Positions 1-64,000 of a DNA stretch of 64,000 nucleotides are shown in pieces (within the stretch, counting starts at the first letter, position 1; the number at the start of each line of letters is the position of its first letter). The notes under the pieces were generated by a model that ran no database searches, was not told the DNA's origin, and saw only the letters and a list, made by a program, of their open reading frames with translations. Both the position numbers and the translations under genes were made by a program. The stretch comes from an uncultured Tenacibaculum sp. (GTDB taxonomy: Bacteria; Bacteroidota; Bacteroidia; Flavobacteriales; Flavobacteriaceae), in assembly GCF_947495995.1 (NCBI RefSeq), contig NZ_CANMAX010000002.1, positions 186,001-250,000 on the forward strand. Reading direction: 5' to 3'.

Positions 1-2
1 TT

Positions 3-170
3 GTAAATGAAAAAATCAATACAATCAAATCGTATTTAGAGAGCAATAAAAATACGGTGAATAATGAGTTTCTTGTTTTAATTAATGATTTTAAGAAAAA
101 TCCTTCAAAGTATAGTAAGAAATCAGTAGTTTTAAAAATGCCTGATGGTTCTCCAATTGGATCAAAATAA
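3..170 (+). CDS. C-terminal fragment of an unknown protein (5' end outside window)
   Basis: An open frame runs in from the left edge and stops with TAA at 168-170, giving the last 55 residues of a protein that ends in MPDGSPIGSK. The fragment is rich in Lys, Asn and Ser and shows no motif I recognise. It lies 31 bp upstream of the threonine aldolase gene on the same strand, so the two may be cotranscribed. It could be a chance open frame at the edge, but its length without stops in AT-rich DNA and its clean ending before the next gene favour a real gene tail. Confidence 0.5.
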   Translation, partial: VNEKINTIKSYLESNKNTVNNEFLVLINDFKKNPSKYSKKSVVLKMPDGSPIGSK

Positions 171-201
171 ACGCACAATTAACTAATAATAAATTTTTGA
201 A

Positions 202-1236
202 ATGCAAGTAAATTTAATAAGTGATACTGTAACAAAGCCTACGGAAGGAATGTTAAAAGCAATGATGACGGCTGATGTTGGTGATGATGTTTTTAAAGGA
301 GATCCTACAGTAAATTTATTACAAGAAAAAGTAGCTGATATGTTCGGAATGGAAGATGCTTTGTTTTTTCCTTCAGGAACCATGGCGAACCAAACAGCAA
401 TAAAATTACATACACAACCTGGTGATAAATTATTTTGTGATAAATGGGCTCACGTGTACAATTATGAAGGTGGAGGAGCAGCTTTTAATGCTGGAGTTTC
501 TTGTAAGTTAATTGATGGAGATCGAGGAATGTTTACGGCAGACCAATTGCATTATGCTGCAGAAGGAAGATCAGATATTCATGTACCATATTCTCGTTTA
601 GTTTGTATAGAGAATACAACGAATAAAGGTGGAGGAGCTTGTTGGGATTTTGATGAATTGAAAAATATAAAAGAAGTTTCAGATAAGTTTAATTTAGCAT
701 ATCATTTAGATGGTGCTAGACTTTTTAATGCTCTTGTAGAGAAAAATGAAACACCTAAACAATACGGAGAATTATTCGATACAATTTCTATTTGTTTATC
801 AAAAGGACTTGGAGCTCCGATAGGTTCTGTTTTAGTTGGTTCTAAAGATCATATTGCAAAAGCACTTAGAATAAGGAAACTATTTGGTGGTGCTATGCGA
901 CAAGTTGGGTATTTGGCTGCTGCTGGTATTTACGCATTAGATAATCATATAGAGCGTTTACAAGAAGATCATCAAAAAGCAAAAGAAATAGGAGAGACCT
1001 TACAGCAATTATCTTATGTGAAAAAAGTTGAACCTATAGAAACTAATATCGTTATTTTTTATGTAAACGATAATTTAAATGCAGCTGATTTTATCAAAGA
1101 TATGCAAGAGAAAGATATTTTGTTAACTCCTATGGGAGAAGGTAAAATAAGAATTGTAACACATTTAGATTATACTGATAAAATGCATAAAACATTATTA
1201 AAAGCATTACAAAACTATCAAATGCTAAAGTTTTAA
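202..1236 (+). CDS. ltaE: Low-specificity L-threonine aldolase (PLP-dependent)
   Basis: This enzyme cleaves L-threonine or L-allo-threonine to glycine and acetaldehyde in the cytoplasm, using pyridoxal phosphate. The 344-residue length matches the beta-eliminating lyase/threonine aldolase family. The N-terminus has the family's SDTVTKPT and DDVFKGDPTVN segments. FFPSGTMANQ near residue 57 forms the cofactor phosphate site, HLDGARLFNA near 168 carries the cofactor-binding Asp, and the lysine of SICLSKGLGAPIG (Lys201) should form the Schiff base. The ATG at 202 gives a standard family N-terminus. The gene is convergent with the next gene and has no obvious operon partner apart from the truncated frame upstream. 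Stereospecificity cannot be read from the sequence. Confidence 0.9.
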   Translation: MQVNLISDTVTKPTEGMLKAMMTADVGDDVFKGDPTVNLLQEKVADMFGMEDALFFPSGTMANQTAIKLHTQPGDKLFCDKWAHVYNYEGGGAAFNAGVSCKLIDGDRGMFTADQLHYAAEGRSDIHVPYSRLVCIENTTNKGGGACWDFDELKNIKEVSDKFNLAYHLDGARLFNALVEKNETPKQYGELFDTISICLSKGLGAPIGSVLVGSKDHIAKALRIRKLFGGAMRQVGYLAAAGIYALDNHIERLQEDHQKAKEIGETLQQLSYVKKVEPIETNIVIFYVNDNLNAADFIKDMQEKDILLTPMGEGKIRIVTHLDYTDKMHKTLLKALQNYQMLKF

Positions 1237-1244
1237 CCTTTACT

Positions 1245-1739
1245 TTAAAAGAAGACTCTAAATACAGGAGATATCGCTGATGAATAGATACTTTTATTTT
1301 CGTCGAAAAGTACATCGTATCTAAAACCAATTGCAATATTTCTATTAACGTTGTAAGACGCACCTAGATATAAAGCAGGGTAGCTAAAATTATCCTTGAT
1401 TCCTTGAAAACTTCTATTCACAAAAAGTTGTTCAAATTCTGCGGAAAGTTGTATCTCTTGTATTGGATTATAAAAACTTAGTAAGCTAGTACTAAAAACA
1501 TTATTCTTAATATCATCTCGTTTCGCGTATTGGTAACCTAATCCAATTCCTAAAGAAAAGTTGGAACTAAAATCATATATAGCGTTAGGAGCTATTGCAA
1601 TTGTAGTAGTATTGTTACCAAACCCTAAACCAAAAGAACCTCCGAATCTTACATTATCCCAAAATTCAGAGGAATCACTATCTTGACAAAAACTATTGAA
1701 ACTAATAAAAATCAGAAGTAATAAAGCTATTTTTTTCAT
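1245..1739 (-). CDS. Secreted outer-membrane beta-barrel-type protein
   Basis: This 164-residue protein begins with a clear signal peptide (MKKIALLLLIFISFNSFCQ), and cleavage is likely after the SFCQ stretch. The mature part alternates glycine and aromatic strand-like segments such as FGGSFGLGFGNN, and ends in RVFF, a terminal aromatic residue typical of outer-membrane barrels. It resembles the small OmpW/OMP_b-brl proteins common in Flavobacteriia. It is the last gene after the sigma factor and membrane protein on the same strand (gap 11 bp), so it may be a target or partner of that sigma system. Substrate and function are unknown. Confidence 0.6.
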   Translation of the reverse strand: MKKIALLLLIFISFNSFCQDSDSSEFWDNVRFGGSFGLGFGNNTTTIAIAPNAIYDFSSNFSLGIGLGYQYAKRDDIKNNVFSTSLLSFYNPIQEIQLSAEFEQLFVNRSFQGIKDNFSYPALYLGASYNVNRNIAIGFRYDVLFDENKSIYSSAISPVFRVFF

Positions 1740-1750
1740 GAGAAAATTAT

Positions 1751-2362
1751 TTACTCATCTAATTTAGCTAAATCTTTATAATTTTTATTCAATTTATTTA
1801 ATAAGATACCATATAACAATTGATAGATTAACCATATTACAGTTAACATTACGGCTAAAGCAATTAATGAAGCAATAATAATACCTACAGTGTGTAGTGT
1901 AGATAAATCTGTAAATTGTTTATTTACCATTAAAATTGTAGCTATAACATAAAAAATAGCTAGGTAAGTTAAGTTGATTAAAACATAATTACGAACTGTC
2001 TTTCTAGTGTTAAGAATTTGGTTCATTAAACTCTTGGTGCTTTCTGTAGTTGAAATAGATCGATAATTAATGTAAAATCTGTAAAGAAAATATAATACAA
2101 TAGCAGATCCAGCAATGGTATTAAATAACATGAAGTATTTATTTAAACCAATATTTTCATAAGCTTGTATACTTTCTTCAATATCTAAAAAGAAGTAAGA
2201 AGAACTTATGAGTATAAATTCTATTAATCCAATAATAAAAATCCATTTTACAATTGATGAAGATTTAGATTTCATCATCTTATAAATCTCTCCTTTAGAG
2301 ACTTTATTTGAGTTCTCTGGCTGGTTATCCCAAGCCTCTTTATATTTTTCTAATAAATCCAT
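1751..2362 (-). CDS. Four-helix membrane protein, probable partner of the adjacent ECF sigma factor
   Basis: This 203-residue protein has a soluble N-terminus (about residues 1-37, starting MDLLEKYKEAWDNQPEN) followed by about four hydrophobic segments near 38-58, 78-98, 127-145 and 155-185. It starts 7 bp after the sigma factor stop codon on the same strand, the usual location for a membrane anti-sigma factor in Bacteroidota. The KEAWDNQPE opening is common in proteins placed next to such sigma genes. I see no zinc-binding anti-sigma motif, so the anti-sigma role is inferred from position only. The function is otherwise unknown. Confidence 0.5.
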   Translation of the reverse strand: MDLLEKYKEAWDNQPENSNKVSKGEIYKMMKSKSSSIVKWIFIIGLIEFILISSSYFFLDIEESIQAYENIGLNKYFMLFNTIAGSAIVLYFLYRFYINYRSISTTESTKSLMNQILNTRKTVRNYVLINLTYLAIFYVIATILMVNKQFTDLSTLHTVGIIIASLIALAVMLTVIWLIYQLLYGILLNKLNKNYKDLAKLDE

Positions 2363-2369
2363 ATAGTGT

Positions 2370-2864
2370 TTATGGGTTTAATCGTTTTTTTAATTTGTCT
2401 TTTGCTCTGTTCATTTTTACACGAGCATTTACTTCACTAATACCTAATGTTTCAGATATCTCTTTGTAGGATTTGTCTTCCAAATAAAGAAAAACTAACG
2501 CTTTATCAATATCATTTAAATGTTGAATTGCCTTGTAAAGAGATTTCAATTGAACTTCTTGTGTATCGTCATATTCAACGGCTTTAATTTTAAAAGCTAT
2601 ATCAGATATATCTTGCGTTTTTACCTTTCTGGTTGATTTTCTATATAGTGAAATTGCAGTGTTAAGTGCAACTCTATATAACCAGGTACTAAACTTAGCA
2701 TCTCCTCTAAACTTAGCATAGTTTTTCCATACTTGTATTGTAATTTCCTGAAACAAATCATTGTGATCGCTCTGGTTTGTTGTATAAATTCTACAAATTT
2801 TATGAACAATATTCTGATTCGATTCGAAATTATCTAAAAACTTGTCTTCTAGACTTTTTGACAC
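2370..2864 (-). CDS. ECF-type RNA polymerase sigma-70 factor
   Basis: At 164 residues this is a typical extracytoplasmic-function sigma factor made only of regions 2 and 4. Region 2 shows DLFQEITIQVWKNYAKF followed by FSTWLYRVALNTA, the core-binding and -10 recognition helices. Region 4 carries LEDKSYKEISETLGISE and VKMNRAKDKLKK, the -35 recognition helix-turn-helix. The gene is followed by a membrane protein that may hold it inactive and by a small barrel protein. It diverges from the carotenoid MerR regulator across a 122-bp intergenic region, so the two may share regulatory DNA. It belongs to a different subtype from the FecI-like sigma at 42055-42576. Confidence 0.88.
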   Translation of the reverse strand: MSKSLEDKFLDNFESNQNIVHKICRIYTTNQSDHNDLFQEITIQVWKNYAKFRGDAKFSTWLYRVALNTAISLYRKSTRKVKTQDISDIAFKIKAVEYDDTQEVQLKSLYKAIQHLNDIDKALVFLYLEDKSYKEISETLGISEVNARVKMNRAKDKLKKRLNP

Positions 2865-2957
2865 AATATTTACTGGTTAGTTACACTGTTAGATGCGCCA
2901 ATATATAAATTGTTACAGTATTTTATAAAAAAAATTAAAAAACACTATTATATTTGT

Positions 2958-2971
2958 TATCTTTGTTTAAT
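2958..2971 (+). promoter_or_regulatory. Putative -7 element and overlapping operator of the merR gene
   Basis: TATCTTTG at 2958-2965 matches the Bacteroidota -7 consensus TAnnTTTG, 21 bp before the TTG start at 2987. The 10-mer TTTGTTTAAT at 2962-2971 overlaps it. The same 10-mer occurs twice, as an inverted pair, in front of crtI, which suggests autoregulation by the MerR protein. I found no good -33 TTG at the usual distance. Confidence 0.4.
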
Positions 2972-2986
2972 AAAAAAAGATAAACG

Positions 2987-3880
2987 TTGAACAATATAAA
3001 GACAGTATTTACTATTAAAGATCTTGAAAACATTTCTGGAGTAAAAGCACATACTATCCGTATTTGGGAAAAGCGTTACAATCTACTTGAGCCTAACAGA
3101 ACGGATACTAACATTAGATATTACTCCACAGATAGTTTATTAAAACTATTAAATGTGGCATTATTGAATAAGCATAATTTCAAGATTTCTAAAATTGCTC
3201 AAATGTCTGAAGAGCAAATTCTCAATAGTACACGAGAATTAGCATTCAAATTTGCAGCAAACGACGAAGCAATTAATGCATTCAAAATGTCGATGTTCCA
3301 ATTCGACAAAGTATTATTTAATAGTACTTACGATAAGTTATTGCACAAAAAAACGTTTAGGCAAATATTTAAAGAAGTCTTCATTCCTTTCTTAAATCAA
3401 ATTGGACTTCTTTGGCAAACGAAAACGTTAATGCCTGCTCATGAGCATTTCATTTCAAATCTAATCATTCAGAAAATACAATTAAACACAGAAAAGTTAG
3501 AATATTCTGCTACTAATACAGATTATACTTATGTTCTTTTCTTACCAGATGGAGAAATTCATGAAATTGGTTTAATGTATTTAAATTTTGAGCTTGTTTT
3601 AAGAGGGTGTCAAACAATTTATCTTGGACAAAGTTTACCATTAAATAATTTGAATTATTTCTTTGAGGGTGAACTTAAAGTTTGTTTTATAACCTCAATG
3701 ACTGTTCAACCTAGTGATGATAAGATTCCAGAGTACTTCAAAGAAATTGACGATATTTTAAAAGGAACAGACCATAAATTAATGGCTGTTGGAAAAAAAG
3801 CTACTATAGTATCAGAAGAAAATTTCAAATCTAATATTGAAATTTACCCTTCAATAATTGATATGATTGATGGTTTATAA
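2987..3880 (+). CDS. MerR-family regulator with cobalamin-binding domain (CarH/LitR-like)
   Basis: This is a probable B12-dependent light-responsive repressor of the carotenoid genes. Residues 7-75 form a MerR winged helix (TIKDLENISGVKAHTIRIWE...). Residues about 95-170 form the helical MetH-type cap with W143-x9-E153-H154, the Trp and Glu-His pattern of CarH that covers the upper face of adenosylcobalamin. Residues about 180-297 form the Rossmann B12 domain with E190-x-H192-x-x-G195, where His192 is the expected lower cobalt ligand. The residue after Trp143 is Gln; in Thermus CarH it is His132, the light-state upper ligand, so the photochemistry may differ. Translation probably begins at TTG 2987, since no ATG gives the DNA-binding domain. 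The gene sits directly upstream of crtI. Confidence 0.82.
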   Translation: MNNIKTVFTIKDLENISGVKAHTIRIWEKRYNLLEPNRTDTNIRYYSTDSLLKLLNVALLNKHNFKISKIAQMSEEQILNSTRELAFKFAANDEAINAFKMSMFQFDKVLFNSTYDKLLHKKTFRQIFKEVFIPFLNQIGLLWQTKTLMPAHEHFISNLIIQKIQLNTEKLEYSATNTDYTYVLFLPDGEIHEIGLMYLNFELVLRGCQTIYLGQSLPLNNLNYFFEGELKVCFITSMTVQPSDDKIPEYFKEIDDILKGTDHKLMAVGKKATIVSEENFKSNIEIYPSIIDMIDGL

Positions 3881-3882
3881 TT

Positions 3883-3938
3883 TTTGTTTAATTTTTAGTT
3901 AAAAAGATTAAACAAAACAATATTTTTTTCTACCTTTA
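3883..3938 (+). promoter_or_regulatory. Putative crt operon promoter with inverted operator
   Basis: TTTGTTTAAT (3883-3892) and its exact reverse complement ATTAAACAAA (3907-3916) form an inverted pair just before crtI. TACCTTTA at 3931-3938 is a near match to the TAnnTTTG -7 element. The inverted pair covers the -33 region, the expected place for a repressor. A third copy of the 10-mer overlaps the merR promoter. Assigning the site to the MerR protein is inference, and AT-rich 10-mers can recur by chance. Confidence 0.45.
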
Positions 3939-3958
3939 GGGTATCAAAATTATTTACA

Positions 3959-5428
3959 TTGAATAAAACGATATCAATAATTGGTTCAGGTTTCTCATCA
4001 CTTTCAGCTGCCTGTTACATGGCAAAAGCTGGTTTTCAAGTAACAATATACGAGAAAAATAGCACTTTAGGTGGAAGAGCTAGACAATATTTAAACGAAG
4101 GTTTTACATTCGATATAGGACCTACTTGGTATTGGATGCCAGACGTTTTTGAAAAATTCTTTGCTGATTTTGGCAAGAAACCTTCAGATTTCTACACTTT
4201 AGAAAAACTAGATCCAGCTTATCAAGTATACTTCGGAGAAAATGATAGTATAACTATTCCTGGGAGTTTTGAAGAAATTTGTGAAGTTTTTGAAAATGAA
4301 GAACCAGGAAGTTCTAAGCATTTAAGAAAATTTATAAAATCTGCCCAAGATAATTACAATATTGCAGTTAAAGATGTTGTATATCGCCCCGGAATTTCTC
4401 CTCTTGAATTAGTAACTCCGCAAACAGCAGTAAGAGTTGGTCAGTTTTTTTCTACAATTAAAAAACAAGTTCGAAAAAAAATTAAGAGTTATAAGTTAAT
4501 TCAAATTCTTGAATTTCCGGTGTTGTTCTTAGGAGCTAAACCAAGCAACACACCAGCTTTTTATAATTTTATGAATTATGCTGATTTCGGATTGGGTACA
4601 TGGCATCCGAAAGGAGGAATGTACAAAGTCATAGAAGGTTTAGTAGCTTTAGCAAAACAGCTAGGAGTAGAGTTTGTAACGAATGCGAATGTTGAGAAGA
4701 TAGATGTAGATAATAAAAATCACGTGAATTCTATTTCAGTTAATGGAGAGATTATAGAAACTAATCTTGTTTTAAGTGGAGCAGATTATCACCATACAGA
4801 AACATTATTAAATTCATCTTTAAGGCAATATTCAGAGAAATATTGGGATAATAGAGTTTTTGCACCGTCATCTTTATTATTTTATGTAGGATTCGATAAA
4901 AAATTAGAAAACGTAGAACATCACACATTATTTTTTGATACTAGTTTTGATGTACATGCGAAAGATATTTACGATACTCCAAAGTGGCCAGAAAAACCAT
5001 TGTTTTATGCAAGTTTTCCTAGTATAACAGACGATTCATTCGCACCAGATGGAAAAGAAGCGGCTACTTTTTTAATTCCTTTAGCTCCTGGAATAGAAGA
5101 CACTGAAGAAATAAGAGAAAAGTATTTTAATATAATTATTGAAAGATTAGAACGTTTAACTAGTCAAGATGTTAAACAAAGTATTATATTTAAAGAGAGT
5201 TATTGTGTAAACGACTTTATAGAAGATTATAACTCTTACAAAGGAAATGCATATGGGTTAGCAAATATTTTAACTCAAACAGCATTTTTAAGACCTAATA
5301 TAAAAAGTAAAAAAGTTAAAAACTTATACTTTACAGGCCAATTAACGGTTCCAGGACCGGGTGTACCACCGTCTTTAATTTCGGGTAAAATAGCTTCAGA
5401 TTTAATATTAAAAAACCACCTATCATGA
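3959..5428 (+). CDS. crtI: Phytoene desaturase (CrtI type)
   Basis: This FAD enzyme converts phytoene to lycopene by stepwise desaturation at the membrane surface. The N-terminus carries the dinucleotide-binding IGSGFSSLSAACYMAKAG, followed by the acidic YEKN and LGGRAR elements. The C-terminus has YFTGQLTVPGPGVPPSLISG, the bacterial-type phytoene desaturase signature, and the 489-residue length is normal. The start is a TTG at 3959, because the FAD motif begins only a few residues later and no ATG precedes it. The stop overlaps the crtB start in an ATGA, so the two are translationally coupled. It lies 78 bp after the B12-binding MerR gene, its likely repressor. The number of desaturation steps cannot be told from sequence. 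Confidence 0.93.
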   Translation: MNKTISIIGSGFSSLSAACYMAKAGFQVTIYEKNSTLGGRARQYLNEGFTFDIGPTWYWMPDVFEKFFADFGKKPSDFYTLEKLDPAYQVYFGENDSITIPGSFEEICEVFENEEPGSSKHLRKFIKSAQDNYNIAVKDVVYRPGISPLELVTPQTAVRVGQFFSTIKKQVRKKIKSYKLIQILEFPVLFLGAKPSNTPAFYNFMNYADFGLGTWHPKGGMYKVIEGLVALAKQLGVEFVTNANVEKIDVDNKNHVNSISVNGEIIETNLVLSGADYHHTETLLNSSLRQYSEKYWDNRVFAPSSLLFYVGFDKKLENVEHHTLFFDTSFDVHAKDIYDTPKWPEKPLFYASFPSITDDSFAPDGKEAATFLIPLAPGIEDTEEIREKYFNIIIERLERLTSQDVKQSIIFKESYCVNDFIEDYNSYKGNAYGLANILTQTAFLRPNIKSKKVKNLYFTGQLTVPGPGVPPSLISGKIASDLILKNHLS

Positions 5429-6267
5429 AAGAATTATTCGACGACGTTTCTTACAAGTGTAGTAAAATAGTAACAAACAGTTACAGTACGTCTTTCTCTC
5501 TAGCGACTAAAATGTTATCTAAATCTATAAGATCTCATATCTATAATATATATGGGTTTGTTCGTTTTGCTGACGAGATAGTAGACACTTTTCATGATTA
5601 CGATAAAGAAGGTTTATTAGATCGTTTTGAAAAGGATTACTTTTTATCAAAGCATTCTGGTATTAGTCTAAATCCGATTTTAAATTCATTTGTATTTACA
5701 GTAAACAAATTCGGTATTACAGATGATTTAGTTCAGGCTTTTTTAAAGAGTATGCGTGCAGATTTACACAAAACTGAATATAAGACTCAAGAAGAATATA
5801 ACGAATACATATACGGTTCTGCAGATGTTGTTGGATTAATGTGTTTGAAAGTTTTCGTTAAAGGAGACGATCAAAAATACGAAGCGCTTAAAGATCCAGC
5901 TATGCGTTTAGGATCTGCTTTTCAGAAAGTAAATTTCTTACGTGATTTAAAAGATGACGTAGAACTTCTAAATAGATCTTACTTTCCTAATGTAGATTTA
6001 AAAGAACTTGATAATAAGTCTAAAGAGGAAATTATAGCAGAAATAGAAGCCGATTTCGATTATGCATTTTCAAATGGGATTTTACAATTACCAGTAGATG
6101 CCAAGTTCGGAGTTTACATGGCGTATCGTTATTACAGAAAATTATTGAATAAGTTAAAAGCTACACCTTCTGCACAAATTATGGATACAAGAATTAGGAT
6201 TTCTAATCCGATGAAGATAAATTTGTTGGCAAGAAGTTATGTGAAATATAAATTAAATTTGATTTAA
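5425..6267 (+). CDS. crtB: Phytoene synthase
   Basis: This enzyme condenses two geranylgeranyl diphosphate molecules to phytoene, the first committed carotenoid step. The 280-residue protein has the squalene/phytoene synthase Asp-rich motifs: first D50-E-I-V-D54 within YGFVRFADEIVD, and second the R-D-x-x-D pattern in NFLRDLKDD. The opening NSYSTSFSLATKM matches the family active-site entrance. It overlaps crtI by 4 bases at its start and the crtZ-like gene by 1 base at its end (TAATG), consistent with one polycistronic message. Confidence 0.93.
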   Translation: MKELFDDVSYKCSKIVTNSYSTSFSLATKMLSKSIRSHIYNIYGFVRFADEIVDTFHDYDKEGLLDRFEKDYFLSKHSGISLNPILNSFVFTVNKFGITDDLVQAFLKSMRADLHKTEYKTQEEYNEYIYGSADVVGLMCLKVFVKGDDQKYEALKDPAMRLGSAFQKVNFLRDLKDDVELLNRSYFPNVDLKELDNKSKEEIIAEIEADFDYAFSNGILQLPVDAKFGVYMAYRYYRKLLNKLKATPSAQIMDTRIRISNPMKINLLARSYVKYKLNLI

Positions 6268-6716
6268 TGATATTTGCTTTAGTTACACTAAGTACATTTA
6301 TTATAATGGAGGGTATCACATGGTGTACCCATAAATATGTAATGCATGGTTTTGGATGGTATTTACATGAAGATCATCATCAACCAGGTTATCCACACGT
6401 TTTTGAAAAAAATGATGCATTTTTTGTCGTTTTTGCGATTCCGAGTATGATGTTATTCTTCTTTGGAATTCGTCCAGAATTAAATTTCTTGTTTTTTATA
6501 GGACTTGGAATTTTATTTTATGGTTTAGCATATTTTCTAATTCATGATGTTTTAATTCACCGCCGTTTCAAGTGGTTCGATAAAACTGATAATTGGTATT
6601 TTAGAGGATTAAGAAAAGCTCACAAAATACATCATAAGAAATTAGGAAAACAAGAAGGAGAGTGTTTCGGAATGTTATTCGTTCCTTTTAAGTATTTTAA
6701 AGAATATTTGAAATAG
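6267..6716 (+). CDS. crtZ: Beta-carotene 3-hydroxylase (CrtZ, fatty acid hydroxylase superfamily)
   Basis: This integral membrane di-iron enzyme adds 3-hydroxyl groups to beta-carotene, giving beta-cryptoxanthin and zeaxanthin. In 149 residues it has about four hydrophobic segments and the histidine clusters that bind iron: HKYVMH, HEDHH and HKIHHKK. Its length and histidine spacing fit CrtZ rather than long sterol desaturases. It lies between phytoene synthase and lycopene cyclase with one-base overlaps on both sides, so the pathway end product of this operon is most likely zeaxanthin. Confidence 0.9.
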   Translation: MIFALVTLSTFIIMEGITWCTHKYVMHGFGWYLHEDHHQPGYPHVFEKNDAFFVVFAIPSMMLFFFGIRPELNFLFFIGLGILFYGLAYFLIHDVLIHRRFKWFDKTDNWYFRGLRKAHKIHHKKLGKQEGECFGMLFVPFKYFKEYLK

Positions 6717-7408
6717 TGCTTTACTTATACTTACTTCTAAACTTAGGTTCACTAAGTATTCCTCTCATATATTCTTTTGAAAAGAATATGCGTTTTATTA
6801 AACATTGGAAAGCTGTTCTATTGTCTTTAACAATAGTTGCAGCAGTGTTTCTTGTTTGGGATGCAATTTTTACAAAAAATGGAGTTTGGGGATTTAATCC
6901 AGATTATCATCTACCTTTCTTGTTATTAGGAATGCCGATAGAAGAGTGGTTATTCTTTTTTTGTATTCCATACGCAAGTATTTTTATCCATTATTCTTTA
7001 GAATATTTTAAACCAAACTTATTAATTTCTAAGAAGAACACTCAGTTTATTACGTTAGCTTTGATAGCTGTTGTAATTCCTGTTCTGATTATGAACTGGG
7101 GAAAAGCTTATACAACGGTAAATTATTCCTTTTTAATAGGAACTTTACTGATCGGTTTTTTCTTCGGAATAGAATATTTAAGACGTTTTTATATAGCCTT
7201 TTTAATAATTTTGATTCCTTTTTTTATTGTAAATGGAGTATTAACAGGAACTGGTTTAGAAGAGCCAGTTGTTTGGTATAACAATAACGAAAATTTAGGA
7301 ATAAGATTAGTAACTATACCTGTTGAAGATATTGGTTATGCATTTACAATGCTCTTTGGAAATGTATTTTTAATTGAAAAATTTAAAAAAAGATTAAATA
7401 ACTTTTAA
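6716..7408 (+). CDS. Lycopene beta-cyclase (CrtYcd-type fused membrane cyclase)
   Basis: This membrane protein of 230 residues cyclises the ends of lycopene to beta-carotene. It contains the cyclase-domain signature PIEEWLFFF near residue 80 and a second, diverged copy with IPVEDIGYAF near residue 201, so it corresponds to the fused form of the actinobacterial CrtYc and CrtYd subunits. I count six or seven hydrophobic segments. The start is GTG at 6716, which overlaps the stop of the hydroxylase gene by one base. It is the last gene of the operon, and its 3' end overlaps by four bases with the convergent gene that follows. Confidence 0.88.
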   Translation: MLYLYLLLNLGSLSIPLIYSFEKNMRFIKHWKAVLLSLTIVAAVFLVWDAIFTKNGVWGFNPDYHLPFLLLGMPIEEWLFFFCIPYASIFIHYSLEYFKPNLLISKKNTQFITLALIAVVIPVLIMNWGKAYTTVNYSFLIGTLLIGFFFGIEYLRRFYIAFLIILIPFFIVNGVLTGTGLEEPVVWYNNNENLGIRLVTIPVEDIGYAFTMLFGNVFLIEKFKKRLNNF

Positions 7409-8502
7409 TCTAAATGAAGTAATTTCCTATAGATAGCTTTAATACTATCTTTTGAAATTCCTTTTACAGTTTTAATTAATTTCCCATTTTCATAAGCCTT
7501 ACCTGAATATTTTCTATTTTCTTGGGAAACTATAACTCCCGAAAAAGGTTTTCCTTTATCATCATATGTGATTTGGGCAAAAATATCTTCACGTTCAGAG
7601 TTTTTAAGATTTGAAAGTATAGTAGGAATTTTAGTGTTATAATTTTTTTCATAACGTAATTCCATAAATATCTTAAATAATAAACTACGAAAATAATCGC
7701 CTTCAGGTTCTTTTTCTGTTTTAGAACTAAATTGAAGTCCGTTTCTGATAATTTGGTATAAACTACCATCTACTTCATAATATCCAATGTCTTTTGCTAC
7801 TAAAGTGTTTTTTAGTAAAGAGATAAACATAATCTCTTGTTCTTTATAGAAAAAAGATACTTTATCATCCTTTCTAATAACTTTTACATCATCTGCTCTT
7901 TTTTCAGTTATTTCGTAACCAGTTTTAGTGTAACTAATTGTAAATGCATTTGCGTAATGAACAGCAAAAACCCAAAAAACTTGTTGTGTTATTTCTCCTT
8001 TTTTTAGATAATTAATTTTTAAATATTGACTCTGTTCCGAAAAATCATAAGAACGACCATCATAAATTTTATTTTGTTTGAAAGTAGATTTAATAGTTAA
8101 AGGTTCTATTTTATCTGTAAAAAGATTGTCTTTAGAGTATTGATATTTTTTCTTTCCTTTTTTGTAATAGTCAACTAATAAAATTTCTTGAGAATCTTTA
8201 GGAAAATAACCTTCGTAAGGTTTTCCTTTTTTATAAAATCCTGTTGGATTTTCCACACCTTCAATCCATATATAATTATATTCTTTTTTTAAGATCTTAC
8301 CATTCTTGTAATAAGAAGTTTCTGTTTTATCAGTATAACCTATAACTTTTACTTGTTTACCATGTAATTTTCCATTTTTATAAGAGGTTATATTACCATA
8401 ATTGTCTTTAAAGATCCCATCTTTATTCATAGTCTTGTTCTCTTGAGTATATAAACTAAAAGAAAGATAAATTAAAAATATAAAAATTACTTTTCTTAAC
8501 AT
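7405..8502 (-). CDS. Secreted protein with MORN/YwqK-like repeats
   Basis: The 365-residue product starts with a signal peptide (hydrophobic VIFIFLIYLSFSLYTQ) and contains short repeats of the type YKNGKxxKK, YKNGKLHGKQ and YKKGKPYEGYF. These recall MORN or YwqK-type antitoxin-like repeats and are most dense in residues 30-130 and again near the C-terminus (GKPFSGVI, SGKAYENGKLIK). I do not recognise a catalytic domain. It is followed upstream, 6 bp away, by a lipoprotein with similar tyrosine-rich repeats on the same strand, so they probably form a pair. Function unknown. Confidence 0.6.
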   Translation of the reverse strand: MLRKVIFIFLIYLSFSLYTQENKTMNKDGIFKDNYGNITSYKNGKLHGKQVKVIGYTDKTETSYYKNGKILKKEYNYIWIEGVENPTGFYKKGKPYEGYFPKDSQEILLVDYYKKGKKKYQYSKDNLFTDKIEPLTIKSTFKQNKIYDGRSYDFSEQSQYLKINYLKKGEITQQVFWVFAVHYANAFTISYTKTGYEITEKRADDVKVIRKDDKVSFFYKEQEIMFISLLKNTLVAKDIGYYEVDGSLYQIIRNGLQFSSKTEKEPEGDYFRSLLFKIFMELRYEKNYNTKIPTILSNLKNSEREDIFAQITYDDKGKPFSGVIVSQENRKYSGKAYENGKLIKTVKGISKDSIKAIYRKLLHLD

Positions 8503-8508
8503 ATGGGT

Positions 8509-9309
8509 TTAATTATAGTATTCATAAGTACGTTCAATAATATTTTTAGGGAAAATACCTTGATCAAACTCAGTTTTCTTAATCCAATTTCCTTTCTCAT
8601 CAAACTCATATTTGTATATCCATTTACTAGTTAATTTTCCATTAGGATTAAGAATATTCTCTTCTATTTTATTTCCCCCATCATCATACACAAAATCATA
8701 ATGACTTTTTATATTTTTACCAAAAGGATCGTAAGTATTAATTCGAATATTTCTTCCAGAGTCATCATATTCAAACGTCCTTTTATTAAGCGCAGTATCT
8801 GGGTTATATACGTATTTTTGAGTACGCTCAATTTTATTACCTTTTTCATCATACTTAAAAAAACGTTCTAAGGTTAATTTATCACTGGCATCATAAATTT
8901 CATCTTTAATCTTTAACCCTTTTTCATTGTAACTATAAATCCACCTATAAATTAGTTTATCACTATTTTCCACATAACAATACATGGCAGTTTTTTCATT
9001 TTTTTCGTTGTACTTAGGTATGAATTGATTTCCAACACCATCAAAATTATACAGTAATTCATTTATTATTTTACCATCTTGGTCAAAGTTTTTTACTTCT
9101 TTTTTATAATGGTTTTCTTGCTTTTTTTCTTCAAGGATTTCGTATGAAAGCTCAGTGTAAGATTTTACTTTACCTTTTAAGTTTTCAGTTCGCCAATCAT
9201 TTTTACTTGTGTTATTATTGCAGCTAGTATAAGTAATAAGCACTAAAAATAACATTACAAATATTTTAAGCAAGCTTATAGCTTCTTTGAAGGTTGAAAT
9301 TTTATACAT
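8509..9309 (-). CDS. Lipoprotein with RHS/YD-like repeats
   Basis: The 266-residue protein has a hydrophobic N-terminus ending in LITYTSCNNN, a lipoprotein signal with Cys at about position 30. The mature part is built of repeats such as YDEKGNKIERT, YDDSGRNIRI and YDDGGNKIEEN, the YD/RHS-type beta-strand repeat. Two methionines lie near the start; the first (9309) gives a long pre-region, and a later start at the MLFLVL segment is possible. It is probably anchored in the periplasm or outer membrane. It is the first gene of a two-gene unit. The function is unknown. Confidence 0.6.
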   Translation of the reverse strand: MYKISTFKEAISLLKIFVMLFLVLITYTSCNNNTSKNDWRTENLKGKVKSYTELSYEILEEKKQENHYKKEVKNFDQDGKIINELLYNFDGVGNQFIPKYNEKNEKTAMYCYVENSDKLIYRWIYSYNEKGLKIKDEIYDASDKLTLERFFKYDEKGNKIERTQKYVYNPDTALNKRTFEYDDSGRNIRINTYDPFGKNIKSHYDFVYDDGGNKIEENILNPNGKLTSKWIYKYEFDEKGNWIKKTEFDQGIFPKNIIERTYEYYN

Positions 9310-9430
9310 GGTTCTATAATATTCAATTAGTTATTCAAATATATAGAACCATGAAGTTGTTTATAAAGTAGATTCGATATTCGAAAGGTACGACTTTATA
9401 TTAGTAGCTTTAAATATGTGAAAAGGTTAT

Positions 9431-10702
9431 TTAGTTTAGCTTTTCTGTAATTTTTTCTAGAGCTAAATTATGAATACTTCCAATATGAGTATGTTTTTTT
9501 GATGTATCAGGCTCGTAAAAGCCATTTTCTACCTCTGAACTTATCTTTTGATAAGCTTCTCTAAAAGGAACTCCATTTGTTACTAGATTATTAATATTAT
9601 CAACCGTGAATAAGTATTTGTACTTATCATCATTAATATCTACATCTTTAACTATAATTTGTTTGATACTATAATTAAATATATCTATAACATTTTTAGT
9701 GTTTTCAATAGCTTTAATACTGTTTTCTTTTAATAACTGATAATCTCTGTGATATCCACTAGGTAAATTGTTTGTAAGCAATAACATTTCTGTTTGAACA
9801 GCTTGTATTTGATTACACTTTCCTCTAATCAATTCAAAAACATCTGGATTCTTTTTATGAGGCATAATACTACTTCCGGTAGTTAGTTCATCAGGAAAAG
9901 AGATAAAACCAAAATTTTGGCTCATATATAAACAAATATCCATAGAAAATTTACTTAACGTATTTGCTAAATTACCAAGTGAACTGGCTAATATTCGTTC
10001 ATTTTTTCCTCTTGCCATTTGAGCAGCAACAACATTGTATTTTAATGTTGAAAAATTAAGTTCTTTAGTTGTAAATTCTCTATCAATAGGAAAAGAACTA
10101 CCGTATCCAGCAGCAGAACCTAAAGGATTTTGATCTACAATTTTTAATGTTGCAGTTAGCAATTCAATATCATCTAATAAAGTTTCAGCATAAGCAGAAA
10201 ACCATAAACCAAAAGAAGAAGGCATGGCAACTTGTAAATGTGTATATCCTGGCAATAATTTATGCTGATGAGTTTCTGCTAAAGAAATTAAGGTTTTAAA
10301 TAAAGTTTTAACCTTTTCAAGAATAACTGTGATTTCATTTTTGTAATACAGTTGCAAGGCCACCAAAACTTGATCGTTTCTAGATCTTGCAGTGTGTATT
10401 TTTTTACCAACTTCACCTAGTTTAAGTGTTAGTTCGTATTCTATTTTTGAGTGAACATCTTCAAATGTTTGGTCTATTTTGAAGTTGTTTTGTGTTATTT
10501 CATCTAATAAATGATCTAATTCTTTTACAAGAATGTTGGCTTCTTCATGAGAAATAATTCCTACAGAAGCCAACATTTTTGCATGTGCTTTTGAAGCTAG
10601 TACATCGTATTTTGCAATAAATAGATCAATCTCTCTATCGTTTCCTACTGTAAAATCTTCAATAGCTTGATCTAATGAAAACTCTTTTTTCCAAAGTTTC
10701 AT
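9431..10702 (-). CDS. argH: Argininosuccinate lyase
   Basis: This enzyme splits argininosuccinate into arginine and fumarate, the last arginine step. At 423 residues it is shorter than ArgH of Escherichia coli at the C-terminus but complete for the core. HTARSRNDQ near residue 103 is the substrate-binding segment, PGYTHLQ near 151 holds the conserved His, and the flexible catalytic loop GSSIMPHKKNPD spans 276-287. It is the last gene of the minus-strand arginine operon, separated from argE by a small secreted protein gene. There is no N-terminal or C-terminal acetyltransferase fusion. Confidence 0.95.
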   Translation of the reverse strand: MKLWKKEFSLDQAIEDFTVGNDREIDLFIAKYDVLASKAHAKMLASVGIISHEEANILVKELDHLLDEITQNNFKIDQTFEDVHSKIEYELTLKLGEVGKKIHTARSRNDQVLVALQLYYKNEITVILEKVKTLFKTLISLAETHQHKLLPGYTHLQVAMPSSFGLWFSAYAETLLDDIELLTATLKIVDQNPLGSAAGYGSSFPIDREFTTKELNFSTLKYNVVAAQMARGKNERILASSLGNLANTLSKFSMDICLYMSQNFGFISFPDELTTGSSIMPHKKNPDVFELIRGKCNQIQAVQTEMLLLTNNLPSGYHRDYQLLKENSIKAIENTKNVIDIFNYSIKQIIVKDVDINDDKYKYLFTVDNINNLVTNGVPFREAYQKISSEVENGFYEPDTSKKHTHIGSIHNLALEKITEKLN

Positions 10703-10723
10703 TTAAGTTGTTTTTTAAAATTT

Positions 10724-11134
10724 TTATCTACTTGCAGTGAGATTATTATCATCTATAATCTCAAGTACACAAGTTCTTGCTCTACAGACTCCACGTCCAA
10801 CAATTCTAAGCTCAGCAATAGTTTTTCCATGTCTTTTTTTGATAACAGGAGCACTAAAAAGTCTTGTGTCATTCAATCTATTGTTATGTAATTCTTTAGA
10901 ATTTGTACGACCAATATGGGTAATCATATTGTTTTCAGCTTTTACCCAAACCGTAATCGTTCTTCTGAAGTTAGTTTTAAGATTGATTGTTGCAAAACCA
11001 TTCGGTGTTATACAATTACTATATGCTTTATACCAGCCATCTGGTAAGGTTTCTTTTTTGTTCTCTTTTTCTTGAGCAAACATTGAAAAACTAAATAGTA
11101 AGGTTAAACAGAAGGTAAATATTTTTTTTTTCAT
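10724..11134 (-). CDS. Small secreted protein inserted in the arginine operon
   Basis: From the ATG at 11134 the protein has 136 residues and begins with a signal peptide (KKKIFTFCLTLLFSFSMFAQ). An ATG four codons earlier is possible but adds a polar stretch. The mature part includes GWYKAYSNCITPNGFATI and ends near GRGVCRARTCVLEI, with three cysteines that could form a disulfide. I recognise no family. It lies 56 bp after argE and 21 bp before argH, so it is likely cotranscribed with them, although nothing in it suggests arginine metabolism. Its function is unknown. Confidence 0.6.
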   Translation of the reverse strand: MKKKIFTFCLTLLFSFSMFAQEKENKKETLPDGWYKAYSNCITPNGFATINLKTNFRRTITVWVKAENNMITHIGRTNSKELHNNRLNDTRLFSAPVIKKRHGKTIAELRIVGRGVCRARTCVLEIIDDNNLTASR

Positions 11135-11190
11135 AATTAATTGCATTTTAGTTAAAATACTACTGAAAAACCATCAAAAATCGTTCCGTT

Positions 11191-12258
11191 TTACTCTTTT
11201 AGAACAGAAGTTAAAATCTTAATATAGAGATCTATTCCTTCTTTAATTTCATCAATATAAATAAACTCATCTGCGGTATGAGAACGCCTACTATCACCAG
11301 GACCTAATTTTACAGATTGACAGCTTAAAACTGACTGATCTGATAGGGTAGGAGAACCATAAGTTTCTCTTCCTAAAGCAATACCAGCTTGTATTAATTC
11401 GTGATTTTTATCTATTGATGATGAATTTAAACGTAAACTTCTCGGTACAATCTCACAAGGAGCTTCATTTTGTAATAAATCAGCAATTTCTTGATTTGTA
11501 TATTTATCGTTTACACGAACATCTACAACCAAATCTACTGCAGATGGAACCGCGTTATGTTGTTTTCCTGCGTTAATTTGTGTGACGGTCATTTTCACAT
11601 CGCCTAAAACTTCCGAAGTTTTATCAAACGTGTAGTTTTTAAACCATTCTAAAACCTCTATAGTATTGTAAATTGGATTATCCTCATTAGGATGTGCAGC
11701 GTGACTCGGTGTTCCTTTGACTTTAGCATCAAAAACAATCAATCCTTTTTCGGCAATAGCTAATTGCATTAATGTTGGTTCTCCAACAATGGCTACGTCA
11801 ATTTTAGGAATTATAGATAACATGCTATTTAATCCGTTTGAACCACTACTTTCTTCTTCAGCAGAACCAACAAAAACTAAATTATAGTTTAAATTTTCTT
11901 GATGATAAAAATGAGTGAATGTTGCTAATAAAGAAACCAAACATCCTCCAGCATCGTTACTTCCTAAACCATATAATTTTCCATCTTCTACAATGGCTTT
12001 ATGTGGATTTTTTGTGTATCCGTTGTTTGGATAAACAGTATCGTGATGAGAGTTTAGTAAAATAGTTGGTTTACTTTCATCAAAATATTTATTGATAGCC
12101 CAAATATTATTATTGGTTCTCTTATAATCGATACTATGAATCGTACACCAATAGGCTAAAGCTTCCGCAGTTTTATCTTCTTCTGAAGAAAACGATGGAA
12201 TCTCTATAAGTTTTTTTAAGAGATCGATAGCGCTATAGGTAAGTTCTTTTTGTGTCAT
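11191..12258 (-). CDS. argE: M20-family deacylase for N-acyl-citrulline/ornithine (ArgE-like)
   Basis: This zinc-dependent hydrolase removes the acyl group from the arginine intermediate. M20 motifs are visible: NSHHDTVYP holds the first metal His and Asp, GSNDAGGC the bridging Asp, GSAEEESSGSNG the catalytic Glu pair, and ARGRE-like C-terminal region ends with a metal His (RRSHTADEF). The start at ATG 12258 overlaps the argB stop (TAATG); an upstream ATG at 12279 would lie inside argB. Because the operon has an ArgF' transcarbamylase acting on acyl-ornithine, the natural substrate is probably acyl-citrulline rather than acyl-ornithine. This is inference from the pathway. Confidence 0.85.
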   Translation of the reverse strand: MTQKELTYSAIDLLKKLIEIPSFSSEEDKTAEALAYWCTIHSIDYKRTNNNIWAINKYFDESKPTILLNSHHDTVYPNNGYTKNPHKAIVEDGKLYGLGSNDAGGCLVSLLATFTHFYHQENLNYNLVFVGSAEEESSGSNGLNSMLSIIPKIDVAIVGEPTLMQLAIAEKGLIVFDAKVKGTPSHAAHPNEDNPIYNTIEVLEWFKNYTFDKTSEVLGDVKMTVTQINAGKQHNAVPSAVDLVVDVRVNDKYTNQEIADLLQNEAPCEIVPRSLRLNSSSIDKNHELIQAGIALGRETYGSPTLSDQSVLSCQSVKLGPGDSRRSHTADEFIYIDEIKEGIDLYIKILTSVLKE

Positions 12259-13034
12259 TATTGTTGAAACGTTGTACATTTTACATTCGTGTTAAAAGGC
12301 ATTGTGTTATTTCCTATGTGAACACTGTTTACACCTTTTTTAATTGCTTGTAAACAGTTATGTATTTTAGGAAGCATGCCTTCATTAATTATTTCGTTAC
12401 GCTTTAAATCTTCAAATATCTTTTCATCAATCTTTTCAACTACGGAACCATCGTCTGTAATATCTGTTAATACACCATTTTTTTCAAAACAGTAATAAAG
12501 CGCAACTTTATATGATTTAGATAAAGCTATTGCTAATTCAGCAGCAATAGTATCTGCATTTGTATTTAGTAATTGTCCGTTCTCATCGTGTGTAATGGCA
12601 CAAAAAATCGGACTAATTTTATTGTCTAGTAAAATCCGAGAAGTCTCAGTGTTTATTTCAACAACATCACCAACAAAACCATAATCTATAGTAGTTACAG
12701 GTCTTTTTACAGAAACAATAGTATTGCCGTCTGCACCAGAAAAGCCAATACTATTACATTTTCTAGCTTGTAATTGAGCAACAATATTCTTGTTGATTTT
12801 TCCACCGTAAACCATCGTTATAATCTCTAAAGTATCAGCATCAGTAATTCTACGTCCATTAATCATATTAGGACTAATTCCCATTTTTACTGATAATTCA
12901 GAAGCAGCTCTTCCACCACCATGAACTAAAATTTTTGGCGATTCAAGTTTGGCAAAATCATCAAGGAAATCACCCAATAATTTTTCGTTATTGATTACGT
13001 TTCCTCCAATTTTTATAATTTTTAATTCTTGCAT
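12258..13034 (-). CDS. argB: N-acetyl (or N-succinyl) glutamate kinase
   Basis: This enzyme phosphorylates the acylated glutamate side chain, the second step of the pathway. The 258-residue length and motifs fit the amino acid kinase family: KIGGNVI near residue 9 (Lys binding phosphate), VHGGGRAASELS near 38 (acylglutamate site), NADTIAAELA near 155 and the C-terminal INEGMLPKI. It lacks the N-terminal helix typical of hexameric, arginine-inhibited ArgB enzymes, so feedback inhibition by arginine may be absent; this is inference. It starts one base after the argF' stop region and overlaps the argE start. Confidence 0.88.
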   Translation of the reverse strand: MQELKIIKIGGNVINNEKLLGDFLDDFAKLESPKILVHGGGRAASELSVKMGISPNMINGRRITDADTLEIITMVYGGKINKNIVAQLQARKCNSIGFSGADGNTIVSVKRPVTTIDYGFVGDVVEINTETSRILLDNKISPIFCAITHDENGQLLNTNADTIAAELAIALSKSYKVALYYCFEKNGVLTDITDDGSVVEKIDEKIFEDLKRNEIINEGMLPKIHNCLQAIKKGVNSVHIGNNTMPFNTNVKCTTFQQ

Positions 13035-13035
13035 G

Positions 13036-13971
13036 TTATAAGTTTTCGAGGATGTTTTTTAAAACAACCTGAGCTGCATATGTTCTATTGTTTGCCTGAT
13101 TTATTACTAAAGAATTATCAGAATCTAAAACTGCATCTTCAACAACAACATTTCTTCTTACAGGTAAGCAATGCATAAATTTAGCATTATTAAGCTTATG
13201 TTGTGTAATCATCCAATTGCTATCTTGACTTAATATTTGTCCGTAATCCGCATAAGAACTCCAGTTTTTCACATAAACAAAATCCGCATTTTTTAAAGCC
13301 TCTTCTTGATCGTAATTTACCTGAGTGTCTTTTGTGATTTCAGTACTTAATTCATAACCTTTCGGATGTGTAATTGTTAGATTTACAGGTAATTTTTGCA
13401 TCATATTTACAAAAGAATTCGCTACAGATTGTGGTAAAGCTTTAGGATGTGGTGCCCAAGACAAAACAACATTTGGTTTTTCATTTTTATGAAACTCATT
13501 AATAGTAATAGCATCTGCTAATGCTTGTAACGGATGCGCTGTTGAGCTTTCTAAATTCACTACAGGAACATCTGCGTATTTTGAGAAACTATTCATAATT
13601 ACTTCTGCATAATCCAATTCTTTATCTTTTAGTGTTGGAAATGCTCTTACTGCAATTATATCTGCATATTGCGCAATTACTTTTGCCGCTTCTTTAATAT
13701 GCTCAGAAGTGGACAAATTCATTACAGTTCCGTCTTCAAATTCTAAATTCCAAGAATTACTAATTTGCAAGCAAATAACATCCATTCCTAGATTTTTAGC
13801 AGCTTTTTCAGTACTTAATCTAGTTCTTAAACTAGCATTAAAAAACAACATTACTAAGGTTTTATTTTTACCTAAGTTTTTATGCTCAAATGGAGCTTTT
13901 TTTAATGCTATTGCTTCTGTTATTGTTTGGGGTATATTTTTAATATCATTGATTTCAGTATATTTTTTCAT
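13036..13971 (-). CDS. argF': N-acyl-L-ornithine transcarbamylase (ArgF')
   Basis: This enzyme transfers the carbamoyl group to acylated ornithine, giving acyl-citrulline. It has the transcarbamylase phosphate loop variant FFNASLRTRLS, HPLQALADA for the carbamoyl site, WAPHPKALPQ and the C-terminal HCLPVRRN. LPVRRN and HPLQ are those of the SOTCase/AOTCase group, not of ordinary ornithine transcarbamylase. The start at ATG 13971 (MKKYTEI) fits the family; an ATG at 14001 adds ten poorly matched residues from within a repeat-flanked spacer. Whether the acyl group is acetyl or succinyl cannot be settled: the loop that discriminates them reads STSEHIKEAA here. Confidence 0.85.
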   Translation of the reverse strand: MKKYTEINDIKNIPQTITEAIALKKAPFEHKNLGKNKTLVMLFFNASLRTRLSTEKAAKNLGMDVICLQISNSWNLEFEDGTVMNLSTSEHIKEAAKVIAQYADIIAVRAFPTLKDKELDYAEVIMNSFSKYADVPVVNLESSTAHPLQALADAITINEFHKNEKPNVVLSWAPHPKALPQSVANSFVNMMQKLPVNLTITHPKGYELSTEITKDTQVNYDQEEALKNADFVYVKNWSSYADYGQILSQDSNWMITQHKLNNAKFMHCLPVRRNVVVEDAVLDSDNSLVINQANNRTYAAQVVLKNILENL

Positions 13972-13996
13972 GGGTTTGAGTGTTAAAAGTGTTGGC

Positions 13997-14118
13997 GTCA
14001 TTGCGAATGAAATGAAGCAATCATAATTTTTTATTAATAGATTCCTTCGTTAATTCTTTCCTCGGAATGACTACTGTTTTTGGCAGTAGTAGAAAAGAGA
14101 TAAACATTCAGTATGACA
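13997..14118 (-). repeat. Intergenic palindromic repeat between argD and argF'
   Basis: Two imperfect inverted arms, 13997-14022 (starting GTCATTGCGAATGAAATGAA) and 14040-14071 (ending TTTCCTCGGAATGAC), face each other, and a third related half lies at about 14079-14118 ending ATTCAGTATGACAG. Such GTCATT...GAAGCAATC palindromes are familiar mobile-like extragenic repeats in Bacteroidota genomes. In RNA each would fold into a stem. Being inside an operon, it may modulate mRNA stability rather than terminate. Confidence 0.7.
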
Positions 14119-14130
14119 GATAATTAATTT

Positions 14131-15270
14131 TTATACTTTTTGTAACTCTAATGCTTTTGTTAATGCATTGATAAAAACATCTACATGTTCTTTCTTAACG
14201 GTTAATGAAGGAAGAATACGTAGTAAGTTCGAATTTTTAGAACTTCCTGTAAAGATGTGATGATTATAAATCAATTCTTTACGTAACTCTGCAATTGGGA
14301 AGTCAAATTCTAAACCAAGCATTAATCCCCGTCCTTTTACTTTTTTTATTTCTGAAATTTGTGATACTTTGTGAATAAAATAGGTTGAAATTTCATCAAC
14401 ATTATCTAATAGTTTTTCTTGCTGAATCGTTTCTATAACTGCTAAAGCAGCAGTACAAGCCAAATGATTTCCACCAAAAGTGGTTCCTAATAAACCAAAT
14501 GATGCTTTAATTTTCGGATGAATTAAAATTCCTCCCACAGGAAAACCATTTCCCATTCCTTTAGCCATTGAAATAATATCTGGTTCTATTCCATGTTTTT
14601 GAAAAGCAAAGAAATCACCGGTTCTACCAAAACCAGATTGAACTTCATCAGCGATCAATAAGGTGCCGAATTGTTTACAAAGTTGTTCTACAGTTTTGTA
14701 AAACGCTGTAGAAGCTTCATCTAAACCTCCAACTCCTTGAATAATTTCTGTGATTATTGCGCAAACATCTCCTTTAGCCAAAATCTTAGTTAAAGCTTCG
14801 ATGTCTCCAAACTCAACGAATTCAACGGCTTGTTGTGCGTTAATTGGTGCAACAATTTTCGGATTATCTGTTGCAGCTACAGCTGCCGAAGTTCTACCGT
14901 GAAATGCATTTTTAAAAGCTACTACTTTATGTTTTTGCGTATGAAAAGAGGCTAATTTTATAGCATTTTCGTTGGCTTCTGCTCCAGAATTACATAAAAA
15001 TAACTCGTAAAGGTTGCATCCAGATATGGTTGTTAATTTATCTGCTAGTTGTTGTTGTAACGGATTTTGAATAGAATTACTATAAAATCCAATATTTGCT
15101 AGTTGTTGTTGTAATTTTCCTACGTAAGTAGGGTGAGAATGACCAATGGAAATCACTGCATGTCCTCCGTATAAGTCTAAATATTGTGTGCCATTTTCAT
15201 CATACACATATACATCTTTAGCCTTTACAGGAGTGATATCGAATAATGGATAAACGTTAAATAAACTCAT
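14131..15270 (-). CDS. argD: Acyl-ornithine aminotransferase (class III PLP)
   Basis: This PLP enzyme converts acylated glutamate semialdehyde to acyl-ornithine. The 379-residue protein carries the class-III motifs: CNSGAEANENAIKLA near 93 for the phosphate pocket, FHGRTSAA near 123, ADEVQSGFGRTG near 207 with the cofactor Asp, and Lys237 in SMAKGMGNGFPVGG for the Schiff base. The start overlaps the proC stop in an ATGA. An ornithine aminotransferase function is possible, but the operon and absence of another ArgD in view support the biosynthetic role. Confidence 0.92.
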   Translation of the reverse strand: MSLFNVYPLFDITPVKAKDVYVYDENGTQYLDLYGGHAVISIGHSHPTYVGKLQQQLANIGFYSNSIQNPLQQQLADKLTTISGCNLYELFLCNSGAEANENAIKLASFHTQKHKVVAFKNAFHGRTSAAVAATDNPKIVAPINAQQAVEFVEFGDIEALTKILAKGDVCAIITEIIQGVGGLDEASTAFYKTVEQLCKQFGTLLIADEVQSGFGRTGDFFAFQKHGIEPDIISMAKGMGNGFPVGGILIHPKIKASFGLLGTTFGGNHLACTAALAVIETIQQEKLLDNVDEISTYFIHKVSQISEIKKVKGRGLMLGLEFDFPIAELRKELIYNHHIFTGSSKNSNLLRILPSLTVKKEHVDVFINALTKALELQKV

Positions 15271-16067
15271 ATTTGTTCTTTTTTAATAGTGTTAATTTTA
15301 TTGAAAGAAGCAACCATTCCTTGAATTAATGAAGAACTTAAACCTTTGTGTTCCATTTCATTTAAACCTTCAATTGTACATCCTTTCGGTGTAGTTACTT
15401 TATCGATCTCTTGCTCTGGATGATTTCCAGATTGAATTAATAAGTTAGCAGCTCCTTCACTTGTGAACATCGCTAATTCCTGTGCTTCTTTAGCATCAAA
15501 ACCTAATTGAATAGCAGCCTGTGTAGTTGCACGAATTAAACGCATCCAAAACGCAATTCCACTTGCACATACCACGGTTGCAGCTTGCATTAAGTTTTCA
15601 GGAATAATCATGCTATTTCCAAGTTGATTGAAAATAGATTCAGCAATAGTAATTTTACTAGTATCATTAGTATTGGCAGAAATACAAGTCATCGATTTTT
15701 CTACTGCAATTGCTGTATTAGGCATTGCCCTTATAATTGAAAAACCTTGACCTAAAATGTTTTCAATTTTTTCTATGGAAAAACCTGTGATTGTTGAAAT
15801 TACAAGTTGTTCTTTATTGATATATTCTTTAGATTGAAACAAGATTTCTTCTAACTGTTTTGGTTGAACTGCAAAAATTAAAACATCAGAATTTTGAATT
15901 GCTTCACTATTATTACTGGTGATAACAATATTCTCTTGTTTTGGTAAATCGTTTAATTCACTTACATTTCTTTTAGTTAAGTACAGTGAATTAAAGTTCT
16001 GACCTTTTATCAATCCTTTAGCTATGGATTTTCCTAAGTTTCCTGTTCCTATGATTGCTATTTTCAT
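15267..16067 (-). CDS. proC: Pyrroline-5-carboxylate reductase
   Basis: This NAD(P)H enzyme makes proline from pyrroline-5-carboxylate. The N-terminal Rossmann motif is IGTGNLGKSIAKGL, and the C-terminal signature is GCTIEGLNEMEHKGL with the preceding TTPKG. The 266-residue length is normal. It lies in the middle of the arginine operon, which is common in Flavobacteriaceae and couples proline formation to the glutamate/ornithine branch. An acyl-ornithine-related reductase role is conceivable but not needed to explain it. It is translationally coupled to argD. Confidence 0.92.
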   Translation of the reverse strand: MKIAIIGTGNLGKSIAKGLIKGQNFNSLYLTKRNVSELNDLPKQENIVITSNNSEAIQNSDVLIFAVQPKQLEEILFQSKEYINKEQLVISTITGFSIEKIENILGQGFSIIRAMPNTAIAVEKSMTCISANTNDTSKITIAESIFNQLGNSMIIPENLMQAATVVCASGIAFWMRLIRATTQAAIQLGFDAKEAQELAMFTSEGAANLLIQSGNHPEQEIDKVTTPKGCTIEGLNEMEHKGLSSSLIQGMVASFNKINTIKKEQI

Positions 16068-16113
16068 GATTTCATTTATAGTTGATAAAGAGATTATCTA
16101 AAAATTGTAATTC

Positions 16114-16191
16114 GTCAAACTGAACTCGTTTCAGTTTCTCATCATAATTAATTATCTACCCGGTGAGATTCTGAAATAAATTCAGAATGAC
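16114..16191 (-). repeat. Intergenic palindromic repeat between argC and proC
   Basis: Two 27-base arms face each other: 16114-16140 starts GTCAAACTGAACTCGTTTCA and 16165-16191 ends AATAAATTCAGAATGAC. Each arm is itself partly palindromic (CTGAA...TTCAG), and the two agree at the GTCA, CTGAA, TTTCAG and CTC positions. This matches a type of extragenic repeat seen widely in Flavobacteriia. It occupies the 164-bp argC-proC gap, which is otherwise featureless AT-rich DNA. Confidence 0.7.
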
Positions 16192-16231
16192 GTTTGAAAT
16201 ACGAATTATATATTCTCTTATAGTTTAATAT

Positions 16232-17209
16232 TTAGAAAAAATTAGCTTTTAATTGTAGTCCTTCAGTCTCTTCAAAACCAAACATTAAATTCATGTTTTG
16301 TACTGCTTGTCCAGAAGCTCCTTTTAATAAATTATCAATACAACTTGTGATTAATAATTGATTCTCATGTTTATGAACATGTATTAAACATTTATTGGTG
16401 TTCACTACTTGCTTCAGATGTAAAGTTTGGTCAGCAACAAAAGTGAAAGCAGCGTCTTTATAAAACTCTTTATAAATTTTAATAGCTTCTTCTTCTGAAC
16501 CTGAAAATTCTGTATAAACAGTAGCAAATATTCCTCTAGAAAAGTTTCCTCTATTCGGTAAGAATAAAACTTGGTGTTTACTTTCTGATTGAAATTTTTC
16601 TATGGTTTGATAAATCTCTCCTAAATGTTGATGCGTAAAAGGCTTGTAATAGGAAAAGTTATTATCTCTCCAGGTAAAATGTGTTGTTTTCGATAAACTA
16701 GTTCCTGCACCAGTTGTACCAGTTACAGCATTTACATGAATGTTATTTTTGATTAGTTTTTCTGATGCTAAAGGAGCAATAGCTAATTGAATCGCAGTAG
16801 CAAAACAACCTGGATTTGCAATATAATTCGCATTAATTATTTCCTCTTTATTGATTTCAGGTAAGCCATATATGTATTCATTTCCTTGAAATACTTTATC
16901 GTTTACAAGTCTGAACTCATTACTTAAATCAATAATTTTTGTAGTATCAGAAAATTGATGTTCCGCAAGAAATTTACCAGAATTTCCGTGTCCTAAACAC
17001 AAGAATAAAACATCAACATTAGTATTAATTGTGTGTGTAAATTTTTGATCTATAGATCCAACTAAATCTTGATGAACCGCGCTAATTGGATTACCAGCAT
17101 TTGAAGTACTGAAAACAAAATCAATTAAGACTTCTTTATGATGTATTAATAATCTAATTAATTCTCCTGCTGTATAACCAGCTCCACCTATAATTCCAGC
17201 TTTAATCAT
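16232..17209 (-). CDS. argC: N-acyl-gamma-glutamyl-phosphate reductase
   Basis: This enzyme reduces acylglutamyl phosphate to the semialdehyde with NADPH. The N-terminus has the Rossmann sequence GIIGGAGYTAGELIRLL, and the active-site Cys135 sits in ANPGCFATAIQLA, the ArgC signature. The GTTGAGTSLSKTTHF segment follows. The length of 325 residues is normal. The start overlaps the end of argG by eight bases. A palindromic repeat separates it from proC downstream. Confidence 0.93.
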   Translation of the reverse strand: MIKAGIIGGAGYTAGELIRLLIHHKEVLIDFVFSTSNAGNPISAVHQDLVGSIDQKFTHTINTNVDVLFLCLGHGNSGKFLAEHQFSDTTKIIDLSNEFRLVNDKVFQGNEYIYGLPEINKEEIINANYIANPGCFATAIQLAIAPLASEKLIKNNIHVNAVTGTTGAGTSLSKTTHFTWRDNNFSYYKPFTHQHLGEIYQTIEKFQSESKHQVLFLPNRGNFSRGIFATVYTEFSGSEEEAIKIYKEFYKDAAFTFVADQTLHLKQVVNTNKCLIHVHKHENQLLITSCIDNLLKGASGQAVQNMNLMFGFEETEGLQLKANFF

Positions 17210-18389
17210 GACTATTGGTATTTTGATAGATTTTAGTTTGATTTCCGTAAATATTAATGAAACCTTTAGCGTCTTCTGCAGTCCAAGCGTTATTCATTTC
17301 ACCATAACTACCAAATTTCGATTGTAACAAATCGTTATCCGAAGAAATTCCGTTTAAAGTAAAATGGTAAGGCTTTAGAGTTATAAATACATCTCCCGTT
17401 ACTTGTTGTTGACTGCTACTTAACATAGCTTCTAAATCTCTCATCACAGGATCGAGATATAATCCTTCATGTAAGTGATTTCCGTACCAGTTAGCTACAT
17501 AATCTTTATGCTGTAATTGCCATTTGGTTAATGTATGTTTTTCTAATAAGTGATGTGCTTTAATAATTAACAAAGCAGCAGCAGCTTCAAAACCAACTCT
17601 TCCTTTAATACCTAGAATGGTGTCACCAACATGAATATCTCTACCAATAGCGTATTTAGAAGCGATATTATTTAGTTTTTCAATGATAACTCCAGAAGCA
17701 TCTTTTTCGTCGTTAATTGCTATAGGTTCTCCTTTTACAAAGGAAATTTTAATGTCTGTAGCTTTTGTTTCTTGTAGTTGAGAAGGATATGCTTCTTCTG
17801 GTAAGGCTAGGTGAGAGGTTAATGTTTCATCACCACCAACACTAGTTCCCCATAAACCTTTGTTTACAGAGTATTTAGCTTTACTCCAAGATAAATCTAC
17901 ACCGTGACTTTGTAGATAAGCAATTTCTTCTTGTCTGCTTAACTTTTTATCTCTAATTGGAGTAATAATTTTAATATTAGGAGCCAATGTGTTAAAGATT
18001 AAATCGAAACGAACTTGATCATTTCCAGCTCCAGTACTACCGTGTGCAATATATTCTGCTCCAATAGATTTTGCATAATTAATAATCTCTATGGCTTGTA
18101 CAATTCTTTCTGCACTTACTGATAATGGATACGTATTGTTTTTTAATACATTTCCGTAGATTAAGTATTTAATTACTTTTTCGTAGTAATTGTGAACTGC
18201 ATCTATATTTTTATATGTTTTTACACCTAATTGATATGCTTTACTTTCAATATCATGTATTTCTTCTTTGGTAAAGCCACCTGTGTTTACACTAACAGCA
18301 TGAACTTCAAAATTTTCATCCTTTGTTAAGTGTATTGCACAATAAGAAGTGTCTAAACCGCCGCTATATGCTAAAACTAATTTTTTCAT
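17202..18389 (-). CDS. argG: Argininosuccinate synthase
   Basis: This ATP-dependent enzyme joins citrulline and aspartate. LAYSGGLDTSYC near residue 6 is the PP-loop pyrophosphatase motif, and the GSTGAGNDQVRFD segment near 117 is the citrulline/aspartate region (the usual form is GCTGKGNDQVRFE, so the central residues differ, as in the Bacteroidota group). The 395-residue length is normal. The start overlaps the end of the GNAT gene by four bases (ATGA). Confidence 0.93.
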   Translation of the reverse strand: MKKLVLAYSGGLDTSYCAIHLTKDENFEVHAVSVNTGGFTKEEIHDIESKAYQLGVKTYKNIDAVHNYYEKVIKYLIYGNVLKNNTYPLSVSAERIVQAIEIINYAKSIGAEYIAHGSTGAGNDQVRFDLIFNTLAPNIKIITPIRDKKLSRQEEIAYLQSHGVDLSWSKAKYSVNKGLWGTSVGGDETLTSHLALPEEAYPSQLQETKATDIKISFVKGEPIAINDEKDASGVIIEKLNNIASKYAIGRDIHVGDTILGIKGRVGFEAAAALLIIKAHHLLEKHTLTKWQLQHKDYVANWYGNHLHEGLYLDPVMRDLEAMLSSSQQQVTGDVFITLKPYHFTLNGISSDNDLLQSKFGSYGEMNNAWTAEDAKGFINIYGNQTKIYQNTNSHD

Positions 18390-19003
18390 TTTTTCTCTTT
18401 TTTTAAGAATAAATGTTGTTTGATACTTTTCAACCTAGTGAATGTTTTCTCTTTAAATTTCTTAGGTTGATTTTTATTTTCGGTAGCTGGATCATACAAC
18501 ATTCCCGTACATAAACACATTTTTTGTTCTGTTCTCGTCAAAACATCATAATTTACACAGGTTTTACATCCATCCCAAAACGTTTGATCTGTTGTTAATT
18601 CAGAAAATGTAACGGGTTTATAACCTAGGTTACTATTAAGTTTCATAACAGCTAATCCAGTAGTAATACTGAAGATTTTAGCATTGGGAAACTTGGTTCT
18701 TGAATGATCAAAAATCTTTTGTTTGATTTTTTTTGATAAACCTAAACCTCTAAAGTTAGGATGAACGATTAATCCAGAATTGGCAACAAATTTTCCATGT
18801 CCCCAAGATTCTATATAACAAAAACCGGCAAATGTATTTCCATCTAAAGCGATAACTGCGTTACCTTTTTCCATTTTAGAAATAATATATTCTGGTTTTC
18901 TCTTTGCAATACCTGTACCTCTAATTTTAGCTGCATTTTCTATGGTAGTACAAATTTCTTCTGCGTAAATTTTATGTGATATATCGGCAATAATGATTTC
19001 CAT
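18386..19003 (-). CDS. GNAT N-acyltransferase heading the arginine operon, with Cys cluster (ArgA-like)
   Basis: The 205-residue protein has a GNAT fold: motif A is HPNFRGLGLSKKIKQKIF at about 81-98, preceded by the hydrophobic beta-4 strand NSGLIV. The C-terminal part carries four cysteines, C146-x2-C149 and C163-x-C165, which could bind zinc, followed by a Lys-rich tail. It heads the operon, and no argA, argJ or separate N-acylglutamate synthase is otherwise visible, so it is the best candidate for the enzyme that acylates glutamate at the first step. This role is inference from position. Its first gene location directly after the Arg-rich leader also places it under the control of that leader. 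Confidence 0.7.
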   Translation of the reverse strand: MEIIIADISHKIYAEEICTTIENAAKIRGTGIAKRKPEYIISKMEKGNAVIALDGNTFAGFCYIESWGHGKFVANSGLIVHPNFRGLGLSKKIKQKIFDHSRTKFPNAKIFSITTGLAVMKLNSNLGYKPVTFSELTTDQTFWDGCKTCVNYDVLTRTEQKMCLCTGMLYDPATENKNQPKKFKEKTFTRLKSIKQHLFLKKEKK

Positions 19004-19081
19004 TACCTTGATTTTAAATTGTTTGTTCTAAATTTTTTTTGAAGAAGAACCGGACTCACCTAAGTTCTATTAGTCATATAA

Positions 19082-19093
19082 GCCCTTACGGGC
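19082..19093 (-). terminator. Short GC hairpin at the end of the arginine leader
   Basis: On the minus strand the RNA reads GCCC-GUAA-GGGC followed by UUAUAU, a four-pair GC stem with a GUAA tetraloop and a short U-rich tail. Its position about 80 bases before the first structural gene fits a regulatory stop. It is short for an intrinsic terminator, so the function is uncertain. Confidence 0.35.
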
Positions 19094-19178
19094 GCGGGAA
19101 AAAGCGTCGTACAGAAATCCTATTATCAGTTGTGATAATTATGATTGGTAACGATAAAAAAGTATTGTAAGATTGCAT
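19086..19178 (-). CDS. Putative second leader peptide (30 aa) with Arg codons
   Basis: Read on the minus strand, an ATG at 19178 opens a 30-codon frame with a run of four isoleucines and ends with IS-V-R-R-F-F-P-R-P and TAA at 19086-19088. It contains four Arg codons (AGG, CGA, CGC, CGC), three of them in the last seven codons. Its GC-rich end overlaps the short hairpin GCCC-GTAA-GGGC (19082-19093), so the stop codon lies in the loop. The IS-x-R-R section resembles the ISLRR of the first leader. It could be the terminal peptide of the attenuator or a chance ORF; I see no start signal. Confidence 0.4.
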   Translation of the reverse strand: MQSYNTFLSLPIIIITTDNRISVRRFFPRP

Positions 19179-19232
19179 GATGATGTTAATAAGATAAAAT
19201 TCAAATTTCTATTTATTCTTAGGTAAGAATGA

Positions 19233-19298
19233 ACTAGCGGCGTCGCATGGGGCGTCGTCGGCGTAATGAAATTTGATTTGTCTTATTGCTTGTATGCA
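19233..19298 (-). CDS. Arginine-rich leader peptide of the arg operon (putative attenuator)
   Basis: Read on the minus strand from ATG 19298, this 21-codon frame encodes MHTSNKTNQISLRRRRPMRRR and stops at TAG 19233-19235. Seven of the last nine codons are Arg, all CGC or CGA. It lies about 230 bases upstream of the arginine operon and on the same strand. An Arg-rich leader peptide before an Arg biosynthetic operon is the pattern expected for ribosome-mediated attenuation, as known for his, trp and thr leaders. The ORF is too short for standard gene callers. No strong Shine-Dalgarno site precedes it, which is usual for Bacteroidota. Its function is inferred from composition and position. Confidence 0.7.
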
Positions 19299-19302
19299 TG
19301 CT

Positions 19303-19332
19303 GCTAAAGTATAAAAAAAAATAATACACCAA
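19303..19332 (-). promoter_or_regulatory. Possible promoter of the arg leader
   Basis: On the minus strand TTG (19332-19330) is followed after 19 bases by TACTTTAG (19310-19303), a near match to the Bacteroidota TTG-N19-TAnnTTTG promoter. The last element lies only four bases before the leader ATG at 19298, so transcription from it would start at about the ATG and give an essentially leaderless ORF. The seventh base of the -7 element differs from consensus. Confidence 0.35.
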
Positions 19333-19342
19333 ACTTATTTTA

Positions 19343-19422
19343 CAAAATTTTACAGTTCGTCATCAAAATTTTACAATTCGGTAATAATAAGTTTTAAAAT
19401 ACACAATGTGACAGCATCTTTG
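19343..19422 (+). promoter_or_regulatory. Paired LytTR-type operator and promoter of the DUF2141/LytS operon
   Basis: The 17-mer CAAAATTTTACAGTTCG at 19343-19359 recurs with one mismatch at 19364-19380, a 21-bp period. The cores ACAGTTCGT (19352) and ACAATTCGG (19373) resemble LytTR recognition sites, which are known as 9-10 bp direct repeats separated by 12-13 bp. CATCTTTG (19415-19422), a variant of the TAnnTTTG element, starts exactly 42 bp after the start of the second box. The second LytS operon shows the same geometry at 23695-23765. Autoregulation by the encoded LytTR regulator is therefore likely. Confidence 0.65.
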
Positions 19423-19452
19423 AAGTGTAATTAATCTTTAAAACTAAATACA

Positions 19453-19869
19453 ATGAAATTTTTAAGTACAATTTTAATCTTATTAGCATCGCTTTCAAAT
19501 ATTTCTGCTCAGGAAGGAAATCAAAAAATAACAGTCACCGTAGTTAATGCTACATCAAACGATGGAACAATAAAATTTGCTCTTTCTGATAAAGAAAGCT
19601 TTTTAATAGGAAAGCCAATTCAAGCTAAAGAAGCAAAAATAGAAAATGGTAAATCTGTAATTGTTTTCGAAAATGTACCAGCAGGAGAATATGCAATTAC
19701 TTGTTTTCATGATAAGAATAGTAATGGTAAAATGGACTTTCAGCCGAGTGGTATGCCAATGGAAGATTATGGAGCTTCAAATAATGTAATGAATTTCGGT
19801 CCACCAAGATATGATGATGCAAAGTTTACTATTACCAACAAAGATGTATCTTTAGATATTAAATTCTAA
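19453..19869 (+). CDS. Secreted DUF2141 protein
   Basis: The 138-residue product starts with a signal peptide (KFLSTILILLASLSNISAQ) and continues with a beta-sandwich of the DUF2141 type: ITVTVVNATSNDGTIKFAL, the central VPAGEYAITCFHDKNSNGKMDF and the C-terminal LDIKF. The HDKNSNGKMD segment resembles a calcium-type Asp/Asn loop. Proteins of this family are periplasmic or exported and of unknown function. It heads the LytS kinase operon (52-bp gap) directly behind the LytTR-type repeats, so it is probably an output of the same regulator. Confidence 0.8.
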   Translation: MKFLSTILILLASLSNISAQEGNQKITVTVVNATSNDGTIKFALSDKESFLIGKPIQAKEAKIENGKSVIVFENVPAGEYAITCFHDKNSNGKMDFQPSGMPMEDYGASNNVMNFGPPRYDDAKFTITNKDVSLDIKF

Positions 19870-19921
19870 GTGATTTAAACACACAAGAATATAGAAGCTA
19901 ACATTTATTAACTATTTCATA

Positions 19922-21277
19922 ATGAGGTCAAAAGAAAAATTATTTTCAATTAAATATTTTCAAAAAGAAATAACGCATACGTTAAAATTAACATTTGGTT
20001 TTGGTTTTTTCTTTTGGCTTGTTGGTGGAAATTATACCATTAAATTATTATGGATTTCAATTGGTGTTTCTGCAATGTACTCTTTTGTATTAGCACTTAC
20101 CCAAGGAGTTGTAAATGATTATTTGAGTAGTAAATGGGATTGGATTACCGAAACAAATCAAAGAGTTTGGGCAGGTATTTTATTTACAATCTTGTATACG
20201 GTTCCAGTAATATTGGCAATCAACTATATTCTTTTTGTGAAAATTCAAGGTATGCCACCTGAAGATTTCTTTAAAAAAGGAATGATTTGGACACATTTAT
20301 TTTGGATTCAGTTTTCATTTGGTGTTTCCGCTTTTTTACATGCTCGTGATTTTATGTTTAATTGGAAGAGAGCTGCAAATCAAGAAACTAAACAACAACA
20401 AATAGTTGCTAAAACAGAAACAGCAAAGTTTGAAACATTAAAAAGCCAGATTGATCCTCATTTTTTATTCAATAGCTTAAATGTATTGACTTCCTTAATT
20501 GGTGAAAATCCAAATCAAGCTGAGAAATTCACAACAAAACTATCGAAAGTATATCGATATGTTTTAGAACAGAGAAACAAAGAATTAATACCACTTGAAG
20601 AAGAATTAAAGTTTGCTAAAACGTATATGGAATTATTACAAATGCGTTTTGAAGATGCTTTAGAATTTGAAATTCTAACCAATGTAACTACTAGTGATTT
20701 AAAAATAGTACCATTATCGTTACAATTACTTTTAGAAAATGCTGTAAAACACAATGTAGTTTCAAGTTCTCGACCGTTACAGATTTCAATCTATGAAGAA
20801 AACGGATACTTAAAAATTAAAAACAATATTAATCCTAAAGAAGCCATAGGGAAGAAGAGTACAAAAGTGGGGCTTCAAAATATTGCAGATCGATACGGAC
20901 TTATTTCTAACGAGAGAGTTCATATCGAGAATAATAACAAAACATTTACAGTGAGTTTACCACTGTTATCTAAAACAAAAGACATTATGAAAATATCAGA
21001 TAATTTCGAAAATAATAGCTACATAAAAGCAGTTGAACGTGTTGAAAAAATGAAAGAATTTTATAGGAATTTAGCGTCGTACTTAATTTGTATTCCGTTT
21101 TTCATTTTTATCAATCTAAGATTCTCTCCACAATTTCATTGGTTTTATTTTCCAATTATAGGTTGGGGTATAGGCGTATTATTCCACGGATTAGAAGTGT
21201 ATAATTATAATATGTTCTTAGGTAAAGATTGGGAAGAGCGTAAGATCAGAGAATTAATGGATAAAGATAAATTTTAG
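19922..21277 (+). CDS. LytS-type sensor histidine kinase fused to a C-terminal 2TM domain
   Basis: The 451-residue protein has about four hydrophobic segments in residues 24-140, then a LytS kinase core. QIDPHFLFNSLNVLTSLI (from 176) holds phospho-acceptor His180, LLLENAVKHN near 269 is the ATP-binding N-box (Asn273), and GLQNIADRYGL near 317 the G-box region. Residues 366-447 form an additional 2TM domain, with the pattern ERVEKMKEFY, FSPQFHWF and GKDWEERKI, that recurs as five separate small genes directly downstream. The kinase probably phosphorylates the LytTR regulator at 22940. The fused 2TM domain suggests the kinase interacts with, or evolved together with, the small 2TM proteins. The signal is unknown. 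Confidence 0.88.
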   Translation: MRSKEKLFSIKYFQKEITHTLKLTFGFGFFFWLVGGNYTIKLLWISIGVSAMYSFVLALTQGVVNDYLSSKWDWITETNQRVWAGILFTILYTVPVILAINYILFVKIQGMPPEDFFKKGMIWTHLFWIQFSFGVSAFLHARDFMFNWKRAANQETKQQQIVAKTETAKFETLKSQIDPHFLFNSLNVLTSLIGENPNQAEKFTTKLSKVYRYVLEQRNKELIPLEEELKFAKTYMELLQMRFEDALEFEILTNVTTSDLKIVPLSLQLLLENAVKHNVVSSSRPLQISIYEENGYLKIKNNINPKEAIGKKSTKVGLQNIADRYGLISNERVHIENNNKTFTVSLPLLSKTKDIMKISDNFENNSYIKAVERVEKMKEFYRNLASYLICIPFFIFINLRFSPQFHWFYFPIIGWGIGVLFHGLEVYNYNMFLGKDWEERKIRELMDKDKF

Positions 21278-21282
21278 TAGTT

Positions 21283-21582
21283 ATGGAGTTACTCAAAGAA
21301 GAGGAAATCAGATACATGAGAGCTCTTAAAAAAGTAAAAGAGATCAAAGAGTTTTATAGTCATTTAGTGATTTACATAATTGTTATTCCGATGCTAATTT
21401 TCATCAACTTAAAATTTTCTCCACAATTTCATTGGTTTTGGTTTTCAGTATTTGGTTGGGGAATAGGATTATTTTCTCACGGATTTCAAGTTTTTGATGG
21501 CTTTAAATTAATAATGGGAAAAGATTGGGAAGAACGTAAAATTAACGAATACATAAAAGAATACAATAGAAATGGAAAATAA
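21283..21582 (+). CDS. 2TM-domain membrane protein, copy 1
   Basis: The 99-residue protein is one 2TM domain: an amphipathic start (RYMRALKKVKEIKEFYSHL), a first hydrophobic helix (VIYIIVIPMLIFINL), the FSPQFHWFWFSVFGWGIG second helix and the ending GKDWEERKINEYI. It starts five bases after the LytS stop codon. It closely resembles the C-terminus of that kinase and copy 2. The domain is common next to LytTR systems in Bacteroidota, with unknown biochemical role. Confidence 0.8.
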   Translation: MELLKEEEIRYMRALKKVKEIKEFYSHLVIYIIVIPMLIFINLKFSPQFHWFWFSVFGWGIGLFSHGFQVFDGFKLIMGKDWEERKINEYIKEYNRNGK

Positions 21583-21853
21583 TTATATAGAAGAACAACG
21601 CTATTTAAAAGCAAAGAAAAAAGTAAAAGAAATTAAAGGTTTTTATGTGCATTTAGCATTATACCTATTAAACACTCCAATTATAGTATACACTAATTTA
21701 ACTTTTTCTCCTCAGTTTCATTGGTTTTGGTTTTCTGTCTTAGGTTGGGGAGTTGCTATAGGAATTCACGGCTTTTTAGCTTTTAGTGATAATCTTTTTA
21801 GTAAAGAATGGGAAGAGCGTAAGATTAGAGAAATAATGAATAAAAAGTATTAA
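21572..21853 (+). CDS. 2TM-domain membrane protein, copy 2
   Basis: This 93-residue copy overlaps the end of copy 1 by 11 bases. It has the conserved YLKAKKKVKEIKGFYVHL opening, FSPQFHWFWFSVLGWGVA in the second helix and EWEERKIREIM at the end. It keeps the HWFWF core of copies 1 and the kinase, whereas later copies replace it. Such overlapping tandem genes suggest translation as one coupled set. Confidence 0.8.
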   Translation: MENNYIEEQRYLKAKKKVKEIKGFYVHLALYLLNTPIIVYTNLTFSPQFHWFWFSVLGWGVAIGIHGFLAFSDNLFSKEWEERKIREIMNKKY

Positions 21854-21855
21854 CC

Positions 21856-22200
21856 ATGGAGCAAGATTTTTTAGAAGAGCAGCGCTATTTAAAAGCTAAA
21901 AAGAAAGTAAAAGATATTAAAGGATTTTACGGTCATTTAGTAGCTTATATTCTTGTAAATCTTTTTTTAAGTGCTATTATAATTGTTGGTATAATGAATG
22001 ATAATGGTAATTCTTTTGAAGATGCTATTAGTAACTTCGGTGTATATTCTACTTGGTTGTTTTGGGGAATAGGAGTTTTCTTTCATTGGTTAGGAGTTTT
22101 CGGATTTGGTAACTTGTTATCTAAAGATTGGGAAGACAAGAAAATTAAAGAATTCATGGAAAAGGATAGAAAGAGAAATCAAAAAATGTTAAATCACTAA
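21856..22200 (+). CDS. 2TM-domain membrane protein, copy 3
   Basis: This 114-residue copy starts three bases after the copy 2 stop codon and repeats YLKAKKKVKDIKGFYGHL, then a longer first helix (LVAYILVNLFLSAIIIVGI) and an inserted acidic loop (DNGNSFEDAISNFG), then TWLFWGIGVFFHW and KDWEDKKIKEFM. The FSPQFHWF element of copies 1 and 2 is replaced, so copies 3 and 4 form a second subgroup with the inserted loop. Confidence 0.8.
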   Translation: MEQDFLEEQRYLKAKKKVKDIKGFYGHLVAYILVNLFLSAIIIVGIMNDNGNSFEDAISNFGVYSTWLFWGIGVFFHWLGVFGFGNLLSKDWEDKKIKEFMEKDRKRNQKMLNH

Positions 22201-22204
22201 AACT

Positions 22205-22549
22205 ATGTTTGTAACAAATTATACTGAAGAACAAGAATACATTAAAGCTAAGAAGCGAGTAGAGGAATTGAAGAATTTCTACAGACATTTAGCTGTGTAC
22301 ATCATTATAAATTTTTTCATTTCAGCAATGAAAATTAGAAGAAACTTATTGAATGGAGAATCTTTTGAAGAAGCTTTTTTCGACTTTGGAACGTTCGCTG
22401 TATGGATTTTTTGGGGAATAGGAATCGTTTTTCAAGCATTACGATTATTCGGACCAAACTTTTTATTCGGAAGAGATTGGGAAAGAAGAAAAATAGAAGA
22501 GTTAATGCGTGAGGAAGAAGACAAAAAAAGAAAAATGCTAAGAAATTAA
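22205..22549 (+). CDS. 2TM-domain membrane protein, copy 4
   Basis: The 114-residue copy 4 is closest to copy 3 in length and in its inserted loop (NGESFEEAFFDFG), followed by WIFWGIGIVFQAL and the end GRDWERRKIEELM. It starts four bases after copy 3. The first helix (IYIIINFFISAMKI) is shorter and it has a charged C-terminal tail (EEEDKKRKM). The function is unknown, as for the other copies. Confidence 0.8.
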   Translation: MFVTNYTEEQEYIKAKKRVEELKNFYRHLAVYIIINFFISAMKIRRNLLNGESFEEAFFDFGTFAVWIFWGIGIVFQALRLFGPNFLFGRDWERRKIEELMREEEDKKRKMLRN

Positions 22550-22568
22550 TTTAAAACAGAAAAAAGTC

Positions 22569-22925
22569 ATGGTATTAGATGTAAAGAAGAATAAATATTT
22601 ACTAGCTAAGAAAGAAGCAGCGAAAATAAAATCGTTTTACGATCACTTAACAGTTTATCTGGTTTTTAATATAATTTTTGCCTTATCATCTAATGTGTCA
22701 GAAATAAACTTTCATATATTCGGTGGCTTTAAAATTAGTAACCTTTGGTATAATTTTGAAAACTTTAAAGTGTATCCTTTGTGGGCTGTTTGGGGAATTA
22801 TTGTGATTTTTCAAGCCATAGATGTTTACGCAATATCTATACTTTTAGGAAAGAATTGGGAAAAGCGAAAAATTAAAGAGCTAATAGAAAAAGATAAAAA
22901 ACAAGCAAATAAATATATAGACTAA
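22569..22925 (+). CDS. 2TM-domain membrane protein, copy 5
   Basis: At 118 residues this is the most diverged copy. It keeps the KYLLAKKEAAKIKSFYDHL opening, has a longer middle section (SNVSEINFHIFGGFKISNL), then PLWAVWGIIVIFQAI and KNWEKRKIKELI. It is 19 bases after copy 4 and 14 bases before the response regulator gene, so it belongs to the same transcript. Sequence drift towards the 3' end of the array suggests an amplification that is not recent. Confidence 0.78.
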   Translation: MVLDVKKNKYLLAKKEAAKIKSFYDHLTVYLVFNIIFALSSNVSEINFHIFGGFKISNLWYNFENFKVYPLWAVWGIIVIFQAIDVYAISILLGKNWEKRKIKELIEKDKKQANKYID

Positions 22926-22939
22926 TTGGTATTAATAAT

Positions 22940-23695
22940 ATGAATGTTTTAATAATTGAAGATGAAAAACCAGCAGCAAGACGTTTAAATAGAATGTTAG
23001 CTGAATTGAATATAGAAGTAAATACAATGTTACATTCTGTAGAAGAAGCGTTAAATTGGTTTCAAACGAATGAACATCCTGATTTAATTTTCTTGGACAT
23101 TCAACTTTCAGATGGTTTATCGTTTGAAATTTTTGAAGAAATACCAGTAAAATCTGCAATTATTTTTACTACAGCTTATGATGAATATGCACTTAAAGCT
23201 TTTAAGTTAAACTCTATTGATTATCTATTAAAACCAATAGACGATGATGAATTGAAAGTTGCTGTAGATAAATACAAAGAGCAACAACCAAAAAGCAATA
23301 ATATTCAGGTAGATATTAACGAAATCAGAAAACTGTTAATTAATCCGATAGATAGAAAATATAAGAAACGTTTTACAATAAAAATCGGTCAGCATATAAA
23401 GATTATTCACACAGATAATATCGAGTGTTTGTATTCAGAAAATAAAGCTACTTATATACACACGAACGAGAACAGAAATTACTTAATAGATCATTCATTA
23501 GAGCATTGGTACGATCATTTAGATCCAGAACAGTTTTTTAGAGTAAATAGAACGTTTATCGTTCATATTAATGCCATAAAAGACATCATATCGTATACAA
23601 ATTCACGATTAAAATTAGTATTACATTCTTTTACAGATCAAGAAATTATTGTGAGTAGAGAGCGTGTAAAAGATTTTAAAAACTGGATTGATTAA
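22940..23695 (+). CDS. LytTR-family response regulator, copy 1
   Basis: The 251-residue regulator pairs with the LytS kinase at 19922. The receiver domain (1-115) has the acidic pair (E7, D8, E9) in IIEDEKPAARR, phospho-acceptor Asp53 in LIFLDIQLSDG, and the KP of YLLKPIDDDEL. The C-terminal LytTR DNA-binding domain (about 145-250) contains FTIKIGQHIKIIHTDNIECLYS and FFRVNRTFIVHINAI. The stop codon overlaps the first LytTR-type box of the following operon. Likely targets include the paired boxes at 19352 and 23695. Confidence 0.9.
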   Translation: MNVLIIEDEKPAARRLNRMLAELNIEVNTMLHSVEEALNWFQTNEHPDLIFLDIQLSDGLSFEIFEEIPVKSAIIFTTAYDEYALKAFKLNSIDYLLKPIDDDELKVAVDKYKEQQPKSNNIQVDINEIRKLLINPIDRKYKKRFTIKIGQHIKIIHTDNIECLYSENKATYIHTNENRNYLIDHSLEHWYDHLDPEQFFRVNRTFIVHINAIKDIISYTNSRLKLVLHSFTDQEIIVSRERVKDFKNWID

Positions 23696-23765
23696 CTGTT
23701 TGCTATTTATTTTTTACAGTTCACTTACTTTTGTTTTTTTATAAGAAGATGATAATACATCTTTG
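23695..23765 (+). promoter_or_regulatory. Paired LytTR-type operator of the second LytS operon
   Basis: ACTGTTTGC (23695) and ACAGTTCAC (23716) lie 21 bp apart, and CATCTTTG (23758-23765) starts 42 bp after the start of the second box. This is the same spacing as at 19352/19373/19415. The first box overlaps the stop codon of the preceding regulator. The conserved 42-bp and 21-bp distances, rather than the sequences alone, support a common operator design. Confidence 0.6.
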
Positions 23766-23779
23766 AAGAAAAAATAAAT

Positions 23780-25138
23780 ATGAGTAAGTCCATAAAATCA
23801 TTGTTAATATCAGTTTTTGTTAGCTTTTTAATTGTTTTATCTATTCAACAAATATTTTCAGAAGCCATATTAGAGATAGAAGGAATAAGAGATTTGTTTA
23901 TTCTTTTTCCATTTATGACTACTTCAATATTCATAGGGATATATTTTTCACATAAATATAAAAACTTTATAAAATCATTATTTGGTGTAACAATTGGTTC
24001 TTTTTTGTTTCACTTTTTACTACTATTCTTAATTATTAAAATTTATAATTTAAAATCCGATTCACTTTATAAAATACTTTTTTTAAGTGCTATAATTACT
24101 TCATTTATAACTTTAATAACTTTTTTGATAACAAGTTTTAAAAGAAAGGAAAGTGGACCTTTAAATACTCAAAATCTAATTATTTCATATTTTACTCTTA
24201 CTATTATTTATGAGTTTTCTATTTTAATTTGGGTTAATAAGTTTAATAATTATTCTATTATATTTAATACTTTAATCATTGGTTGTTTTATTTTATTAGG
24301 AGCACTATATTTCTTTGATTCTGTAGATAAAAAAATAAAAGTGTTCAGAATTAAAGGTTTTTTAATTCCATTTTTATACTTTATTTCTTTAATTATTTTA
24401 CCGCTAATAGGAGTAGATTTTAGTGTTTTTAAATATAAAATATTAACTAAAGAAACAATTGTCGGATTAATCTTAATAAAAGGAATCTATTACACAGCTA
24501 TTGTTTTAATTGTTCATCTAAACTATATTTTTAAGAACAGTAAAAAGGAGAAAGAAAAACTAAAGCAGCAAAGCTTACAATCTCAACTTAATTATCAGCA
24601 ATTAAAAAGTCAGTTAAGTCCTCATTTTTTATTTAATAATATTAATATTTTAACGAGTTTAATAGAAGAAAATCCGAAGCAGGCTATACTTTTTTCATCA
24701 AAACTATCGGATATTTACCGTTATTTTTTAGAGTATGAAAAGTCAGATGTTGTGTCTGTAAATGAAGAATTGATTTTTATTTATAATTATTTAGATTTAT
24801 TAGCTATTCGATTTGAAGAAGGTTTGAGCTATTCAATAGAAGTCAGTAACAAGGCAAAAGAGATGTATATTGTTCCAACTGCAATGCAACAAATTTTAGA
24901 GAATGTAATCAAGCATAATGAAATTAATAAAGATAAACCTGTATTGATTACTATTAGTTCAAATGATGAATATTTACTTATAGAAAATAATAAGAATAAT
25001 AAAATCTCTAAAGAAAGAAGCCATAAAAAAGGAATTGCCAATATAAAACAACGTTATTCGTATTTTACAGATAATAAGGTCATAATCGAAAACGGTGAAA
25101 ATAAATTTATAATTAAACTTCCTTTATTGACTGAGTAA
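23780..25138 (+). CDS. LytS-type sensor histidine kinase, copy 2
   Basis: The 452-residue protein has about seven or eight hydrophobic segments in residues 8-250 (more than copy 1), then the kinase core: QLSPHFLFNNINILTSLI with phospho-acceptor His282, QQILENVIKHNEI for the ATP N-box, and GIANIKQRYSYF for the G-box. It lacks the C-terminal 2TM domain present in copy 1. It starts two bases upstream of its regulator gene (stop to ATG spacing), giving a standard kinase-regulator pair. The N-terminal sensing region is unlike that of copy 1, so the signal may differ. Confidence 0.85.
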   Translation: MSKSIKSLLISVFVSFLIVLSIQQIFSEAILEIEGIRDLFILFPFMTTSIFIGIYFSHKYKNFIKSLFGVTIGSFLFHFLLLFLIIKIYNLKSDSLYKILFLSAIITSFITLITFLITSFKRKESGPLNTQNLIISYFTLTIIYEFSILIWVNKFNNYSIIFNTLIIGCFILLGALYFFDSVDKKIKVFRIKGFLIPFLYFISLIILPLIGVDFSVFKYKILTKETIVGLILIKGIYYTAIVLIVHLNYIFKNSKKEKEKLKQQSLQSQLNYQQLKSQLSPHFLFNNINILTSLIEENPKQAILFSSKLSDIYRYFLEYEKSDVVSVNEELIFIYNYLDLLAIRFEEGLSYSIEVSNKAKEMYIVPTAMQQILENVIKHNEINKDKPVLITISSNDEYLLIENNKNNKISKERSHKKGIANIKQRYSYFTDNKVIIENGENKFIIKLPLLTE

Positions 25139-25140
25139 AT

Positions 25141-25881
25141 ATGAAAGTAATTATAATTGAAGATGAATTAGTAGCATCTAGAAGACTCGAACGAATGCTT
25201 TCTAATTATAAATTTGAAATTCAAGCGAATTTAGTTTCTGTTAAACAAGCTGTATCTTGGTTGAAAGCAAATAAACACCCTGATTTAATTTTTTTAGATG
25301 TCCATTTATCTGATGGTCTATGTTTTGAAATTTTTAAAGAAATCAATATCCAGTCTAAAATTATTTTTACTACTGCTTATAGTGAATACAGCATTAAGGC
25401 TTTTGAATATAATAGTATCTTTTATTTATTAAAACCAATAAAAGAAGAAGAGCTTCAACTCGCAATTAAAAAAGCTGATACAATTCAGAAAATAGAGAAT
25501 GAATACAAAACATTAAAAAATTTGTTTTTAGATGTAGAAGAAAAAAAGTTTAAAACTTCTTTTACTATAAAGATCGGGAAAAAGATAAAGATTATTAATG
25601 AAGAGGAAATTATAGGGTTTTATAGTGAAGATAATGTTACTTATATAAAATCTATACAAACAAAAGGAATTATTCATAGTTCACTAACACATTTACAAGA
25701 GGAGTTAAACTCTAAAAAGTTTTTTAGAGTTAGTCGATCATGGATTGTTCATAAAGACTTCATATCAGATATAAGTATATATAAAACAGCTAGATTAAAA
25801 TTAGTGTTAAATTCTTTTACAGAACAAGAAATTATTGTGAGTAGAGAACGTGTAAAAGACTTTAAAAACTGGATTGATTAA
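25141..25881 (+). CDS. LytTR-family response regulator, copy 2
   Basis: The 246-residue regulator has the same plan as copy 1: receiver (EDELVASRRLERML, Asp53 in LIFLDVHLSDGL, YLLKPIKEEEL) and LytTR domain (FTIKIGKKIKIINEEEI, FFRVSRSWIVHKDFI). The final 75 bases before and across the stop codon differ from copy 1 at three positions only, far more alike than the rest of the gene. This indicates a duplication with breakpoint or gene conversion at the 3' end, and possibly identical DNA specificity in the final LytTR helix. The start follows the kinase stop by two bases. Confidence 0.9.
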   Translation: MKVIIIEDELVASRRLERMLSNYKFEIQANLVSVKQAVSWLKANKHPDLIFLDVHLSDGLCFEIFKEINIQSKIIFTTAYSEYSIKAFEYNSIFYLLKPIKEEELQLAIKKADTIQKIENEYKTLKNLFLDVEEKKFKTSFTIKIGKKIKIINEEEIIGFYSEDNVTYIKSIQTKGIIHSSLTHLQEELNSKKFFRVSRSWIVHKDFISDISIYKTARLKLVLNSFTEQEIIVSRERVKDFKNWID

Positions 25882-25889
25882 CTGTATGT
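25881..25889 (+). repeat. Remnant of a LytTR-type box after the second regulator
   Basis: ACTGTATGT at 25881-25889 corresponds to ACTGTTTGC at 23695-23703 after the first regulator, and the downstream bases TTATTTATTTTTAC also match. No second box and no downstream plus-strand operon follow it here, so it is probably a relic of the duplicated unit. Confidence 0.45.
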
Positions 25890-27052
25890 TATTTATTTTT
25901 ACGAAGCGCAATCAAACCTAAAATAGGACCAATAGCTAGTATACTTAGTAGATATTCAAAACTGTAATAACTGTTTAAAAAGAAAATAGTTTGAATACTT
26001 AATATTGTTAGCGAATATCCTAAACAGTTCACAATAGTAAGAGCACTTCCTTTAATCTCTACTGGGGCACTTTTAGCAACGAGCGTAGAAAATAGAGGAG
26101 AATCCATAATTACTGTAAATCCCCACACAATTATAAGCGTTAGAAATATTGCAGGATGTAGTTCGTATAAGAAAGGAGATATAAGACAACAAACTCCTGA
26201 TATACTTAAGGCTATCATGGCAATTTGTTTTGTTGGGTAACGAGAAGACAGATAACCACCTAAAATGCATCCTAAACTACCAATAGCGATCACACTAAAA
26301 GATAAAAAAGAGACATTGAAATTTGGAGTTGGATTTGCATCCAAATAAAAACCTAAAATAACGGGAACAAAAGCCCAAAAGGTGTATAATTCCCACATAT
26401 GACCGAAATACCCAAAAGCAGCAGTACGAAATTTTATATTCTTAAAGATTTCAAATATGGCTGTTAATTGTAAACGAGAACTTTTCTTTCTATAAGGTCC
26501 GTCAGGAACAAATAAAAGAATTGCAACTCCTCCAAAAAAAGCCAAACCAGAAGTAGAATAAATGACAGATTTCCATGGGAATGATGTAGAGAAACCAGCT
26601 AGTAAATGTGGTAAAGCAGTTCCTAAAACTAATGCGCCGACTAAAAAACCTAGTGATTTTCCCAATTGTTTATCAAAATGATCTGCAGCGATTTTCATTC
26701 CTACAGGATAAATACCAGCTAAGAAAAAACCAATTAAAAACCGGAATATTAATAATGATGTAATTGTATTATTAGAAATAACAATTCCTAGATTACATAT
26801 TGAAGCAAGTACTGCACTACCAAAAAATACTTTAGAAGGAGAAAAGCGATCAGCAATATTAAAGATAGCAAAAACGAGTGTACCAATAATAAAACCAAAT
26901 TGTACCGAAGAAGTTAGAGATGCTAATGAATTCTGATCAAGATGAAAGACACGAATTAAATCATTTAAAACTCCGTTTCCAGCAAACCATAGCGATGTAC
27001 AAAAAAACTGAGCTAGAACAATGATGAATAATAAGAGTGATTTCTTTTTCAA
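25889..27052 (-). CDS. MFS transporter associated with histidine catabolism genes
   Basis: The 387-residue protein has about 12 hydrophobic segments and a MFS organisation, with ADRFSPSKVFFGSA near the 2-3 loop (motif A-like) and GGYLSSRYPTKQIA in the mirrored loop. Its start overlaps the end of hutG by four bases, so it belongs to the hutI-hutG transcription unit. A role in uptake of histidine, urocanate or a related compound is suggested only by location; the substrate cannot be inferred. Confidence 0.75.
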   Translation of the reverse strand: MKKKSLLLFIIVLAQFFCTSLWFAGNGVLNDLIRVFHLDQNSLASLTSSVQFGFIIGTLVFAIFNIADRFSPSKVFFGSAVLASICNLGIVISNNTITSLLIFRFLIGFFLAGIYPVGMKIAADHFDKQLGKSLGFLVGALVLGTALPHLLAGFSTSFPWKSVIYSTSGLAFFGGVAILLFVPDGPYRKKSSRLQLTAIFEIFKNIKFRTAAFGYFGHMWELYTFWAFVPVILGFYLDANPTPNFNVSFLSFSVIAIGSLGCILGGYLSSRYPTKQIAMIALSISGVCCLISPFLYELHPAIFLTLIIVWGFTVIMDSPLFSTLVAKSAPVEIKGSALTIVNCLGYSLTILSIQTIFFLNSYYSFEYLLSILAIGPILGLIALRKNK

Positions 27053-28059
27053 TTCGTATTTGCCTTAATAAAATCGGTAATTAAATAACTAATGAATTTC
27101 CCAACTTGTTTTGTGGCAGAATCTTCATTTGAAATAGAAGGTGCACCTTCACAAATATGTAAATAATTAGCATTTGAATGTTTTCCAAAGAAATGAACAA
27201 CACGTCTTGTTTGTTCAGGAGTAAATCCAGACGGAGTCATTGCACTACTAGGAAAATATTGAATACAATCTAAATCAATTTCAATTCCGAATTTTTTATC
27301 AGATATAAACTGTAAAGCTCTTTGCATTTCGTTTTCAAACGAAGTTGTTTGGTATACAGCAATCTCTTCAAACATATTATATTCAAGATTAATATTATCA
27401 TGAATAAAATCAAAAATATATTGAGGAGTATAGTTTTCATGCAAGCCAAACATGAAATATTTATCTAGAAATTTATGATGTAAGGCATAAGAAAAACCAT
27501 TTCCGCTATGACGTTCTTCTAACTTTCGAAGATCGGTATGTGCATCTAGATTAATCACATTAATAGAATCATCTACAGCTTCTGAAAGTCCTTTAATGTT
27601 TCCGTAGGCATTATTATGTCCACCACCAATAACAATAGGTGTTTTACCAGAGGTAACAATTAATGAAATCCACTTAGATAATTCACTATCTAATTTCTTT
27701 AAAAAAGTATCTCCTTTTTCTCTGTCGTTAGGATTAAAATTTAAAACCTCATCAAAAAAATCTAAATATCCTAAAACAAGAATATCTTTTCCGTTTATGA
27801 ATTGATTTTGTTGTGTGTTTAATAATGCTTTTAAGGCAGGAATAAAAGCAGTATGAGCACCAGAATTACCATAGTTCATTTGAACACCAATATCTTCTGG
27901 TACTCCTAATATGATATATTTTGCAGAGGATACTTTTATTTCTTCTTCAATTTCTTTCTGATTAGAAATTGTTTGTACATGTTCACCTAATTTTGATTCT
28001 CCAGTTCTAACTGAAACAAATTCGGTAATTGTATCCTGCGAAAAAGTTTGTAATATCAT
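27049..28059 (-). CDS. hutG: Formimidoylglutamase-like ureohydrolase
   Basis: The 336-residue protein belongs to the arginase/agmatinase superfamily: GGGHNNAYGNIKG near residue 150 has the first metal His, NLDAHTDLRKLEERHSG near 177 the Asp/His metal set (DAHTD), and IEIDLDCIQ near 245 the final metal Asp pair. The location next to hutI supports formimidoylglutamase (formiminoglutamate to glutamate and formamide) rather than arginase. Its start overlaps the hutI end by one base. Substrate remains an inference. Confidence 0.8.
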   Translation of the reverse strand: MILQTFSQDTITEFVSVRTGESKLGEHVQTISNQKEIEEEIKVSSAKYIILGVPEDIGVQMNYGNSGAHTAFIPALKALLNTQQNQFINGKDILVLGYLDFFDEVLNFNPNDREKGDTFLKKLDSELSKWISLIVTSGKTPIVIGGGHNNAYGNIKGLSEAVDDSINVINLDAHTDLRKLEERHSGNGFSYALHHKFLDKYFMFGLHENYTPQYIFDFIHDNINLEYNMFEEIAVYQTTSFENEMQRALQFISDKKFGIEIDLDCIQYFPSSAMTPSGFTPEQTRRVVHFFGKHSNANYLHICEGAPSISNEDSATKQVGKFISYLITDFIKANTN

Positions 28060-29294
28060 TATATAAGTTTACCGTCTATATATACAGATTCTATAACGCT
28101 AGCTCCAAAGTTGTATGGTAAAAAGTTATATGAAGAAATCTCTTTAGTAATAAAGAAATTTGCTTTTTTACCACGTGTTATCGAACCTACTTCATTAGAA
28201 AGATTCATTGCATAAGCTCCGTTTATAGTAGCTGCGTTAATAGCTTCTTCTGGCGTCATTTTCATTTTTATACAAGCTGTGGCTACAACAAAATTCATAT
28301 TTCCAGAAGGAGTAGAACCAGGATTGTAGTCTGAAGCTAAAGCTAACGGTAAATTATTGTCTATTATAGTTCTTGCAGGTGTATAAGGAATACTTAAAAA
28401 GTACGAGCAAGAAGGAAGTGCAACAGGCATTGTATCTGAATTCTGTAAAGCGGCTATATCTTTTTCATTTAAAACTTCTAAATGATCTACAGACAAAGCA
28501 TTATTGTCCACACATTTTTCAACACCTCCAATAGTTGTAAATTGATTTACATGAACTTTAGGTTGTAAACCTAAGGCTTTACCGGCTTTTATAATTTTTT
28601 CAGTTTGTGCTACAGTAAAATACCCTGTTTCACAGAATACATCAATAAATTCAGCTAAATTTTCTGAAGCTACTTTAGGAAGCATTTCATTGATGATAAT
28701 ATCAACATAAGCTTCTTGATTCTCTTTAAATTCTTCAGGAAAAGCATGTGCTCCTAAAAATGTAGCCTTAATAGGTAAATCAAAATCTTTCTTTAAACGT
28801 TTTACTACTCTCAACATTTTCAACTCTGCGTCTGTAGCTAGTCCGTAACCTGATTTTATCTCTATTGCACCAGTTCCAAGGCGCATAACTTCATCTAAAC
28901 GTACTTTTGTTAATTCATACAGTTCATCTTCAGAACTGTCTTTTAATCTTTTTGCTGAATTTAAAATACCGCCGCCTCTTTTTGCTATTTCTTCATAAGT
29001 TAATCCGTTAATACGATCAACAAATTCTTGTTCTCTAGTACCTGCATATACAATATGTGTATGACTATCACACCATGTAGGGAAAACCATTTTCCCAGTA
29101 CAATCAACCAAAATAGCCGCAGAATAAGAGGGGATATTCTCCATTACACCATAATCGATAATTTTTTCATTCTCGATGGCTAAAAAGGCATTTTTTATTG
29201 TCGGTAAATTTTTCATATCACTACCAACTACCTTTTTAACACCTTTTTCTCTAACTTGTATTAATTCCTTAATATTTATAAGTAAGGTTATCAT
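28059..29294 (-). CDS. hutI: Imidazolonepropionase
   Basis: This metal-dependent amidohydrolase converts imidazolone propionate to formiminoglutamate, the third step of histidine degradation. The 411-residue sequence has DSHTHIVYAGTREQEF near 75 (metal His pair and substrate Arg), EIKSGYGL near 144, LGAHAFPEEF near 180, and the later metal Asp in LASDYNPGS near 316. hutH and hutU are not in the window. The start ATG at 29294 lies 320 bp from the divergent DUF3995 gene. Confidence 0.92.
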   Translation of the reverse strand: MITLLINIKELIQVREKGVKKVVGSDMKNLPTIKNAFLAIENEKIIDYGVMENIPSYSAAILVDCTGKMVFPTWCDSHTHIVYAGTREQEFVDRINGLTYEEIAKRGGGILNSAKRLKDSSEDELYELTKVRLDEVMRLGTGAIEIKSGYGLATDAELKMLRVVKRLKKDFDLPIKATFLGAHAFPEEFKENQEAYVDIIINEMLPKVASENLAEFIDVFCETGYFTVAQTEKIIKAGKALGLQPKVHVNQFTTIGGVEKCVDNNALSVDHLEVLNEKDIAALQNSDTMPVALPSCSYFLSIPYTPARTIIDNNLPLALASDYNPGSTPSGNMNFVVATACIKMKMTPEEAINAATINGAYAMNLSNEVGSITRGKKANFFITKEISSYNFLPYNFGASVIESVYIDGKLI

Positions 29295-29614
29295 AAGGGA
29301 TATTTAGCTTTGGGTCATAACAAACATACATTAAAAACTATAAAGTTCATACATTTTAACTTATACTAATTTAACTAAATTTCACTTAATTTATTTGAAA
29401 ATAACTCTTTTTAAGCTGTTTTAATGAAATTTCCATACAAAACAATTTATATTATAAACAGCTAATTTCAAAGCTATTTTTTGAAGAAGTATGTACATAA
29501 TTCTTAAACTATTAATTAAACGAATCGCTTTCTTGATATTTATCAAGCTTTAATTAATAGTTAACGTATAAATTTGATTTTCTAAGAATTAAGAAAGTTT
29601 AAAAGTAAATTATT
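29295..29614. promoter_or_regulatory. Divergent intergenic region with nested inverted repeat
   Basis: No gene is visible in these 320 bases. Exact 14-base arms AACTATTAATTAAA (29507-29520) and TTTAATTAATAGTT (29549-29562) enclose a second exact hairpin CTTGATA-TT-TATCAAG (29532-29547). TAAATTTG (29569-29576) directly after the right arm matches the -7 consensus for the plus-strand gene at 29615. The palindrome therefore covers the -33 region and could be an operator. The rest is AT-rich with no further recognisable structure. Confidence 0.5.
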
Positions 29615-30043
29615 ATGATGTTTTTTATAGGAATATTATCAGGATTAATATTAATTGTCATTTCAATTTTTCATGTGTATTGGGCTTTTGGTGGACGTTA
29701 CGCAGTAGACGCTGTAATACCAACTCAAACAAATAAAAAGAGTGTATTAAACCCACCTCCATTTTTAACATTTTTAGTTGCTGTTTTTGTAATGTTGATT
29801 GCAATTACATACTTACATGAAGCAAATTTCTACGATTTTCAGTTTTTACCTGAATTTATAAAAGAGTACGGAATTATAATTTTTGCCTCTATTTTTTTCA
29901 TTAGAGCCGTTGGTGATTTTAAATATGTAGGTTTCTTTAAAAAGATAAAATCAACAAAGTTTGGTATTAACGATACGAAGTTTTTTTCTCCTTTATGTTT
30001 GTTTCTAGCTTTATCTGGTGTATTGATTTTGATTTTAAAATGA
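29615..30043 (+). CDS. DUF3995 membrane protein
   Basis: The 142-residue protein has four hydrophobic segments (about 3-25, 52-70, 89-107 and 124-141). IFHVYWAFGGRYAVDAVIP near the start is the characteristic DUF3995 sequence (H-x-x-W...GG). The function of the family is unknown. A -7 element at 29569 and a nested palindrome lie directly upstream, so it probably has its own regulated promoter. The gene precedes a DinB-like gene on the same strand. Confidence 0.8.
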   Translation: MMFFIGILSGLILIVISIFHVYWAFGGRYAVDAVIPTQTNKKSVLNPPPFLTFLVAVFVMLIAITYLHEANFYDFQFLPEFIKEYGIIIFASIFFIRAVGDFKYVGFFKKIKSTKFGINDTKFFSPLCLFLALSGVLILILK

Positions 30044-30076
30044 TTAATTTCGTTTTTCAGTCAATCTATTTATTTC

Positions 30077-30583
30077 ATGATACCAACTAGCGAATACAAT
30101 CCGTATTTTAAACCATATATTACAAGTTTATCAGAAGAGAAATCTATTCAAGAGAATTTAGAACTTGTACAACAAGATTTTGAATCTACTTTAAGAAACA
30201 TAATATCAGAAAAAGAAAACTACGCTTACGCTGAAGGCAAATGGACTATCAAAGAGGTAATTCAACATTTAATAGATTCTGAAAGAATTTTTTGTTACCG
30301 CGCTTTATGCTTTGCGAGAAACGATAAAACTGATTTACCAGGTTTTGATCAAGATATGTTTGTTGATAATTCAACTGCACAACAAAGAGATTATAATGAG
30401 CTTTTAGACGAATTAGAGCTGTTAAGAAAAGGAACAATTCAACTGTATAAAAGTTTCAATCAAGAAGATTTACTAAAAATAGGTATAGGATCTGGTAATA
30501 AAATATCTGTTAGAGCTTTGGGTGCTTTAATTGCTGGGCATCAAAACCATCACTTGAATGTGATTAAAGAACGTTATTTATAA
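30077..30583 (+). CDS. DinB/YfiT-like metal-dependent four-helix-bundle protein
   Basis: The 168-residue product fits the DinB_2 family. WTIKEVIQHLIDSERIFCYR near residue 56 carries the first metal His (His64), and the C-terminal LIAGHQNHHLNVIKERYL holds the last histidines (HQNHH). The family binds zinc or nickel in a four-helix bundle and often acts as a thiol transferase or has unknown activity. It lies 33 bp after DUF3995. The specific reaction is not known. Confidence 0.8.
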   Translation: MIPTSEYNPYFKPYITSLSEEKSIQENLELVQQDFESTLRNIISEKENYAYAEGKWTIKEVIQHLIDSERIFCYRALCFARNDKTDLPGFDQDMFVDNSTAQQRDYNELLDELELLRKGTIQLYKSFNQEDLLKIGIGSGNKISVRALGALIAGHQNHHLNVIKERYL

Positions 30584-30601
30584 AACTTAGTACGTTATTT
30601 A

Positions 30602-31468
30602 TTAAAAGAATCTAATAGTATATTCTTGAGTAAACGTATTGTTTTTGACTAATTCAATAATTCCATCTTTAGTGGTGAAATCTTGATCTGTCGTTTCAAG
30701 ATCAGCAGCTCCCATCCAAGGTTCAAAACAAATAAAAGGCGCATCTTTTTTTGTCCAAAAAGCAAAATATTCCCAATCAGAAGATAAAAATTCTAAACCA
30801 TGATTGTGTTTTATAGATTTTAAGGAGATTTTATTAGATTGAATATGCTTAAAAATTAAAGCATCATCTGCAAAAAGATCATAATTTAAATCTAATTTGT
30901 TACCAATAGATCTTTTTGAAGGAGTCACTTTACGTAAACCATTTTCTTGATTCAGAAAGTATTGTTCTGGTTGTTCATTTTTTTCAAATTCCACATAATA
31001 ATCAGAAAAAGCTCCGTCAGAAGTTATCGGACAACTAAACGCTGGATGTGCACCAATTGAAAAATAAATTGCTTTATCGTCTTCATTGTTTACTTGATAT
31101 TCAATTTTAATAGTGTTTTCTATTAAAGTGTAAGAAACTCTTAGCTTGAATTTATATGGGTAAATTTCCAATGTTTTTTCAGAAAAGCTAAGTTCAAAAG
31201 TTACGGAATTAGAAGTTGAAGAAACTACAGTAAAATCATAATCTCTAGCAAAACCATGTTGAGGTAAATTGAACTTATAACTATCTACATAATACGCATG
31301 TTCCTTTAGCTTTCCTACTATAGGAAATAAAATAGGAGCGTGACGTTTCCAGAATTTTGCATCACCATTCCATAGGTAATTGAGTTGCGCTGTTTTAGAA
31401 TAGATTTTTGTTAATTCTGCTCCAGCTGTTTTAAGTTCTATATGTAGTTGCTCGTTTTCTAAAATCAT
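30602..31468 (-). CDS. Aldose 1-epimerase family protein
   Basis: The protein from ATG 31468 (MILENEQLHIELKTAGAELT) has 288 residues and the galactose mutarotase fold: the GAEL opening, LPQHGFARDYDF around residue 78 with the catalytic His, SIGAHPAFSCP around 137 with a second His, and CFEPWMGAADL near the C-terminus with the conserved Glu. An upstream ATG at 31516 adds 16 residues that do not fit the family. It is close to the YeaD/LacX-like branch rather than canonical GalM. It probably interconverts sugar anomers; the physiological substrate is unknown. Confidence 0.82.
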   Translation of the reverse strand: MILENEQLHIELKTAGAELTKIYSKTAQLNYLWNGDAKFWKRHAPILFPIVGKLKEHAYYVDSYKFNLPQHGFARDYDFTVVSSTSNSVTFELSFSEKTLEIYPYKFKLRVSYTLIENTIKIEYQVNNEDDKAIYFSIGAHPAFSCPITSDGAFSDYYVEFEKNEQPEQYFLNQENGLRKVTPSKRSIGNKLDLNYDLFADDALIFKHIQSNKISLKSIKHNHGLEFLSSDWEYFAFWTKKDAPFICFEPWMGAADLETTDQDFTTKDGIIELVKNNTFTQEYTIRFF

Positions 31469-31517
31469 AATTTTTGGTATTAAAAAATCCCTACCGTTAA
31501 GATAAGGATTCTGCATA

Positions 31518-31991
31518 TTAATATTCGATTTTATCGTCTTTTTCTGTCCATTTTTGAAAAGGTTCTAGAGCAATATCTCTACCTACTTGTTCAAAAGGAA
31601 TACTTCTTTTATCATACGGCAAAGGAATTTCTTTGTAGATGAATTCATCATCAAACCCAATATTAGCAGCATCTACTTGATTACTTCCGTAGTAAACTTT
31701 GTCAGGACGTGCCCAATAGATTGCTCCTAAACACATCGGACAAGGTTCACAAGACGTGTAAACTATACAACCATCTAATTGAAATGTACCTAAATTCTGA
31801 CAAGCATCTCTAATCGCAGTAACTTCTGCATGTGCAGTAGGATCGTTAGTAGACGTTACTTTGTTATTACCACGTCCAACAATTTCACCTTCTTTTACAA
31901 TAATACAACCGAAAGGTCCGCCTTCGTTATTACTCATTCCTTTTAAAGCTGCTTTTACAGCTTCACTCATATAAGTTTCGTGTGTATTCAT
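31518..31991 (-). CDS. guaD: Guanine deaminase
   Basis: The 157-residue cytidine deaminase-fold enzyme converts guanine to xanthine. It has zinc-binding His54-Ala-Glu56 in PTAHAEVTAI and CEPCPMC with Cys84 and Cys87. The specific segments EGGPFGCIIVK, SCEPCPMCLGAIYWARP and GFDDEFIYKEI are those of the short bacterial guanine deaminase (GuaD of Bacillus subtilis) rather than tRNA adenosine deaminase. It ends one base before the epimerase upstream region and starts 45 bp after the LodB-like gene on the same strand. Confidence 0.9.
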   Translation of the reverse strand: MNTHETYMSEAVKAALKGMSNNEGGPFGCIIVKEGEIVGRGNNKVTSTNDPTAHAEVTAIRDACQNLGTFQLDGCIVYTSCEPCPMCLGAIYWARPDKVYYGSNQVDAANIGFDDEFIYKEIPLPYDKRSIPFEQVGRDIALEPFQKWTEKDDKIEY

Positions 31992-32036
31992 AATTTTTAT
32001 TTAAAGATAAAAAAAGGGCAGCAAAAATAGTAGATT

Positions 32037-33176
32037 TTATGATACGAATACACTTTCTTGTCTTCTTTTCCAAAAAGTTGCTGTTTTCCAACGAGTTTCA
32101 GCACTGTAAAATAAATCTTTATGCTTCAGATAATGATTCCAGATTGAATCTATTTGTGAGGAATAATTGTTTGATAAATAAGCTGTTTTTTCTTTATTTA
32201 GGTTTGATGAAATATTTACTTTTTTAAGTATATCACTTACTTGCATAGCAGTTGCCATAGCATTAAACATTCCTTGAGAAGATAAAGGATCAAAACTAAT
32301 TGCAGCATCTCCTAAAGCTAACCATTGTTGACCAACAACTTGATCTAACTTAGTAGAATTAGCACTTACAACACCATGAAATTCAATAGCATTAGTTTGA
32401 TCTTGGATAAATTGATTTACAATATTATTTTGATGAATAAGTTTTGAAAACGAATTAAAACTTTTAAAAATACCTTTATCTATAATATCTGCATCAGTTT
32501 GATACGATAAAATTCTTTTGTTGTTGGGAATTACCGCAGTGTACCACCAACCAAACTCATCTGGTAAAATAGTACTCATCGTATTTTGTGTGGTGTTAAG
32601 CACTGTTAGCCAACAAGAAATTAACGAATCGTATTTTGTTCTTTTAATATTTTGAGATTTCGCAAAATGTGCTCCTCTTCCTGTAGCATCTATAACAAAC
32701 TTTGAAGAGAAAACTTTCGTAGTACGATTTTTTATATCATCAGATTTACAAGTTATATTCCATGTATTATCTTGATAAGAACTATTAAAAAAACGTAATC
32801 CCCAGAAACAATCAACGCCTTTTTCAATAGCTTTTTCTCTTAAGTACAAAGCCAACTTTTTACGATCTACACTTTTTGATGCTCCATCAGGATTTCTTAA
32901 ATGATCTATTATTTGAACTTGATCACTTCCCCAGTACGATTGCATTCCGAGGTTATTAATAAAAATATTTTTATACTCACTATCGGTAAGTGTAAGTCCG
33001 AGTGTATTTAAAATTCGATGTGTAGCGGGCGCTAAAGATTCACCAACTTTTTCTGTAGGCTGAATTAATTTATCTACTAGAGTTACTTTGTAAGTATCTG
33101 CTAAAGAAATGGCGGCAATACAACCAGCAATGCCGCCACCTAAAATTAATATTTCTGTATTATGATTTGATATCAT
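32037..33176 (-). CDS. LodB-like FAD-dependent maturase of the CTQ oxidase
   Basis: This 379-residue flavoprotein has an N-terminal GGGIAGCIAAISLA dinucleotide motif and the second FAD element WLALGDAAISFDPLSSQGM, as in tryptophan-halogenase-like flavoproteins. The sequence GWWYTAVIPNN resembles the family's G-W-x-W-x-I-P region. It lies 12 bp after the CTQ quinoprotein gene, as LodB does after LodA. LodB-type proteins are needed for the post-translational crosslink of the Cys-Trp cofactor. A halogenase function is possible in principle, but the context argues for maturation. Its own substrate would be the precursor of the preceding gene. Confidence 0.85.
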   Translation of the reverse strand: MISNHNTEILILGGGIAGCIAAISLADTYKVTLVDKLIQPTEKVGESLAPATHRILNTLGLTLTDSEYKNIFINNLGMQSYWGSDQVQIIDHLRNPDGASKSVDRKKLALYLREKAIEKGVDCFWGLRFFNSSYQDNTWNITCKSDDIKNRTTKVFSSKFVIDATGRGAHFAKSQNIKRTKYDSLISCWLTVLNTTQNTMSTILPDEFGWWYTAVIPNNKRILSYQTDADIIDKGIFKSFNSFSKLIHQNNIVNQFIQDQTNAIEFHGVVSANSTKLDQVVGQQWLALGDAAISFDPLSSQGMFNAMATAMQVSDILKKVNISSNLNKEKTAYLSNNYSSQIDSIWNHYLKHKDLFYSAETRWKTATFWKRRQESVFVS

Positions 33177-33188
33177 ATATTATTCTCT

Positions 33189-36100
33189 TTATTTCGGAAT
33201 AAACCTTGAGAATCGTGTCATTTTCTCTGGAATACCAACTTCAATCTTTTTCTCTGGTGCCGATTGATGAGATTTTGTTTTACTGATATTATGTAGCTTA
33301 GAAGCTATTAAACTCACTGTATTAATAACATTTGCTGTTGGTGCAAAATCTTTTGTGATTTCATCTTCAACTAAAGTTAATAATTCATTTTGAGCACTTT
33401 CTAATAATAACTCTTCATTTAATAAATTCTTATCTGATAATTTATCTACGGCAATAGTTAAAATCTCTTTAGTCTCATCATTTAAAGTACCTACGTCTAA
33501 AATTCCAGCTAAATCTTCTAATGTTGCTTTTAATAAAGCAGCTTCTTGCGCTGGAGTAGGAGTGATACCAACTTGCATTTCTTTAGGGAAATTAGGATCA
33601 TTTAATACTCCAGGACGTTTTTGAACTACAGCTAATTTATCAAAATACTTAACCATACTGTTAATTTGATTCGTGTAGTTTGGTGAAGCACCATCTAAAG
33701 GAAGATCACTCAACCAATCTGCTCTATCAGCAAAAGCTTCCATTCTTGTTTCTTCTGCTAAATTCGAATCTACAGTTTGATCGTAGCGTTTTTCATTTAA
33801 AATATTATTAGGAACTCTCGCTGGCCAGAAAGTTGGTAAATATGGATCGTATGTAGTTGTATAACCATCTCTACAACTTGCCGTATCAGTTTGCCAAGGA
33901 ATAGCCATCCAACGTGTAATTCCACCAGCTACTTGTCCACCTAAAATAGGTCCTTTTGCTAAAGTTAACGTATCGCTATTCATTGTTGGTCCGTAATAAA
34001 TATTATTTACAAGAGGAGTTGCTTTTGCATGTTTAACTCTAAAAGCACTCATATACATTCCAGAAGAACGCATTGGCCAAGTCATTTCACAACCAGGATG
34101 AAAAGCATCAGCTAAACAGAAATCCATTGCAGCTTTTGTTAGCATATCTGGTTGTTCGTCTACTGGTAAATCATCAATTTTCTTTGGTTCAGCATGAAAC
34201 GGACAACCTTCTGTATCCATATAATCAGCATCAAAATCTCCAGTAACCCATTGATCTAGAAATTCTAATTGTAATTCTGATAAAGTTGCATGTTGACGAA
34301 CTGATCCTGTAGAAGGAATACTAATAGCATCTCCATATAACCAAGGCCATAATTGTGGAGCTTCAGCACCTTTTACATCAATTCTTCTGAAGTTATTAGA
34401 GATTGTTCTTCTCATTTCAAGAAAAGCAGGTGAAGGATTTCCTAATTTTTTAATCCATTCTTTTGAAGTATAATTGAACTGACCTCCCCAACCAAAAGCT
34501 CCAGCAAATCCAGCATTTACCCATTGTAAATCTGTCATACGTTGAAAAATTGGTAAAATATCTTTTGTGAACGACGGGCGTTGAGGTCTATTTAACATTC
34601 CAGATTTTACAGCAACACTTCGCATTAAATCCCACATTGTTCTTACAGATTTTTGCATTGGTGCGTAATCTGGCGGAGCACATACAACCCAAGCAGGATC
34701 TACTTTTAATTTAGTTCCGTTGTATTCAACTTCAGCAGTTACTGGTCCGTCTGAAGTATCATCATACCAACCTTCATTATTGGCGAAAGTAATAGCAATA
34801 TCTCCATCTATATTTTCTGATTTTCCATGTCCGCCTAACATAATTAGTCTTCCCTTTTCATCAGTACGCATTTCGCCTAAATACACTTTTTTATCTAAAA
34901 ACTCACCTTCAAAAGTTGGTCCGTCTTCAATACCTACACCAGAAATAGATTGAGCACTACCATCGATTAATAATGATTCGCGATTTGGAACATTAATATT
35001 TCTTAAAAATGAAGGTGGAGCGTCTGCAGCTTCAGGAATATCTAGAGCTAATTGAAATTGATACCAAGAAGCTTTTTGATTTGCTAAATGACAATGCCAA
35101 GTAATGTTTGCATTTTCAGCAGTTAATTCTTTTACAGCTTTTCCTGCTGCATTAAATCCGTATATTCTAAACTGTGCAGCTTGTCTTTTTAAAGCTCCGA
35201 TTTCGTCTCTGTAAGCATAAGGATCTTCTTGAGCAATTGGTTCGTCAACAAGTGGACCTAAGAAATATTCATTCTGACTGTTACCAACACGCATAATTCC
35301 TATTGGAGGATAAATTCCTGCAGTAACAATACAATCATCATTTTCATCGATATTTCCTTCGAAATGCGGACTTCTCTTTTTGGGTTCTTCTAATAATTCT
35401 CCGTTAGCTTGGTGTCTGGTCTCTGCGCTGGCAGCGTACACAACTTTTCTAACTTGAGCAATTGAACCTAATGGTTCGTGTTCTGGTAGTGTTCTCCAAA
35501 TATTAAAAGCTAAATTACTTCCAAATTCAGCTTGACCGATTGCAGCTACGTTTTGTTGAGGTAAATGTAATTTTGCGATACAGATATACGGACTCTCTTC
35601 TGTACTCCATACAACTTGAGCATCGTCAATAGGCATTGTTTCAGGATTTGTACGTAATTGAATTTCAAATCTGAAAGTAGCATCACCTTGTAATAAACGT
35701 TTTTCAAGATCAATCTTTAAATAATCATTTTCATTAAAAGGAGCTCCTTCATAAGTGTTTTCTGGAACTAAACGATATTTTACGATTTGATTTTCTCCTA
35801 ATTTGAAAGGTAAAATAGCCCAATAACTAGCACTTAGTACACTAGCTTCCTCTTTAGTCATAGCTTTTAAGATAGCTGCTAATTCAGGATGTTTAGCTAT
35901 GTAAGAATCGTAATCTCTATCGATAACACCAGCAGTAGTAAAACTACACATTTGTTGTGCATCTCTAGCAAAAAAACGATCGATATTTTGCATGATGAAA
36001 TCGGCATTTGTACCGCCATCTAAAATATTTTCTCCATCTACACCAAAAAGTTTAAGTCCAATTCCAAGAGTAGAATGTAAATCAGGAGAAGTAGGTTCTG

Positions 36101-36374
36101 TGTCACTAGAAAAACGAACAGCACATTCATAAGAATCTCCAGCAAATAAACCTAGTTTAAAACGATCTTCAATATCTTTATTAATAACAAAGTTACCGTA
36201 AGCTATTCCGTGTTGTTTTCTGAATACAGCTCTTTCAGCAGGTTTTTGTCCTCTTTCAATTCTTGTTTTTTGTCCCATTTCTACAAACATCTCTTCAAGA
36301 CGTTTTGTCACAATTTCGATGTCTCCGTCACAGTTCCAACATGACGATGATTTTTCGTTTTGAGGTTTTTCCAT
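33189..36374 (-). CDS. Fusion of catalase-like domain and LodA/GoxA-type CTQ quinoprotein oxidase
   Basis: Residues about 30-325 resemble heme catalases of the y4iL type. N130 in DFIMQNIDRFFARD matches the distal Asn, and R309-x3-Y313-x6-R320 matches the proximal Tyr/Arg pattern. By my alignment the distal His position is Phe51, with a His at 55. Residues about 345-925 form the LodA/GoxA domain: D830-T-A-S-C834 and F-W850-PARVPN carry the Cys and Trp that form cysteine tryptophylquinone. Such enzymes oxidatively deaminate amino acids and release ammonia and hydrogen peroxide. Residues 925-1061 are a helical extension I do not recognise. No signal peptide is evident. The LodB-like gene follows directly. 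The substrate amino acid is unknown. Confidence 0.85.
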   Translation of the reverse strand: MEKPQNEKSSSCWNCDGDIEIVTKRLEEMFVEMGQKTRIERGQKPAERAVFRKQHGIAYGNFVINKDIEDRFKLGLFAGDSYECAVRFSSDTEPTSPDLHSTLGIGLKLFGVDGENILDGGTNADFIMQNIDRFFARDAQQMCSFTTAGVIDRDYDSYIAKHPELAAILKAMTKEEASVLSASYWAILPFKLGENQIVKYRLVPENTYEGAPFNENDYLKIDLEKRLLQGDATFRFEIQLRTNPETMPIDDAQVVWSTEESPYICIAKLHLPQQNVAAIGQAEFGSNLAFNIWRTLPEHEPLGSIAQVRKVVYAASAETRHQANGELLEEPKKRSPHFEGNIDENDDCIVTAGIYPPIGIMRVGNSQNEYFLGPLVDEPIAQEDPYAYRDEIGALKRQAAQFRIYGFNAAGKAVKELTAENANITWHCHLANQKASWYQFQLALDIPEAADAPPSFLRNINVPNRESLLIDGSAQSISGVGIEDGPTFEGEFLDKKVYLGEMRTDEKGRLIMLGGHGKSENIDGDIAITFANNEGWYDDTSDGPVTAEVEYNGTKLKVDPAWVVCAPPDYAPMQKSVRTMWDLMRSVAVKSGMLNRPQRPSFTKDILPIFQRMTDLQWVNAGFAGAFGWGGQFNYTSKEWIKKLGNPSPAFLEMRRTISNNFRRIDVKGAEAPQLWPWLYGDAISIPSTGSVRQHATLSELQLEFLDQWVTGDFDADYMDTEGCPFHAEPKKIDDLPVDEQPDMLTKAAMDFCLADAFHPGCEMTWPMRSSGMYMSAFRVKHAKATPLVNNIYYGPTMNSDTLTLAKGPILGGQVAGGITRWMAIPWQTDTASCRDGYTTTYDPYLPTFWPARVPNNILNEKRYDQTVDSNLAEETRMEAFADRADWLSDLPLDGASPNYTNQINSMVKYFDKLAVVQKRPGVLNDPNFPKEMQVGITPTPAQEAALLKATLEDLAGILDVGTLNDETKEILTIAVDKLSDKNLLNEELLLESAQNELLTLVEDEITKDFAPTANVINTVSLIASKLHNISKTKSHQSAPEKKIEVGIPEKMTRFSRFIPK

Positions 36375-36756
36375 TATTTCGTTGGTTTTAATTTATTATG
36401 AGATTAGTTAGTTTTAAAAGTAAAATTTAAAAGACGAACTAACTCAGGAATAACCCTTGAACGTATTCTTTTTAGTTATGGCTGTGTAGTTTTTAGGGTT
36501 AAAAAAATAAGAAGTTATTGTAGCGTATCGTATATCGTTTACTACAAGATGAGATTTTTTTAAAAATGAAAATCTCTCTAAAGAATCTATTAATGATCTT
36601 TTTAGAGAGACTTTTTTATCAATAATTATGAGCTTGAACATAGATGTAAATACTCCGAGACTAGCTTTATTGCGATGAAAACCAAACTACTATTAACCTA
36701 TAAAATTAATAAAGCTTCATCTCAGAGAAATTTACTCTAATAGGATATCAATCACG
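36375..36756 (-). other. Intergenic region with a stem upstream of the quinoprotein gene
   Basis: These 382 bases hold no convincing gene; a 65-codon frame (36444-36641) has no start context or motif. A near-perfect stem with arms TCTCTCTAAAGA and TCTTTTTAGAGAGA lies at 36573-36611 followed on the minus strand by T-rich sequence, which probably ends the haloperoxidase transcript. GTTAGTT and AACTAAC arms lie at about 36405 and 36436 in front of the quinoprotein gene. No copy of the GGTTGGGTAA motif is present here. Confidence 0.5.
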
Positions 36757-38148
36757 TTACTGTAAATTAAGGTTATTTACGGCTTCCGCAATTTCATATC
36801 CCAATCGCAACCCTTCAATTGCATCTTGTTCTATATGGACCCCTAATGGTACGCGAGAGTATGCGTTTTCTCTCGCCATTTCGGTAAAAGAAGTAAAACT
36901 TCTAGCAGAACCATTAAATGATGTATTTACAAAACTGGTGTATGTATTATCAGTAAAATTTATATTATCTGTACCAAAAAAGTTTATAAAAACTCCAGCT
37001 GCAGCAGCTGCAAATGTCGCATGACCAGATGGGTAACTTGGAAAAGCTGGATTTTCTTCCTGTATAAATCTTGATAAATTTGTTGTAAAACTCTCGTCTA
37101 TGTATTTTGTTATATAGTTACTAGGACGTTCGATATTGTATGTGTATTTATCGTCCCATGCTGAAACAGCAGCATCATTTATTGAAAAGCCTAATCTTAA
37201 TAAAAGTTCCAGTGCCTTATCGTAACTTAAATCATATTGTTTTATTAATTGATTTGCAATTGAGAATTGTCTTCCTGGTGGACTAATCATAATTCCTTCT
37301 ACATCATCTGCCCAAAATTCTGCAATCCATAAATCTTCATTGTTTTCAGCATTAGCTGTAATGGTTGTTTGATATACATTATTCATTTGTTGGTAATAAT
37401 CACTTGACGTAGAGGTACTGTATTGTAAAACATCATCAAAAGCTACACTACTTGATTCTTCTGGAGTAATAGCAAAAGTTCTCACTTTTCTCCAATACGG
37501 AAACCAAGCATCTTCACTTTCTTTAGCTTCCCATAAGCCTACACCAACTGGAGCTATATAACTCTGTGGAGTTGGATTATCTATTTGCCACTCAGCATCA
37601 CTATCACTTTTACTGAAATCAATAATACGTTTCGCTACATATTTTCCCCAATTTTCGGAGTTTTCTATTTCAGAAGATGAAAGTCCTGTTGTTAATGTTA
37701 CTGACTTCGAGTTTTTAAAGTCAGAAATATTTTGCCTAATACCAGACTCAAGATTGATCATGAAATGATCTATAACTTCTGCATAAGCAGCGTTTAAAGC
37801 CAAGTTTAAGTTTATATTATCTTCTAAATTAGAAAAGTTGATATTTAAATTAGAATACCTTTCTGTATTCGAAGAATAGTTATTCATAAACGGAACTGCA
37901 GTTTCATAACCAGTTAAGTGAATATATGCCAAAGCTCTAGTTACACTGTTAGGTCTCATATACTCTGTGTACTGATCTATAGAAACCCACAGATTGTTCC
38001 ATTCCGTAATTAAGGTAGTTGTATCGTCGGATACAGAAATGGTAGAGTCAGTATCAATAATATCTGTATCTTCATCAGTATTACAAGATTGAAATATTAT
38101 CATATTTAGGAATATTAATACTATCCATTTTAAAGACATTACTTTCAT
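36757..38148 (-). CDS. Vanadium-dependent haloperoxidase-type (PAP2 superfamily) lipoprotein
   Basis: The 463-residue protein has a lipoprotein signal (FQSCNTDED) and the three PAP2/vanadate motifs: K334-x6-R341-P342 (KYTYNIERP), P373-S374-G375-H376 (SYPSGHATF) and S431-R432-x5-H438 (SRVPLGVH). In haloperoxidases the last His coordinates vanadate, and His376 acts as acid-base. The 463-residue length and spacing fit vanadium halo- or iodoperoxidases; acid phosphatases of this fold are shorter. The enzyme would oxidise halides with hydrogen peroxide at the cell surface. Halide specificity cannot be inferred. A long leader (about 300 bases) with a copy of the GGTTGGGTAA motif precedes it. Confidence 0.78.
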   Translation of the reverse strand: MKVMSLKWIVLIFLNMIIFQSCNTDEDTDIIDTDSTISVSDDTTTLITEWNNLWVSIDQYTEYMRPNSVTRALAYIHLTGYETAVPFMNNYSSNTERYSNLNINFSNLEDNINLNLALNAAYAEVIDHFMINLESGIRQNISDFKNSKSVTLTTGLSSSEIENSENWGKYVAKRIIDFSKSDSDAEWQIDNPTPQSYIAPVGVGLWEAKESEDAWFPYWRKVRTFAITPEESSSVAFDDVLQYSTSTSSDYYQQMNNVYQTTITANAENNEDLWIAEFWADDVEGIMISPPGRQFSIANQLIKQYDLSYDKALELLLRLGFSINDAAVSAWDDKYTYNIERPSNYITKYIDESFTTNLSRFIQEENPAFPSYPSGHATFAAAAAGVFINFFGTDNINFTDNTYTSFVNTSFNGSARSFTSFTEMARENAYSRVPLGVHIEQDAIEGLRLGYEIAEAVNNLNLQ

Positions 38149-38629
38149 AATTTTAGCGTTTTTAAAAAACTTAAATACTTTTAGTACAAGTTTATAATTC
38201 GTAAAAATGTATTCTTCTCTCGTTTTTGGCCGTAAACAATTTTGAAAAGAGTAATTGTATAATCAATAATTTAAATTTTAGGTGTTTAAAATTTTTATTA
38301 ACCTAAGTTCGATTTTACTAGAAAGTCAAATTCCTATAAACATAAATCCCTCTAATTTTCACGGAATATTATTTTCTGGTAGTAGTTAATTTATCGAACT
38401 CAGGTTTTAATAAAAACTAAATTATATCCATTTGTTTATAGTACGTTTGAATTGTTTTTTACCCAACCTCTTTTTTTAAAAAAAGAACATTTTTTAATCT
38501 TTTTATATAGGGTTTTAGTTTATGATGTTGATTATAAGCGTGTTAAGTATTTGGTTTTTTGAAGTTTTTTTAATGAAAATTTAGTGGTTTTACTAGGTTT
38601 TATTTTTTAGAGTAAATAATTTAGCCTTA
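38149..38629 (-). other. Long leader of the haloperoxidase gene
   Basis: No gene is visible in these 481 bases. Beside the ECF-type motif (38443-38468), inverted arms ATTAACCTAAGTTCGAT (38297-38313) and ATCGAACTCAGGTTTTAAT (38393-38411) lie about 80 bases apart and could fold the leader RNA. Their sequence resembles an intergenic repeat of flavobacteria, so this may be a repeat rather than a regulatory element. No ORF of convincing length or leader peptide was seen. Confidence 0.45.
38443..38468 (-). promoter_or_regulatory. ECF-type promoter motif upstream of the haloperoxidase gene
   Basis: On the minus strand GGTTGGGTAA is followed after 11 bases by AACGT. The same pair occurs before the FecR gene (42028-42054) and the cytochrome c peroxidase gene (44022-44048). 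The bipartite form and AACGT end fit an ECF sigma -35/-10 pair. It lies 295 bases before the haloperoxidase start codon. Confidence 0.6.
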
Positions 38630-41068
38630 TTAGAATACTAAATTCACTTGTAGGTTAGGAGCAAAGCCGCTTGTTTTTCGAAAAGTGTTTGCACTAGGAT
38701 TTTGAAAAATATTCACAGTATTATCTTGGTCATAAACATTTAAAATAGATAAACCAATTACTGTTTTAAAACTTTTTGAAGTATTATAAAAAGTATAAGA
38801 AGAAGAAAAATCTAATTGATGTGAGCCATCAAAACGATCTGAAAGTGATAAGTTAGAAGTATTAATATTAGGATCATCAGGATATATTACAGGCATACCA
38901 GAGAAATAACGCCAAGAAAGTGCAAATTTCCATCGATTAATATTTATAAGGTTTGTTAAATTTAAAATATGACGCTGATCAAAAAATGCATCAGAAGTTA
39001 TGTTGCGAAAAGTCGTTTCTGTTTTACTTAAGGAATAACTAGCCCAAGCTTCTACGTTACGCCATTTCTTTTTCACAAATATATCGGCACCTATACTTGA
39101 AATATTCCCGCGAATATCTTCTATTTTTAATGTTATATTATTTGACCTTTTTTTGAAAAATTCTAAATCAATTAGCCATTGTTTTTGATTGAGTACAGCT
39201 CCAAACATAAATTGTGTTCCTTTTAGTGGAGCTATTTCTCTATTCGGTAAAAACCAAAATTGATTGGTAATATTAAAATCATCAAAATCATTCACGAATT
39301 TCTTTTGTATAAATTGATTTGAAGTTCCAAAAGAAGATTTTATATATAATTTTTTATTTACAGCATAACTAGCAGTAAGTCTAGGATTTACAAAGAAATC
39401 CCCAGAAGGAGTATAATAATTATTATGAATTCCTAAATTGACATCTAATTTATCGTTCCAGTTTTTATGAAATGAAATATAAGTTGAATGAATAGTTGCT
39501 TTTTGATCTCGTCTTGCATCCAAATTGTTTTCTTGCTCCATTTCATTACTAGTTAATTCATGGTTAATCACATTATAACCAGCATCTATTTTTGTATTTG
39601 GATTAAAGCTGTAACTAGCTTCAGCAATAAAACGAGTATCGGCAATTATATTTTCATATTTAAGAAAACTATTACGTTGATCTCTATTAAAACCTTCACT
39701 AACATTATTAATACGCATATTCGATTTACTAAATCGTAATTCAGTATTAAATTTATCAGAAAACTGTGCTTTCCATTTACCTGTAATTCCCCAGTTATCA
39801 AGATCTAAATCTATAAAATCAGTTTGATCAGGATTTTGCATTTCTCTTACTTCAGCAAACAAATCATTTTCAATATTTATAAAACTTACAGTTGCAGAGT
39901 GTTGCTCATTGATATTATAATTCAGTGCAACATTCATATCTGAAAAACCTATATCTAGATTTGTAGAACCTACTACAGTTTCAATTCGACTACCTTGAAA
40001 AATTAAAGTTGAAATGGTTTCTAATTTAGGAGAATTAAATCCAGGGTAACTTCTTCTGTAAGCCGCTAAAAGAGAAAGTTTATCTTCAATTAATTTGGTA
40101 TTAATCGTAACACCTGCAAACAAAGTATTTCCAATAATTTCATAACTGTTTTTATTCGGAATTTTATTTTTTGTTTTCATATTGATTAAACCACCAACAC
40201 GGCCACCGAATTTGGCAGGTAACATATTTCGTTGTACTTCAATATTATCGATAACTGATGCATTATAAGGAGAAATTGCGCCTAAAAAATGTCCCGAATG
40301 GTAAATAGGAATATCATCAATTTGAACTAAATTTTGATCATAGGTATTACCTCTAAAATTTAAATTTCCTGATTTTCCACTTGGTGAATGGATACCAGGA
40401 ATATTACTAATTACATTAAAAATATCACCATCAGTTTCTCCTGCTAACAGTCCCAATCTTTTCGTTTGAATTTGAATACTATGATCGTCAATTTTTGAGT
40501 CAATTCCTTTAGTTAAATAATTAGTAAGAACAATTTCATTTAACCGAAATTGTTTAGTGTAAAATTTCAGTGTATTATTTCGTTCTAAATCTTTGGCTTG
40601 TATATGAATGGTTTTGTGAAAGTAAGATTCTAAATGTATTGAATCTAACGGAAATATATTTTTAAGAGTAAAAACCCCATTTGAAAGTTCTAAATTTTGT
40701 TTTGGCTTGTTCTGAATTTGATAGATTAAAGAAGTTACAGATTCATTCGTTTCATCTTCAATTATTGTAAAACTGAAATTTTTTCTTAATGGAATAACTA
40801 AATAATTAGTGTCTTTTTTCTCAAATTTCACCGGAATTTTTTCCTCAATTATGGTAATACATTCTGAAATACTTGCACAGTTAAAGTCGTTCTCTAAAAG
40901 AATTGTATTAAAGAAGGTATGGTTATAAGAAAGATTTACATTGAATTTTTTTTCAATCTGATTTAGTTTATCTGAAAGTGTTATGCGATTACTCTTTTGA
41001 GCTGAAAGACTAGTAGTTAACAAACAAATAAGAAAAAGTAATTGATAAGAGAAAAATCTCAAATTCAT
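38630..41068 (-). CDS. TonB-dependent receptor with N-terminal STN signalling domain
   Basis: The 812-residue outer-membrane receptor has a signal peptide (YQLLFLICLLTTSLSAQ), an STN domain in about residues 26-98 (LNQIEKKFNVNLSYNHTFF), a carboxypeptidase-like linker, a plug (IPGIHSPSGKSGNLNFRGN and IDNIEVQRNMLPAKFGGRVGG) and a barrel. The STN domain is the usual contact with a FecR anti-sigma factor, which is encoded directly upstream. The ligand is unknown; a role in uptake of iron or iodine-related compounds is speculative. It is the last gene of the sigma-FecR-receptor unit. Confidence 0.88.
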   Translation of the reverse strand: MNLRFFSYQLLFLICLLTTSLSAQKSNRITLSDKLNQIEKKFNVNLSYNHTFFNTILLENDFNCASISECITIIEEKIPVKFEKKDTNYLVIPLRKNFSFTIIEDETNESVTSLIYQIQNKPKQNLELSNGVFTLKNIFPLDSIHLESYFHKTIHIQAKDLERNNTLKFYTKQFRLNEIVLTNYLTKGIDSKIDDHSIQIQTKRLGLLAGETDGDIFNVISNIPGIHSPSGKSGNLNFRGNTYDQNLVQIDDIPIYHSGHFLGAISPYNASVIDNIEVQRNMLPAKFGGRVGGLINMKTKNKIPNKNSYEIIGNTLFAGVTINTKLIEDKLSLLAAYRRSYPGFNSPKLETISTLIFQGSRIETVVGSTNLDIGFSDMNVALNYNINEQHSATVSFINIENDLFAEVREMQNPDQTDFIDLDLDNWGITGKWKAQFSDKFNTELRFSKSNMRINNVSEGFNRDQRNSFLKYENIIADTRFIAEASYSFNPNTKIDAGYNVINHELTSNEMEQENNLDARRDQKATIHSTYISFHKNWNDKLDVNLGIHNNYYTPSGDFFVNPRLTASYAVNKKLYIKSSFGTSNQFIQKKFVNDFDDFNITNQFWFLPNREIAPLKGTQFMFGAVLNQKQWLIDLEFFKKRSNNITLKIEDIRGNISSIGADIFVKKKWRNVEAWASYSLSKTETTFRNITSDAFFDQRHILNLTNLININRWKFALSWRYFSGMPVIYPDDPNINTSNLSLSDRFDGSHQLDFSSSYTFYNTSKSFKTVIGLSILNVYDQDNTVNIFQNPSANTFRKTSGFAPNLQVNLVF

Positions 41069-41998
41069 CTATTCAAAAATTACGGTATTATCGTTACCAA
41101 TAACATATTTTATTTCCATAGTTACAAATAAAGTTTGTAATGCCGTATTTAAGTTTTTATGAGTTAATGTTCCTGAAAATTCTAGATTTTCATGCTTTTT
41201 TGGTAATTGAATCTGAATAGTATAGTATTTCTTTAAATCTGTAATAACCTCTTGTAAGTTGGCTTTATTGTATTTACTATAACCATTCGTCCAATCTGGT
41301 GCGGTGTTAGTATGTGTTGTTTCTTTTAGTTTGTTTTTCTGAACTATAGCAGATTCTCCTTTGATTAAGATTAACTCATCATTTTGATACGTAACTTTTA
41401 CTTTACCTTCATAGCAAATCACTTCAAAATTAGTATTAGAAGTTTTTACATTGAACTGTGTACCCAGTACATTTATGTTTCCTTTATCTGTAATTACCTC
41501 GAACGAAGATCCTTTTGTAACATCAAAAAATGCTTGTCCGGTTAAATGTATAGTTCGATTGTCTTTCCAGTTTTTTTCTGAGTAAAATATTTCTGAAAGC
41601 GCGTCCAGTTTTATTATTGATCCACTAGGCAGTTCAATAGTTTTGTTTTCTGCTATTTGGGTATTTATGGTAATGGTCTGGTAAAAAAAGGAATTCCATG
41701 AAAAATATCCTGCACTAATTAAAATTAAGATACTTGCAGCGATTTGTAACCAACGATTACTATTACTAGTTTTCTTTGATGTTGGAGCAGGAGCAATGAC
41801 TAATTTTTTTCGTTTTTTAAGATCAGCTAAACCTTTTTCTGAATCAAATTTTTTGACTTTCCACGTATCAATTTCATCCAAAACAAACTTAAGTTCGTCT
41901 AATTCACCAGAGCTTTCTAGTTCCTTTTTTTGCTCATCGCTTAAGCTATTATCGAGCCATTTGGCAATTAAATTATCTTTAAGTAATTTTTTATTCAC
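41069..41998 (-). CDS. FecR-type anti-sigma factor
   Basis: The 309-residue protein has a short cytoplasmic part (LIAKWLDNSLSDEQ), one membrane helix at about residues 86-106 (WLQIAASILILISAGYFSW) and a periplasmic FecR domain (TIELPSGSIIKLDALSEIFY, HLTGQAFFDVTKGSSFEVIT, VLGTQFNVKT). The C-terminal domain (LQEVITDLKKYYTIQIQL) contacts the receptor STN domain. The order sigma-FecR-receptor is standard. The ECF-type motif lies between the sigma gene and this gene, suggesting that the sigma factor activates its regulators. Its function is to transmit ligand occupancy to the sigma factor. Confidence 0.9.
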   Translation of the reverse strand: MNKKLLKDNLIAKWLDNSLSDEQKKELESSGELDELKFVLDEIDTWKVKKFDSEKGLADLKKRKKLVIAPAPTSKKTSNSNRWLQIAASILILISAGYFSWNSFFYQTITINTQIAENKTIELPSGSIIKLDALSEIFYSEKNWKDNRTIHLTGQAFFDVTKGSSFEVITDKGNINVLGTQFNVKTSNTNFEVICYEGKVKVTYQNDELILIKGESAIVQKNKLKETTHTNTAPDWTNGYSKYNKANLQEVITDLKKYYTIQIQLPKKHENLEFSGTLTHKNLNTALQTLFVTMEIKYVIGNDNTVIFE

Positions 41999-42027
41999 GC
42001 TTAAAAGTTTTACTATTCAGTTACTTA

Positions 42028-42054
42028 ACGTTTTAAAGGTTCTATTACCCAACC
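42028..42054 (-). promoter_or_regulatory. ECF-type promoter motif upstream of fecR
   Basis: On the minus strand GGTTGGGTAA is followed after 12 bases by AACGT, 30 bases before the FecR start and just after the sigma gene stop. It matches the two other copies at 38443 and 44022. Its position within the sigma-FecR operon indicates positive feedback on the anti-sigma and receptor genes. Confidence 0.62.
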
Positions 42055-42576
42055 TTATATAGAACGTTTTTGTAATTCAGTTATTTCTTTAAGTTTAATT
42101 AATGCTTTGGAAATACGTTTTTCAACGGCTGTTTGACTAATTTCTAGTTTCTCGGCTATTTCTTTATAAGTTAGTTTTTCTATTCTATTTAATAAAAAAG
42201 CTTCCCTTTGTTTTTCTGGTAATTCAGAAATTACAGTCTCTAACTTTTGTTGAAACTCTTTAGTCCTTAAATGAAAATATGGATCTTCTATATCTTGTGT
42301 AGGAATACTATTTTTTTCAAATTTTAAGGCTACTTTTTTAGATCGTATCACATCGATAAATAGGTTTTTAGAAACTGTATATAAAAAAGCAGCAGCTTTT
42401 TCATAAATAATACTACTACATTTTTGCCAAAGTTTAATAAAAGCTTCTTGAACAATATCTTCTGCTTGATTTAAATCACCAAACTTAAAATATAAATGAT
42501 TTCTCAAACTTTCAGCATGAGTATTATATAACTGATCATAAACATGTTCCTCGCAAACAGAGAAATTGCCTTCCAT
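42055..42576 (-). CDS. FecI-like ECF sigma factor
   Basis: The 173-residue protein has sigma region 2 (LNQAEDIVQEAFIKLWQKC and FLYTVSKNLFIDVIRSKK) and region 4 (LPEKQREAFLLNRIEKLTYKEIAEKLEISQTAVEKRISKALIKL). It belongs to the FecI/RpoE branch of Bacteroidota and lies upstream of FecR and the STN receptor on the same strand. It is the most likely factor to recognise the GGTTGGGTAA-N11/12-AACGT motif, as the three copies lie around its own operon, the haloperoxidase and the cytochrome peroxidase. Confidence 0.9.
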   Translation of the reverse strand: MEGNFSVCEEHVYDQLYNTHAESLRNHLYFKFGDLNQAEDIVQEAFIKLWQKCSSIIYEKAAAFLYTVSKNLFIDVIRSKKVALKFEKNSIPTQDIEDPYFHLRTKEFQQKLETVISELPEKQREAFLLNRIEKLTYKEIAEKLEISQTAVEKRISKALIKLKEITELQKRSI

Positions 42577-42696
42577 TGTATCCTAATTAATTAAAGTAAA
42601 TATAGAATAATAATTTTAACGATTACTATTTTTAAGTAGGACAAACTGATAAATAGATTTCAATATTTTAAAACCTACATAGGAGTTTAAAATAAA

Positions 42697-42745
42697 ATTA
42701 CTTCACATTTTTCTTTTAATAAAAAAGAAGAATAGGTGAAGTAAT
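42697..42745 (-). terminator. Terminator after cytochrome c peroxidase
   Basis: Exact 10-base arms ATTACTTCAC (42697-42706) and GTGAAGTAAT (42736-42745) form a stem, with further pairing of TTTTCTTTT and AAAAAAGAA inside. On the minus strand the stem is followed by TTTTATTTT. It lies 90 bases after the peroxidase stop codon, so it probably ends that transcript. Confidence 0.6.
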
Positions 42746-42836
42746 CTATTGATTTTTAACTAAGGAAATTTAATTTTTTGTATATCTCTTAACTTTACTA
42801 GGTCTAACAATCTTTTTAGATAAAAGACGCATTATT

Positions 42837-43976
42837 TTATTGAATAAAAGGATCCCCATATTTCTCGTCGTTTACAAAATTGTTATCAGTAAGTGTTAAT
42901 AGAAAATCAACAAGAGATTGCTTTTCTTCATTAGTTAAATTTAAACGACGTACACCATTTCCTTGTCTTAACCTATTATCTAGATTAGGACTGTTTTGTA
43001 CACGACTATTGTAATGTTCAATTACTTGTTCTAAACTAGCAAAACGTCCGTCATGCATATATGGCCCAGTAAGTTCAATGTTTCTTAATGATGGAACTTT
43101 AAATCTTCCACCTCCAGCACCTTCATCTGTAATAGTAGCATCTAGACCAATGTTTCTTGGAGCATCTCCAACAAATACATTCGTATTATGACACTCAAAA
43201 CAACGTGTTCGATTACTAATAAAAAGAGCTTTTCCTCTGTTTTCTGATGCTGTAAAATTTGGGAAATCATTTTCGATGTTGTTTACCTGTGCTAAACCTT
43301 CATCAAATTTAGATTCATAAGAAACCATAGAGCGAATAAATTGTGATAGCGCTAAGGCAACTCTTTCACTAGTTATGGTAGGATCACCAAAAGCATTTAT
43401 AAATAATGAAGTATAATGATCTTCTTGTGAAATTTTATCTTCTAATTCAGTAAGTGTTAACCCCATTTCTACTAAATCTTGCACAGGCATTAAAGTTTGT
43501 TCTTCTAAACTTTCGGCTCTTTCATCCCAGAAAAAACGACCATTTTCATAAAATCGTGCATTAGCTAATCCCATTGAATTTCTAGCAGTTAAACCACCTT
43601 CAAAACCAGTACTAAATCGACTTGGATCTGAGAATCCGTTTGATTGTTTATGACACGAAGCACATGAAATCGTATTGTTTTTAGATAGGTTAGTATCATA
43701 AAATAAAACTCTACCTAAAGTAGCACCATGATCTGTAATTGGATTGTTATTTGGTGTATTATCTTCATTTAAAACTCCATTATTTAAGAAAGAGTTAGGC
43801 AATTCAATATTGGCATAATTAAAAGGTATCCCAGGTAGATTTAAAATATTTGATTCAATAATTATAGCATCCGTTGGATTATCAGTAACAATATCAATAT
43901 ATTCATTTTCATCATCATTAGAACAAGACGTAAACGCAATAGAATATATTAGCAAAGGGATAAGAAATTTTTTCAT
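42837..43976 (-). CDS. Di-heme cytochrome c peroxidase lipoprotein (CcpA/MauG superfamily)
   Basis: The 379-residue protein starts with a lipoprotein signal (FTSCSN) and has two heme c sites: C105-A-S-C108-H109 and C259-F-E-C262-H263. LTGPYMHDGRFASLEQVIEHY near 302-322 is the family signature with Met307 as the likely distal ligand, favouring peroxidase rather than MauG-type Tyr ligation. Such proteins reduce hydrogen peroxide in the periplasm with electrons from cytochrome c. The gene has its own copy of the ECF-type motif 46 bases upstream and lies next to the FecI/FecR genes, so it may protect against or use peroxide in the same response. Confidence 0.88.
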   Translation of the reverse strand: MKKFLIPLLIYSIAFTSCSNDDENEYIDIVTDNPTDAIIIESNILNLPGIPFNYANIELPNSFLNNGVLNEDNTPNNNPITDHGATLGRVLFYDTNLSKNNTISCASCHKQSNGFSDPSRFSTGFEGGLTARNSMGLANARFYENGRFFWDERAESLEEQTLMPVQDLVEMGLTLTELEDKISQEDHYTSLFINAFGDPTITSERVALALSQFIRSMVSYESKFDEGLAQVNNIENDFPNFTASENRGKALFISNRTRCFECHNTNVFVGDAPRNIGLDATITDEGAGGGRFKVPSLRNIELTGPYMHDGRFASLEQVIEHYNSRVQNSPNLDNRLRQGNGVRRLNLTNEEKQSLVDFLLTLTDNNFVNDEKYGDPFIQ

Positions 43977-44021
43977 ACACTTAAATTAAATTGTTAGTTT
44001 TTATATGTAATTTCTTGTAAT

Positions 44022-44048
44022 ACGTTAAGTCTACAGTTTTACCCAACC
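44022..44048 (-). promoter_or_regulatory. ECF-type promoter motif upstream of cytochrome c peroxidase
   Basis: On the minus strand GGTTGGGTAA is followed after 12 bases by AACGT, about 46 bases before the peroxidase start codon. It is one of three copies in this window; the other two precede the FecR gene and the haloperoxidase gene. Confidence 0.62.
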
Positions 44049-44210
44049 TCATAAATCATTTTATTTTAAATTTTGAACTGAATAATTTATATTTTTAGGT
44101 TTAAAACTTGAAAATAAGTGTTTTGATTGTGTTTTTCTTAATTGAAAAATGATAGTGTTTTAGATAAAAAACGTTGTGGTAAATAAAAAATTAGATCTTA
44201 TATAAAAAGA

Positions 44211-44235
44211 AAACCACAACATTTTGTTGTGGTTT
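44211..44235 (-). terminator. Terminator after the DUF4476 gene
   Basis: AAACCACAACA and TGTTGTGGTTT form an 11-base stem with a TTT loop, followed by T-rich sequence on the plus strand and A/T sequence on the minus strand. It lies 28 bases after the DUF4476 stop codon. The same arm sequence recurs after fumC (45404-45430), so it is probably a repeated terminator module. Confidence 0.65.
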
Positions 44236-44263
44236 ATTTATAAAAAAGTAAAACTTTAGAATA

Positions 44264-45280
44264 TTAGCGATTCAATAAAAATTGATCAAATTCTCTTTTA
44301 TATCTAGAGAAACTCAATGTTTCTTTTAATCTGTAAAATTGATCTTTATCTGGACAGGATTGATAACTTAATTTTAAGATATTTAGTTTATCCTTATCAA
44401 AGCTAAATTCTTTAACAATAGCTCTAATTCTTTCAATAGAAAAACAATTACGTTCTATATGTTGTTTTGCTAGTTTTAAACGCTCTTTTGTAAATCTTTC
44501 GTCTTTGATTGATTTTAAAACGTAATCATATTCGCTTTGAGATAAAGGTCTGCAATCATCAAATCCTACATGATTGTTTAATTGTGTAATTTCTTGATCT
44601 ATAAATCTATTTAATTGTTGTTTTAAATAGTTATCACGAATTAATTGTTCTGTATAGTAAAAGTTTTCAAGATCGTAAGAAAATTGAAAAGCAAATTTTA
44701 ATAGATCAAAACGATCTCTATTACTTTGTAACTTCTCAGTTAATTTCATGATTTGTCTTGTACTTAAACAATTATTAGAAATAATTTCTCTTATATAACG
44801 ATTTCCATAGTTTCTTCTATTTCCTATTTGACTGTAAATGTTTCTGAATTGATATTCAGGCATCGGTTGATTACAGCTATTAGTTGTTGGACCTCTGTAA
44901 TACTCTGCATTAGGATAATCTATCTGAGAAACTTCATTTTGATTTGCTTGTGTATTATGATACAGTTGCATTGCAAAAGAAAAACTTCTGAATAGATCAT
45001 AAACTTGAAAGAAATTTCTTTTATCAATTATTCTTGGATATGCGTTAACACAAATTCTGTATTTTCTTCTATCACTAGAGAAAAAACGACAAGCATCAAT
45101 AAGTTCTGAAACATAAATATCATGACTAGAAGAGTAATTTAAAGCTTTCTCTAAAATTACTTCTGGAGTATATTTTTTTTGTTTTAATTCCTTTTTAAAA
45201 GTTGCATATTCTGTTTTCTTTTGCGCAAAAGCAGAGAAAGAAATGCATAGAGCGAGAAATAGTAGTGTTCTAAATTTCAT
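44264..45280 (-). CDS. Secreted DUF4476-like protein
   Basis: The 338-residue product has a signal peptide (LLFLALCISFSAFAQ) and several short helical repeats with Cys-Arg/Phe-Asp spacing, such as CRPLSQSEYDYVLKSIKDE, FSIERIRAIVKEFSFDKDK and LSFSRYKREFDQFLLNR. This resembles the DUF4476 repeat family found in secreted Bacteroidota proteins. Two or three repeats are visible in the C-terminal half. The function is unknown. It is a single gene between terminators. Confidence 0.65.
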   Translation of the reverse strand: MKFRTLLFLALCISFSAFAQKKTEYATFKKELKQKKYTPEVILEKALNYSSSHDIYVSELIDACRFFSSDRRKYRICVNAYPRIIDKRNFFQVYDLFRSFSFAMQLYHNTQANQNEVSQIDYPNAEYYRGPTTNSCNQPMPEYQFRNIYSQIGNRRNYGNRYIREIISNNCLSTRQIMKLTEKLQSNRDRFDLLKFAFQFSYDLENFYYTEQLIRDNYLKQQLNRFIDQEITQLNNHVGFDDCRPLSQSEYDYVLKSIKDERFTKERLKLAKQHIERNCFSIERIRAIVKEFSFDKDKLNILKLSYQSCPDKDQFYRLKETLSFSRYKREFDQFLLNR

Positions 45281-45403
45281 AAGTTCTGTTTTTAAGTAAT
45301 TATTAAGCTTTTTTCAAACAGCGTGCCAACTATTTAATTTTTTTGAAATAAGAACGACGTTATTGTTTAAAAGCTTAAAAAATAGAAAGATGAAAGTAAA
45401 AAT

Positions 45404-45430
45404 AAAACCACAACAAATTGTTGTGGTTTT
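45404..45430 (-). terminator. Terminator after fumC
   Basis: AAAACCACAACA and TGTTGTGGTTTT pair as a 12-base stem with an AAT loop, followed by T-rich DNA. It lies 25 bases after the fumarase stop codon and shares its arm sequence with the terminator at 44211. Confidence 0.7.
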
Positions 45431-45455
45431 ATTTTTATTGTGGTTGGAGTTTAAA

Positions 45456-46853
45456 TTATTTTAAACTTCCAGTCATATCTTCTGGTTTAACCCATTCGTC
45501 ATATTCTTCCGCAGTTACATAACCTAAGTTAATCGCTTCTTCTTTTAAAGTAGTTCCATTAGCATGAGCAGTATTTGCAATTTCAGCAGCTTTATAATAT
45601 CCAATCTTAGTATTTAAAGCGGTAACTAACATTAAAGAGTTGTTTACTAATTCAGTAATTCTCCCGTGGTTAGGCTCAATTCCAGCTGCACAATTTACAT
45701 CAAAAGATACACAAGCATCTCCGATTAATTGAGCAGATTGTAATACGTTAGCCGCCATCATTGGTTTAAACACGTTTAATTCGTAATGTCCTTGAGTTCC
45801 TCCAACAGTAACAGCAACATCATTACCCATAACTTGCGCACAAACCATAGTTATAGCTTCCGCTTGTGTAGGATTTACTTTTCCTGGCATAATAGAAGAT
45901 CCTGGTTCGTTTGCAGGAATAATTAATTCACCAATTCCTGAACGAGGTCCAGAAGCCATTAAACGAATATCGTTAGCGATTTTATTTAATGAAACAGCTA
46001 ATTGCTTTAATGCACCGTGAGTTTCAACTAGAGCATCGTGTGCAGCTAAAGCTTCAAATTTATTTTCAGCAGTTACAAAAGGTAAACCTGTAAAATCAGC
46101 AATATATTTTGCGACTAAAACATCGTAACCAGCAGGAGTATTTAAACCTGTTCCTACAGCAGTTCCTCCTAAAGCTAATTGACTTAAGTGTGCTAAAGAA
46201 TTCTTTAATGCTTTAATACCAAAGTTTAATTGTGCCACATACCCAGAAAATTCCTGACCTAAAGTTAGGGGAGTAGCATCCATTAAATGTGTACGTCCAA
46301 TTTTTACAACATTAGCAAAAGCTTCAGATTTTGCTTGTAAAGTATCACGTAATTGCTCAACTCCAGGAATTGTAACTTCTACGATCTTTTTGTAAGCTGC
46401 GATATGCATTCCTGTTGGGAATGTATCGTTTGAAGATTGAGATTTATTTACATCATCGTTTGGCTGAATTGTTTTTTCACCTTCACCAATTTTCTTACCA
46501 GCAATTTCGTGAGCTCTGTTAGCAACTACTTCATTTACATTCATGTTACTTTGCGTACCAGAACCTGTTTGCCAAACTACCAATGGGAATTGATCATCGT
46601 GTTTTCCAGCTAAAATTTCATCACAAACTTGTGCAATTAAATCACGCTTTTCTTCAGCTAAAACACCTAATTCACAGTTTGTATAAGCAGCTGCCTTTTT
46701 TAAGTAAGCAAAACCGTAAACTACTTCTAGTGGCATTGTTGCAGCCGGACCAATTTTAAAATTGTTTCTAGAACGTTCAGTTTGAGCTCCCCAATATTTA
46801 TCAGCAGGCACTTTAACTTCACCCATGGTGTCCTTTTCAATTCTATATTCCAT
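45456..46853 (-). CDS. fumC: Class II fumarate hydratase
   Basis: This citric-acid-cycle enzyme interconverts fumarate and malate. The 465-residue sequence has [13 protein letters not shown] near 97, [16 protein letters not shown] near 185, and the signature [13 protein letters not shown] near 318 with the catalytic Ser. Residue patterns ([17 protein letters not shown]) fit the iron-independent, thermostable class II enzyme. It is a single-gene unit with a terminator downstream. Confidence 0.95.
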
Positions 46854-46948
46854 TGTTATTTATTTAGTATTTAAGAGTTTTCAAAGTTAATAAAACTCAA
46901 AGAAAAGTTAGATTAAAAACTATAATGAAATATTTTTAAAAATCGTAT

Positions 46949-46977
46949 TTGAATAATAAAAATAAGTGTTATTTTTG
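46949..46977 (+). promoter_or_regulatory. Consensus promoter of the small membrane protein
   Basis: TTG (46949-46951) is separated by 18 bases from TATTTTTG (46970-46977), an exact match to the Bacteroidota TTG-N17-23-TAnnTTTG promoter. It lies 27 bases before the ATG at 47005. Confidence 0.7.
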
Positions 46978-47004
46978 CAATCAGATAATTTACAATAAGA
47001 ACAG

Positions 47005-47178
47005 ATGTTAGATTTTTCACAATTTTCAGGATTAGTATTATTCATGTTTATTTTTACAACTGGTTTTTGGTTGTTAATTTTTTTACTAACGTTTGTAGTT
47101 CCTTACTGGATTGGTGGAACTATCTGGGAAAATTTAAAATTAAAGAAAGAAGCTAAAAGAGCTGCTGAAGGAAAGTAG
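47005..47178 (+). CDS. Small single-helix membrane protein (57 aa)
   Basis: This short gene (57 residues) starts at ATG 47005 and stops at TAG 47176-47178. One hydrophobic helix spans about residues 9-36 (LVLFMFIFTTGFWLLIFLL), then PYWIGGTIWENLK and a basic tail (KKEAKRAAEGK). A perfect promoter and a clear downstream terminator (47200-47230) support it as a real gene. Small membrane proteins of this kind are common in Bacteroidota; I do not know this family. Confidence 0.65.
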   Translation: MLDFSQFSGLVLFMFIFTTGFWLLIFLLTFVVPYWIGGTIWENLKLKKEAKRAAEGK

Positions 47179-47199
47179 TTCTATTGAAAATATAGATTT

Positions 47200-47230
47200 A
47201 AAAGAGTTTACAATTTGTAAACTCTTTTTT
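47200..47230 (+). terminator. Terminator after the small membrane protein
   Basis: AAAAGAGTTTACA and TGTAAACTCTTTT form a long stem with a short AT loop and a run of T. It lies 21 bases after the small membrane protein stop codon. Confidence 0.7.
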
Positions 47231-47336
47231 TATGCTTTAAATTTTAACAAAAAACGAATCTTATATATAGTAGTTTGGAATGTGTTTTGATGGCTATTGG
47301 TCATCAATTCAAATAAAAATAATTAACACTATTCCT

Positions 47337-47750
47337 ATGAAAAACTTTATTCAAACTGTATCTATTTGTTCTTTACTTTTCTTCATGTCTTGTTCCGATA
47401 ATAAAGAAATTATTGATGATACTTCACCCAAATTATTTATACAAAGTCCTACATTAATTTTTAATTATTCTACTGATATAGGAAATAGTAATGTTCCTTA
47501 CAGAGTAAATATTCAGGCAGAAGCAGCTGATGAAACAGAAATAGAATCGTTAAGCTTGAAAATTAAAGATGAAGATGATAATGTAATTATTGAAAAATCA
47601 GTAAAAAGAAGTAATGAAAGTGCTCATATTTTAAGAATTTATGAAGGATTTGAAACAACTGAACCAGGTGTTTATACTGTAGAGATTGTAGCTAAAGATA
47701 CTAGTGAGAATTATACATTTGAGTCCTTTACTTTTGAATATAATGACTAG
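47337..47750 (+). CDS. Small Ig-like lipoprotein
   Basis: From ATG 47337 the protein has 137 residues with a lipoprotein signal (SLLFFMSCSDNKE; an upstream start at 47280 adds a non-signal stretch). The mature part looks like an Ig/fibronectin-type beta-sandwich with acidic strands (LSLKIKDEDDN, GVYTVEIVAKDTSENYTF). The function is unknown, perhaps an adhesion or structural lipoprotein. It is a single gene flanked by terminators. Confidence 0.6.
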   Translation: MKNFIQTVSICSLLFFMSCSDNKEIIDDTSPKLFIQSPTLIFNYSTDIGNSNVPYRVNIQAEAADETEIESLSLKIKDEDDNVIIEKSVKRSNESAHILRIYEGFETTEPGVYTVEIVAKDTSENYTFESFTFEYND

Positions 47751-47767
47751 TTCTTAAATTTGTAACG

Positions 47768-47800
47768 ACAGCTTATTCTTACAGAGTAAGCTGTTTTTTT
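47768..47800 (+). terminator. Terminator after the Ig-like lipoprotein
   Basis: ACAGCTTA and TAAGCTGT form a stem followed by seven T, 17 bases after the lipoprotein stop codon. Confidence 0.65.
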
Positions 47801-47883
47801 GTAATTGAAACACAAGTTTAATTTCCAAATAGTTAAATATTTAGTATACTTATATCATAAATTATCCAACTAAATATTTCTGT

Positions 47884-49029
47884 ATGAAAAATATAATTGC
47901 TTTTCTTTTTGCTATTCTTTTACTGGGGTGCAAACAAGTAGATAAAAAAGAAGAAGAACATGATCTTAAACAAGATAAAGGTTTTGAAAAATTAATTACT
48001 TCTATCGATAACTATGCTAATGAGACTTTAGAACAGGGCAACATTAATACAATAAGTCTTGCTATTTATAAAGAAGGAAAAGTTTATCATAATTATTATG
48101 GTAAAAAAACAAATCTCACCGATAGTACACATTTTGAAATTGCATCAATAACAAAAGTTTTTACGGGTTCTTTAGTGGCAAAAGCTGTATTAGAGAACAA
48201 AATTAAACTAGAAGACGATATAAGGTTATATTTAAAAGGTGATTATTCTAATTTAGAATTTCAGGGAACTCCAATTACTATAAAAGATTTATTAACTCAT
48301 ACATTAGGTTTTAAAGATAGAAGACCACCAAAGCTCGATAAAATATGGGAAAACGTTTCTAAAGGAGTTTATGAAACAAAACCAATAGATTATTCTCTTG
48401 AAGATTTTTTAGAAGAACTTAAAAATGTTGAGTTAGATAAAAAACCAGGGACCTATTACACATATAATTCTGTAGGACCAGAAATACTAGCATATATTTT
48501 AGAACAAGTGTATCAAGAATCATACGAGATTATTTTAGATAGTTTTCTTAGTGAATTGGATATGAAAAGTGCCTATTTAGAAGGAAATAAATTAGCGAGT
48601 AAATATCTTGTTGATGGATATGATGAAAATGGAAAACTAGCTCCTAAAGCCAAAAACATCTTACTTGGTGGAGGAGGAGGAATGGTTGCTACGCTTCCAG
48701 ATTTAATTAAGTTTATGAAGTTTCAACTAGAAAGTGATAATCCTCTGATTAAGGAATCTACTAAACAATTATATGTAGATAGAGAAGGAGATAAAACAGG
48801 ATATTTATGGGATGTTGATTTTGCTGAAAAAGAAGGTTTCTATTATAAAAAAACAGGAACTTCTAATGGAGTGCAAAGTGTAATTTTAATTTGTCCTGAT
48901 ACTAAATACGGACTTATTTTGATAGCTAATAATACTTCAGAAAAAGCTTTTATAGATTGGGCAACATTATATAATAAAATAGAAACAGACCTTATTAATT
49001 ATCCAATGAAAACCAAAGAGATTAAATAG
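47884..49029 (+). CDS. Serine hydrolase lipoprotein (class C beta-lactamase family)
   Basis: The 381-residue protein has a lipoprotein signal (LLLGCKQVD) and the three penicillin-recognising motifs: S88-I-T-K91, YNS in YYTYNSVGPEI, and KTGT near 322. Such proteins are D-aminopeptidases, esterases or beta-lactamase-like hydrolases on the cell surface; sequence alone does not separate them. Resistance is unlikely to be its main role, since many Bacteroidota carry several such genes. It is a single gene, convergent with the following receptor gene. Confidence 0.78.
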   Translation: MKNIIAFLFAILLLGCKQVDKKEEEHDLKQDKGFEKLITSIDNYANETLEQGNINTISLAIYKEGKVYHNYYGKKTNLTDSTHFEIASITKVFTGSLVAKAVLENKIKLEDDIRLYLKGDYSNLEFQGTPITIKDLLTHTLGFKDRRPPKLDKIWENVSKGVYETKPIDYSLEDFLEELKNVELDKKPGTYYTYNSVGPEILAYILEQVYQESYEIILDSFLSELDMKSAYLEGNKLASKYLVDGYDENGKLAPKAKNILLGGGGGMVATLPDLIKFMKFQLESDNPLIKESTKQLYVDREGDKTGYLWDVDFAEKEGFYYKKTGTSNGVQSVILICPDTKYGLILIANNTSEKAFIDWATLYNKIETDLINYPMKTKEIK

Positions 49030-49050
49030 TAAATCGAATATATTTAAACA

Positions 49051-49084
49051 AAAACAGCATACTGATGTAAAGTATGCTGTTTTT
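49051..49084. terminator. Bidirectional terminator between convergent genes
   Basis: AAAACAGCATACT and AGTATGCTGTTTT form a perfect stem with a short loop between the serine hydrolase (+) and the receptor gene (-). Flanking A and T runs support termination in both directions. Confidence 0.75.
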
Positions 49085-49098
49085 ATTTTTACAGAAAG

Positions 49099-51540
49099 TT
49101 AAAAAGCTTCTCCACCGCCGCCATCATATTCTCTTTGCGGACGCTCTCTTTTCTTTTTCTGATTGAATCTATATGTAAAACTCAATGTAATTTGACGTTC
49201 TCTCCATTGAAATTCTTGATCTGCAATAGTAGAAGGATTCTCTTGACTTGGATTAAATGTCTGACTTCTACGAACACGATCGTTAAGTAAATCGTTAACG
49301 TTTAAAACTAAAGTAGCTTTTTCTTTAAATAAATCTTTACTGAAAGCTAAATTAGCTACGAAAACACCATCACGTGTTCCTTGAGCATTTTCTTGCGGTC
49401 CACGATAACGAACTCTTGTTTGCCACTGTACTTTAGCTGGTAAAGTAATTCTAGAATTAAATCTTACAAACCAACTATCGTTGTTAACTTCTGGTAAAAG
49501 TGTTGTTACATCTGTTCCATCTGTTGCTGTAGATGTAAATGTGAATTCATTAGTTTTAAATTTGAAGTAGTTAAACGTACTTGACAAACGCATCCATTTA
49601 AAAGGATTATAGTTTGTTGTTAATTCAAAACCATATCGATCTTCATTATTTAAATTGAAAGGTTGACGAACAAAAACATTTGTCGGTTGTCCGTTAATTT
49701 CTCTTTCTTCAATAATAGAAACTCGCTGAATTAAATCTGTTGAACGTTGATAGTAAACAGAAGAATTTAAAGTTAATTTACCTAATCGAGTTGTATATCC
49801 TAAATCGTATGAATTCGTAAATGTTGGAGTTAAATCAGGATTTCCTTTAAAAACTGCAGTTGCAGAACTTCTAGTTTCAAACGGATTTAAAAACCAAAAA
49901 CGTGGTCTACGTAAACGTCTACTATATCCTAAAGTAAGATTATCTGTTTCATTTAATTCATATCCTAAATTAACTGTTGGAAATACCTGCGTGAAGTTTT
50001 TCTCAGATTCTTCATTAGTATTAATTAATAATAAATCAATTTCAGTAGTTTCAACTCTTAAACCTAATAAATAAGAGAATTTATCGAATTTACTTCCGAA
50101 TTGCGCATAATGTGCATAAATATTTTGCTTGAAATTAATGTTATTAGAAGGATCAGGATCTAACGGAAGTCCGTTTGCATCTCTAACTCTAAAATCGGAG
50201 TTTAAATCTTGGAATTCAGATTTATGTCCTAATTCTAATTGATGTTTCTCTCCGATAGGTAACACATAATCTGCTTGAAATAAAGTGTTTGTTGAACTAG
50301 TAAATTGGCTATTCAATTCTGATAACGTGTTGTTATCTGTTATACTAGAAAACTCATCTTCGTTGTTATCACTATGTTGGAAATCAATAGTTAATTTTTG
50401 ACCTTTATCATCAAGATTGTTCGAGTAATTCAAAGAAAACTGTTTGTTAATTCCATCTTCACTTTCATTTTCAATCCTAGTAATTTGATCAATACGAACT
50501 CTATTAATATCTAAAAAATCCGTTACATTTGTTGCTATATCGTCACCATTATTATCTCTATAGAAAAAAGTACCAGTTATAGAGCTATTTTTATTTAAAT
50601 AATACTCTAAACCAATAGAACCATTATAGTTATTGTTTTTTCTTTGAAAAGTTCTGTCTTCAGTTCTAAAATCTGTGATAACACCGTTTTCAAGATTTGT
50701 AAAATCACTAAATGAATTTCCAGGTCCGTTTCTATGAGAAAAACCTAGGTTTGTAAATATGTTAAGCTTTTTAGTCCTATAATTTAAGCTTCCAGAAGTT
50801 TGGAATAAATCAGGATTACCAACTGATAAATTTAAAGCACCATTAAACCCGGTAACTTTTCCTTTTCTAAGAATAATATTTAAAATACCAGCAGTTCCTT
50901 CAGCATCATATCTAGCAGAAGGAGAAGTAATAACTTCAACTTTTTCAATCGCATCTGCAGGTAAATTTCTTAAAGCATCAGTTCCGTTTAAACCAACTAA
51001 AGCAGAAGGTTTACCATCGATTAAAATTCTTACATTTTCGTTTCCACGTAAACTTACAGCACCTTCAGCATCAACATTAACCGAAGGAACGTTATCTAGA
51101 ACGTCAGAAGCATTTCCTCCTTTAATAGTCATGTCTTTACCAACATTGTAGATTTTTTTATCTAAGCGAATTTCTACTGTAGATTTTTCTGCTATAATTT
51201 CTACTTCATCTAAAGTTTCTGCGTCTTCCTTTAAGAAAATAGTTCCTAAACTAGTATTGGCTGTTAATGTTTTTTGCGGAAGTTGTTTTGTTTTGAATCC
51301 GATAAATTCAACTTTCATCTTATATGGACCTTTCGGAACATCGATAGAGAATTTACCATTAATATCTGTAACACCACCAGTTACTTTATTTGTTTTTACG
51401 CTTGTAAGAATTAAAGTGGCATATTCTAAAGGCAGATTAGAATTCGCTTCTAATATTTTACCTGAGATTGTAACTTTTGAGTTTTTTTGTGAAAAAGCTG
51501 ATAACCCAATCAGTACAAAAAGTATTGTAATTTTTTTCAT
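49099..51540 (-). CDS. Outer-membrane beta-barrel receptor (TonB-type, OMP_b-brl_3)
   Basis: The 813-residue protein has a signal peptide (ITILFVLIGLSAFSQ), a CarboxypepD_reg-like domain in residues 22-105 (ATLILTSVKTNKVTGGVTD), a plug (GNASDVLDNVPSVNVDAEGA, SPSARYDAEGTAGILNIIL) and a long barrel ending in EAF. It lacks the STN domain and has no FecR partner nearby, so it is a constitutive or otherwise regulated receptor. It ends with a Gly-rich short tail (DGGGGEAF). The ligand is unknown. Confidence 0.82.
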   Translation of the reverse strand: MKKITILFVLIGLSAFSQKNSKVTISGKILEANSNLPLEYATLILTSVKTNKVTGGVTDINGKFSIDVPKGPYKMKVEFIGFKTKQLPQKTLTANTSLGTIFLKEDAETLDEVEIIAEKSTVEIRLDKKIYNVGKDMTIKGGNASDVLDNVPSVNVDAEGAVSLRGNENVRILIDGKPSALVGLNGTDALRNLPADAIEKVEVITSPSARYDAEGTAGILNIILRKGKVTGFNGALNLSVGNPDLFQTSGSLNYRTKKLNIFTNLGFSHRNGPGNSFSDFTNLENGVITDFRTEDRTFQRKNNNYNGSIGLEYYLNKNSSITGTFFYRDNNGDDIATNVTDFLDINRVRIDQITRIENESEDGINKQFSLNYSNNLDDKGQKLTIDFQHSDNNEDEFSSITDNNTLSELNSQFTSSTNTLFQADYVLPIGEKHQLELGHKSEFQDLNSDFRVRDANGLPLDPDPSNNINFKQNIYAHYAQFGSKFDKFSYLLGLRVETTEIDLLLINTNEESEKNFTQVFPTVNLGYELNETDNLTLGYSRRLRRPRFWFLNPFETRSSATAVFKGNPDLTPTFTNSYDLGYTTRLGKLTLNSSVYYQRSTDLIQRVSIIEEREINGQPTNVFVRQPFNLNNEDRYGFELTTNYNPFKWMRLSSTFNYFKFKTNEFTFTSTATDGTDVTTLLPEVNNDSWFVRFNSRITLPAKVQWQTRVRYRGPQENAQGTRDGVFVANLAFSKDLFKEKATLVLNVNDLLNDRVRRSQTFNPSQENPSTIADQEFQWRERQITLSFTYRFNQKKKRERPQREYDGGGGEAF

Positions 51541-51624
51541 TTAATATCGGTTAATAGATAATTCTATTTAGACAGCGAAGTTCTATAATGGTTTAAATAC
51601 TCTTTGTTAAAACTCTGTTAAAGA

Positions 51625-51664
51625 AAAAAGGTCTAAAAGTTAAACAAACTCCTAGACCTTTTTT
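51625..51664 (-). terminator. Terminator after the HMA protein gene
   Basis: AAAAAGGTCTA and TAGACCTTTTT pair across an 18-base loop. It lies 38 bases after the HMA protein stop codon on the minus strand. The loop is long, so efficiency is uncertain. Confidence 0.55.
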
Positions 51665-51701
51665 ATCAGTTTCTTGATAGAAGAATTAAATTTTTTCTTC
51701 T

Positions 51702-52052
51702 TTATTTTGTCGATTCAGAAGCTTTATAAGTTTCTCCGTCTCCAATACTTTCAACAAAAGAAATTAAATCTGTTTTCTGTAATTTATCGCCGTCATATTT
51801 AATGGTAGCAATACTATCATTAAAAACTACTTTAGCTTCTAAAACACCTGCTTTTTTAGCTAATTTAGATTCGATAGTTTTAGCACAACCAATTTCACAT
51901 GACATTCCAGATACATTTAAAGCCAATGTTTGTGCATTAGCAACTGCAACTGTTGGTACTTCTTTAGTTTCTTCTTTTTTTGCTTCTGATTTACAACCAA
52001 TAGCTACAAAGCTCATAAGAAATAAAGCAAATACTATATTTGAAATTTTCAT
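51702..52052 (-). CDS. Small periplasmic lipoprotein with heavy-metal-associated domain
   Basis: From ATG 52052 (MKIS) the protein has 116 residues; an ATG three codons earlier is possible. It has a lipoprotein signal (SFVAIGCKSEAK) and an HMA domain with GMSCEIGCAKTIESKL. The metal motif reads C-x3-C instead of the usual C-x2-C, which is common in Bacteroidota exported HMA proteins. The fold suggests binding of Cu(I) or another soft metal, but this was not tested. It is a single gene with its own terminator. Confidence 0.75.
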   Translation of the reverse strand: MKISNIVFALFLMSFVAIGCKSEAKKEETKEVPTVAVANAQTLALNVSGMSCEIGCAKTIESKLAKKAGVLEAKVVFNDSIATIKYDGDKLQKTDLISFVESIGDGETYKASESTK

Positions 52053-52142
52053 ATTAAACATCTATTAAATTATTGTACAAATTTATTAAAAAAGATTATC
52101 AAATGCTTAGAATAAGCGATTTTTGTAATTCAAATTGTATCG

Positions 52143-53015
52143 ATGGGTAAAATTCAACAAAAATGGTTTTATTTGATCTTTCTAGCTTTAGTGTGGGGAA
52201 GTTCTTTTATTTTAATGAAAAAGGCATTAATCGGATTAACTCCAATTCAAGTAGGAGCTTTACGAATAATTATAGCAACTATTTTCTTATTGATAATAGG
52301 CCATAAAAGTTTAAAGAAAATTAAAAAAGAGCAGTGGAAGTACGTTTTACTAAGTGCGCTGTTAGCTACTTTTTTTCCTTCATTTATGTATGCTTATGCG
52401 ATTTCTGGTATAGATAGTTCTATTGCTTCAATTTTAAACTCTCTAACTCCATTTAATACATTACTAATCGGTTCTTTGATTTTTGGCGTAGCATTTCAAA
52501 AGAATCAACTTATTGGAATTTTAGTCGGTTTAGTAGGAACTTGTATACTGATTTTAAAAGGAGCTGATTTAAATCCGAATCAAAATTATTGGTTCGCATT
52601 ATTACCAATTTTATCTTCTATCGGGTATGCATGTAATGTAAACATCATAAAAAAGTATTTACAAGAGTTAGATCCGTTAGCTATAACTACAGGGAATTTT
52701 ATATTAATAGTTATTCCAACTTTAATTGTACTGTTTTCTACGGGCTTTTTTACAACATTAGAATTTACTGAAGATGTAAATCAAGGGTTGTTTTATATTG
52801 GAATTTTAGCAATAGTAGGAACAGGAATAGCTAAGGTTATGTTTAATAAACTAATTCATATTTCTTCTCCTGTATTTTCGACTTCTGTAACATATTTAAT
52901 TCCTATAGTTGCCGTTTTATGGGGAATAGTAGACGGAGAACAATTAAGTGTAATTCAATTATTAGCCGGAATGATAATTCTCTTTGGAGTGTATTTAGTA
53001 AATAGAAAGAAATAA
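52143..53015 (+). CDS. EamA-family drug/metabolite transporter
   Basis: The 290-residue membrane protein has ten hydrophobic segments and two EamA repeats: LALVWGSSFILMKKALIG near residue 14 and PILSSIGYACNVNIIKKYL near 156. The family exports amino acids or other metabolites; the substrate is unknown. It is a single gene ending at a bidirectional terminator. Confidence 0.85.
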   Translation: MGKIQQKWFYLIFLALVWGSSFILMKKALIGLTPIQVGALRIIIATIFLLIIGHKSLKKIKKEQWKYVLLSALLATFFPSFMYAYAISGIDSSIASILNSLTPFNTLLIGSLIFGVAFQKNQLIGILVGLVGTCILILKGADLNPNQNYWFALLPILSSIGYACNVNIIKKYLQELDPLAITTGNFILIVIPTLIVLFSTGFFTTLEFTEDVNQGLFYIGILAIVGTGIAKVMFNKLIHISSPVFSTSVTYLIPIVAVLWGIVDGEQLSVIQLLAGMIILFGVYLVNRKK

Positions 53016-53017
53016 AA

Positions 53018-53045
53018 AAAGAGCTAGTTTAATACTAGCTCTTTT
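53018..53045. terminator. Bidirectional terminator between transporter and protease genes
   Basis: AAAGAGCTAGT and ACTAGCTCTTT form an 11-base stem with a five-base loop, flanked by A and T runs. It lies between the convergent DMT transporter and M16 protease genes. Confidence 0.75.
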
Positions 53046-53069
53046 AATTTTATATAAGTAAGAGATTTC

Positions 53070-55127
53070 TTATTTGAAATCAGCGTCAGAAACACCTTCA
53101 TTTACTTTAGCATTCTTTAATGTAAAAGTAGCTTTTTGAGGTCCAAAAGATCCTATTTTTTTAGTAGCAAACTTCACTCCATTAAAATCTTTATAATCAC
53201 TAAAAGTAGCTTCTTGTTTTTGGTTTCTTCCACCAAAAGCTACATTTTGTAATTCTTTAATCTTTAAACCTGTTTTAGTGTCAAAATAGAATGTATAAGA
53301 AACTATTTTTCCTTTCTTAGATAATACATAAGCTTCTTTTCCGTCTACATTTTCTATTCCAGTTAACTCTACTTCAGAGTTGTTTAGTAATCCAATTTCA
53401 GGTAAAGCACCTAAAACAACACTCATTTCTTCACTCATCCCAGGAACTGGCAAAGTTTGTCCGTTCATTTTAAGAGCGTCTTTACTCACAACTACATTAG
53501 CTACAGGTGAACCATTCATAGTTGTTTTAGTTCCAAAATGAGTAGCATTTCTTTTTTCTGTAGTAGTAACTTTTCCGTTTCCTAAATCAGCTTCATATTC
53601 TAATAATGTAGTGTTAAGACCTTTAACTTTGTCTTTTCCACCAATTGCATCAAAATATTTATTTAATACTGTTTCCTTAGTAACTCCAACTGGAATCTTT
53701 TTACCCATTTTTGGTTTAGAAGTAGTATTACCGTTTTTGTCAAAATACTTAATAGGGTATTTAGTCGTTTTTTCAAGGTTTCCTAAAACATCAGAACCTT
53801 TACCTGTAATAAAAATTCTAGCATTATCTCCCTTGAAATACTTTTTAGCAGCATTTTGAACATCTTCTAATGTTACATTATTAATGTAGCTTAAATAGTT
53901 TTCATAGAAGTCTTCTGGTAAATTGTAACGTGCAATATTTAATGCGTAGAGAGCAACAGTGTTAGGTTTTTGTACATCCATTACAAAATCACCAACATAT
54001 TTAGCTTTTGCATTTTTTAATTCTTCTGCTGTAACTTTCTCGAAACGAATTTTCTTAATTTCCTTTTGTAATTCAACAACAGCGCTATCAGTTACCATAT
54101 TACGAACACTAGCAGTAGCTCTAAAAGTACCAGCGTATTTATCTTGTCTTAAGCCAGAATATGAACCATAAGTGTAACCTTTATCTTCACGTAAATTCAT
54201 AAATAAACGTGCAGTTCCACCACCACCTAAAATGTTGTTTGCTAATAAACCAGCATAATAATCTTTATCACCTAAAGTTAAATCAACATTATTAATTACA
54301 GCAATTTCAGATTGTACTGCATTTGGCATGTCAATAAAGTTAATTTCTGTAGTAGCAGGATTTGAAGTCTTAGGAATTGTGTAAGCAGGAATTGTTCCTT
54401 TTTTCCAATCGCTAAATAACTTTTTAATTAGCTTTTTAGTTTTCTTCGGATTAAAATCTCCAACAATAACTAAATACGCATTATTCGGTCTGTAGTAGGT
54501 GTTATAGTTATTTTTAATATCCTCTAAAGTAATATTCTTGATAGATTTTGGAGTAGTGTACTCTCCAAAAGGGTGATTTTTACCATAAGTTAAATAATCT
54601 TGAACACGTCTTGCTATGGAAGGAACATTTTTTTCATTATTCTTTAAATTTTCTAAAGTTCTTTCTACTTGTTTATCGAATTCATCTTTAGAAAAAACAG
54701 AATTTTTAACTCCATCTGCCATTAAACCTAAAATTTCAGGAAAATATTTTTTTAATGAAGCAGCAAAAGCACCATTACTTGAAAATCCTACATTGGCTCC
54801 TAAGTAATCAACTTTCTCATTGAATTCATCTTTAGAAATATTTGTAGTACCATTTCCTAATAAACCACCCATTAAACCAGAAACTCCAGCTTTATTACCT
54901 TCAAAATATGGTTTGTTATCAATTGTTAAACTAGCTGATACTCTAGGTAACTTATGATTTTCAACCATAATAACCTTTAAACCGTTTGCTAATGAAAATT
55001 TAATAGGTTTACCTAATTTAACTTTAGGAGCAGGACCTGTTTTAGGTTGCTTGTTTAAATCTCTTTGTGCATTTGTAGCAAAAGCAATTGCTAAAATAGC
55101 TACGAATGATAATATTTTTGTTTTCAT
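53070..55127 (-). CDS. M16-family protein without zinc motif, with C-terminal lipoprotein-like domain
   Basis: The 685-residue protein has a signal peptide (LSFVAILAIAFATNAQ) and two M16 halves. The HxxEH position reads GVSGLMGGLLGNGT, so this is the non-catalytic subunit of an M16 pair; the substrate-binding GSYSGLR region is present at about 340. Residues from about 480 on form a third beta-rich domain (KTTMNGSPVANVVVSKDAL...). It lies 30 bp after the active M16 gene, and the two should form a heterodimeric periplasmic peptidase. Degradation of imported or surface peptides is likely. Confidence 0.85.
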   Translation of the reverse strand: MKTKILSFVAILAIAFATNAQRDLNKQPKTGPAPKVKLGKPIKFSLANGLKVIMVENHKLPRVSASLTIDNKPYFEGNKAGVSGLMGGLLGNGTTNISKDEFNEKVDYLGANVGFSSNGAFAASLKKYFPEILGLMADGVKNSVFSKDEFDKQVERTLENLKNNEKNVPSIARRVQDYLTYGKNHPFGEYTTPKSIKNITLEDIKNNYNTYYRPNNAYLVIVGDFNPKKTKKLIKKLFSDWKKGTIPAYTIPKTSNPATTEINFIDMPNAVQSEIAVINNVDLTLGDKDYYAGLLANNILGGGGTARLFMNLREDKGYTYGSYSGLRQDKYAGTFRATASVRNMVTDSAVVELQKEIKKIRFEKVTAEELKNAKAKYVGDFVMDVQKPNTVALYALNIARYNLPEDFYENYLSYINNVTLEDVQNAAKKYFKGDNARIFITGKGSDVLGNLEKTTKYPIKYFDKNGNTTSKPKMGKKIPVGVTKETVLNKYFDAIGGKDKVKGLNTTLLEYEADLGNGKVTTTEKRNATHFGTKTTMNGSPVANVVVSKDALKMNGQTLPVPGMSEEMSVVLGALPEIGLLNNSEVELTGIENVDGKEAYVLSKKGKIVSYTFYFDTKTGLKIKELQNVAFGGRNQKQEATFSDYKDFNGVKFATKKIGSFGPQKATFTLKNAKVNEGVSDADFK

Positions 55128-55157
55128 GATATTGTTTCGTTCTTTTTGATATTGAAA

Positions 55158-56471
55158 TTATTTCTTGTTTTCTGGTAAATATTCCATCACTAATCTTTGA
55201 TTAGGATTCAAATATTTTTTAGCAATATTTCTAATATCTTCTCTTGTAATTGATCTGTAAATATCAATTTCAGTATTTATTAAATTAGTATCTCCATATA
55301 ACATGTTGTATGTAGCTAAAGAACCAGCTATTCCTTCAACACTAGAGTTTGAACTTACAAATCTATTTTCAAACTGATTTTGTAATTTTTGATAGTCTTT
55401 TTCTGAAATTAATTCATTTTGAAGTTTTACAATTTCTTCATCAATTTCTTTTGTTAAATCGCCAAGAGATACCTTTCCTAAAGGTAAAGCATATACAATG
55501 TAAGTACCATAGTCTTCTTGACTGTTACTAAAAGCACCAGCTTGAAGAGCCACTTTTTTACTATCAACTAATTTTTTATATAGTACAGAACTTTTACCAA
55601 CACTTAAGTATGAAGAAATCATATCTAAAATTCTAGCATCTTTAGTTTTCATAGAAGGAGTTCTATATGCTAAGGCAATAGCTGGAATTTGAATGTTAGG
55701 GTCGTAAGCTTTTGCTTGAATTGTTTCCGTAATAGGATCTTCTTTAGGAAAATTTCTTTCAATATCTTTTCCTCTTGGAATTCTTCCAAAATATTCTTTG
55801 ATTAATTTTTTAGCTTCTCTTACATCTATGTCACCAGCAACAACTAAAGTAGCGTTGTTTGGTACATAAAACTTTTTATTGAAAGCTAAAAATTCTTCTA
55901 AAGTAGCAGCATCTAAATGCTCCATTTTACCAATAGTAGTTCCTTTATAAGGATGCTTTTTGAACATATGCTTTTTTACGTTTTCTTGAAAACGAGAATA
56001 TGGTCTGTTATCTACTCTTTGTCTTTTCTCTTCTTTAACAACTTCATTTTGTGTATCAACACCATCTTGTTTGATAATAGGATGTAATAAACGCTCAGAT
56101 TCCATCCATAACCCTAATTCTAAATTGTTAGAAGGAAAGATTTCATAATAATATGTTCTATCATCAGTTGTGTTTGCATTATTTCTACCTCCATTACCAG
56201 AAACAATTTTGAACCATTCTCCTTTCTTAATATTCTTAGTTCCTTCAAATAATAAATGTTCAAAGAAGTGGGCCATACCTGTTCTGTCTGGTTGCTCATC
56301 TTTAGCCCCAACATGATACATGACTGAAGTTATAACAACAGGAGCAGAGTTATCTTTATGCAAAATAACATGCATACCGTTGTTTAAATCGTACTCTTCA
56401 AATTCTACTTTCTGTGCTTTAGCTGAGAAAATAGCAGCCACAGTAGCTAGAGTTAATATTGTTTTTTTCAT
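55158..56471 (-). CDS. M16-family zinc metallopeptidase, active subunit
   Basis: The 437-residue protein has a signal peptide (KKTILTLATVAAIFSAKAQ) and the inverted zinc motif H68-F-F-E71-H72, followed by a third Glu in NEVVKEEKRQ. The family also has the R-Y substrate pair later. It is the first gene of the pair with the inactive partner at 53070, as in processing peptidases and PqqL-like enzymes. It acts in the periplasm. The substrate is unknown. Confidence 0.88.
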   Translation of the reverse strand: MKKTILTLATVAAIFSAKAQKVEFEEYDLNNGMHVILHKDNSAPVVITSVMYHVGAKDEQPDRTGMAHFFEHLLFEGTKNIKKGEWFKIVSGNGGRNNANTTDDRTYYYEIFPSNNLELGLWMESERLLHPIIKQDGVDTQNEVVKEEKRQRVDNRPYSRFQENVKKHMFKKHPYKGTTIGKMEHLDAATLEEFLAFNKKFYVPNNATLVVAGDIDVREAKKLIKEYFGRIPRGKDIERNFPKEDPITETIQAKAYDPNIQIPAIALAYRTPSMKTKDARILDMISSYLSVGKSSVLYKKLVDSKKVALQAGAFSNSQEDYGTYIVYALPLGKVSLGDLTKEIDEEIVKLQNELISEKDYQKLQNQFENRFVSSNSSVEGIAGSLATYNMLYGDTNLINTEIDIYRSITREDIRNIAKKYLNPNQRLVMEYLPENKK

Positions 56472-56638
56472 TAGTTAAAATTTGTTTTTTTCAGTGATTT
56501 GGGAGTTTGACGTCGCATAAATCAAAATGTTACACTGTTTTTTAAAATAATTTAATTTTTATTGTATTTTAGATTTTGGTAAAGATACGGACTATTATAG
56601 GTATAGTTATTATTTGTGATTTTTATTAATATAATGCA

Positions 56639-56668
56639 TTGTAATACAGAATTAAAAATGTATATTTG
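56639..56668 (+). promoter_or_regulatory. Promoter of rplU-rpmA
   Basis: TTG (56639-56641) followed after 19 bases by TATATTTG (56661-56668) is a perfect Bacteroidota-type promoter, 60 bases before the L21 start codon. Confidence 0.75.
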
Positions 56669-56728
56669 CACCCGCATTTCGCGAAGAAATGTGTTAATTA
56701 ATTAAAAATAAACGCAAAACAAATTCGT

Positions 56729-57235
56729 ATGTACGCAATCGTAGAGATAGCAGGGCAGCAGTTTAAAGTAGCAAAAGACCAAAAAGTTTACGTTCACCGT
56801 TTACCAGAAACAGAAGGTTCTACAGTAACTTTCGATAAGGTAATGTTAATCGATGACAATGGAAACGTAACTATTGGCGCCCCAGCTATAGAAGGTGCAG
56901 GTGTAACTGCAAAGATTTTAGGACACTTAAAAGGAGACAAAGTAATCGTTTTCAAAAAGAAAAGAAGAAAAGGTTACAAGAAGAAAAATGGTCACCGTCA
57001 GTACTTAAGTGAAATACAAATCGAAAGTATTGCTGCTTCAGGAGTTAAAGCAACTAAGAAAGCTAAAGCTGAACCAAAAGTAGAGGCTAAGGAAGCACCA
57101 GCTAAAGAAGCAAATGCAGACAACAAAGAACTAAGTTCTATGACAGTTGCAGAGTTAAAAGCTCTTGCTAAAGAAAGAGGTATTACTGGATATACTTCTT
57201 TAAAGAAAGCTGAATTAATTGAAGCTTTAAGTTAA
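56729..57235 (+). CDS. rplU: 50S ribosomal protein L21 with C-terminal SAP-like extension
   Basis: Residues 1-103 form a normal L21 (MYAIVEIAGQQFKV, KVMLIDDNGNVTIGAP, KKKRRKGYKKKNGHRQ). Residues 104-168 add a Lys/Ala/Glu-rich linker and a module LSSMTVAELKALAKERGIT...LKKAELIEAL that resembles the SAP or Rho N-terminal helix-extended-helix. L21 in most bacteria ends near residue 103. The extension may bind nucleic acid. It is cotranscribed with rpmA (gap 28 bp). Confidence 0.95.
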   Translation: MYAIVEIAGQQFKVAKDQKVYVHRLPETEGSTVTFDKVMLIDDNGNVTIGAPAIEGAGVTAKILGHLKGDKVIVFKKKRRKGYKKKNGHRQYLSEIQIESIAASGVKATKKAKAEPKVEAKEAPAKEANADNKELSSMTVAELKALAKERGITGYTSLKKAELIEALS

Positions 57236-57263
57236 TAATAATTAATTTAAAAAACTTAGAAAG

Positions 57264-57524
57264 ATGGCTCATAAGAAAGGTGTCGGTAGTTCGAAGAACG
57301 GTCGTGAATCGGAATCGAAACGTTTAGGAGTAAAAATATTTGGAGGACAAGCTGCTATCGCAGGTAACATTATTGTTCGTCAAAGAGGAACTCAACATTA
57401 CCCAGGTGAAAATGTTTACATGGGGAAAGATCATACTTTACACGCTAAAGTTGATGGTGTTGTTAAATTCCAAAAGAAAAGAGACAACAGATCATATGTT
57501 TCTATTCTTCCATTCGAAGCATAG
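57264..57524 (+). CDS. rpmA: 50S ribosomal protein L27
   Basis: The 86-residue protein has the L27 signature: [24 protein letters not shown], then [21 protein letters not shown]. The N-terminal MAHKKG is the mature type without the pro-sequence found in Firmicutes. It follows rplU as usual and ends at a strong terminator. Confidence 0.97.
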
Positions 57525-57542
57525 TTTCATAAGAACATAAAT

Positions 57543-57576
57543 AAAAAAAGCTCAACGTTACGTTGAGCTTTTTTTA
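57543..57576 (+). terminator. Terminator after rpmA
   Basis: AAAAAAAGCTCAACG and CGTTGAGCTTTTTTT form a long perfect stem with loop TTA, followed by T-rich sequence. It ends the rplU-rpmA transcript. Confidence 0.85.
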
Positions 57577-57628
57577 TTTGAATTAAATTTAAAAATGATT
57601 TAGCATTATATAAACTTAAAAAAAGATA

Positions 57629-58045
57629 ATGAAAATAGTTAAAGAATACTCTTCTGGAGGAGTGATCTTCCGTAAAGTAGATAATAAAAATGAAGAGGTT
57701 TTACTTATTCGTGTAAGAAAGAATGGATTTGAATTACCTAAAGGACATATCGAACAAGGTGAAAGTGAATCACAGGCAGCAATCCGAGAATGTAAAGAAG
57801 AAGTAGGTATTATTAATGACTTAGTATTAGGAGACAAAGTAGGAGAGATTGCTTACTCTTTTATATCAGAAAATAAAACTATTAAAAAAAAAGTTTCTTA
57901 TTACTCAATTACTTTTAGTGGAGAGTTTAATTATATTAAACCTAAAAACACCCGTGAAATCATATGGATTTCAGAAATAGAATTAGAAACAATTGAACTT
58001 GTAAATGAAGAGTTGCGCTCAATTATTGCTAAATGTTTACTATAA
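57629..58045 (+). CDS. Nudix hydrolase
   Basis: The 138-residue protein has the complete Nudix box G39-x5-E45-x7-R53-E54-x2-E57-E58-x-G60 with the following Ile61. It opens with SSGGVIFRKV, the usual first strand. Such enzymes cleave nucleoside diphosphates linked to other groups, for example Ap4A or oxidised nucleotides; the substrate cannot be told. It is a single gene. Confidence 0.85.
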   Translation: MKIVKEYSSGGVIFRKVDNKNEEVLLIRVRKNGFELPKGHIEQGESESQAAIRECKEEVGIINDLVLGDKVGEIAYSFISENKTIKKKVSYYSITFSGEFNYIKPKNTREIIWISEIELETIELVNEELRSIIAKCLL

Positions 58046-58086
58046 AATTAAGCTCTCTAGTAATCAAATTTTAGAAAAACTTTGTA

Positions 58087-58746
58087 TTATATCTCTGCAT
58101 TCCATTCGTTATAGAATTGCTGTAGAAAGCTCTCCATATATTCATGACGTTGTTCTGCCATAAGTTTTCCAGAATTTGTATTCATTTTGTCTTTCAAAAG
58201 TAAAAGTTTCTCATAAAAATGATTTATAGTTGGAGCTGTAGATTTTTTATACTCTTCTTTAGACATATTTAAATTTGGCTTTATTTCTGGGTCGTATAAA
58301 GCTCTATTTTTAAATCCACCATAATTAAAACATCTAGCTATTCCTATAGCGCCTATAGCATCTAAACGATCTGCATCTTGAACAATATCTAATTCAATTG
58401 ACTTAAATGCTTGTTCGAAATTTCCACCTTTAAATGATATATTTTCAATAATTTTTATCACATGAGTAATTGTTTCGTTATCAACTTTTTGATCTTCTAA
58501 AAAAACTTTTGCTTTCTTAGGACCAATAGTTTCATCTCCGTTATGAAATTTACTATCTGCAATATCATGTAATAAAGCACCTAAAGCAACAACAAGTAGA
58601 TTCCCTTTCTCTTCTTTAGTAGCTATTTTCATAGCATTTTTATATACGCGTTCAATATGGAAAAAATCATGTCCGCCTTCTGCACCTTGTAAAACATCTT
58701 TAACGTGTGCGATAGTATTATCAACTATTTCTTTAATATCATTCAT
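58087..58746 (-). CDS. HD-domain phosphohydrolase
   Basis: The 219-residue protein has HD-type metal ligands: H30 in HDFFHIERVYKNA, H60-D61 in LLHDIADSKFH, and a later Asp in VQDADRLDAIGAIG. The family (YedJ/PgpH-like uridine or nucleotide phosphohydrolases) degrades nucleotide or sugar phosphates. The specific substrate is unknown. It lies downstream of asd but behind a terminator, so it is a separate unit. Confidence 0.8.
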   Translation of the reverse strand: MNDIKEIVDNTIAHVKDVLQGAEGGHDFFHIERVYKNAMKIATKEEKGNLLVVALGALLHDIADSKFHNGDETIGPKKAKVFLEDQKVDNETITHVIKIIENISFKGGNFEQAFKSIELDIVQDADRLDAIGAIGIARCFNYGGFKNRALYDPEIKPNLNMSKEEYKKSTAPTINHFYEKLLLLKDKMNTNSGKLMAEQRHEYMESFLQQFYNEWNAEI

Positions 58747-58758
58747 AGTTCAAAAATA

Positions 58759-58787
58759 AAAAATCCTACTGGTGAAAGTAGGATTTT
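58759..58787 (-). terminator. Terminator after asd
   Basis: AAAATCCTACT and AGTAGGATTTT form a stem with a GGTGAA loop, followed by T-rich DNA. It lies 25 bases after the asd stop codon. Confidence 0.75.
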
Positions 58788-58812
58788 AATACTATTTATA
58801 TTTGTACTGAAA

Positions 58813-59820
58813 TTATGCAGTAACAGGATTTTTAATTAAGTTTTTACTCACTAAATATTCTGCAATTTGAACAGCGTTAGTTGCCGCTCCTTTTCTTAAA
58901 TTATCAGAAACTATCCAAAGATTTAAAGTGTTAGCTTGTGATAAATCTCTACGAATACGCCCAACAAATACTTCGTCTTTACCATGTGCGTTTAAAGGCA
59001 TTGGATACTCATTATTTTCAATATTGTCTTGAACAATTACTCCTGGTGTTTCAGATAAAATTTGTCTAACTTCATTAAGTTCAAAATCATTTTCAAATTC
59101 AATATTTACAGATTCTGAATGACCACCAACAACAGGAATTCTAACAGCAGTTGCCGTAATTCCAATACTAGCATCATTTAATATTTTATGAGTCTCTCTA
59201 GTTAACTTTAATTCTTCTTTAGTGTAACCAGCTTCTTCAAAAACATCGCAATGTGGTAAAGCATTTTTATGAATTGGGTGAGGATAAGCACTTTCTCCTT
59301 CAACACCATTCACTTCATTCTCTAATTGTTGTACCGCTTTTACACCAGTTCCTGTAATAGATTGATATGTAGAAATTACTAATCTTTTCATATCATATTT
59401 CGCATGTAAAGGAGCTAAAGCCATTACCATTTGAATTGTAGAACAGTTTGGATTAGCAATAATTTTATCGCTTTCAGTTAATTCATTAGCGTTAATTTCC
59501 GGTACTACTAACTTTTTAGTAGGATCCATTCTCCAAGCAGAAGAATTATCAATTACAGTTGTACCTACTTCAGCAAATTTAGGAGCCCACTCTAAAGAAG
59601 TGCTTCCACCAGCAGAAAATAAAGCAATATCTGGTTTTAAATTCACTGCATCTTGTAATCCAATTACGTTATAGGTATTTCCTTTAAAAGTCATTTCCTT
59701 TCCTACAGAACGTTCTGAAGCAACTAAATATAACTCGCTAATATTAAAGTTTCTTTCTTCTAAAATTTGTAACATTACATTACCTACCATTCCTGTTGCA
59801 CCGACTACAGCTACTCTCAT
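58813..59820 (-). CDS. asd: Aspartate-semialdehyde dehydrogenase
   Basis: This enzyme reduces aspartyl phosphate to the semialdehyde for lysine, threonine and methionine synthesis. The 335-residue protein has VVGATGMVGNVMLQ at the N-terminus (NADP fold) and catalytic Cys126 in ANPNCSTIQM. SGGGGSS-like GGSTSLEWAP near 71 and HPIHKNALPHCD near 189 are family segments. It is a single gene with its own terminator, and is divergent from trhO. Confidence 0.93.
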   Translation of the reverse strand: MRVAVVGATGMVGNVMLQILEERNFNISELYLVASERSVGKEMTFKGNTYNVIGLQDAVNLKPDIALFSAGGSTSLEWAPKFAEVGTTVIDNSSAWRMDPTKKLVVPEINANELTESDKIIANPNCSTIQMVMALAPLHAKYDMKRLVISTYQSITGTGVKAVQQLENEVNGVEGESAYPHPIHKNALPHCDVFEEAGYTKEELKLTRETHKILNDASIGITATAVRIPVVGGHSESVNIEFENDFELNEVRQILSETPGVIVQDNIENNEYPMPLNAHGKDEVFVGRIRRDLSQANTLNLWIVSDNLRKGAATNAVQIAEYLVSKNLIKNPVTA

Positions 59821-59946
59821 GATGAAATATATTTTTTATACTTTGATTTTTAATTTCTTACTACAAATTTCAATAAAAAAAGTTTTAAAACAATACTTTA
59901 AGTGTAGAAAATTCACAGATTGTTTAAATTTAAACAAAATGATGTC

Positions 59947-59978
59947 TTGCAAATAAAAACTAAAATTCTGTACATTTG
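59947..59978 (+). promoter_or_regulatory. Promoter of trhO
   Basis: TTG (59947-59949) and TACATTTG (59971-59978) are separated by 21 bases and match the Bacteroidota promoter. The position of the -7 element rules out a TTG start at 59976 and supports the ATG at 60015. Confidence 0.7.
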
Positions 59979-60014
59979 CAGCCTAAAATATTGTTTAACT
60001 TAAAAAGGTATAGC

Positions 60015-61055
60015 ATGCAACTGTACAACAAGTTAAGCGCTGAAGAACGCGCTAAATTAATTGACGAAGCGGGAAAAGACCGTATTACTATTTCTTTCTA
60101 TCAATACTTTAAGATAGAAAATCCACAAATATTTAGAGATAAATTATTTATTGAATGGAATGCATTAGATGTTCTTGGTAGAACTTATGTTTCTTACGAA
60201 GGTATTAATGCACAAATTTCTGTTCCAGCAGAAAACTTTTTAGCTTTAAAAGAACAATTAGATAGTATTTCTTTCCTAAAAGATATTAGACTTAATGTTG
60301 CCGTAGAGCAAGACAATAAATCTTTCTTAAAACTTAAAGTAAAAGTTAGAAAGAAAATCGTTGCTGATGGTTTAAGTGATAACACATTTGATGTGACGAA
60401 TAAAGGAGTGCATTTATCTGCTGATGAGTTTAATAAAATGTTAGAAGATCCTAATACTGTTTGCGTAGATATGCGTAATCATTATGAGAGTGAAATAGGA
60501 CATTTTAAAGGTGCGGTTACACCAGATGTAGATACATTTAGAGATTCTTTAGATATTATTGAAGAAGATTTAAAAGAACATAAGGAAGATAAAAACTTAT
60601 TAATGTATTGTACTGGAGGTATTCGTTGTGAAAAAGCCTCAGCATATTACAAGCATAAAGGTTTTAAAAATGTTTTCCAATTAGAAGGAGGAATTATTGA
60701 ATATACAAGACAAGTAAAGTCTGAAGGATTAGAAAATAAGTTTTTAGGAAAGAACTTTGTATTTGATCACAGAAGAGCTGAACGTATTTCTGATGATGTA
60801 ATTTCTAATTGTCATCAATGTGGTAAACCTTGTGATACACATACCAATTGTGCTAATGAAGGTTGCCATTTATTATTTATTCAATGTGATGAGTGTGCAG
60901 AGAAAATGGAGAATACTTGTTCACCTGAATGTCAAGAAATAATTCATTTACCATTTGAAGAGCAAAAAGCTTTACGTAAAGGAAAACATGCAAGTAATAA
61001 GATTTTCAAAAAAGGAAGATCAGAAAAACTTAAGTTCCAAAAAAGCAATAGTTAG
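60015..61055 (+). CDS. trhO: tRNA uridine-34 hydroxylase (rhodanese-like)
   Basis: From ATG 60015 (MQLYNKLSAEERAKL) the protein has 346 residues. The middle rhodanese domain has the active-site loop MYCTGGIRCEKAS, and the C-terminal part has a zinc-type Cys cluster: CHQCGKPCDTHTNC, GCHLLFIQCDECAE and CSPECQ. This fits TrhO/YceA, which forms 5-hydroxyuridine at the wobble position of tRNA. A 13-residue-longer TTG start is contradicted by the promoter location. It is convergent with yidC. Confidence 0.88.
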   Translation: MQLYNKLSAEERAKLIDEAGKDRITISFYQYFKIENPQIFRDKLFIEWNALDVLGRTYVSYEGINAQISVPAENFLALKEQLDSISFLKDIRLNVAVEQDNKSFLKLKVKVRKKIVADGLSDNTFDVTNKGVHLSADEFNKMLEDPNTVCVDMRNHYESEIGHFKGAVTPDVDTFRDSLDIIEEDLKEHKEDKNLLMYCTGGIRCEKASAYYKHKGFKNVFQLEGGIIEYTRQVKSEGLENKFLGKNFVFDHRRAERISDDVISNCHQCGKPCDTHTNCANEGCHLLFIQCDECAEKMENTCSPECQEIIHLPFEEQKALRKGKHASNKIFKKGRSEKLKFQKSNS

Positions 61056-61078
61056 TTTTAAAAACTATAATCTAAAAT

Positions 61079-61108
61079 AAAAAAGCCACATCTAAGATGT
61101 GGCTTTTT
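61079..61108. terminator. Bidirectional terminator between trhO and yidC
   Basis: AAAAAGCCACATC and GATGTGGCTTTTT form a long perfect stem with loop TAA, serving both convergent genes. Confidence 0.85.
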
Positions 61109-61129
61109 CTGTATATATAAACTTCTAGT

Positions 61130-63013
61130 TTATTTCTTCTTTTGAGAAGCTCTACGTTGTGCTTCTTGTTGTTCTTGAGCTTGTTTCATTGCAGCATCTA
61201 AACGCTCTCTAAACTTGCTCTTTTTAACTGGTTTCTTTTTATTTTCTTCAATTTGTGCATGAATCTTCTTCTCATCGATTACATAGTTCTTAATTACGAA
61301 CATAATAGCAATCGTTAATAAGTTAGAAACAAAGTAATATAAACTTAATCCACTTGCATAGTTATTAAAGAAGAATAACATCATGATAGGAGAGAAGTAG
61401 ATCATGTACTTCATCATTTTACTCATGTCTGGCATACCTTCTTGAGGTGGTGCTTGCATAGCAGATTGCTGACTTTGGTTCATTTTCATGTAGAAGAAAA
61501 TAGCAATAGAAGCTAAAATTGGGAACAAACTAATGTGGTCTCCGTAAAATGGAATTTTAAACGGAAGTTTAGCTACGATATCATAAGAAGATAAATCGTT
61601 TGCCCATAAGAAAGCCTTCTGACGGAAATCTATATTCGTTGGGAAAAACTTAAATAAAGCAAAGAATACAGGCATTTGTAATAGTGCTGGAATACAACCA
61701 GACATCATACTTACACCAGCTTTACGTTGTACAGCCATAGTTTCTTGTTGACGCTTCATTGCGTTTTCAGAACCAGGATATTTTTTGTTGATTTCTTCCA
61801 TTTCTGGACGAATAACTTTCATTTTAGCACTAGATAAGTAAGACTTATATAATACTGGAGATAAAATGATTCTAACAACAATTGTCATTAAAATAATGAT
61901 AAGACCATAGTTTCCTAAGAATCCTTTTAATACATTAAATACAGGATAGAAAATAGTTCTGTTTAAGAATCCGAAAATTCCCCAACCTAAATCAGAAATT
62001 TCATTTAAATCAGTTCCTTCATAAGTACTTAATAAATTATAATCTGTTGGTCCGTAATACCATTCCATATTATAATTTAATTCACCATTCTTTAATGCTA
62101 ATGGAGCTTTTAAGCTAAATGTTTTAGTGTAAACGCTATCTTGATCTTCACCTAAATAATCAACAGATTTTAATTTAGCATCGTTAAAAGGCGTATCAGT
62201 TAATAAAGCACTAGAGAAGAAATGTTGCTTATAAGCTACCCATTCTACATCGTTACCAACTTCATCATCTTTCATTTGAAGATATTCAACATCACCATCT
62301 TCTTTATAATAGTAATATGTGTACATATTTTCTGTACGCATACTTTTTTCTTTACGTAAAGATTTTAAGTTCCAATCTAAATTAATGTCTTGAGAACTAT
62401 TAATAACATTACTTAAACCTTGAGAACGAACAGCAAAACCAATTCTATAATCGTTTGGTTTAATTTCGTAACGATACTCTAAAAACTGACTGTCAGAAAC
62501 CTTAAGTTTCATAGAAAGTACTGTATTCTCTCCATTTTTAGTTTCTTTTGGCTCGAATAATAAATCTTGAGTATTTAAAGTGCGATTGTCTGTAGTACCA
62601 AAATTGATATTAAAGTTCGCATTCTTATCGTTAATAATGTGTAATGGTAAAGAGTCGTAAGTTTTAAAGTTCTTTACTAAGGCTTTTGTAATTTGTCCAC
62701 CTTTATTACTAATAGTTAACTGAATTACATCATTTTCAATTACAGTTTCACCATCTTTTCCATTAATTGCACTATGAGCAAAAGCTCCTAACTGATTTTT
62801 TAAAGCAATTTTTTGTAATGAATCATTAACTACAAGGTCTTTAGTATCAGCAGTATTAGTTACTGGATTTACTGTAGTAGTTTGTTCTGTTTGAGTAGTG
62901 TTAGATTTTTCAGCCTCAACATCGGACTTGTTGGTATTGAAGTACCATAAAAAGATACCACCTAATAATAACATTCCTATGAATGAGTTGAAATCAAATT
63001 TTTTTTCTTCCAT
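61130..63013 (-). CDS. yidC: Membrane protein insertase YidC
   Basis: This insertase places proteins in the inner membrane, alone or with SecYEG. The 627-residue protein has an N-terminal membrane helix (GMLLLGGIFLWYF), a large periplasmic domain (about 65-345), and the OxaA core with helices near 360-385, 440-460, 485-500, 530-550 and 560-585, including VRIILSPVLYKSYLSSAKMKVI and the YFSPIMMLFFFNNYASGLSLYY region. The C-terminus is Lys-rich, as usual for a ribosome-binding tail. It is a single gene. Confidence 0.95.
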   Translation of the reverse strand: MEEKKFDFNSFIGMLLLGGIFLWYFNTNKSDVEAEKSNTTQTEQTTTVNPVTNTADTKDLVVNDSLQKIALKNQLGAFAHSAINGKDGETVIENDVIQLTISNKGGQITKALVKNFKTYDSLPLHIINDKNANFNINFGTTDNRTLNTQDLLFEPKETKNGENTVLSMKLKVSDSQFLEYRYEIKPNDYRIGFAVRSQGLSNVINSSQDINLDWNLKSLRKEKSMRTENMYTYYYYKEDGDVEYLQMKDDEVGNDVEWVAYKQHFFSSALLTDTPFNDAKLKSVDYLGEDQDSVYTKTFSLKAPLALKNGELNYNMEWYYGPTDYNLLSTYEGTDLNEISDLGWGIFGFLNRTIFYPVFNVLKGFLGNYGLIIILMTIVVRIILSPVLYKSYLSSAKMKVIRPEMEEINKKYPGSENAMKRQQETMAVQRKAGVSMMSGCIPALLQMPVFFALFKFFPTNIDFRQKAFLWANDLSSYDIVAKLPFKIPFYGDHISLFPILASIAIFFYMKMNQSQQSAMQAPPQEGMPDMSKMMKYMIYFSPIMMLFFFNNYASGLSLYYFVSNLLTIAIMFVIKNYVIDEKKIHAQIEENKKKPVKKSKFRERLDAAMKQAQEQQEAQRRASQKKK

Positions 63014-63185
63014 CGATATACGTTAAATGTCAACTTGTCATTTTCTCAGAAAACTGACTGATAAAAACGCGACAAATGTAGCAAAACTACATCTTATTTC
63101 AGTTGTTTAGTTATAATTAATTTATGTCTTATATATAGCACAAACTATATTCCGTTTTTTAAATTTGTTATATAAAATTTATCTA

Positions 63186-63551
63186 ATGGGAAAAAAATAT
63201 ACAATTCAAAAGTCTCCATTTGTGGTTCCAACTACAGATGGTAAATTAATAGAAGAGCATTTTGGAAAGGCAACAGATGGAAATGATAAGGTAAGTGTTG
63301 CACACATGGTTGCACCTCCAGGTTGGAGTGAGCCTTTTCAAACACCAGAATTTGAGGAGTATACATATATAATAAAAGGAAAGAAACAATTTATTGTAAA
63401 TGGTGAAACCATAGTTTTAGAAATGGGACAATCGATAAAAATTGAAAAAAATGTAAGAGTTCAATATTCGAATCCTTTTGATGAACCTTGTGAGTATTTA
63501 GCGGTTTGTTTACCTGCTTTTTCTATTGAATTAGTAAATAGGGAAGAATAG
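63186..63551 (+). CDS. Cupin-domain protein
   Basis: From ATG 63186 (MGKKYTIQ) the protein has 121 residues and one cupin barrel: PPGWSEPFQTPEFEEYTYIIKGKKQFIV forms motif 1 (with fewer metal ligands than usual: Glu and Tyr, few His), and CEYLAVCLPAF lies in motif 2. An upstream TTG at 63165 adds seven residues of unlikely sequence. It may bind a small ligand or be an isomerase or sensor. The function is unknown. It is a single gene, convergent with the Cys-rich peptide. Confidence 0.75.
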   Translation: MGKKYTIQKSPFVVPTTDGKLIEEHFGKATDGNDKVSVAHMVAPPGWSEPFQTPEFEEYTYIIKGKKQFIVNGETIVLEMGQSIKIEKNVRVQYSNPFDEPCEYLAVCLPAFSIELVNREE

Positions 63552-63559
63552 AAAAAATA

Positions 63560-63587
63560 AAACGGTGAACAAAAAAGTTCACCGTTT
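63560..63587. terminator. Bidirectional terminator between cupin and Cys-rich peptide genes
   Basis: AAACGGTGAAC and GTTCACCGTTT form an 11-base perfect stem with a six-A loop. It lies nine bases after the cupin stop codon and before the peptide gene stop on the other strand. Confidence 0.75.
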
Positions 63588-63602
63588 GTTGTTTTATGAT
63601 TT

Positions 63603-63818
63603 TTAGAAACCATTAAATCTACATTCGTAAGTTCCAGGTATAGGATTATTGTCTAGACAAGGTCCGCATACAGTGTTAGGATTTGTACAAGAACGCTGAC
63701 AAGCTCTTAACGAATGATAATCGCAAGTAGAAGCTATTGGAACAGATCCAAATCCTCCTAAGATTTCTAATTGTTTTTTCTTGCTTAATTTTTTTCCGAT
63801 TTCGAATACTTTTTTCAT
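63603..63818 (-). CDS. Cys-rich peptide with double-glycine leader (putative natural-product precursor)
   Basis: The 71-residue peptide has a Lys-rich leader ending MKKVFEIGKKLSKKKQLEIL-G21-G22, like the GG-type leaders of Bacteroidota peptide precursors. The core (FGSVPIAS...) has six Cys at 32, 40, 44, 51, 54 and 66, with the segments RACQRSC and VCGPC. The number and spacing of Cys suggest three disulfides or thioether modification. The export would be by a peptidase-containing ABC transporter, which is not in the window. It could also be an antimicrobial or signalling peptide. Only the first gene is visible; neighbours lie beyond the right edge. Confidence 0.6.
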   Translation of the reverse strand: MKKVFEIGKKLSKKKQLEILGGFGSVPIASTCDYHSLRACQRSCTNPNTVCGPCLDNNPIPGTYECRFNGF

Positions 63819-64000
63819 TTTTATTTAGTTGAAAAATTAATATTCTGTGATGGTTTTAAGACATTCACAGCTTTACGTCTGATTCTTCGCGATAAGATCT
63901 CTTAAAACTAAAAATTTTAAGATTAAGAATTAAATATAGATTGTTAATATTTACGTAAAAACATTGTTTGTCAGTTAAATAAATTGAAAAAGATATACTC

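What the first reader, a model, noticed from the sequence alone, without database searches (positions are those of the whole stretch)
19233..19298. Arg-codon-rich leader peptide upstream of the arginine operon (probable attenuator)
Seven of the last nine codons of this 21-codon minus-strand frame are Arg (all CGC or CGA) and the peptide ends RRRRPMRRR. It lies about 230 bases upstream of the first arg gene on the same strand. Known attenuators of his, trp, thr and ilv operons use such leaders; Arg control is usually done by the ArgR repressor, so an Arg attenuator in Bacteroidota would be notable. I did not see it in the list of longer genes because of its small size. The alternative is a coincidental GC-rich repeat.
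Basis: partly seen in the sequence, partly recalled or inferred. Interest (0 to 1): 0.85.

Follow-up and report, generated by a model that had tools for sequence, protein, structure and literature searches.

The report
Tandem arginine leader peptides before arg operon
In Tenacibaculum and many of its relatives the arginine genes are preceded by short arginine-rich peptide genes and a conserved folded RNA, which probably sense arginine by making ribosomes stall, in a group of bacteria where the usual arginine repressor was not found.

Summary
It is half of the story. Between it and the GNAT-argG operon lie a second Arg-tailed ORF (19086-19178, ...RRFFPRP*) and two hairpins, A and B. In 98 non-identical related leaders, ORF2 is open in 96, ORF1 is found in 72-74, and all 98 can form both hairpins. 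Arg is 22-25% of the leader codons tested (2.3% downstream), and 86-92% of those Arg codons are CGN (36% downstream). ORF1 begins where the promoter box predicts transcription to start. Three helices covary (P1, C, B). ArgR was found in 0 of 296 genomes of the order, but in 109 of 296 sampled across the phylum. The element has no Rfam match and occurs once in the genome. Unlike his leaders of the same genus and order, this leader shows no intrinsic terminator. Best reading: an Arg-tRNA-sensing leader in which stalled ribosomes control RNA folding ahead of the arg operon. Sensing, ON/OFF direction and effector are inferred; no expression data were available. New variant of leader-peptide attenuation.

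The parts
19330..19333 (-). TTTG, possible -33 promoter element
   Evidence: read from sequence; the TTTG/-33 consensus for Bacteroides is quoted in PMC7366714
19304..19311 (-). TACTTTAG, -7 promoter box (5 of 6 to TAnnTTTG), ending 4 nt before the ORF1 AUG
   Evidence: a box with 5 or 6 of 6 at exactly this spacing in 55 of 74 leaders with ORF1 versus 8 of 571 other ATGs; the box lies at -12 to -5 from the start site in F. psychrophilum (PMC9723704)
19234..19299 (-). ORF1, predicted leaderless leader peptide MHTSNKTNQISLRRRRPMRRR*
19268..19287 (-). 5' arm of helix P1 (ORF1 codons 5-11), ending 4 nt before the first Arg codon
   Evidence: -14.1 kcal/mol in the window; 57 tandem leaders, permutation z -8.8, 0 of 5000
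19188..19209 (-). 3' arm of helix P1, ending 9 nt before the ORF2 start codon
19086..19178 (-). ORF2, second leader peptide MQSYNTFLSLPIIIITTDNRISVRRFFPRP*
   Evidence: frame open at least 75 nt in 96 of 98 leaders versus 15 and 6 in the other frames
19122..19139 (-). hairpin C inside ORF2 (ATTATCA-CAAC-TGATAAT), just upstream of its Arg codons
   Evidence: z -11.1, 0 of 5000 permutations
19082..19094 (-). hairpin A (GCCC-GUAA-GGGC) carrying the ORF2 stop codon in its loop
   Evidence: at least 4 bp in 98 of 98; nearly invariant, compensatory changes in L063 and L075
19046..19068 (-). hairpin B, variable stem with conserved A-GG-UGNGU-CC tip
   Evidence: at least 5 bp in 98 of 98; z -9.5, 0 of 5000
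18386..19003 (-). GNAT acetyltransferase gene, first structural gene; candidate first-step enzyme (function inferred from position)
   Evidence: PF00583
17202..18389 (-). argG
   Evidence: TIGR00032 above cut-off
16232..17209 (-). argC
   Evidence: TIGR01850 above cut-off
15267..16067 (-). proC
   Evidence: TIGR00112 above cut-off
14131..15270 (-). argD-like acetylornithine/succinylornithine transaminase
   Evidence: best TIGR00707, below its cut-off
13036..14001 (-). acylornithine carbamoyltransferase
   Evidence: best NF003384, 280.4 bits versus cut-off 288
12258..13034 (-). argB
   Evidence: TIGR00761 above cut-off
11191..12279 (-). ArgE/DapE-type deacylase
   Evidence: best TIGR01910, below its cut-off
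9431..10702 (-). argH
   Evidence: TIGR00838 above cut-off

Best explanation
This is an arginine-sensing mRNA leader of the arg operon that works by ribosome stalling. Transcription starts at the AUG of ORF1 (inferred from promoter spacing), so ORF1 is read as a leaderless message. When charged tRNA-Arg, chiefly the ACG isoacceptor that should read CGU, CGC and CGA, runs low, ribosomes stall in the Arg runs of ORF1 and ORF2. A ribosome stalled in the ORF1 tail sits next to and partly over the 5' arm of P1, so P1 cannot hide the region in front of ORF2. A ribosome stalled in the ORF2 tail covers hairpin A. Both states are proposed to be ON. Hairpin B, with its conserved tip, is part of that last step. 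Shown by comparison: the ORFs, codon choice, promoter spacing, helices P1, C and B, linkage to the operon, and no detectable ArgR in the sampled order. Inferred: stalling, the direction of the response and the effector.
For: ORF2 frame open at least 75 nt in 96 of 98 leaders versus 15 and 6 in the other frames; stop at the second codon after the anchor Arg in 85 of 98, as RP* in 83. ORF1 in 72 of 98 (promoter required) or 74 of 98 (promoter not used). Arg 22.4% (ORF1) and 24.7% (12 ORF2 codons before hairpin A) versus 2.3% downstream; CGN 86% and 92% of Arg codons versus 36%; CGC 52% and 37% versus 5.5%. tRNA-Arg ACG, TCG and TCT found in the genome. Promoter box exactly 4 nt before the ORF1 ATG in 55 of 74 versus 8 of 571 other ATGs, which puts the AUG at +1 by the published box position. 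Helices B, C and P1: 0 of 5000 permutations reach the observed pairing at the 0.85 and 0.60 redundancy cut-offs. RNA model: 21 of 296 genomes of the order at E <= 1e-5, all 21 upstream of GNAT-argG; own genome E 2e-13 here, next best 5.7. ArgR: 0 of 296 in the order, 109 of 296 in a phylum sample, one of these marginal.
Against: No expression, start-site or ribosome data. No terminator-like site in the window leader; in a lenient scan 39 of 98 leaders had a site, by my count about 25 of them hairpin A. No conserved pairing to the GNAT start was found that would give translational control. ORF1 was not found in 24 of 98 leaders (26 of 98). Hairpin D over the ORF1 stop was not supported (z -2.0 at best), and hairpin A is too invariant to give a covariation signal there. 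The 24 GNAT-bearing genomes of genera g2 and g12 in the same family gave no match in the order search, and 10 of 10 loci examined in family f5 showed no leader ORF after a promoter box.
Confidence: 0.72

Rival explanations
1. Classical transcription attenuator: Arg codons control a terminator/antiterminator switch with an intrinsic terminator, as in the his leaders of the same genus.
For: Arg codons in short ORFs ahead of the cognate operon; hairpin A is followed by a T-rich stretch (54% T versus 35% in the leader); 39 of 98 leaders have a lenient terminator-like site versus 4 of 98 after one shuffle.
Against: No terminator-like site in the window. Hairpin A has only 4-6 bp and its U-tract is broken. 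Hairpin B is followed by 31% T. The his leaders show how a canonical terminator looks here: 14 of 16, with 7-15 bp stems.
Confidence: 0.25
2. Arrest-peptide or free-arginine sensor: the nascent ORF2 peptide ending in RP-stop stalls its own ribosome when arginine or ornithine binds, as known for some other leader peptides (recalled).
For: RP followed by stop in 83 of 98; Pro before stop is a slow termination context (recalled).
Against: The Pro codon lies in the 5' arm of hairpin A. In L063 and L075 the Pro is lost while the hairpin is kept by compensatory changes, which argues for RNA rather than peptide constraint there. In 13 of 98 the stop lies further downstream. The rest of both peptides diverges widely apart from Arg.
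Confidence: 0.12
3. Hairpins A and B are a metabolite-binding aptamer (an arginine riboswitch) or a protein-binding site, and the Arg ORFs are secondary.
For: Hairpin B tip is AGGUGNGUCC in 92 of 98 and the element occurs only at this operon in the genome; hairpins A and B persist in leaders that lack ORF1.
Against: The ORF2 frame and its Arg codons are conserved alongside the hairpins; 22-25% Arg with CGN choice has no explanation under a pure aptamer.
Confidence: 0.12
4. Coincidental GC-rich repeat, no function.
For: The Arg codons are a GC-rich island in an AT-rich leader.
Against: Frame, codon choice, position and covarying helices are conserved across 98 leaders.
Confidence: 0.01

Closest known systems
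Salmonella speF orf34 leader (PMC6386406; passages read)
   Same: Short ORF with consecutive Arg codons in a long structured leader; stop-codon and downstream-of-stop hairpins; Rho and mRNA decay rather than a simple intrinsic terminator; the outcome depends on how far the ribosome has got.
   Different: Controls ornithine decarboxylase, not arginine biosynthesis; one ORF with a conserved domain (DUF2618/PF10940), which ORF1 and ORF2 do not match; Shine-Dalgarno initiation; gammaproteobacteria.
trp/his-type ribosome-mediated attenuators, e.g. the his leaders of own-genus and same-order genomes (L160-L175)
   Same: Run of the cognate amino-acid codons in a short ORF ahead of its operon.
   Different: In the his leaders one ORF starts, by eye, some 16 nt or more after the promoter box and a canonical terminator follows; the arg leader has two ORFs, a predicted leaderless start and no such terminator in this window.
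S. meliloti trpL attenuator with leaderless uORF (PMC7298713; passages read)
   Same: The 5' end of the RNA starts at the ATG of the leader ORF.
   Different: Single Trp leader with a terminator; no tandem ORF.
S. aureus rbfL Arg-sensing uORF (PMC13009471; passages read)
   Same: Short uORF whose Arg codons slow ribosomes under low arginine.
   Different: Uses AGA/AGG and blocks the ribosome binding site of a biofilm regulator, so expression falls when arginine is low; no conserved RNA element is described in the passages read.

Membership tests
Ribosome-mediated transcription attenuator (trp/his type) | Short ORF with several codons for the end-product amino acid upstream of the biosynthetic operon | tested here: met
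Ribosome-mediated transcription attenuator (trp/his type) | Intrinsic terminator in the leader | tested here: not met
   none in the window; lenient scan 39 of 98 arg leaders, about 25 of them the short hairpin A, versus 14 of 16 his leaders with long terminator stems
Ribosome-mediated transcription attenuator (trp/his type) | Mutually exclusive antiterminator pairing | tested here: inconclusive
   covarying helices P1, C and B found, but no alternative partner for hairpin A or B stood out
Ribosome-mediated transcription attenuator (trp/his type) | Expression responds to charging of the cognate tRNA | not testable with these tools
   no expression data
speF/orf34-type leader | DUF2618 (PF10940) peptide | tested here: not met
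   no Pfam match for the ORF1 (with three added Ala) or ORF2 peptide; short queries, so a weak test
speF/orf34-type leader | Hairpins at and downstream of the uORF stop | tested here: met
   hairpin B at least 5 bp in 98 of 98, hairpin A at least 4 bp in 98 of 98
T-box or other Rfam cis-regulatory family | Match above the gathering score | tested here: not met
   no match in the whole window; four hits far below their gathering scores on 18950-19450
ArgR regulon | ArgR repressor encoded in the genome | tested here: not met
   PF02863: 0 of 296 genomes of the order, own genome included; 8 of 14 control genomes ring
Leaderless mRNA | Transcription start at the AUG | tested here: inconclusive
   predicted from promoter-box spacing in 55 of 74 and the published box position; no start site was mapped

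The most novel reading that the evidence does not exclude
A previously undescribed regulatory RNA class: a two-gate arginine sensor in which tandem Arg peptides, the first with a leaderless start, relay translation from ORF1 to ORF2 through helix P1, and the second ribosome sets the state of a new hairpin A/B module that controls the arg operon without an intrinsic terminator, acting instead of ArgR in much of the family Flavobacteriaceae, with unrelated Arg leaders evolved separately in sister families.
Probability: 0.35. Interest if true: 0.85.

Novelty: new variant of a known kind. Interest (0 to 1): 0.7.

Why it matters
Arginine biosynthesis is the textbook case of repressor control by ArgR (recalled). 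Here ArgR was not found in any of 296 sampled genomes of the order, and the operon instead carries a conserved leader that looks like a translation sensor. This gives a testable answer to how these bacteria control arginine synthesis, a covariation-supported RNA element with no Rfam match, and a strong candidate for leaderless translation used as a sensor in a phylum whose translation start signals differ from Shine-Dalgarno (PMC9723704).

Tried and rejected
Chance GC repeat: rejected by frame, codon and covariation tests. Generic 3' module shared with other amino-acid operons: rejected for this genome; the model hits only the arg leader (next hits at E 5.7 and 6.9), and the AGGTGNGTCCNGTTC pattern finds one exact site (one further site with a mismatch). 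Pairing of hairpin A with the hairpin B tip: no cis excess. Pairing that hides the GNAT start: nothing beyond noise in 633 block pairs, z spread 1.07; the best, z -3.5, lies next to hairpin B itself. Hairpin D over the ORF1 stop: not supported (z -2.0 at best). Pairing within ORF1: weak, z -3.3 falling to -1.8 at the strictest cut-off. A block pair meant as a control (a-100 with b+20) gave z -3.3, 5 of 5000, and is not explained, with another anchor, gave at most z -2.6 near there. The other two control pairs gave nothing. Weak model hits in the phylum search (L107-L110, E 0.015-0.04; L107 in genus g2 of the own family, three outside): no GNAT or argG on these loci of 2-3 kb, treated as noise. 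A resemblance of the hairpin B tip to a sequence complementary to the 16S 3' end was considered from memory and not tested.

Bias and dropped rows: one search returned the best 80 of 189 relatives, so the sample leans to close relatives; L062 was dropped (only 108 nt upstream); 2 of 100 leaders repeated others and were dropped; model R1 was built from 51 of the 77 segments found (3 leaders missed there were recovered with a looser pattern). The anchors were found by pattern, so leaders without them would have shown as misses; there were none of 100. The ORF1 count required the promoter motif; one search repeats it without. The permutation tests do not fully remove relatedness, so they were repeated at stricter redundancy cut-offs (0.60 and 0.50). 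The shuffled control was a single mononucleotide shuffle.

Full report
What is there. The operon that follows is GNAT (18386-19003), argG, argC, proC, argD-like, an acylornithine carbamoyltransferase, argB, an ArgE/DapE-type deacylase, an unnamed 140-residue ORF and argH. Between ORF1 and GNAT lies a second ORF, 19086-19178, MQSYNTFLSLPIIIITTDNRISVRRFFPRP*. The GNAT protein is 100% identical to one on a contig labelled uncultured Tenacibaculum (L002), so the window is probably from that genus.

Is it conserved? One genome-contig scan with the GNAT protein gave 80 loci, the best 80 of 189. The window, 79 of these (L062 left out, too short) and 20 loci from whole-genome searches made 100 leaders; 98 are non-identical. 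All 100 carry the anchors of hairpins A and B. The ORF2 frame is open for at least 75 nt in 96 of 98, against 15 and 6 of 98 in the other two frames. The stop is the second codon after the anchor Arg in 85 of 98, as RP* in 83; in the other 13 it lies up to 9 codons further on. ORF1 is present in 72 of 98 when the promoter is required and in 74 of 98 when only position and Arg tail are used. Of the 26 leaders without ORF1, 15 have an in-frame ORF2 start 6-8 nt after a promoter box, so a single-ORF form also exists.

Is it about arginine? Arg is 22.4% of ORF1 codons and 24.7% of the 12 ORF2 codons before hairpin A, against 2.3% of 89,584 codons in open frames of at least 180 codons downstream in the same loci. 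CGN makes up 86% and 92% of Arg codons against 36%; CGC alone 52% and 37% against 5.5%. CGC, CGT and CGA interchange; CGG is rare (4 of 362 and 1 of 290 Arg codons). tRNA-Arg genes with anticodons ACG, TCG and TCT were found in the genome, so the ACG isoacceptor is the likely sensor (inference from standard decoding rules).

Where does transcription start? A TAnnTTTG box (5 or 6 of 6) ends exactly 4 nt before the ORF1 ATG in 55 of 74 leaders, against 8 of 571 other ATGs. In F. psychrophilum this box lies at -12 to -5 from the start site, and leaderless mRNAs are 5.5% of those examined (PMC9723704, passages read). ORF1 is therefore predicted to begin at +1. This was not mapped.

RNA structure. 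Block-by-block comparison of pairing within a leader against pairing between leaders picked out hairpin B, hairpin C and a long-range helix P1. With fixed blocks and 5000 permutations, 78 leaders (57 tandem for P1): B z -9.5, C z -11.1, P1 z -8.8, none of 5000 reaching the observed value; at the strictest redundancy cut-off (24 leaders, 12 tandem) B and P1 still 0 of 5000 and C 4 of 5000. P1 pairs ORF1 codons just before the Arg run with the stretch just before the ORF2 start (window -14.1 kcal/mol). C lies in ORF2 before its Arg codons. Hairpin A has at least 4 bp in 98 of 98, usually with the ORF2 stop in its loop; it is nearly invariant and shows no excess in the permutation test, but L063 and L075 keep it by compensatory changes. 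Hairpin B has at least 5 bp in 98 of 98; a helix of at least 4 bp arises in 69 of 98 with shuffled partners. It has 16 different inner stems around a tip that is AGGUGNGUCC in 92 of 98; three leaders have AGAUGNGUUC, a paired change, and three UGGUGNGUCC. Hairpin D over the ORF1 stop is not supported.

Distribution. The RNA model R1 finds the element once in the own genome (E 2e-13; next best 5.7) and in 21 of 296 genomes of the order at E <= 1e-5, all in the own family and all upstream of GNAT-argG. In a phylum sample of 395 genomes it gives 16 hits at E <= 1.7e-6, all in the own family, and 4 weak hits (E 0.015-0.04, one of them in genus g2 of the own family) on loci without GNAT or argG. 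GNAT is in 144 of 296 genomes of the order. Counting the tables, 45 of these are in the own family, 24 of them in genera g2 and g12 without the element; the other 21 all have it. Other groups differ: 9 of 9 g2 loci examined have a related, only slightly Arg-containing peptide (mostly MNK(I/T)S...SRTN..TSPEVRML) 5 nt after a box. Of ten loci from f2, f3, f7, f9, f15 and g12, four (L152, L153, L156, L158) have an unrelated Arg-containing peptide 6-8 nt after a box; L150, L151 and L157 have Arg-rich ORFs without a box found by the scan; L154, L155 and L159 are unclear. Ten of ten f5 loci have no leader ORF after a box, and a box starting 28-46 nt before GNAT.

ArgR. PF02863 is found in 0 of 296 genomes of the order (226 of them at least 90% complete and at most 5% contaminated) and in 109 of 296 across the phylum, one of these marginal; 8 of 14 control genomes ring in both searches.

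How it works. No terminator-like site is found in the window leader. In own-genus and same-order genomes the his leader is a textbook attenuator: a His-rich ORF, then a long terminator stem in 14 of 16 by script. In the same lenient scan 39 of 98 arg leaders had a site (4 of 98 after one shuffle), about 25 of them hairpin A with a broken T tract (T content 54% after A against 35% overall, 31% after B). This leaves weak termination at hairpin A possible. No conserved pairing with the GNAT start was seen. I therefore commit to ribosome-stall control through P1 and hairpin A, with Rho-assisted or weak termination, or mRNA decay, as the effector, and mark the effector and the ON/OFF direction as inferred. 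The nearest studied relative in logic is the Salmonella speF leader, where Arg codons and hairpins at and after the uORF stop decide the fate of the mRNA (PMC6386406, passages read).

Novelty. No Rfam family matches. Ten searches of the paper library (listings read, passages of six papers, and PMC11109978 searched for five terms without a hit) turned up no description of an arginine leader in Bacteroidota; most subscription papers are not held there. A leaderless leader peptide is known elsewhere (S. meliloti trpL, PMC7298713, passages). I therefore class it as a new variant of a known kind.

Noticed in passing
L128, L132-L139 (upstream of GNAT): A different conserved leader peptide, mostly MNK(I/T)S(L/S/V)H(I/L/T)TSLSRT...TSPEVRML(SL), 5 nt after a TAnnTTTG box in 9 of 9 loci examined of unnamed genus g2 (L133 more diverged); 2-3 Arg only, with a small ACTTC-TCCC-GAAGT hairpin visible in its gene.
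   Followed up: partly
L152, L153, L156, L158: Unrelated Arg-containing leader peptides, 6-8 nt after a promoter box, upstream of GNAT in other families of the order; suggests repeated origin of arginine leaders.
   Followed up: partly
L140-L149: Family f5 has GNAT with a promoter box starting 28-46 nt before the gene and no leader; how arginine is controlled there without a detected ArgR is open.
   Followed up: no
L160-L175: his operon leaders of own-genus and same-order genomes: textbook His-rich leader, with a terminator scored in 14 of 16.
   Followed up: partly
window 10724-11146 (-): 140-residue ORF between the argE-like gene and argH inside the arg operon; no NCBIfam or Pfam match.
   Followed up: no
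window 21283-22925 (+): Five consecutive small ORFs of similar length and sequence, between a sensor-kinase-like ORF and a response-regulator-like ORF (likeness by eye, no family search).
   Followed up: no
L176 and L205 (G000:C2, about 514-516 kb): Dense tRNA array of more than ten tRNAs including a second tRNA-Arg(ACG); perhaps part of a mobile element.
   Followed up: no
family f16 genomes: In small (0.3-0.6 Mb) genomes the GNAT match lies in an open frame of about 570-650 codons, which suggests a GNAT-ArgG fusion.
   Followed up: no
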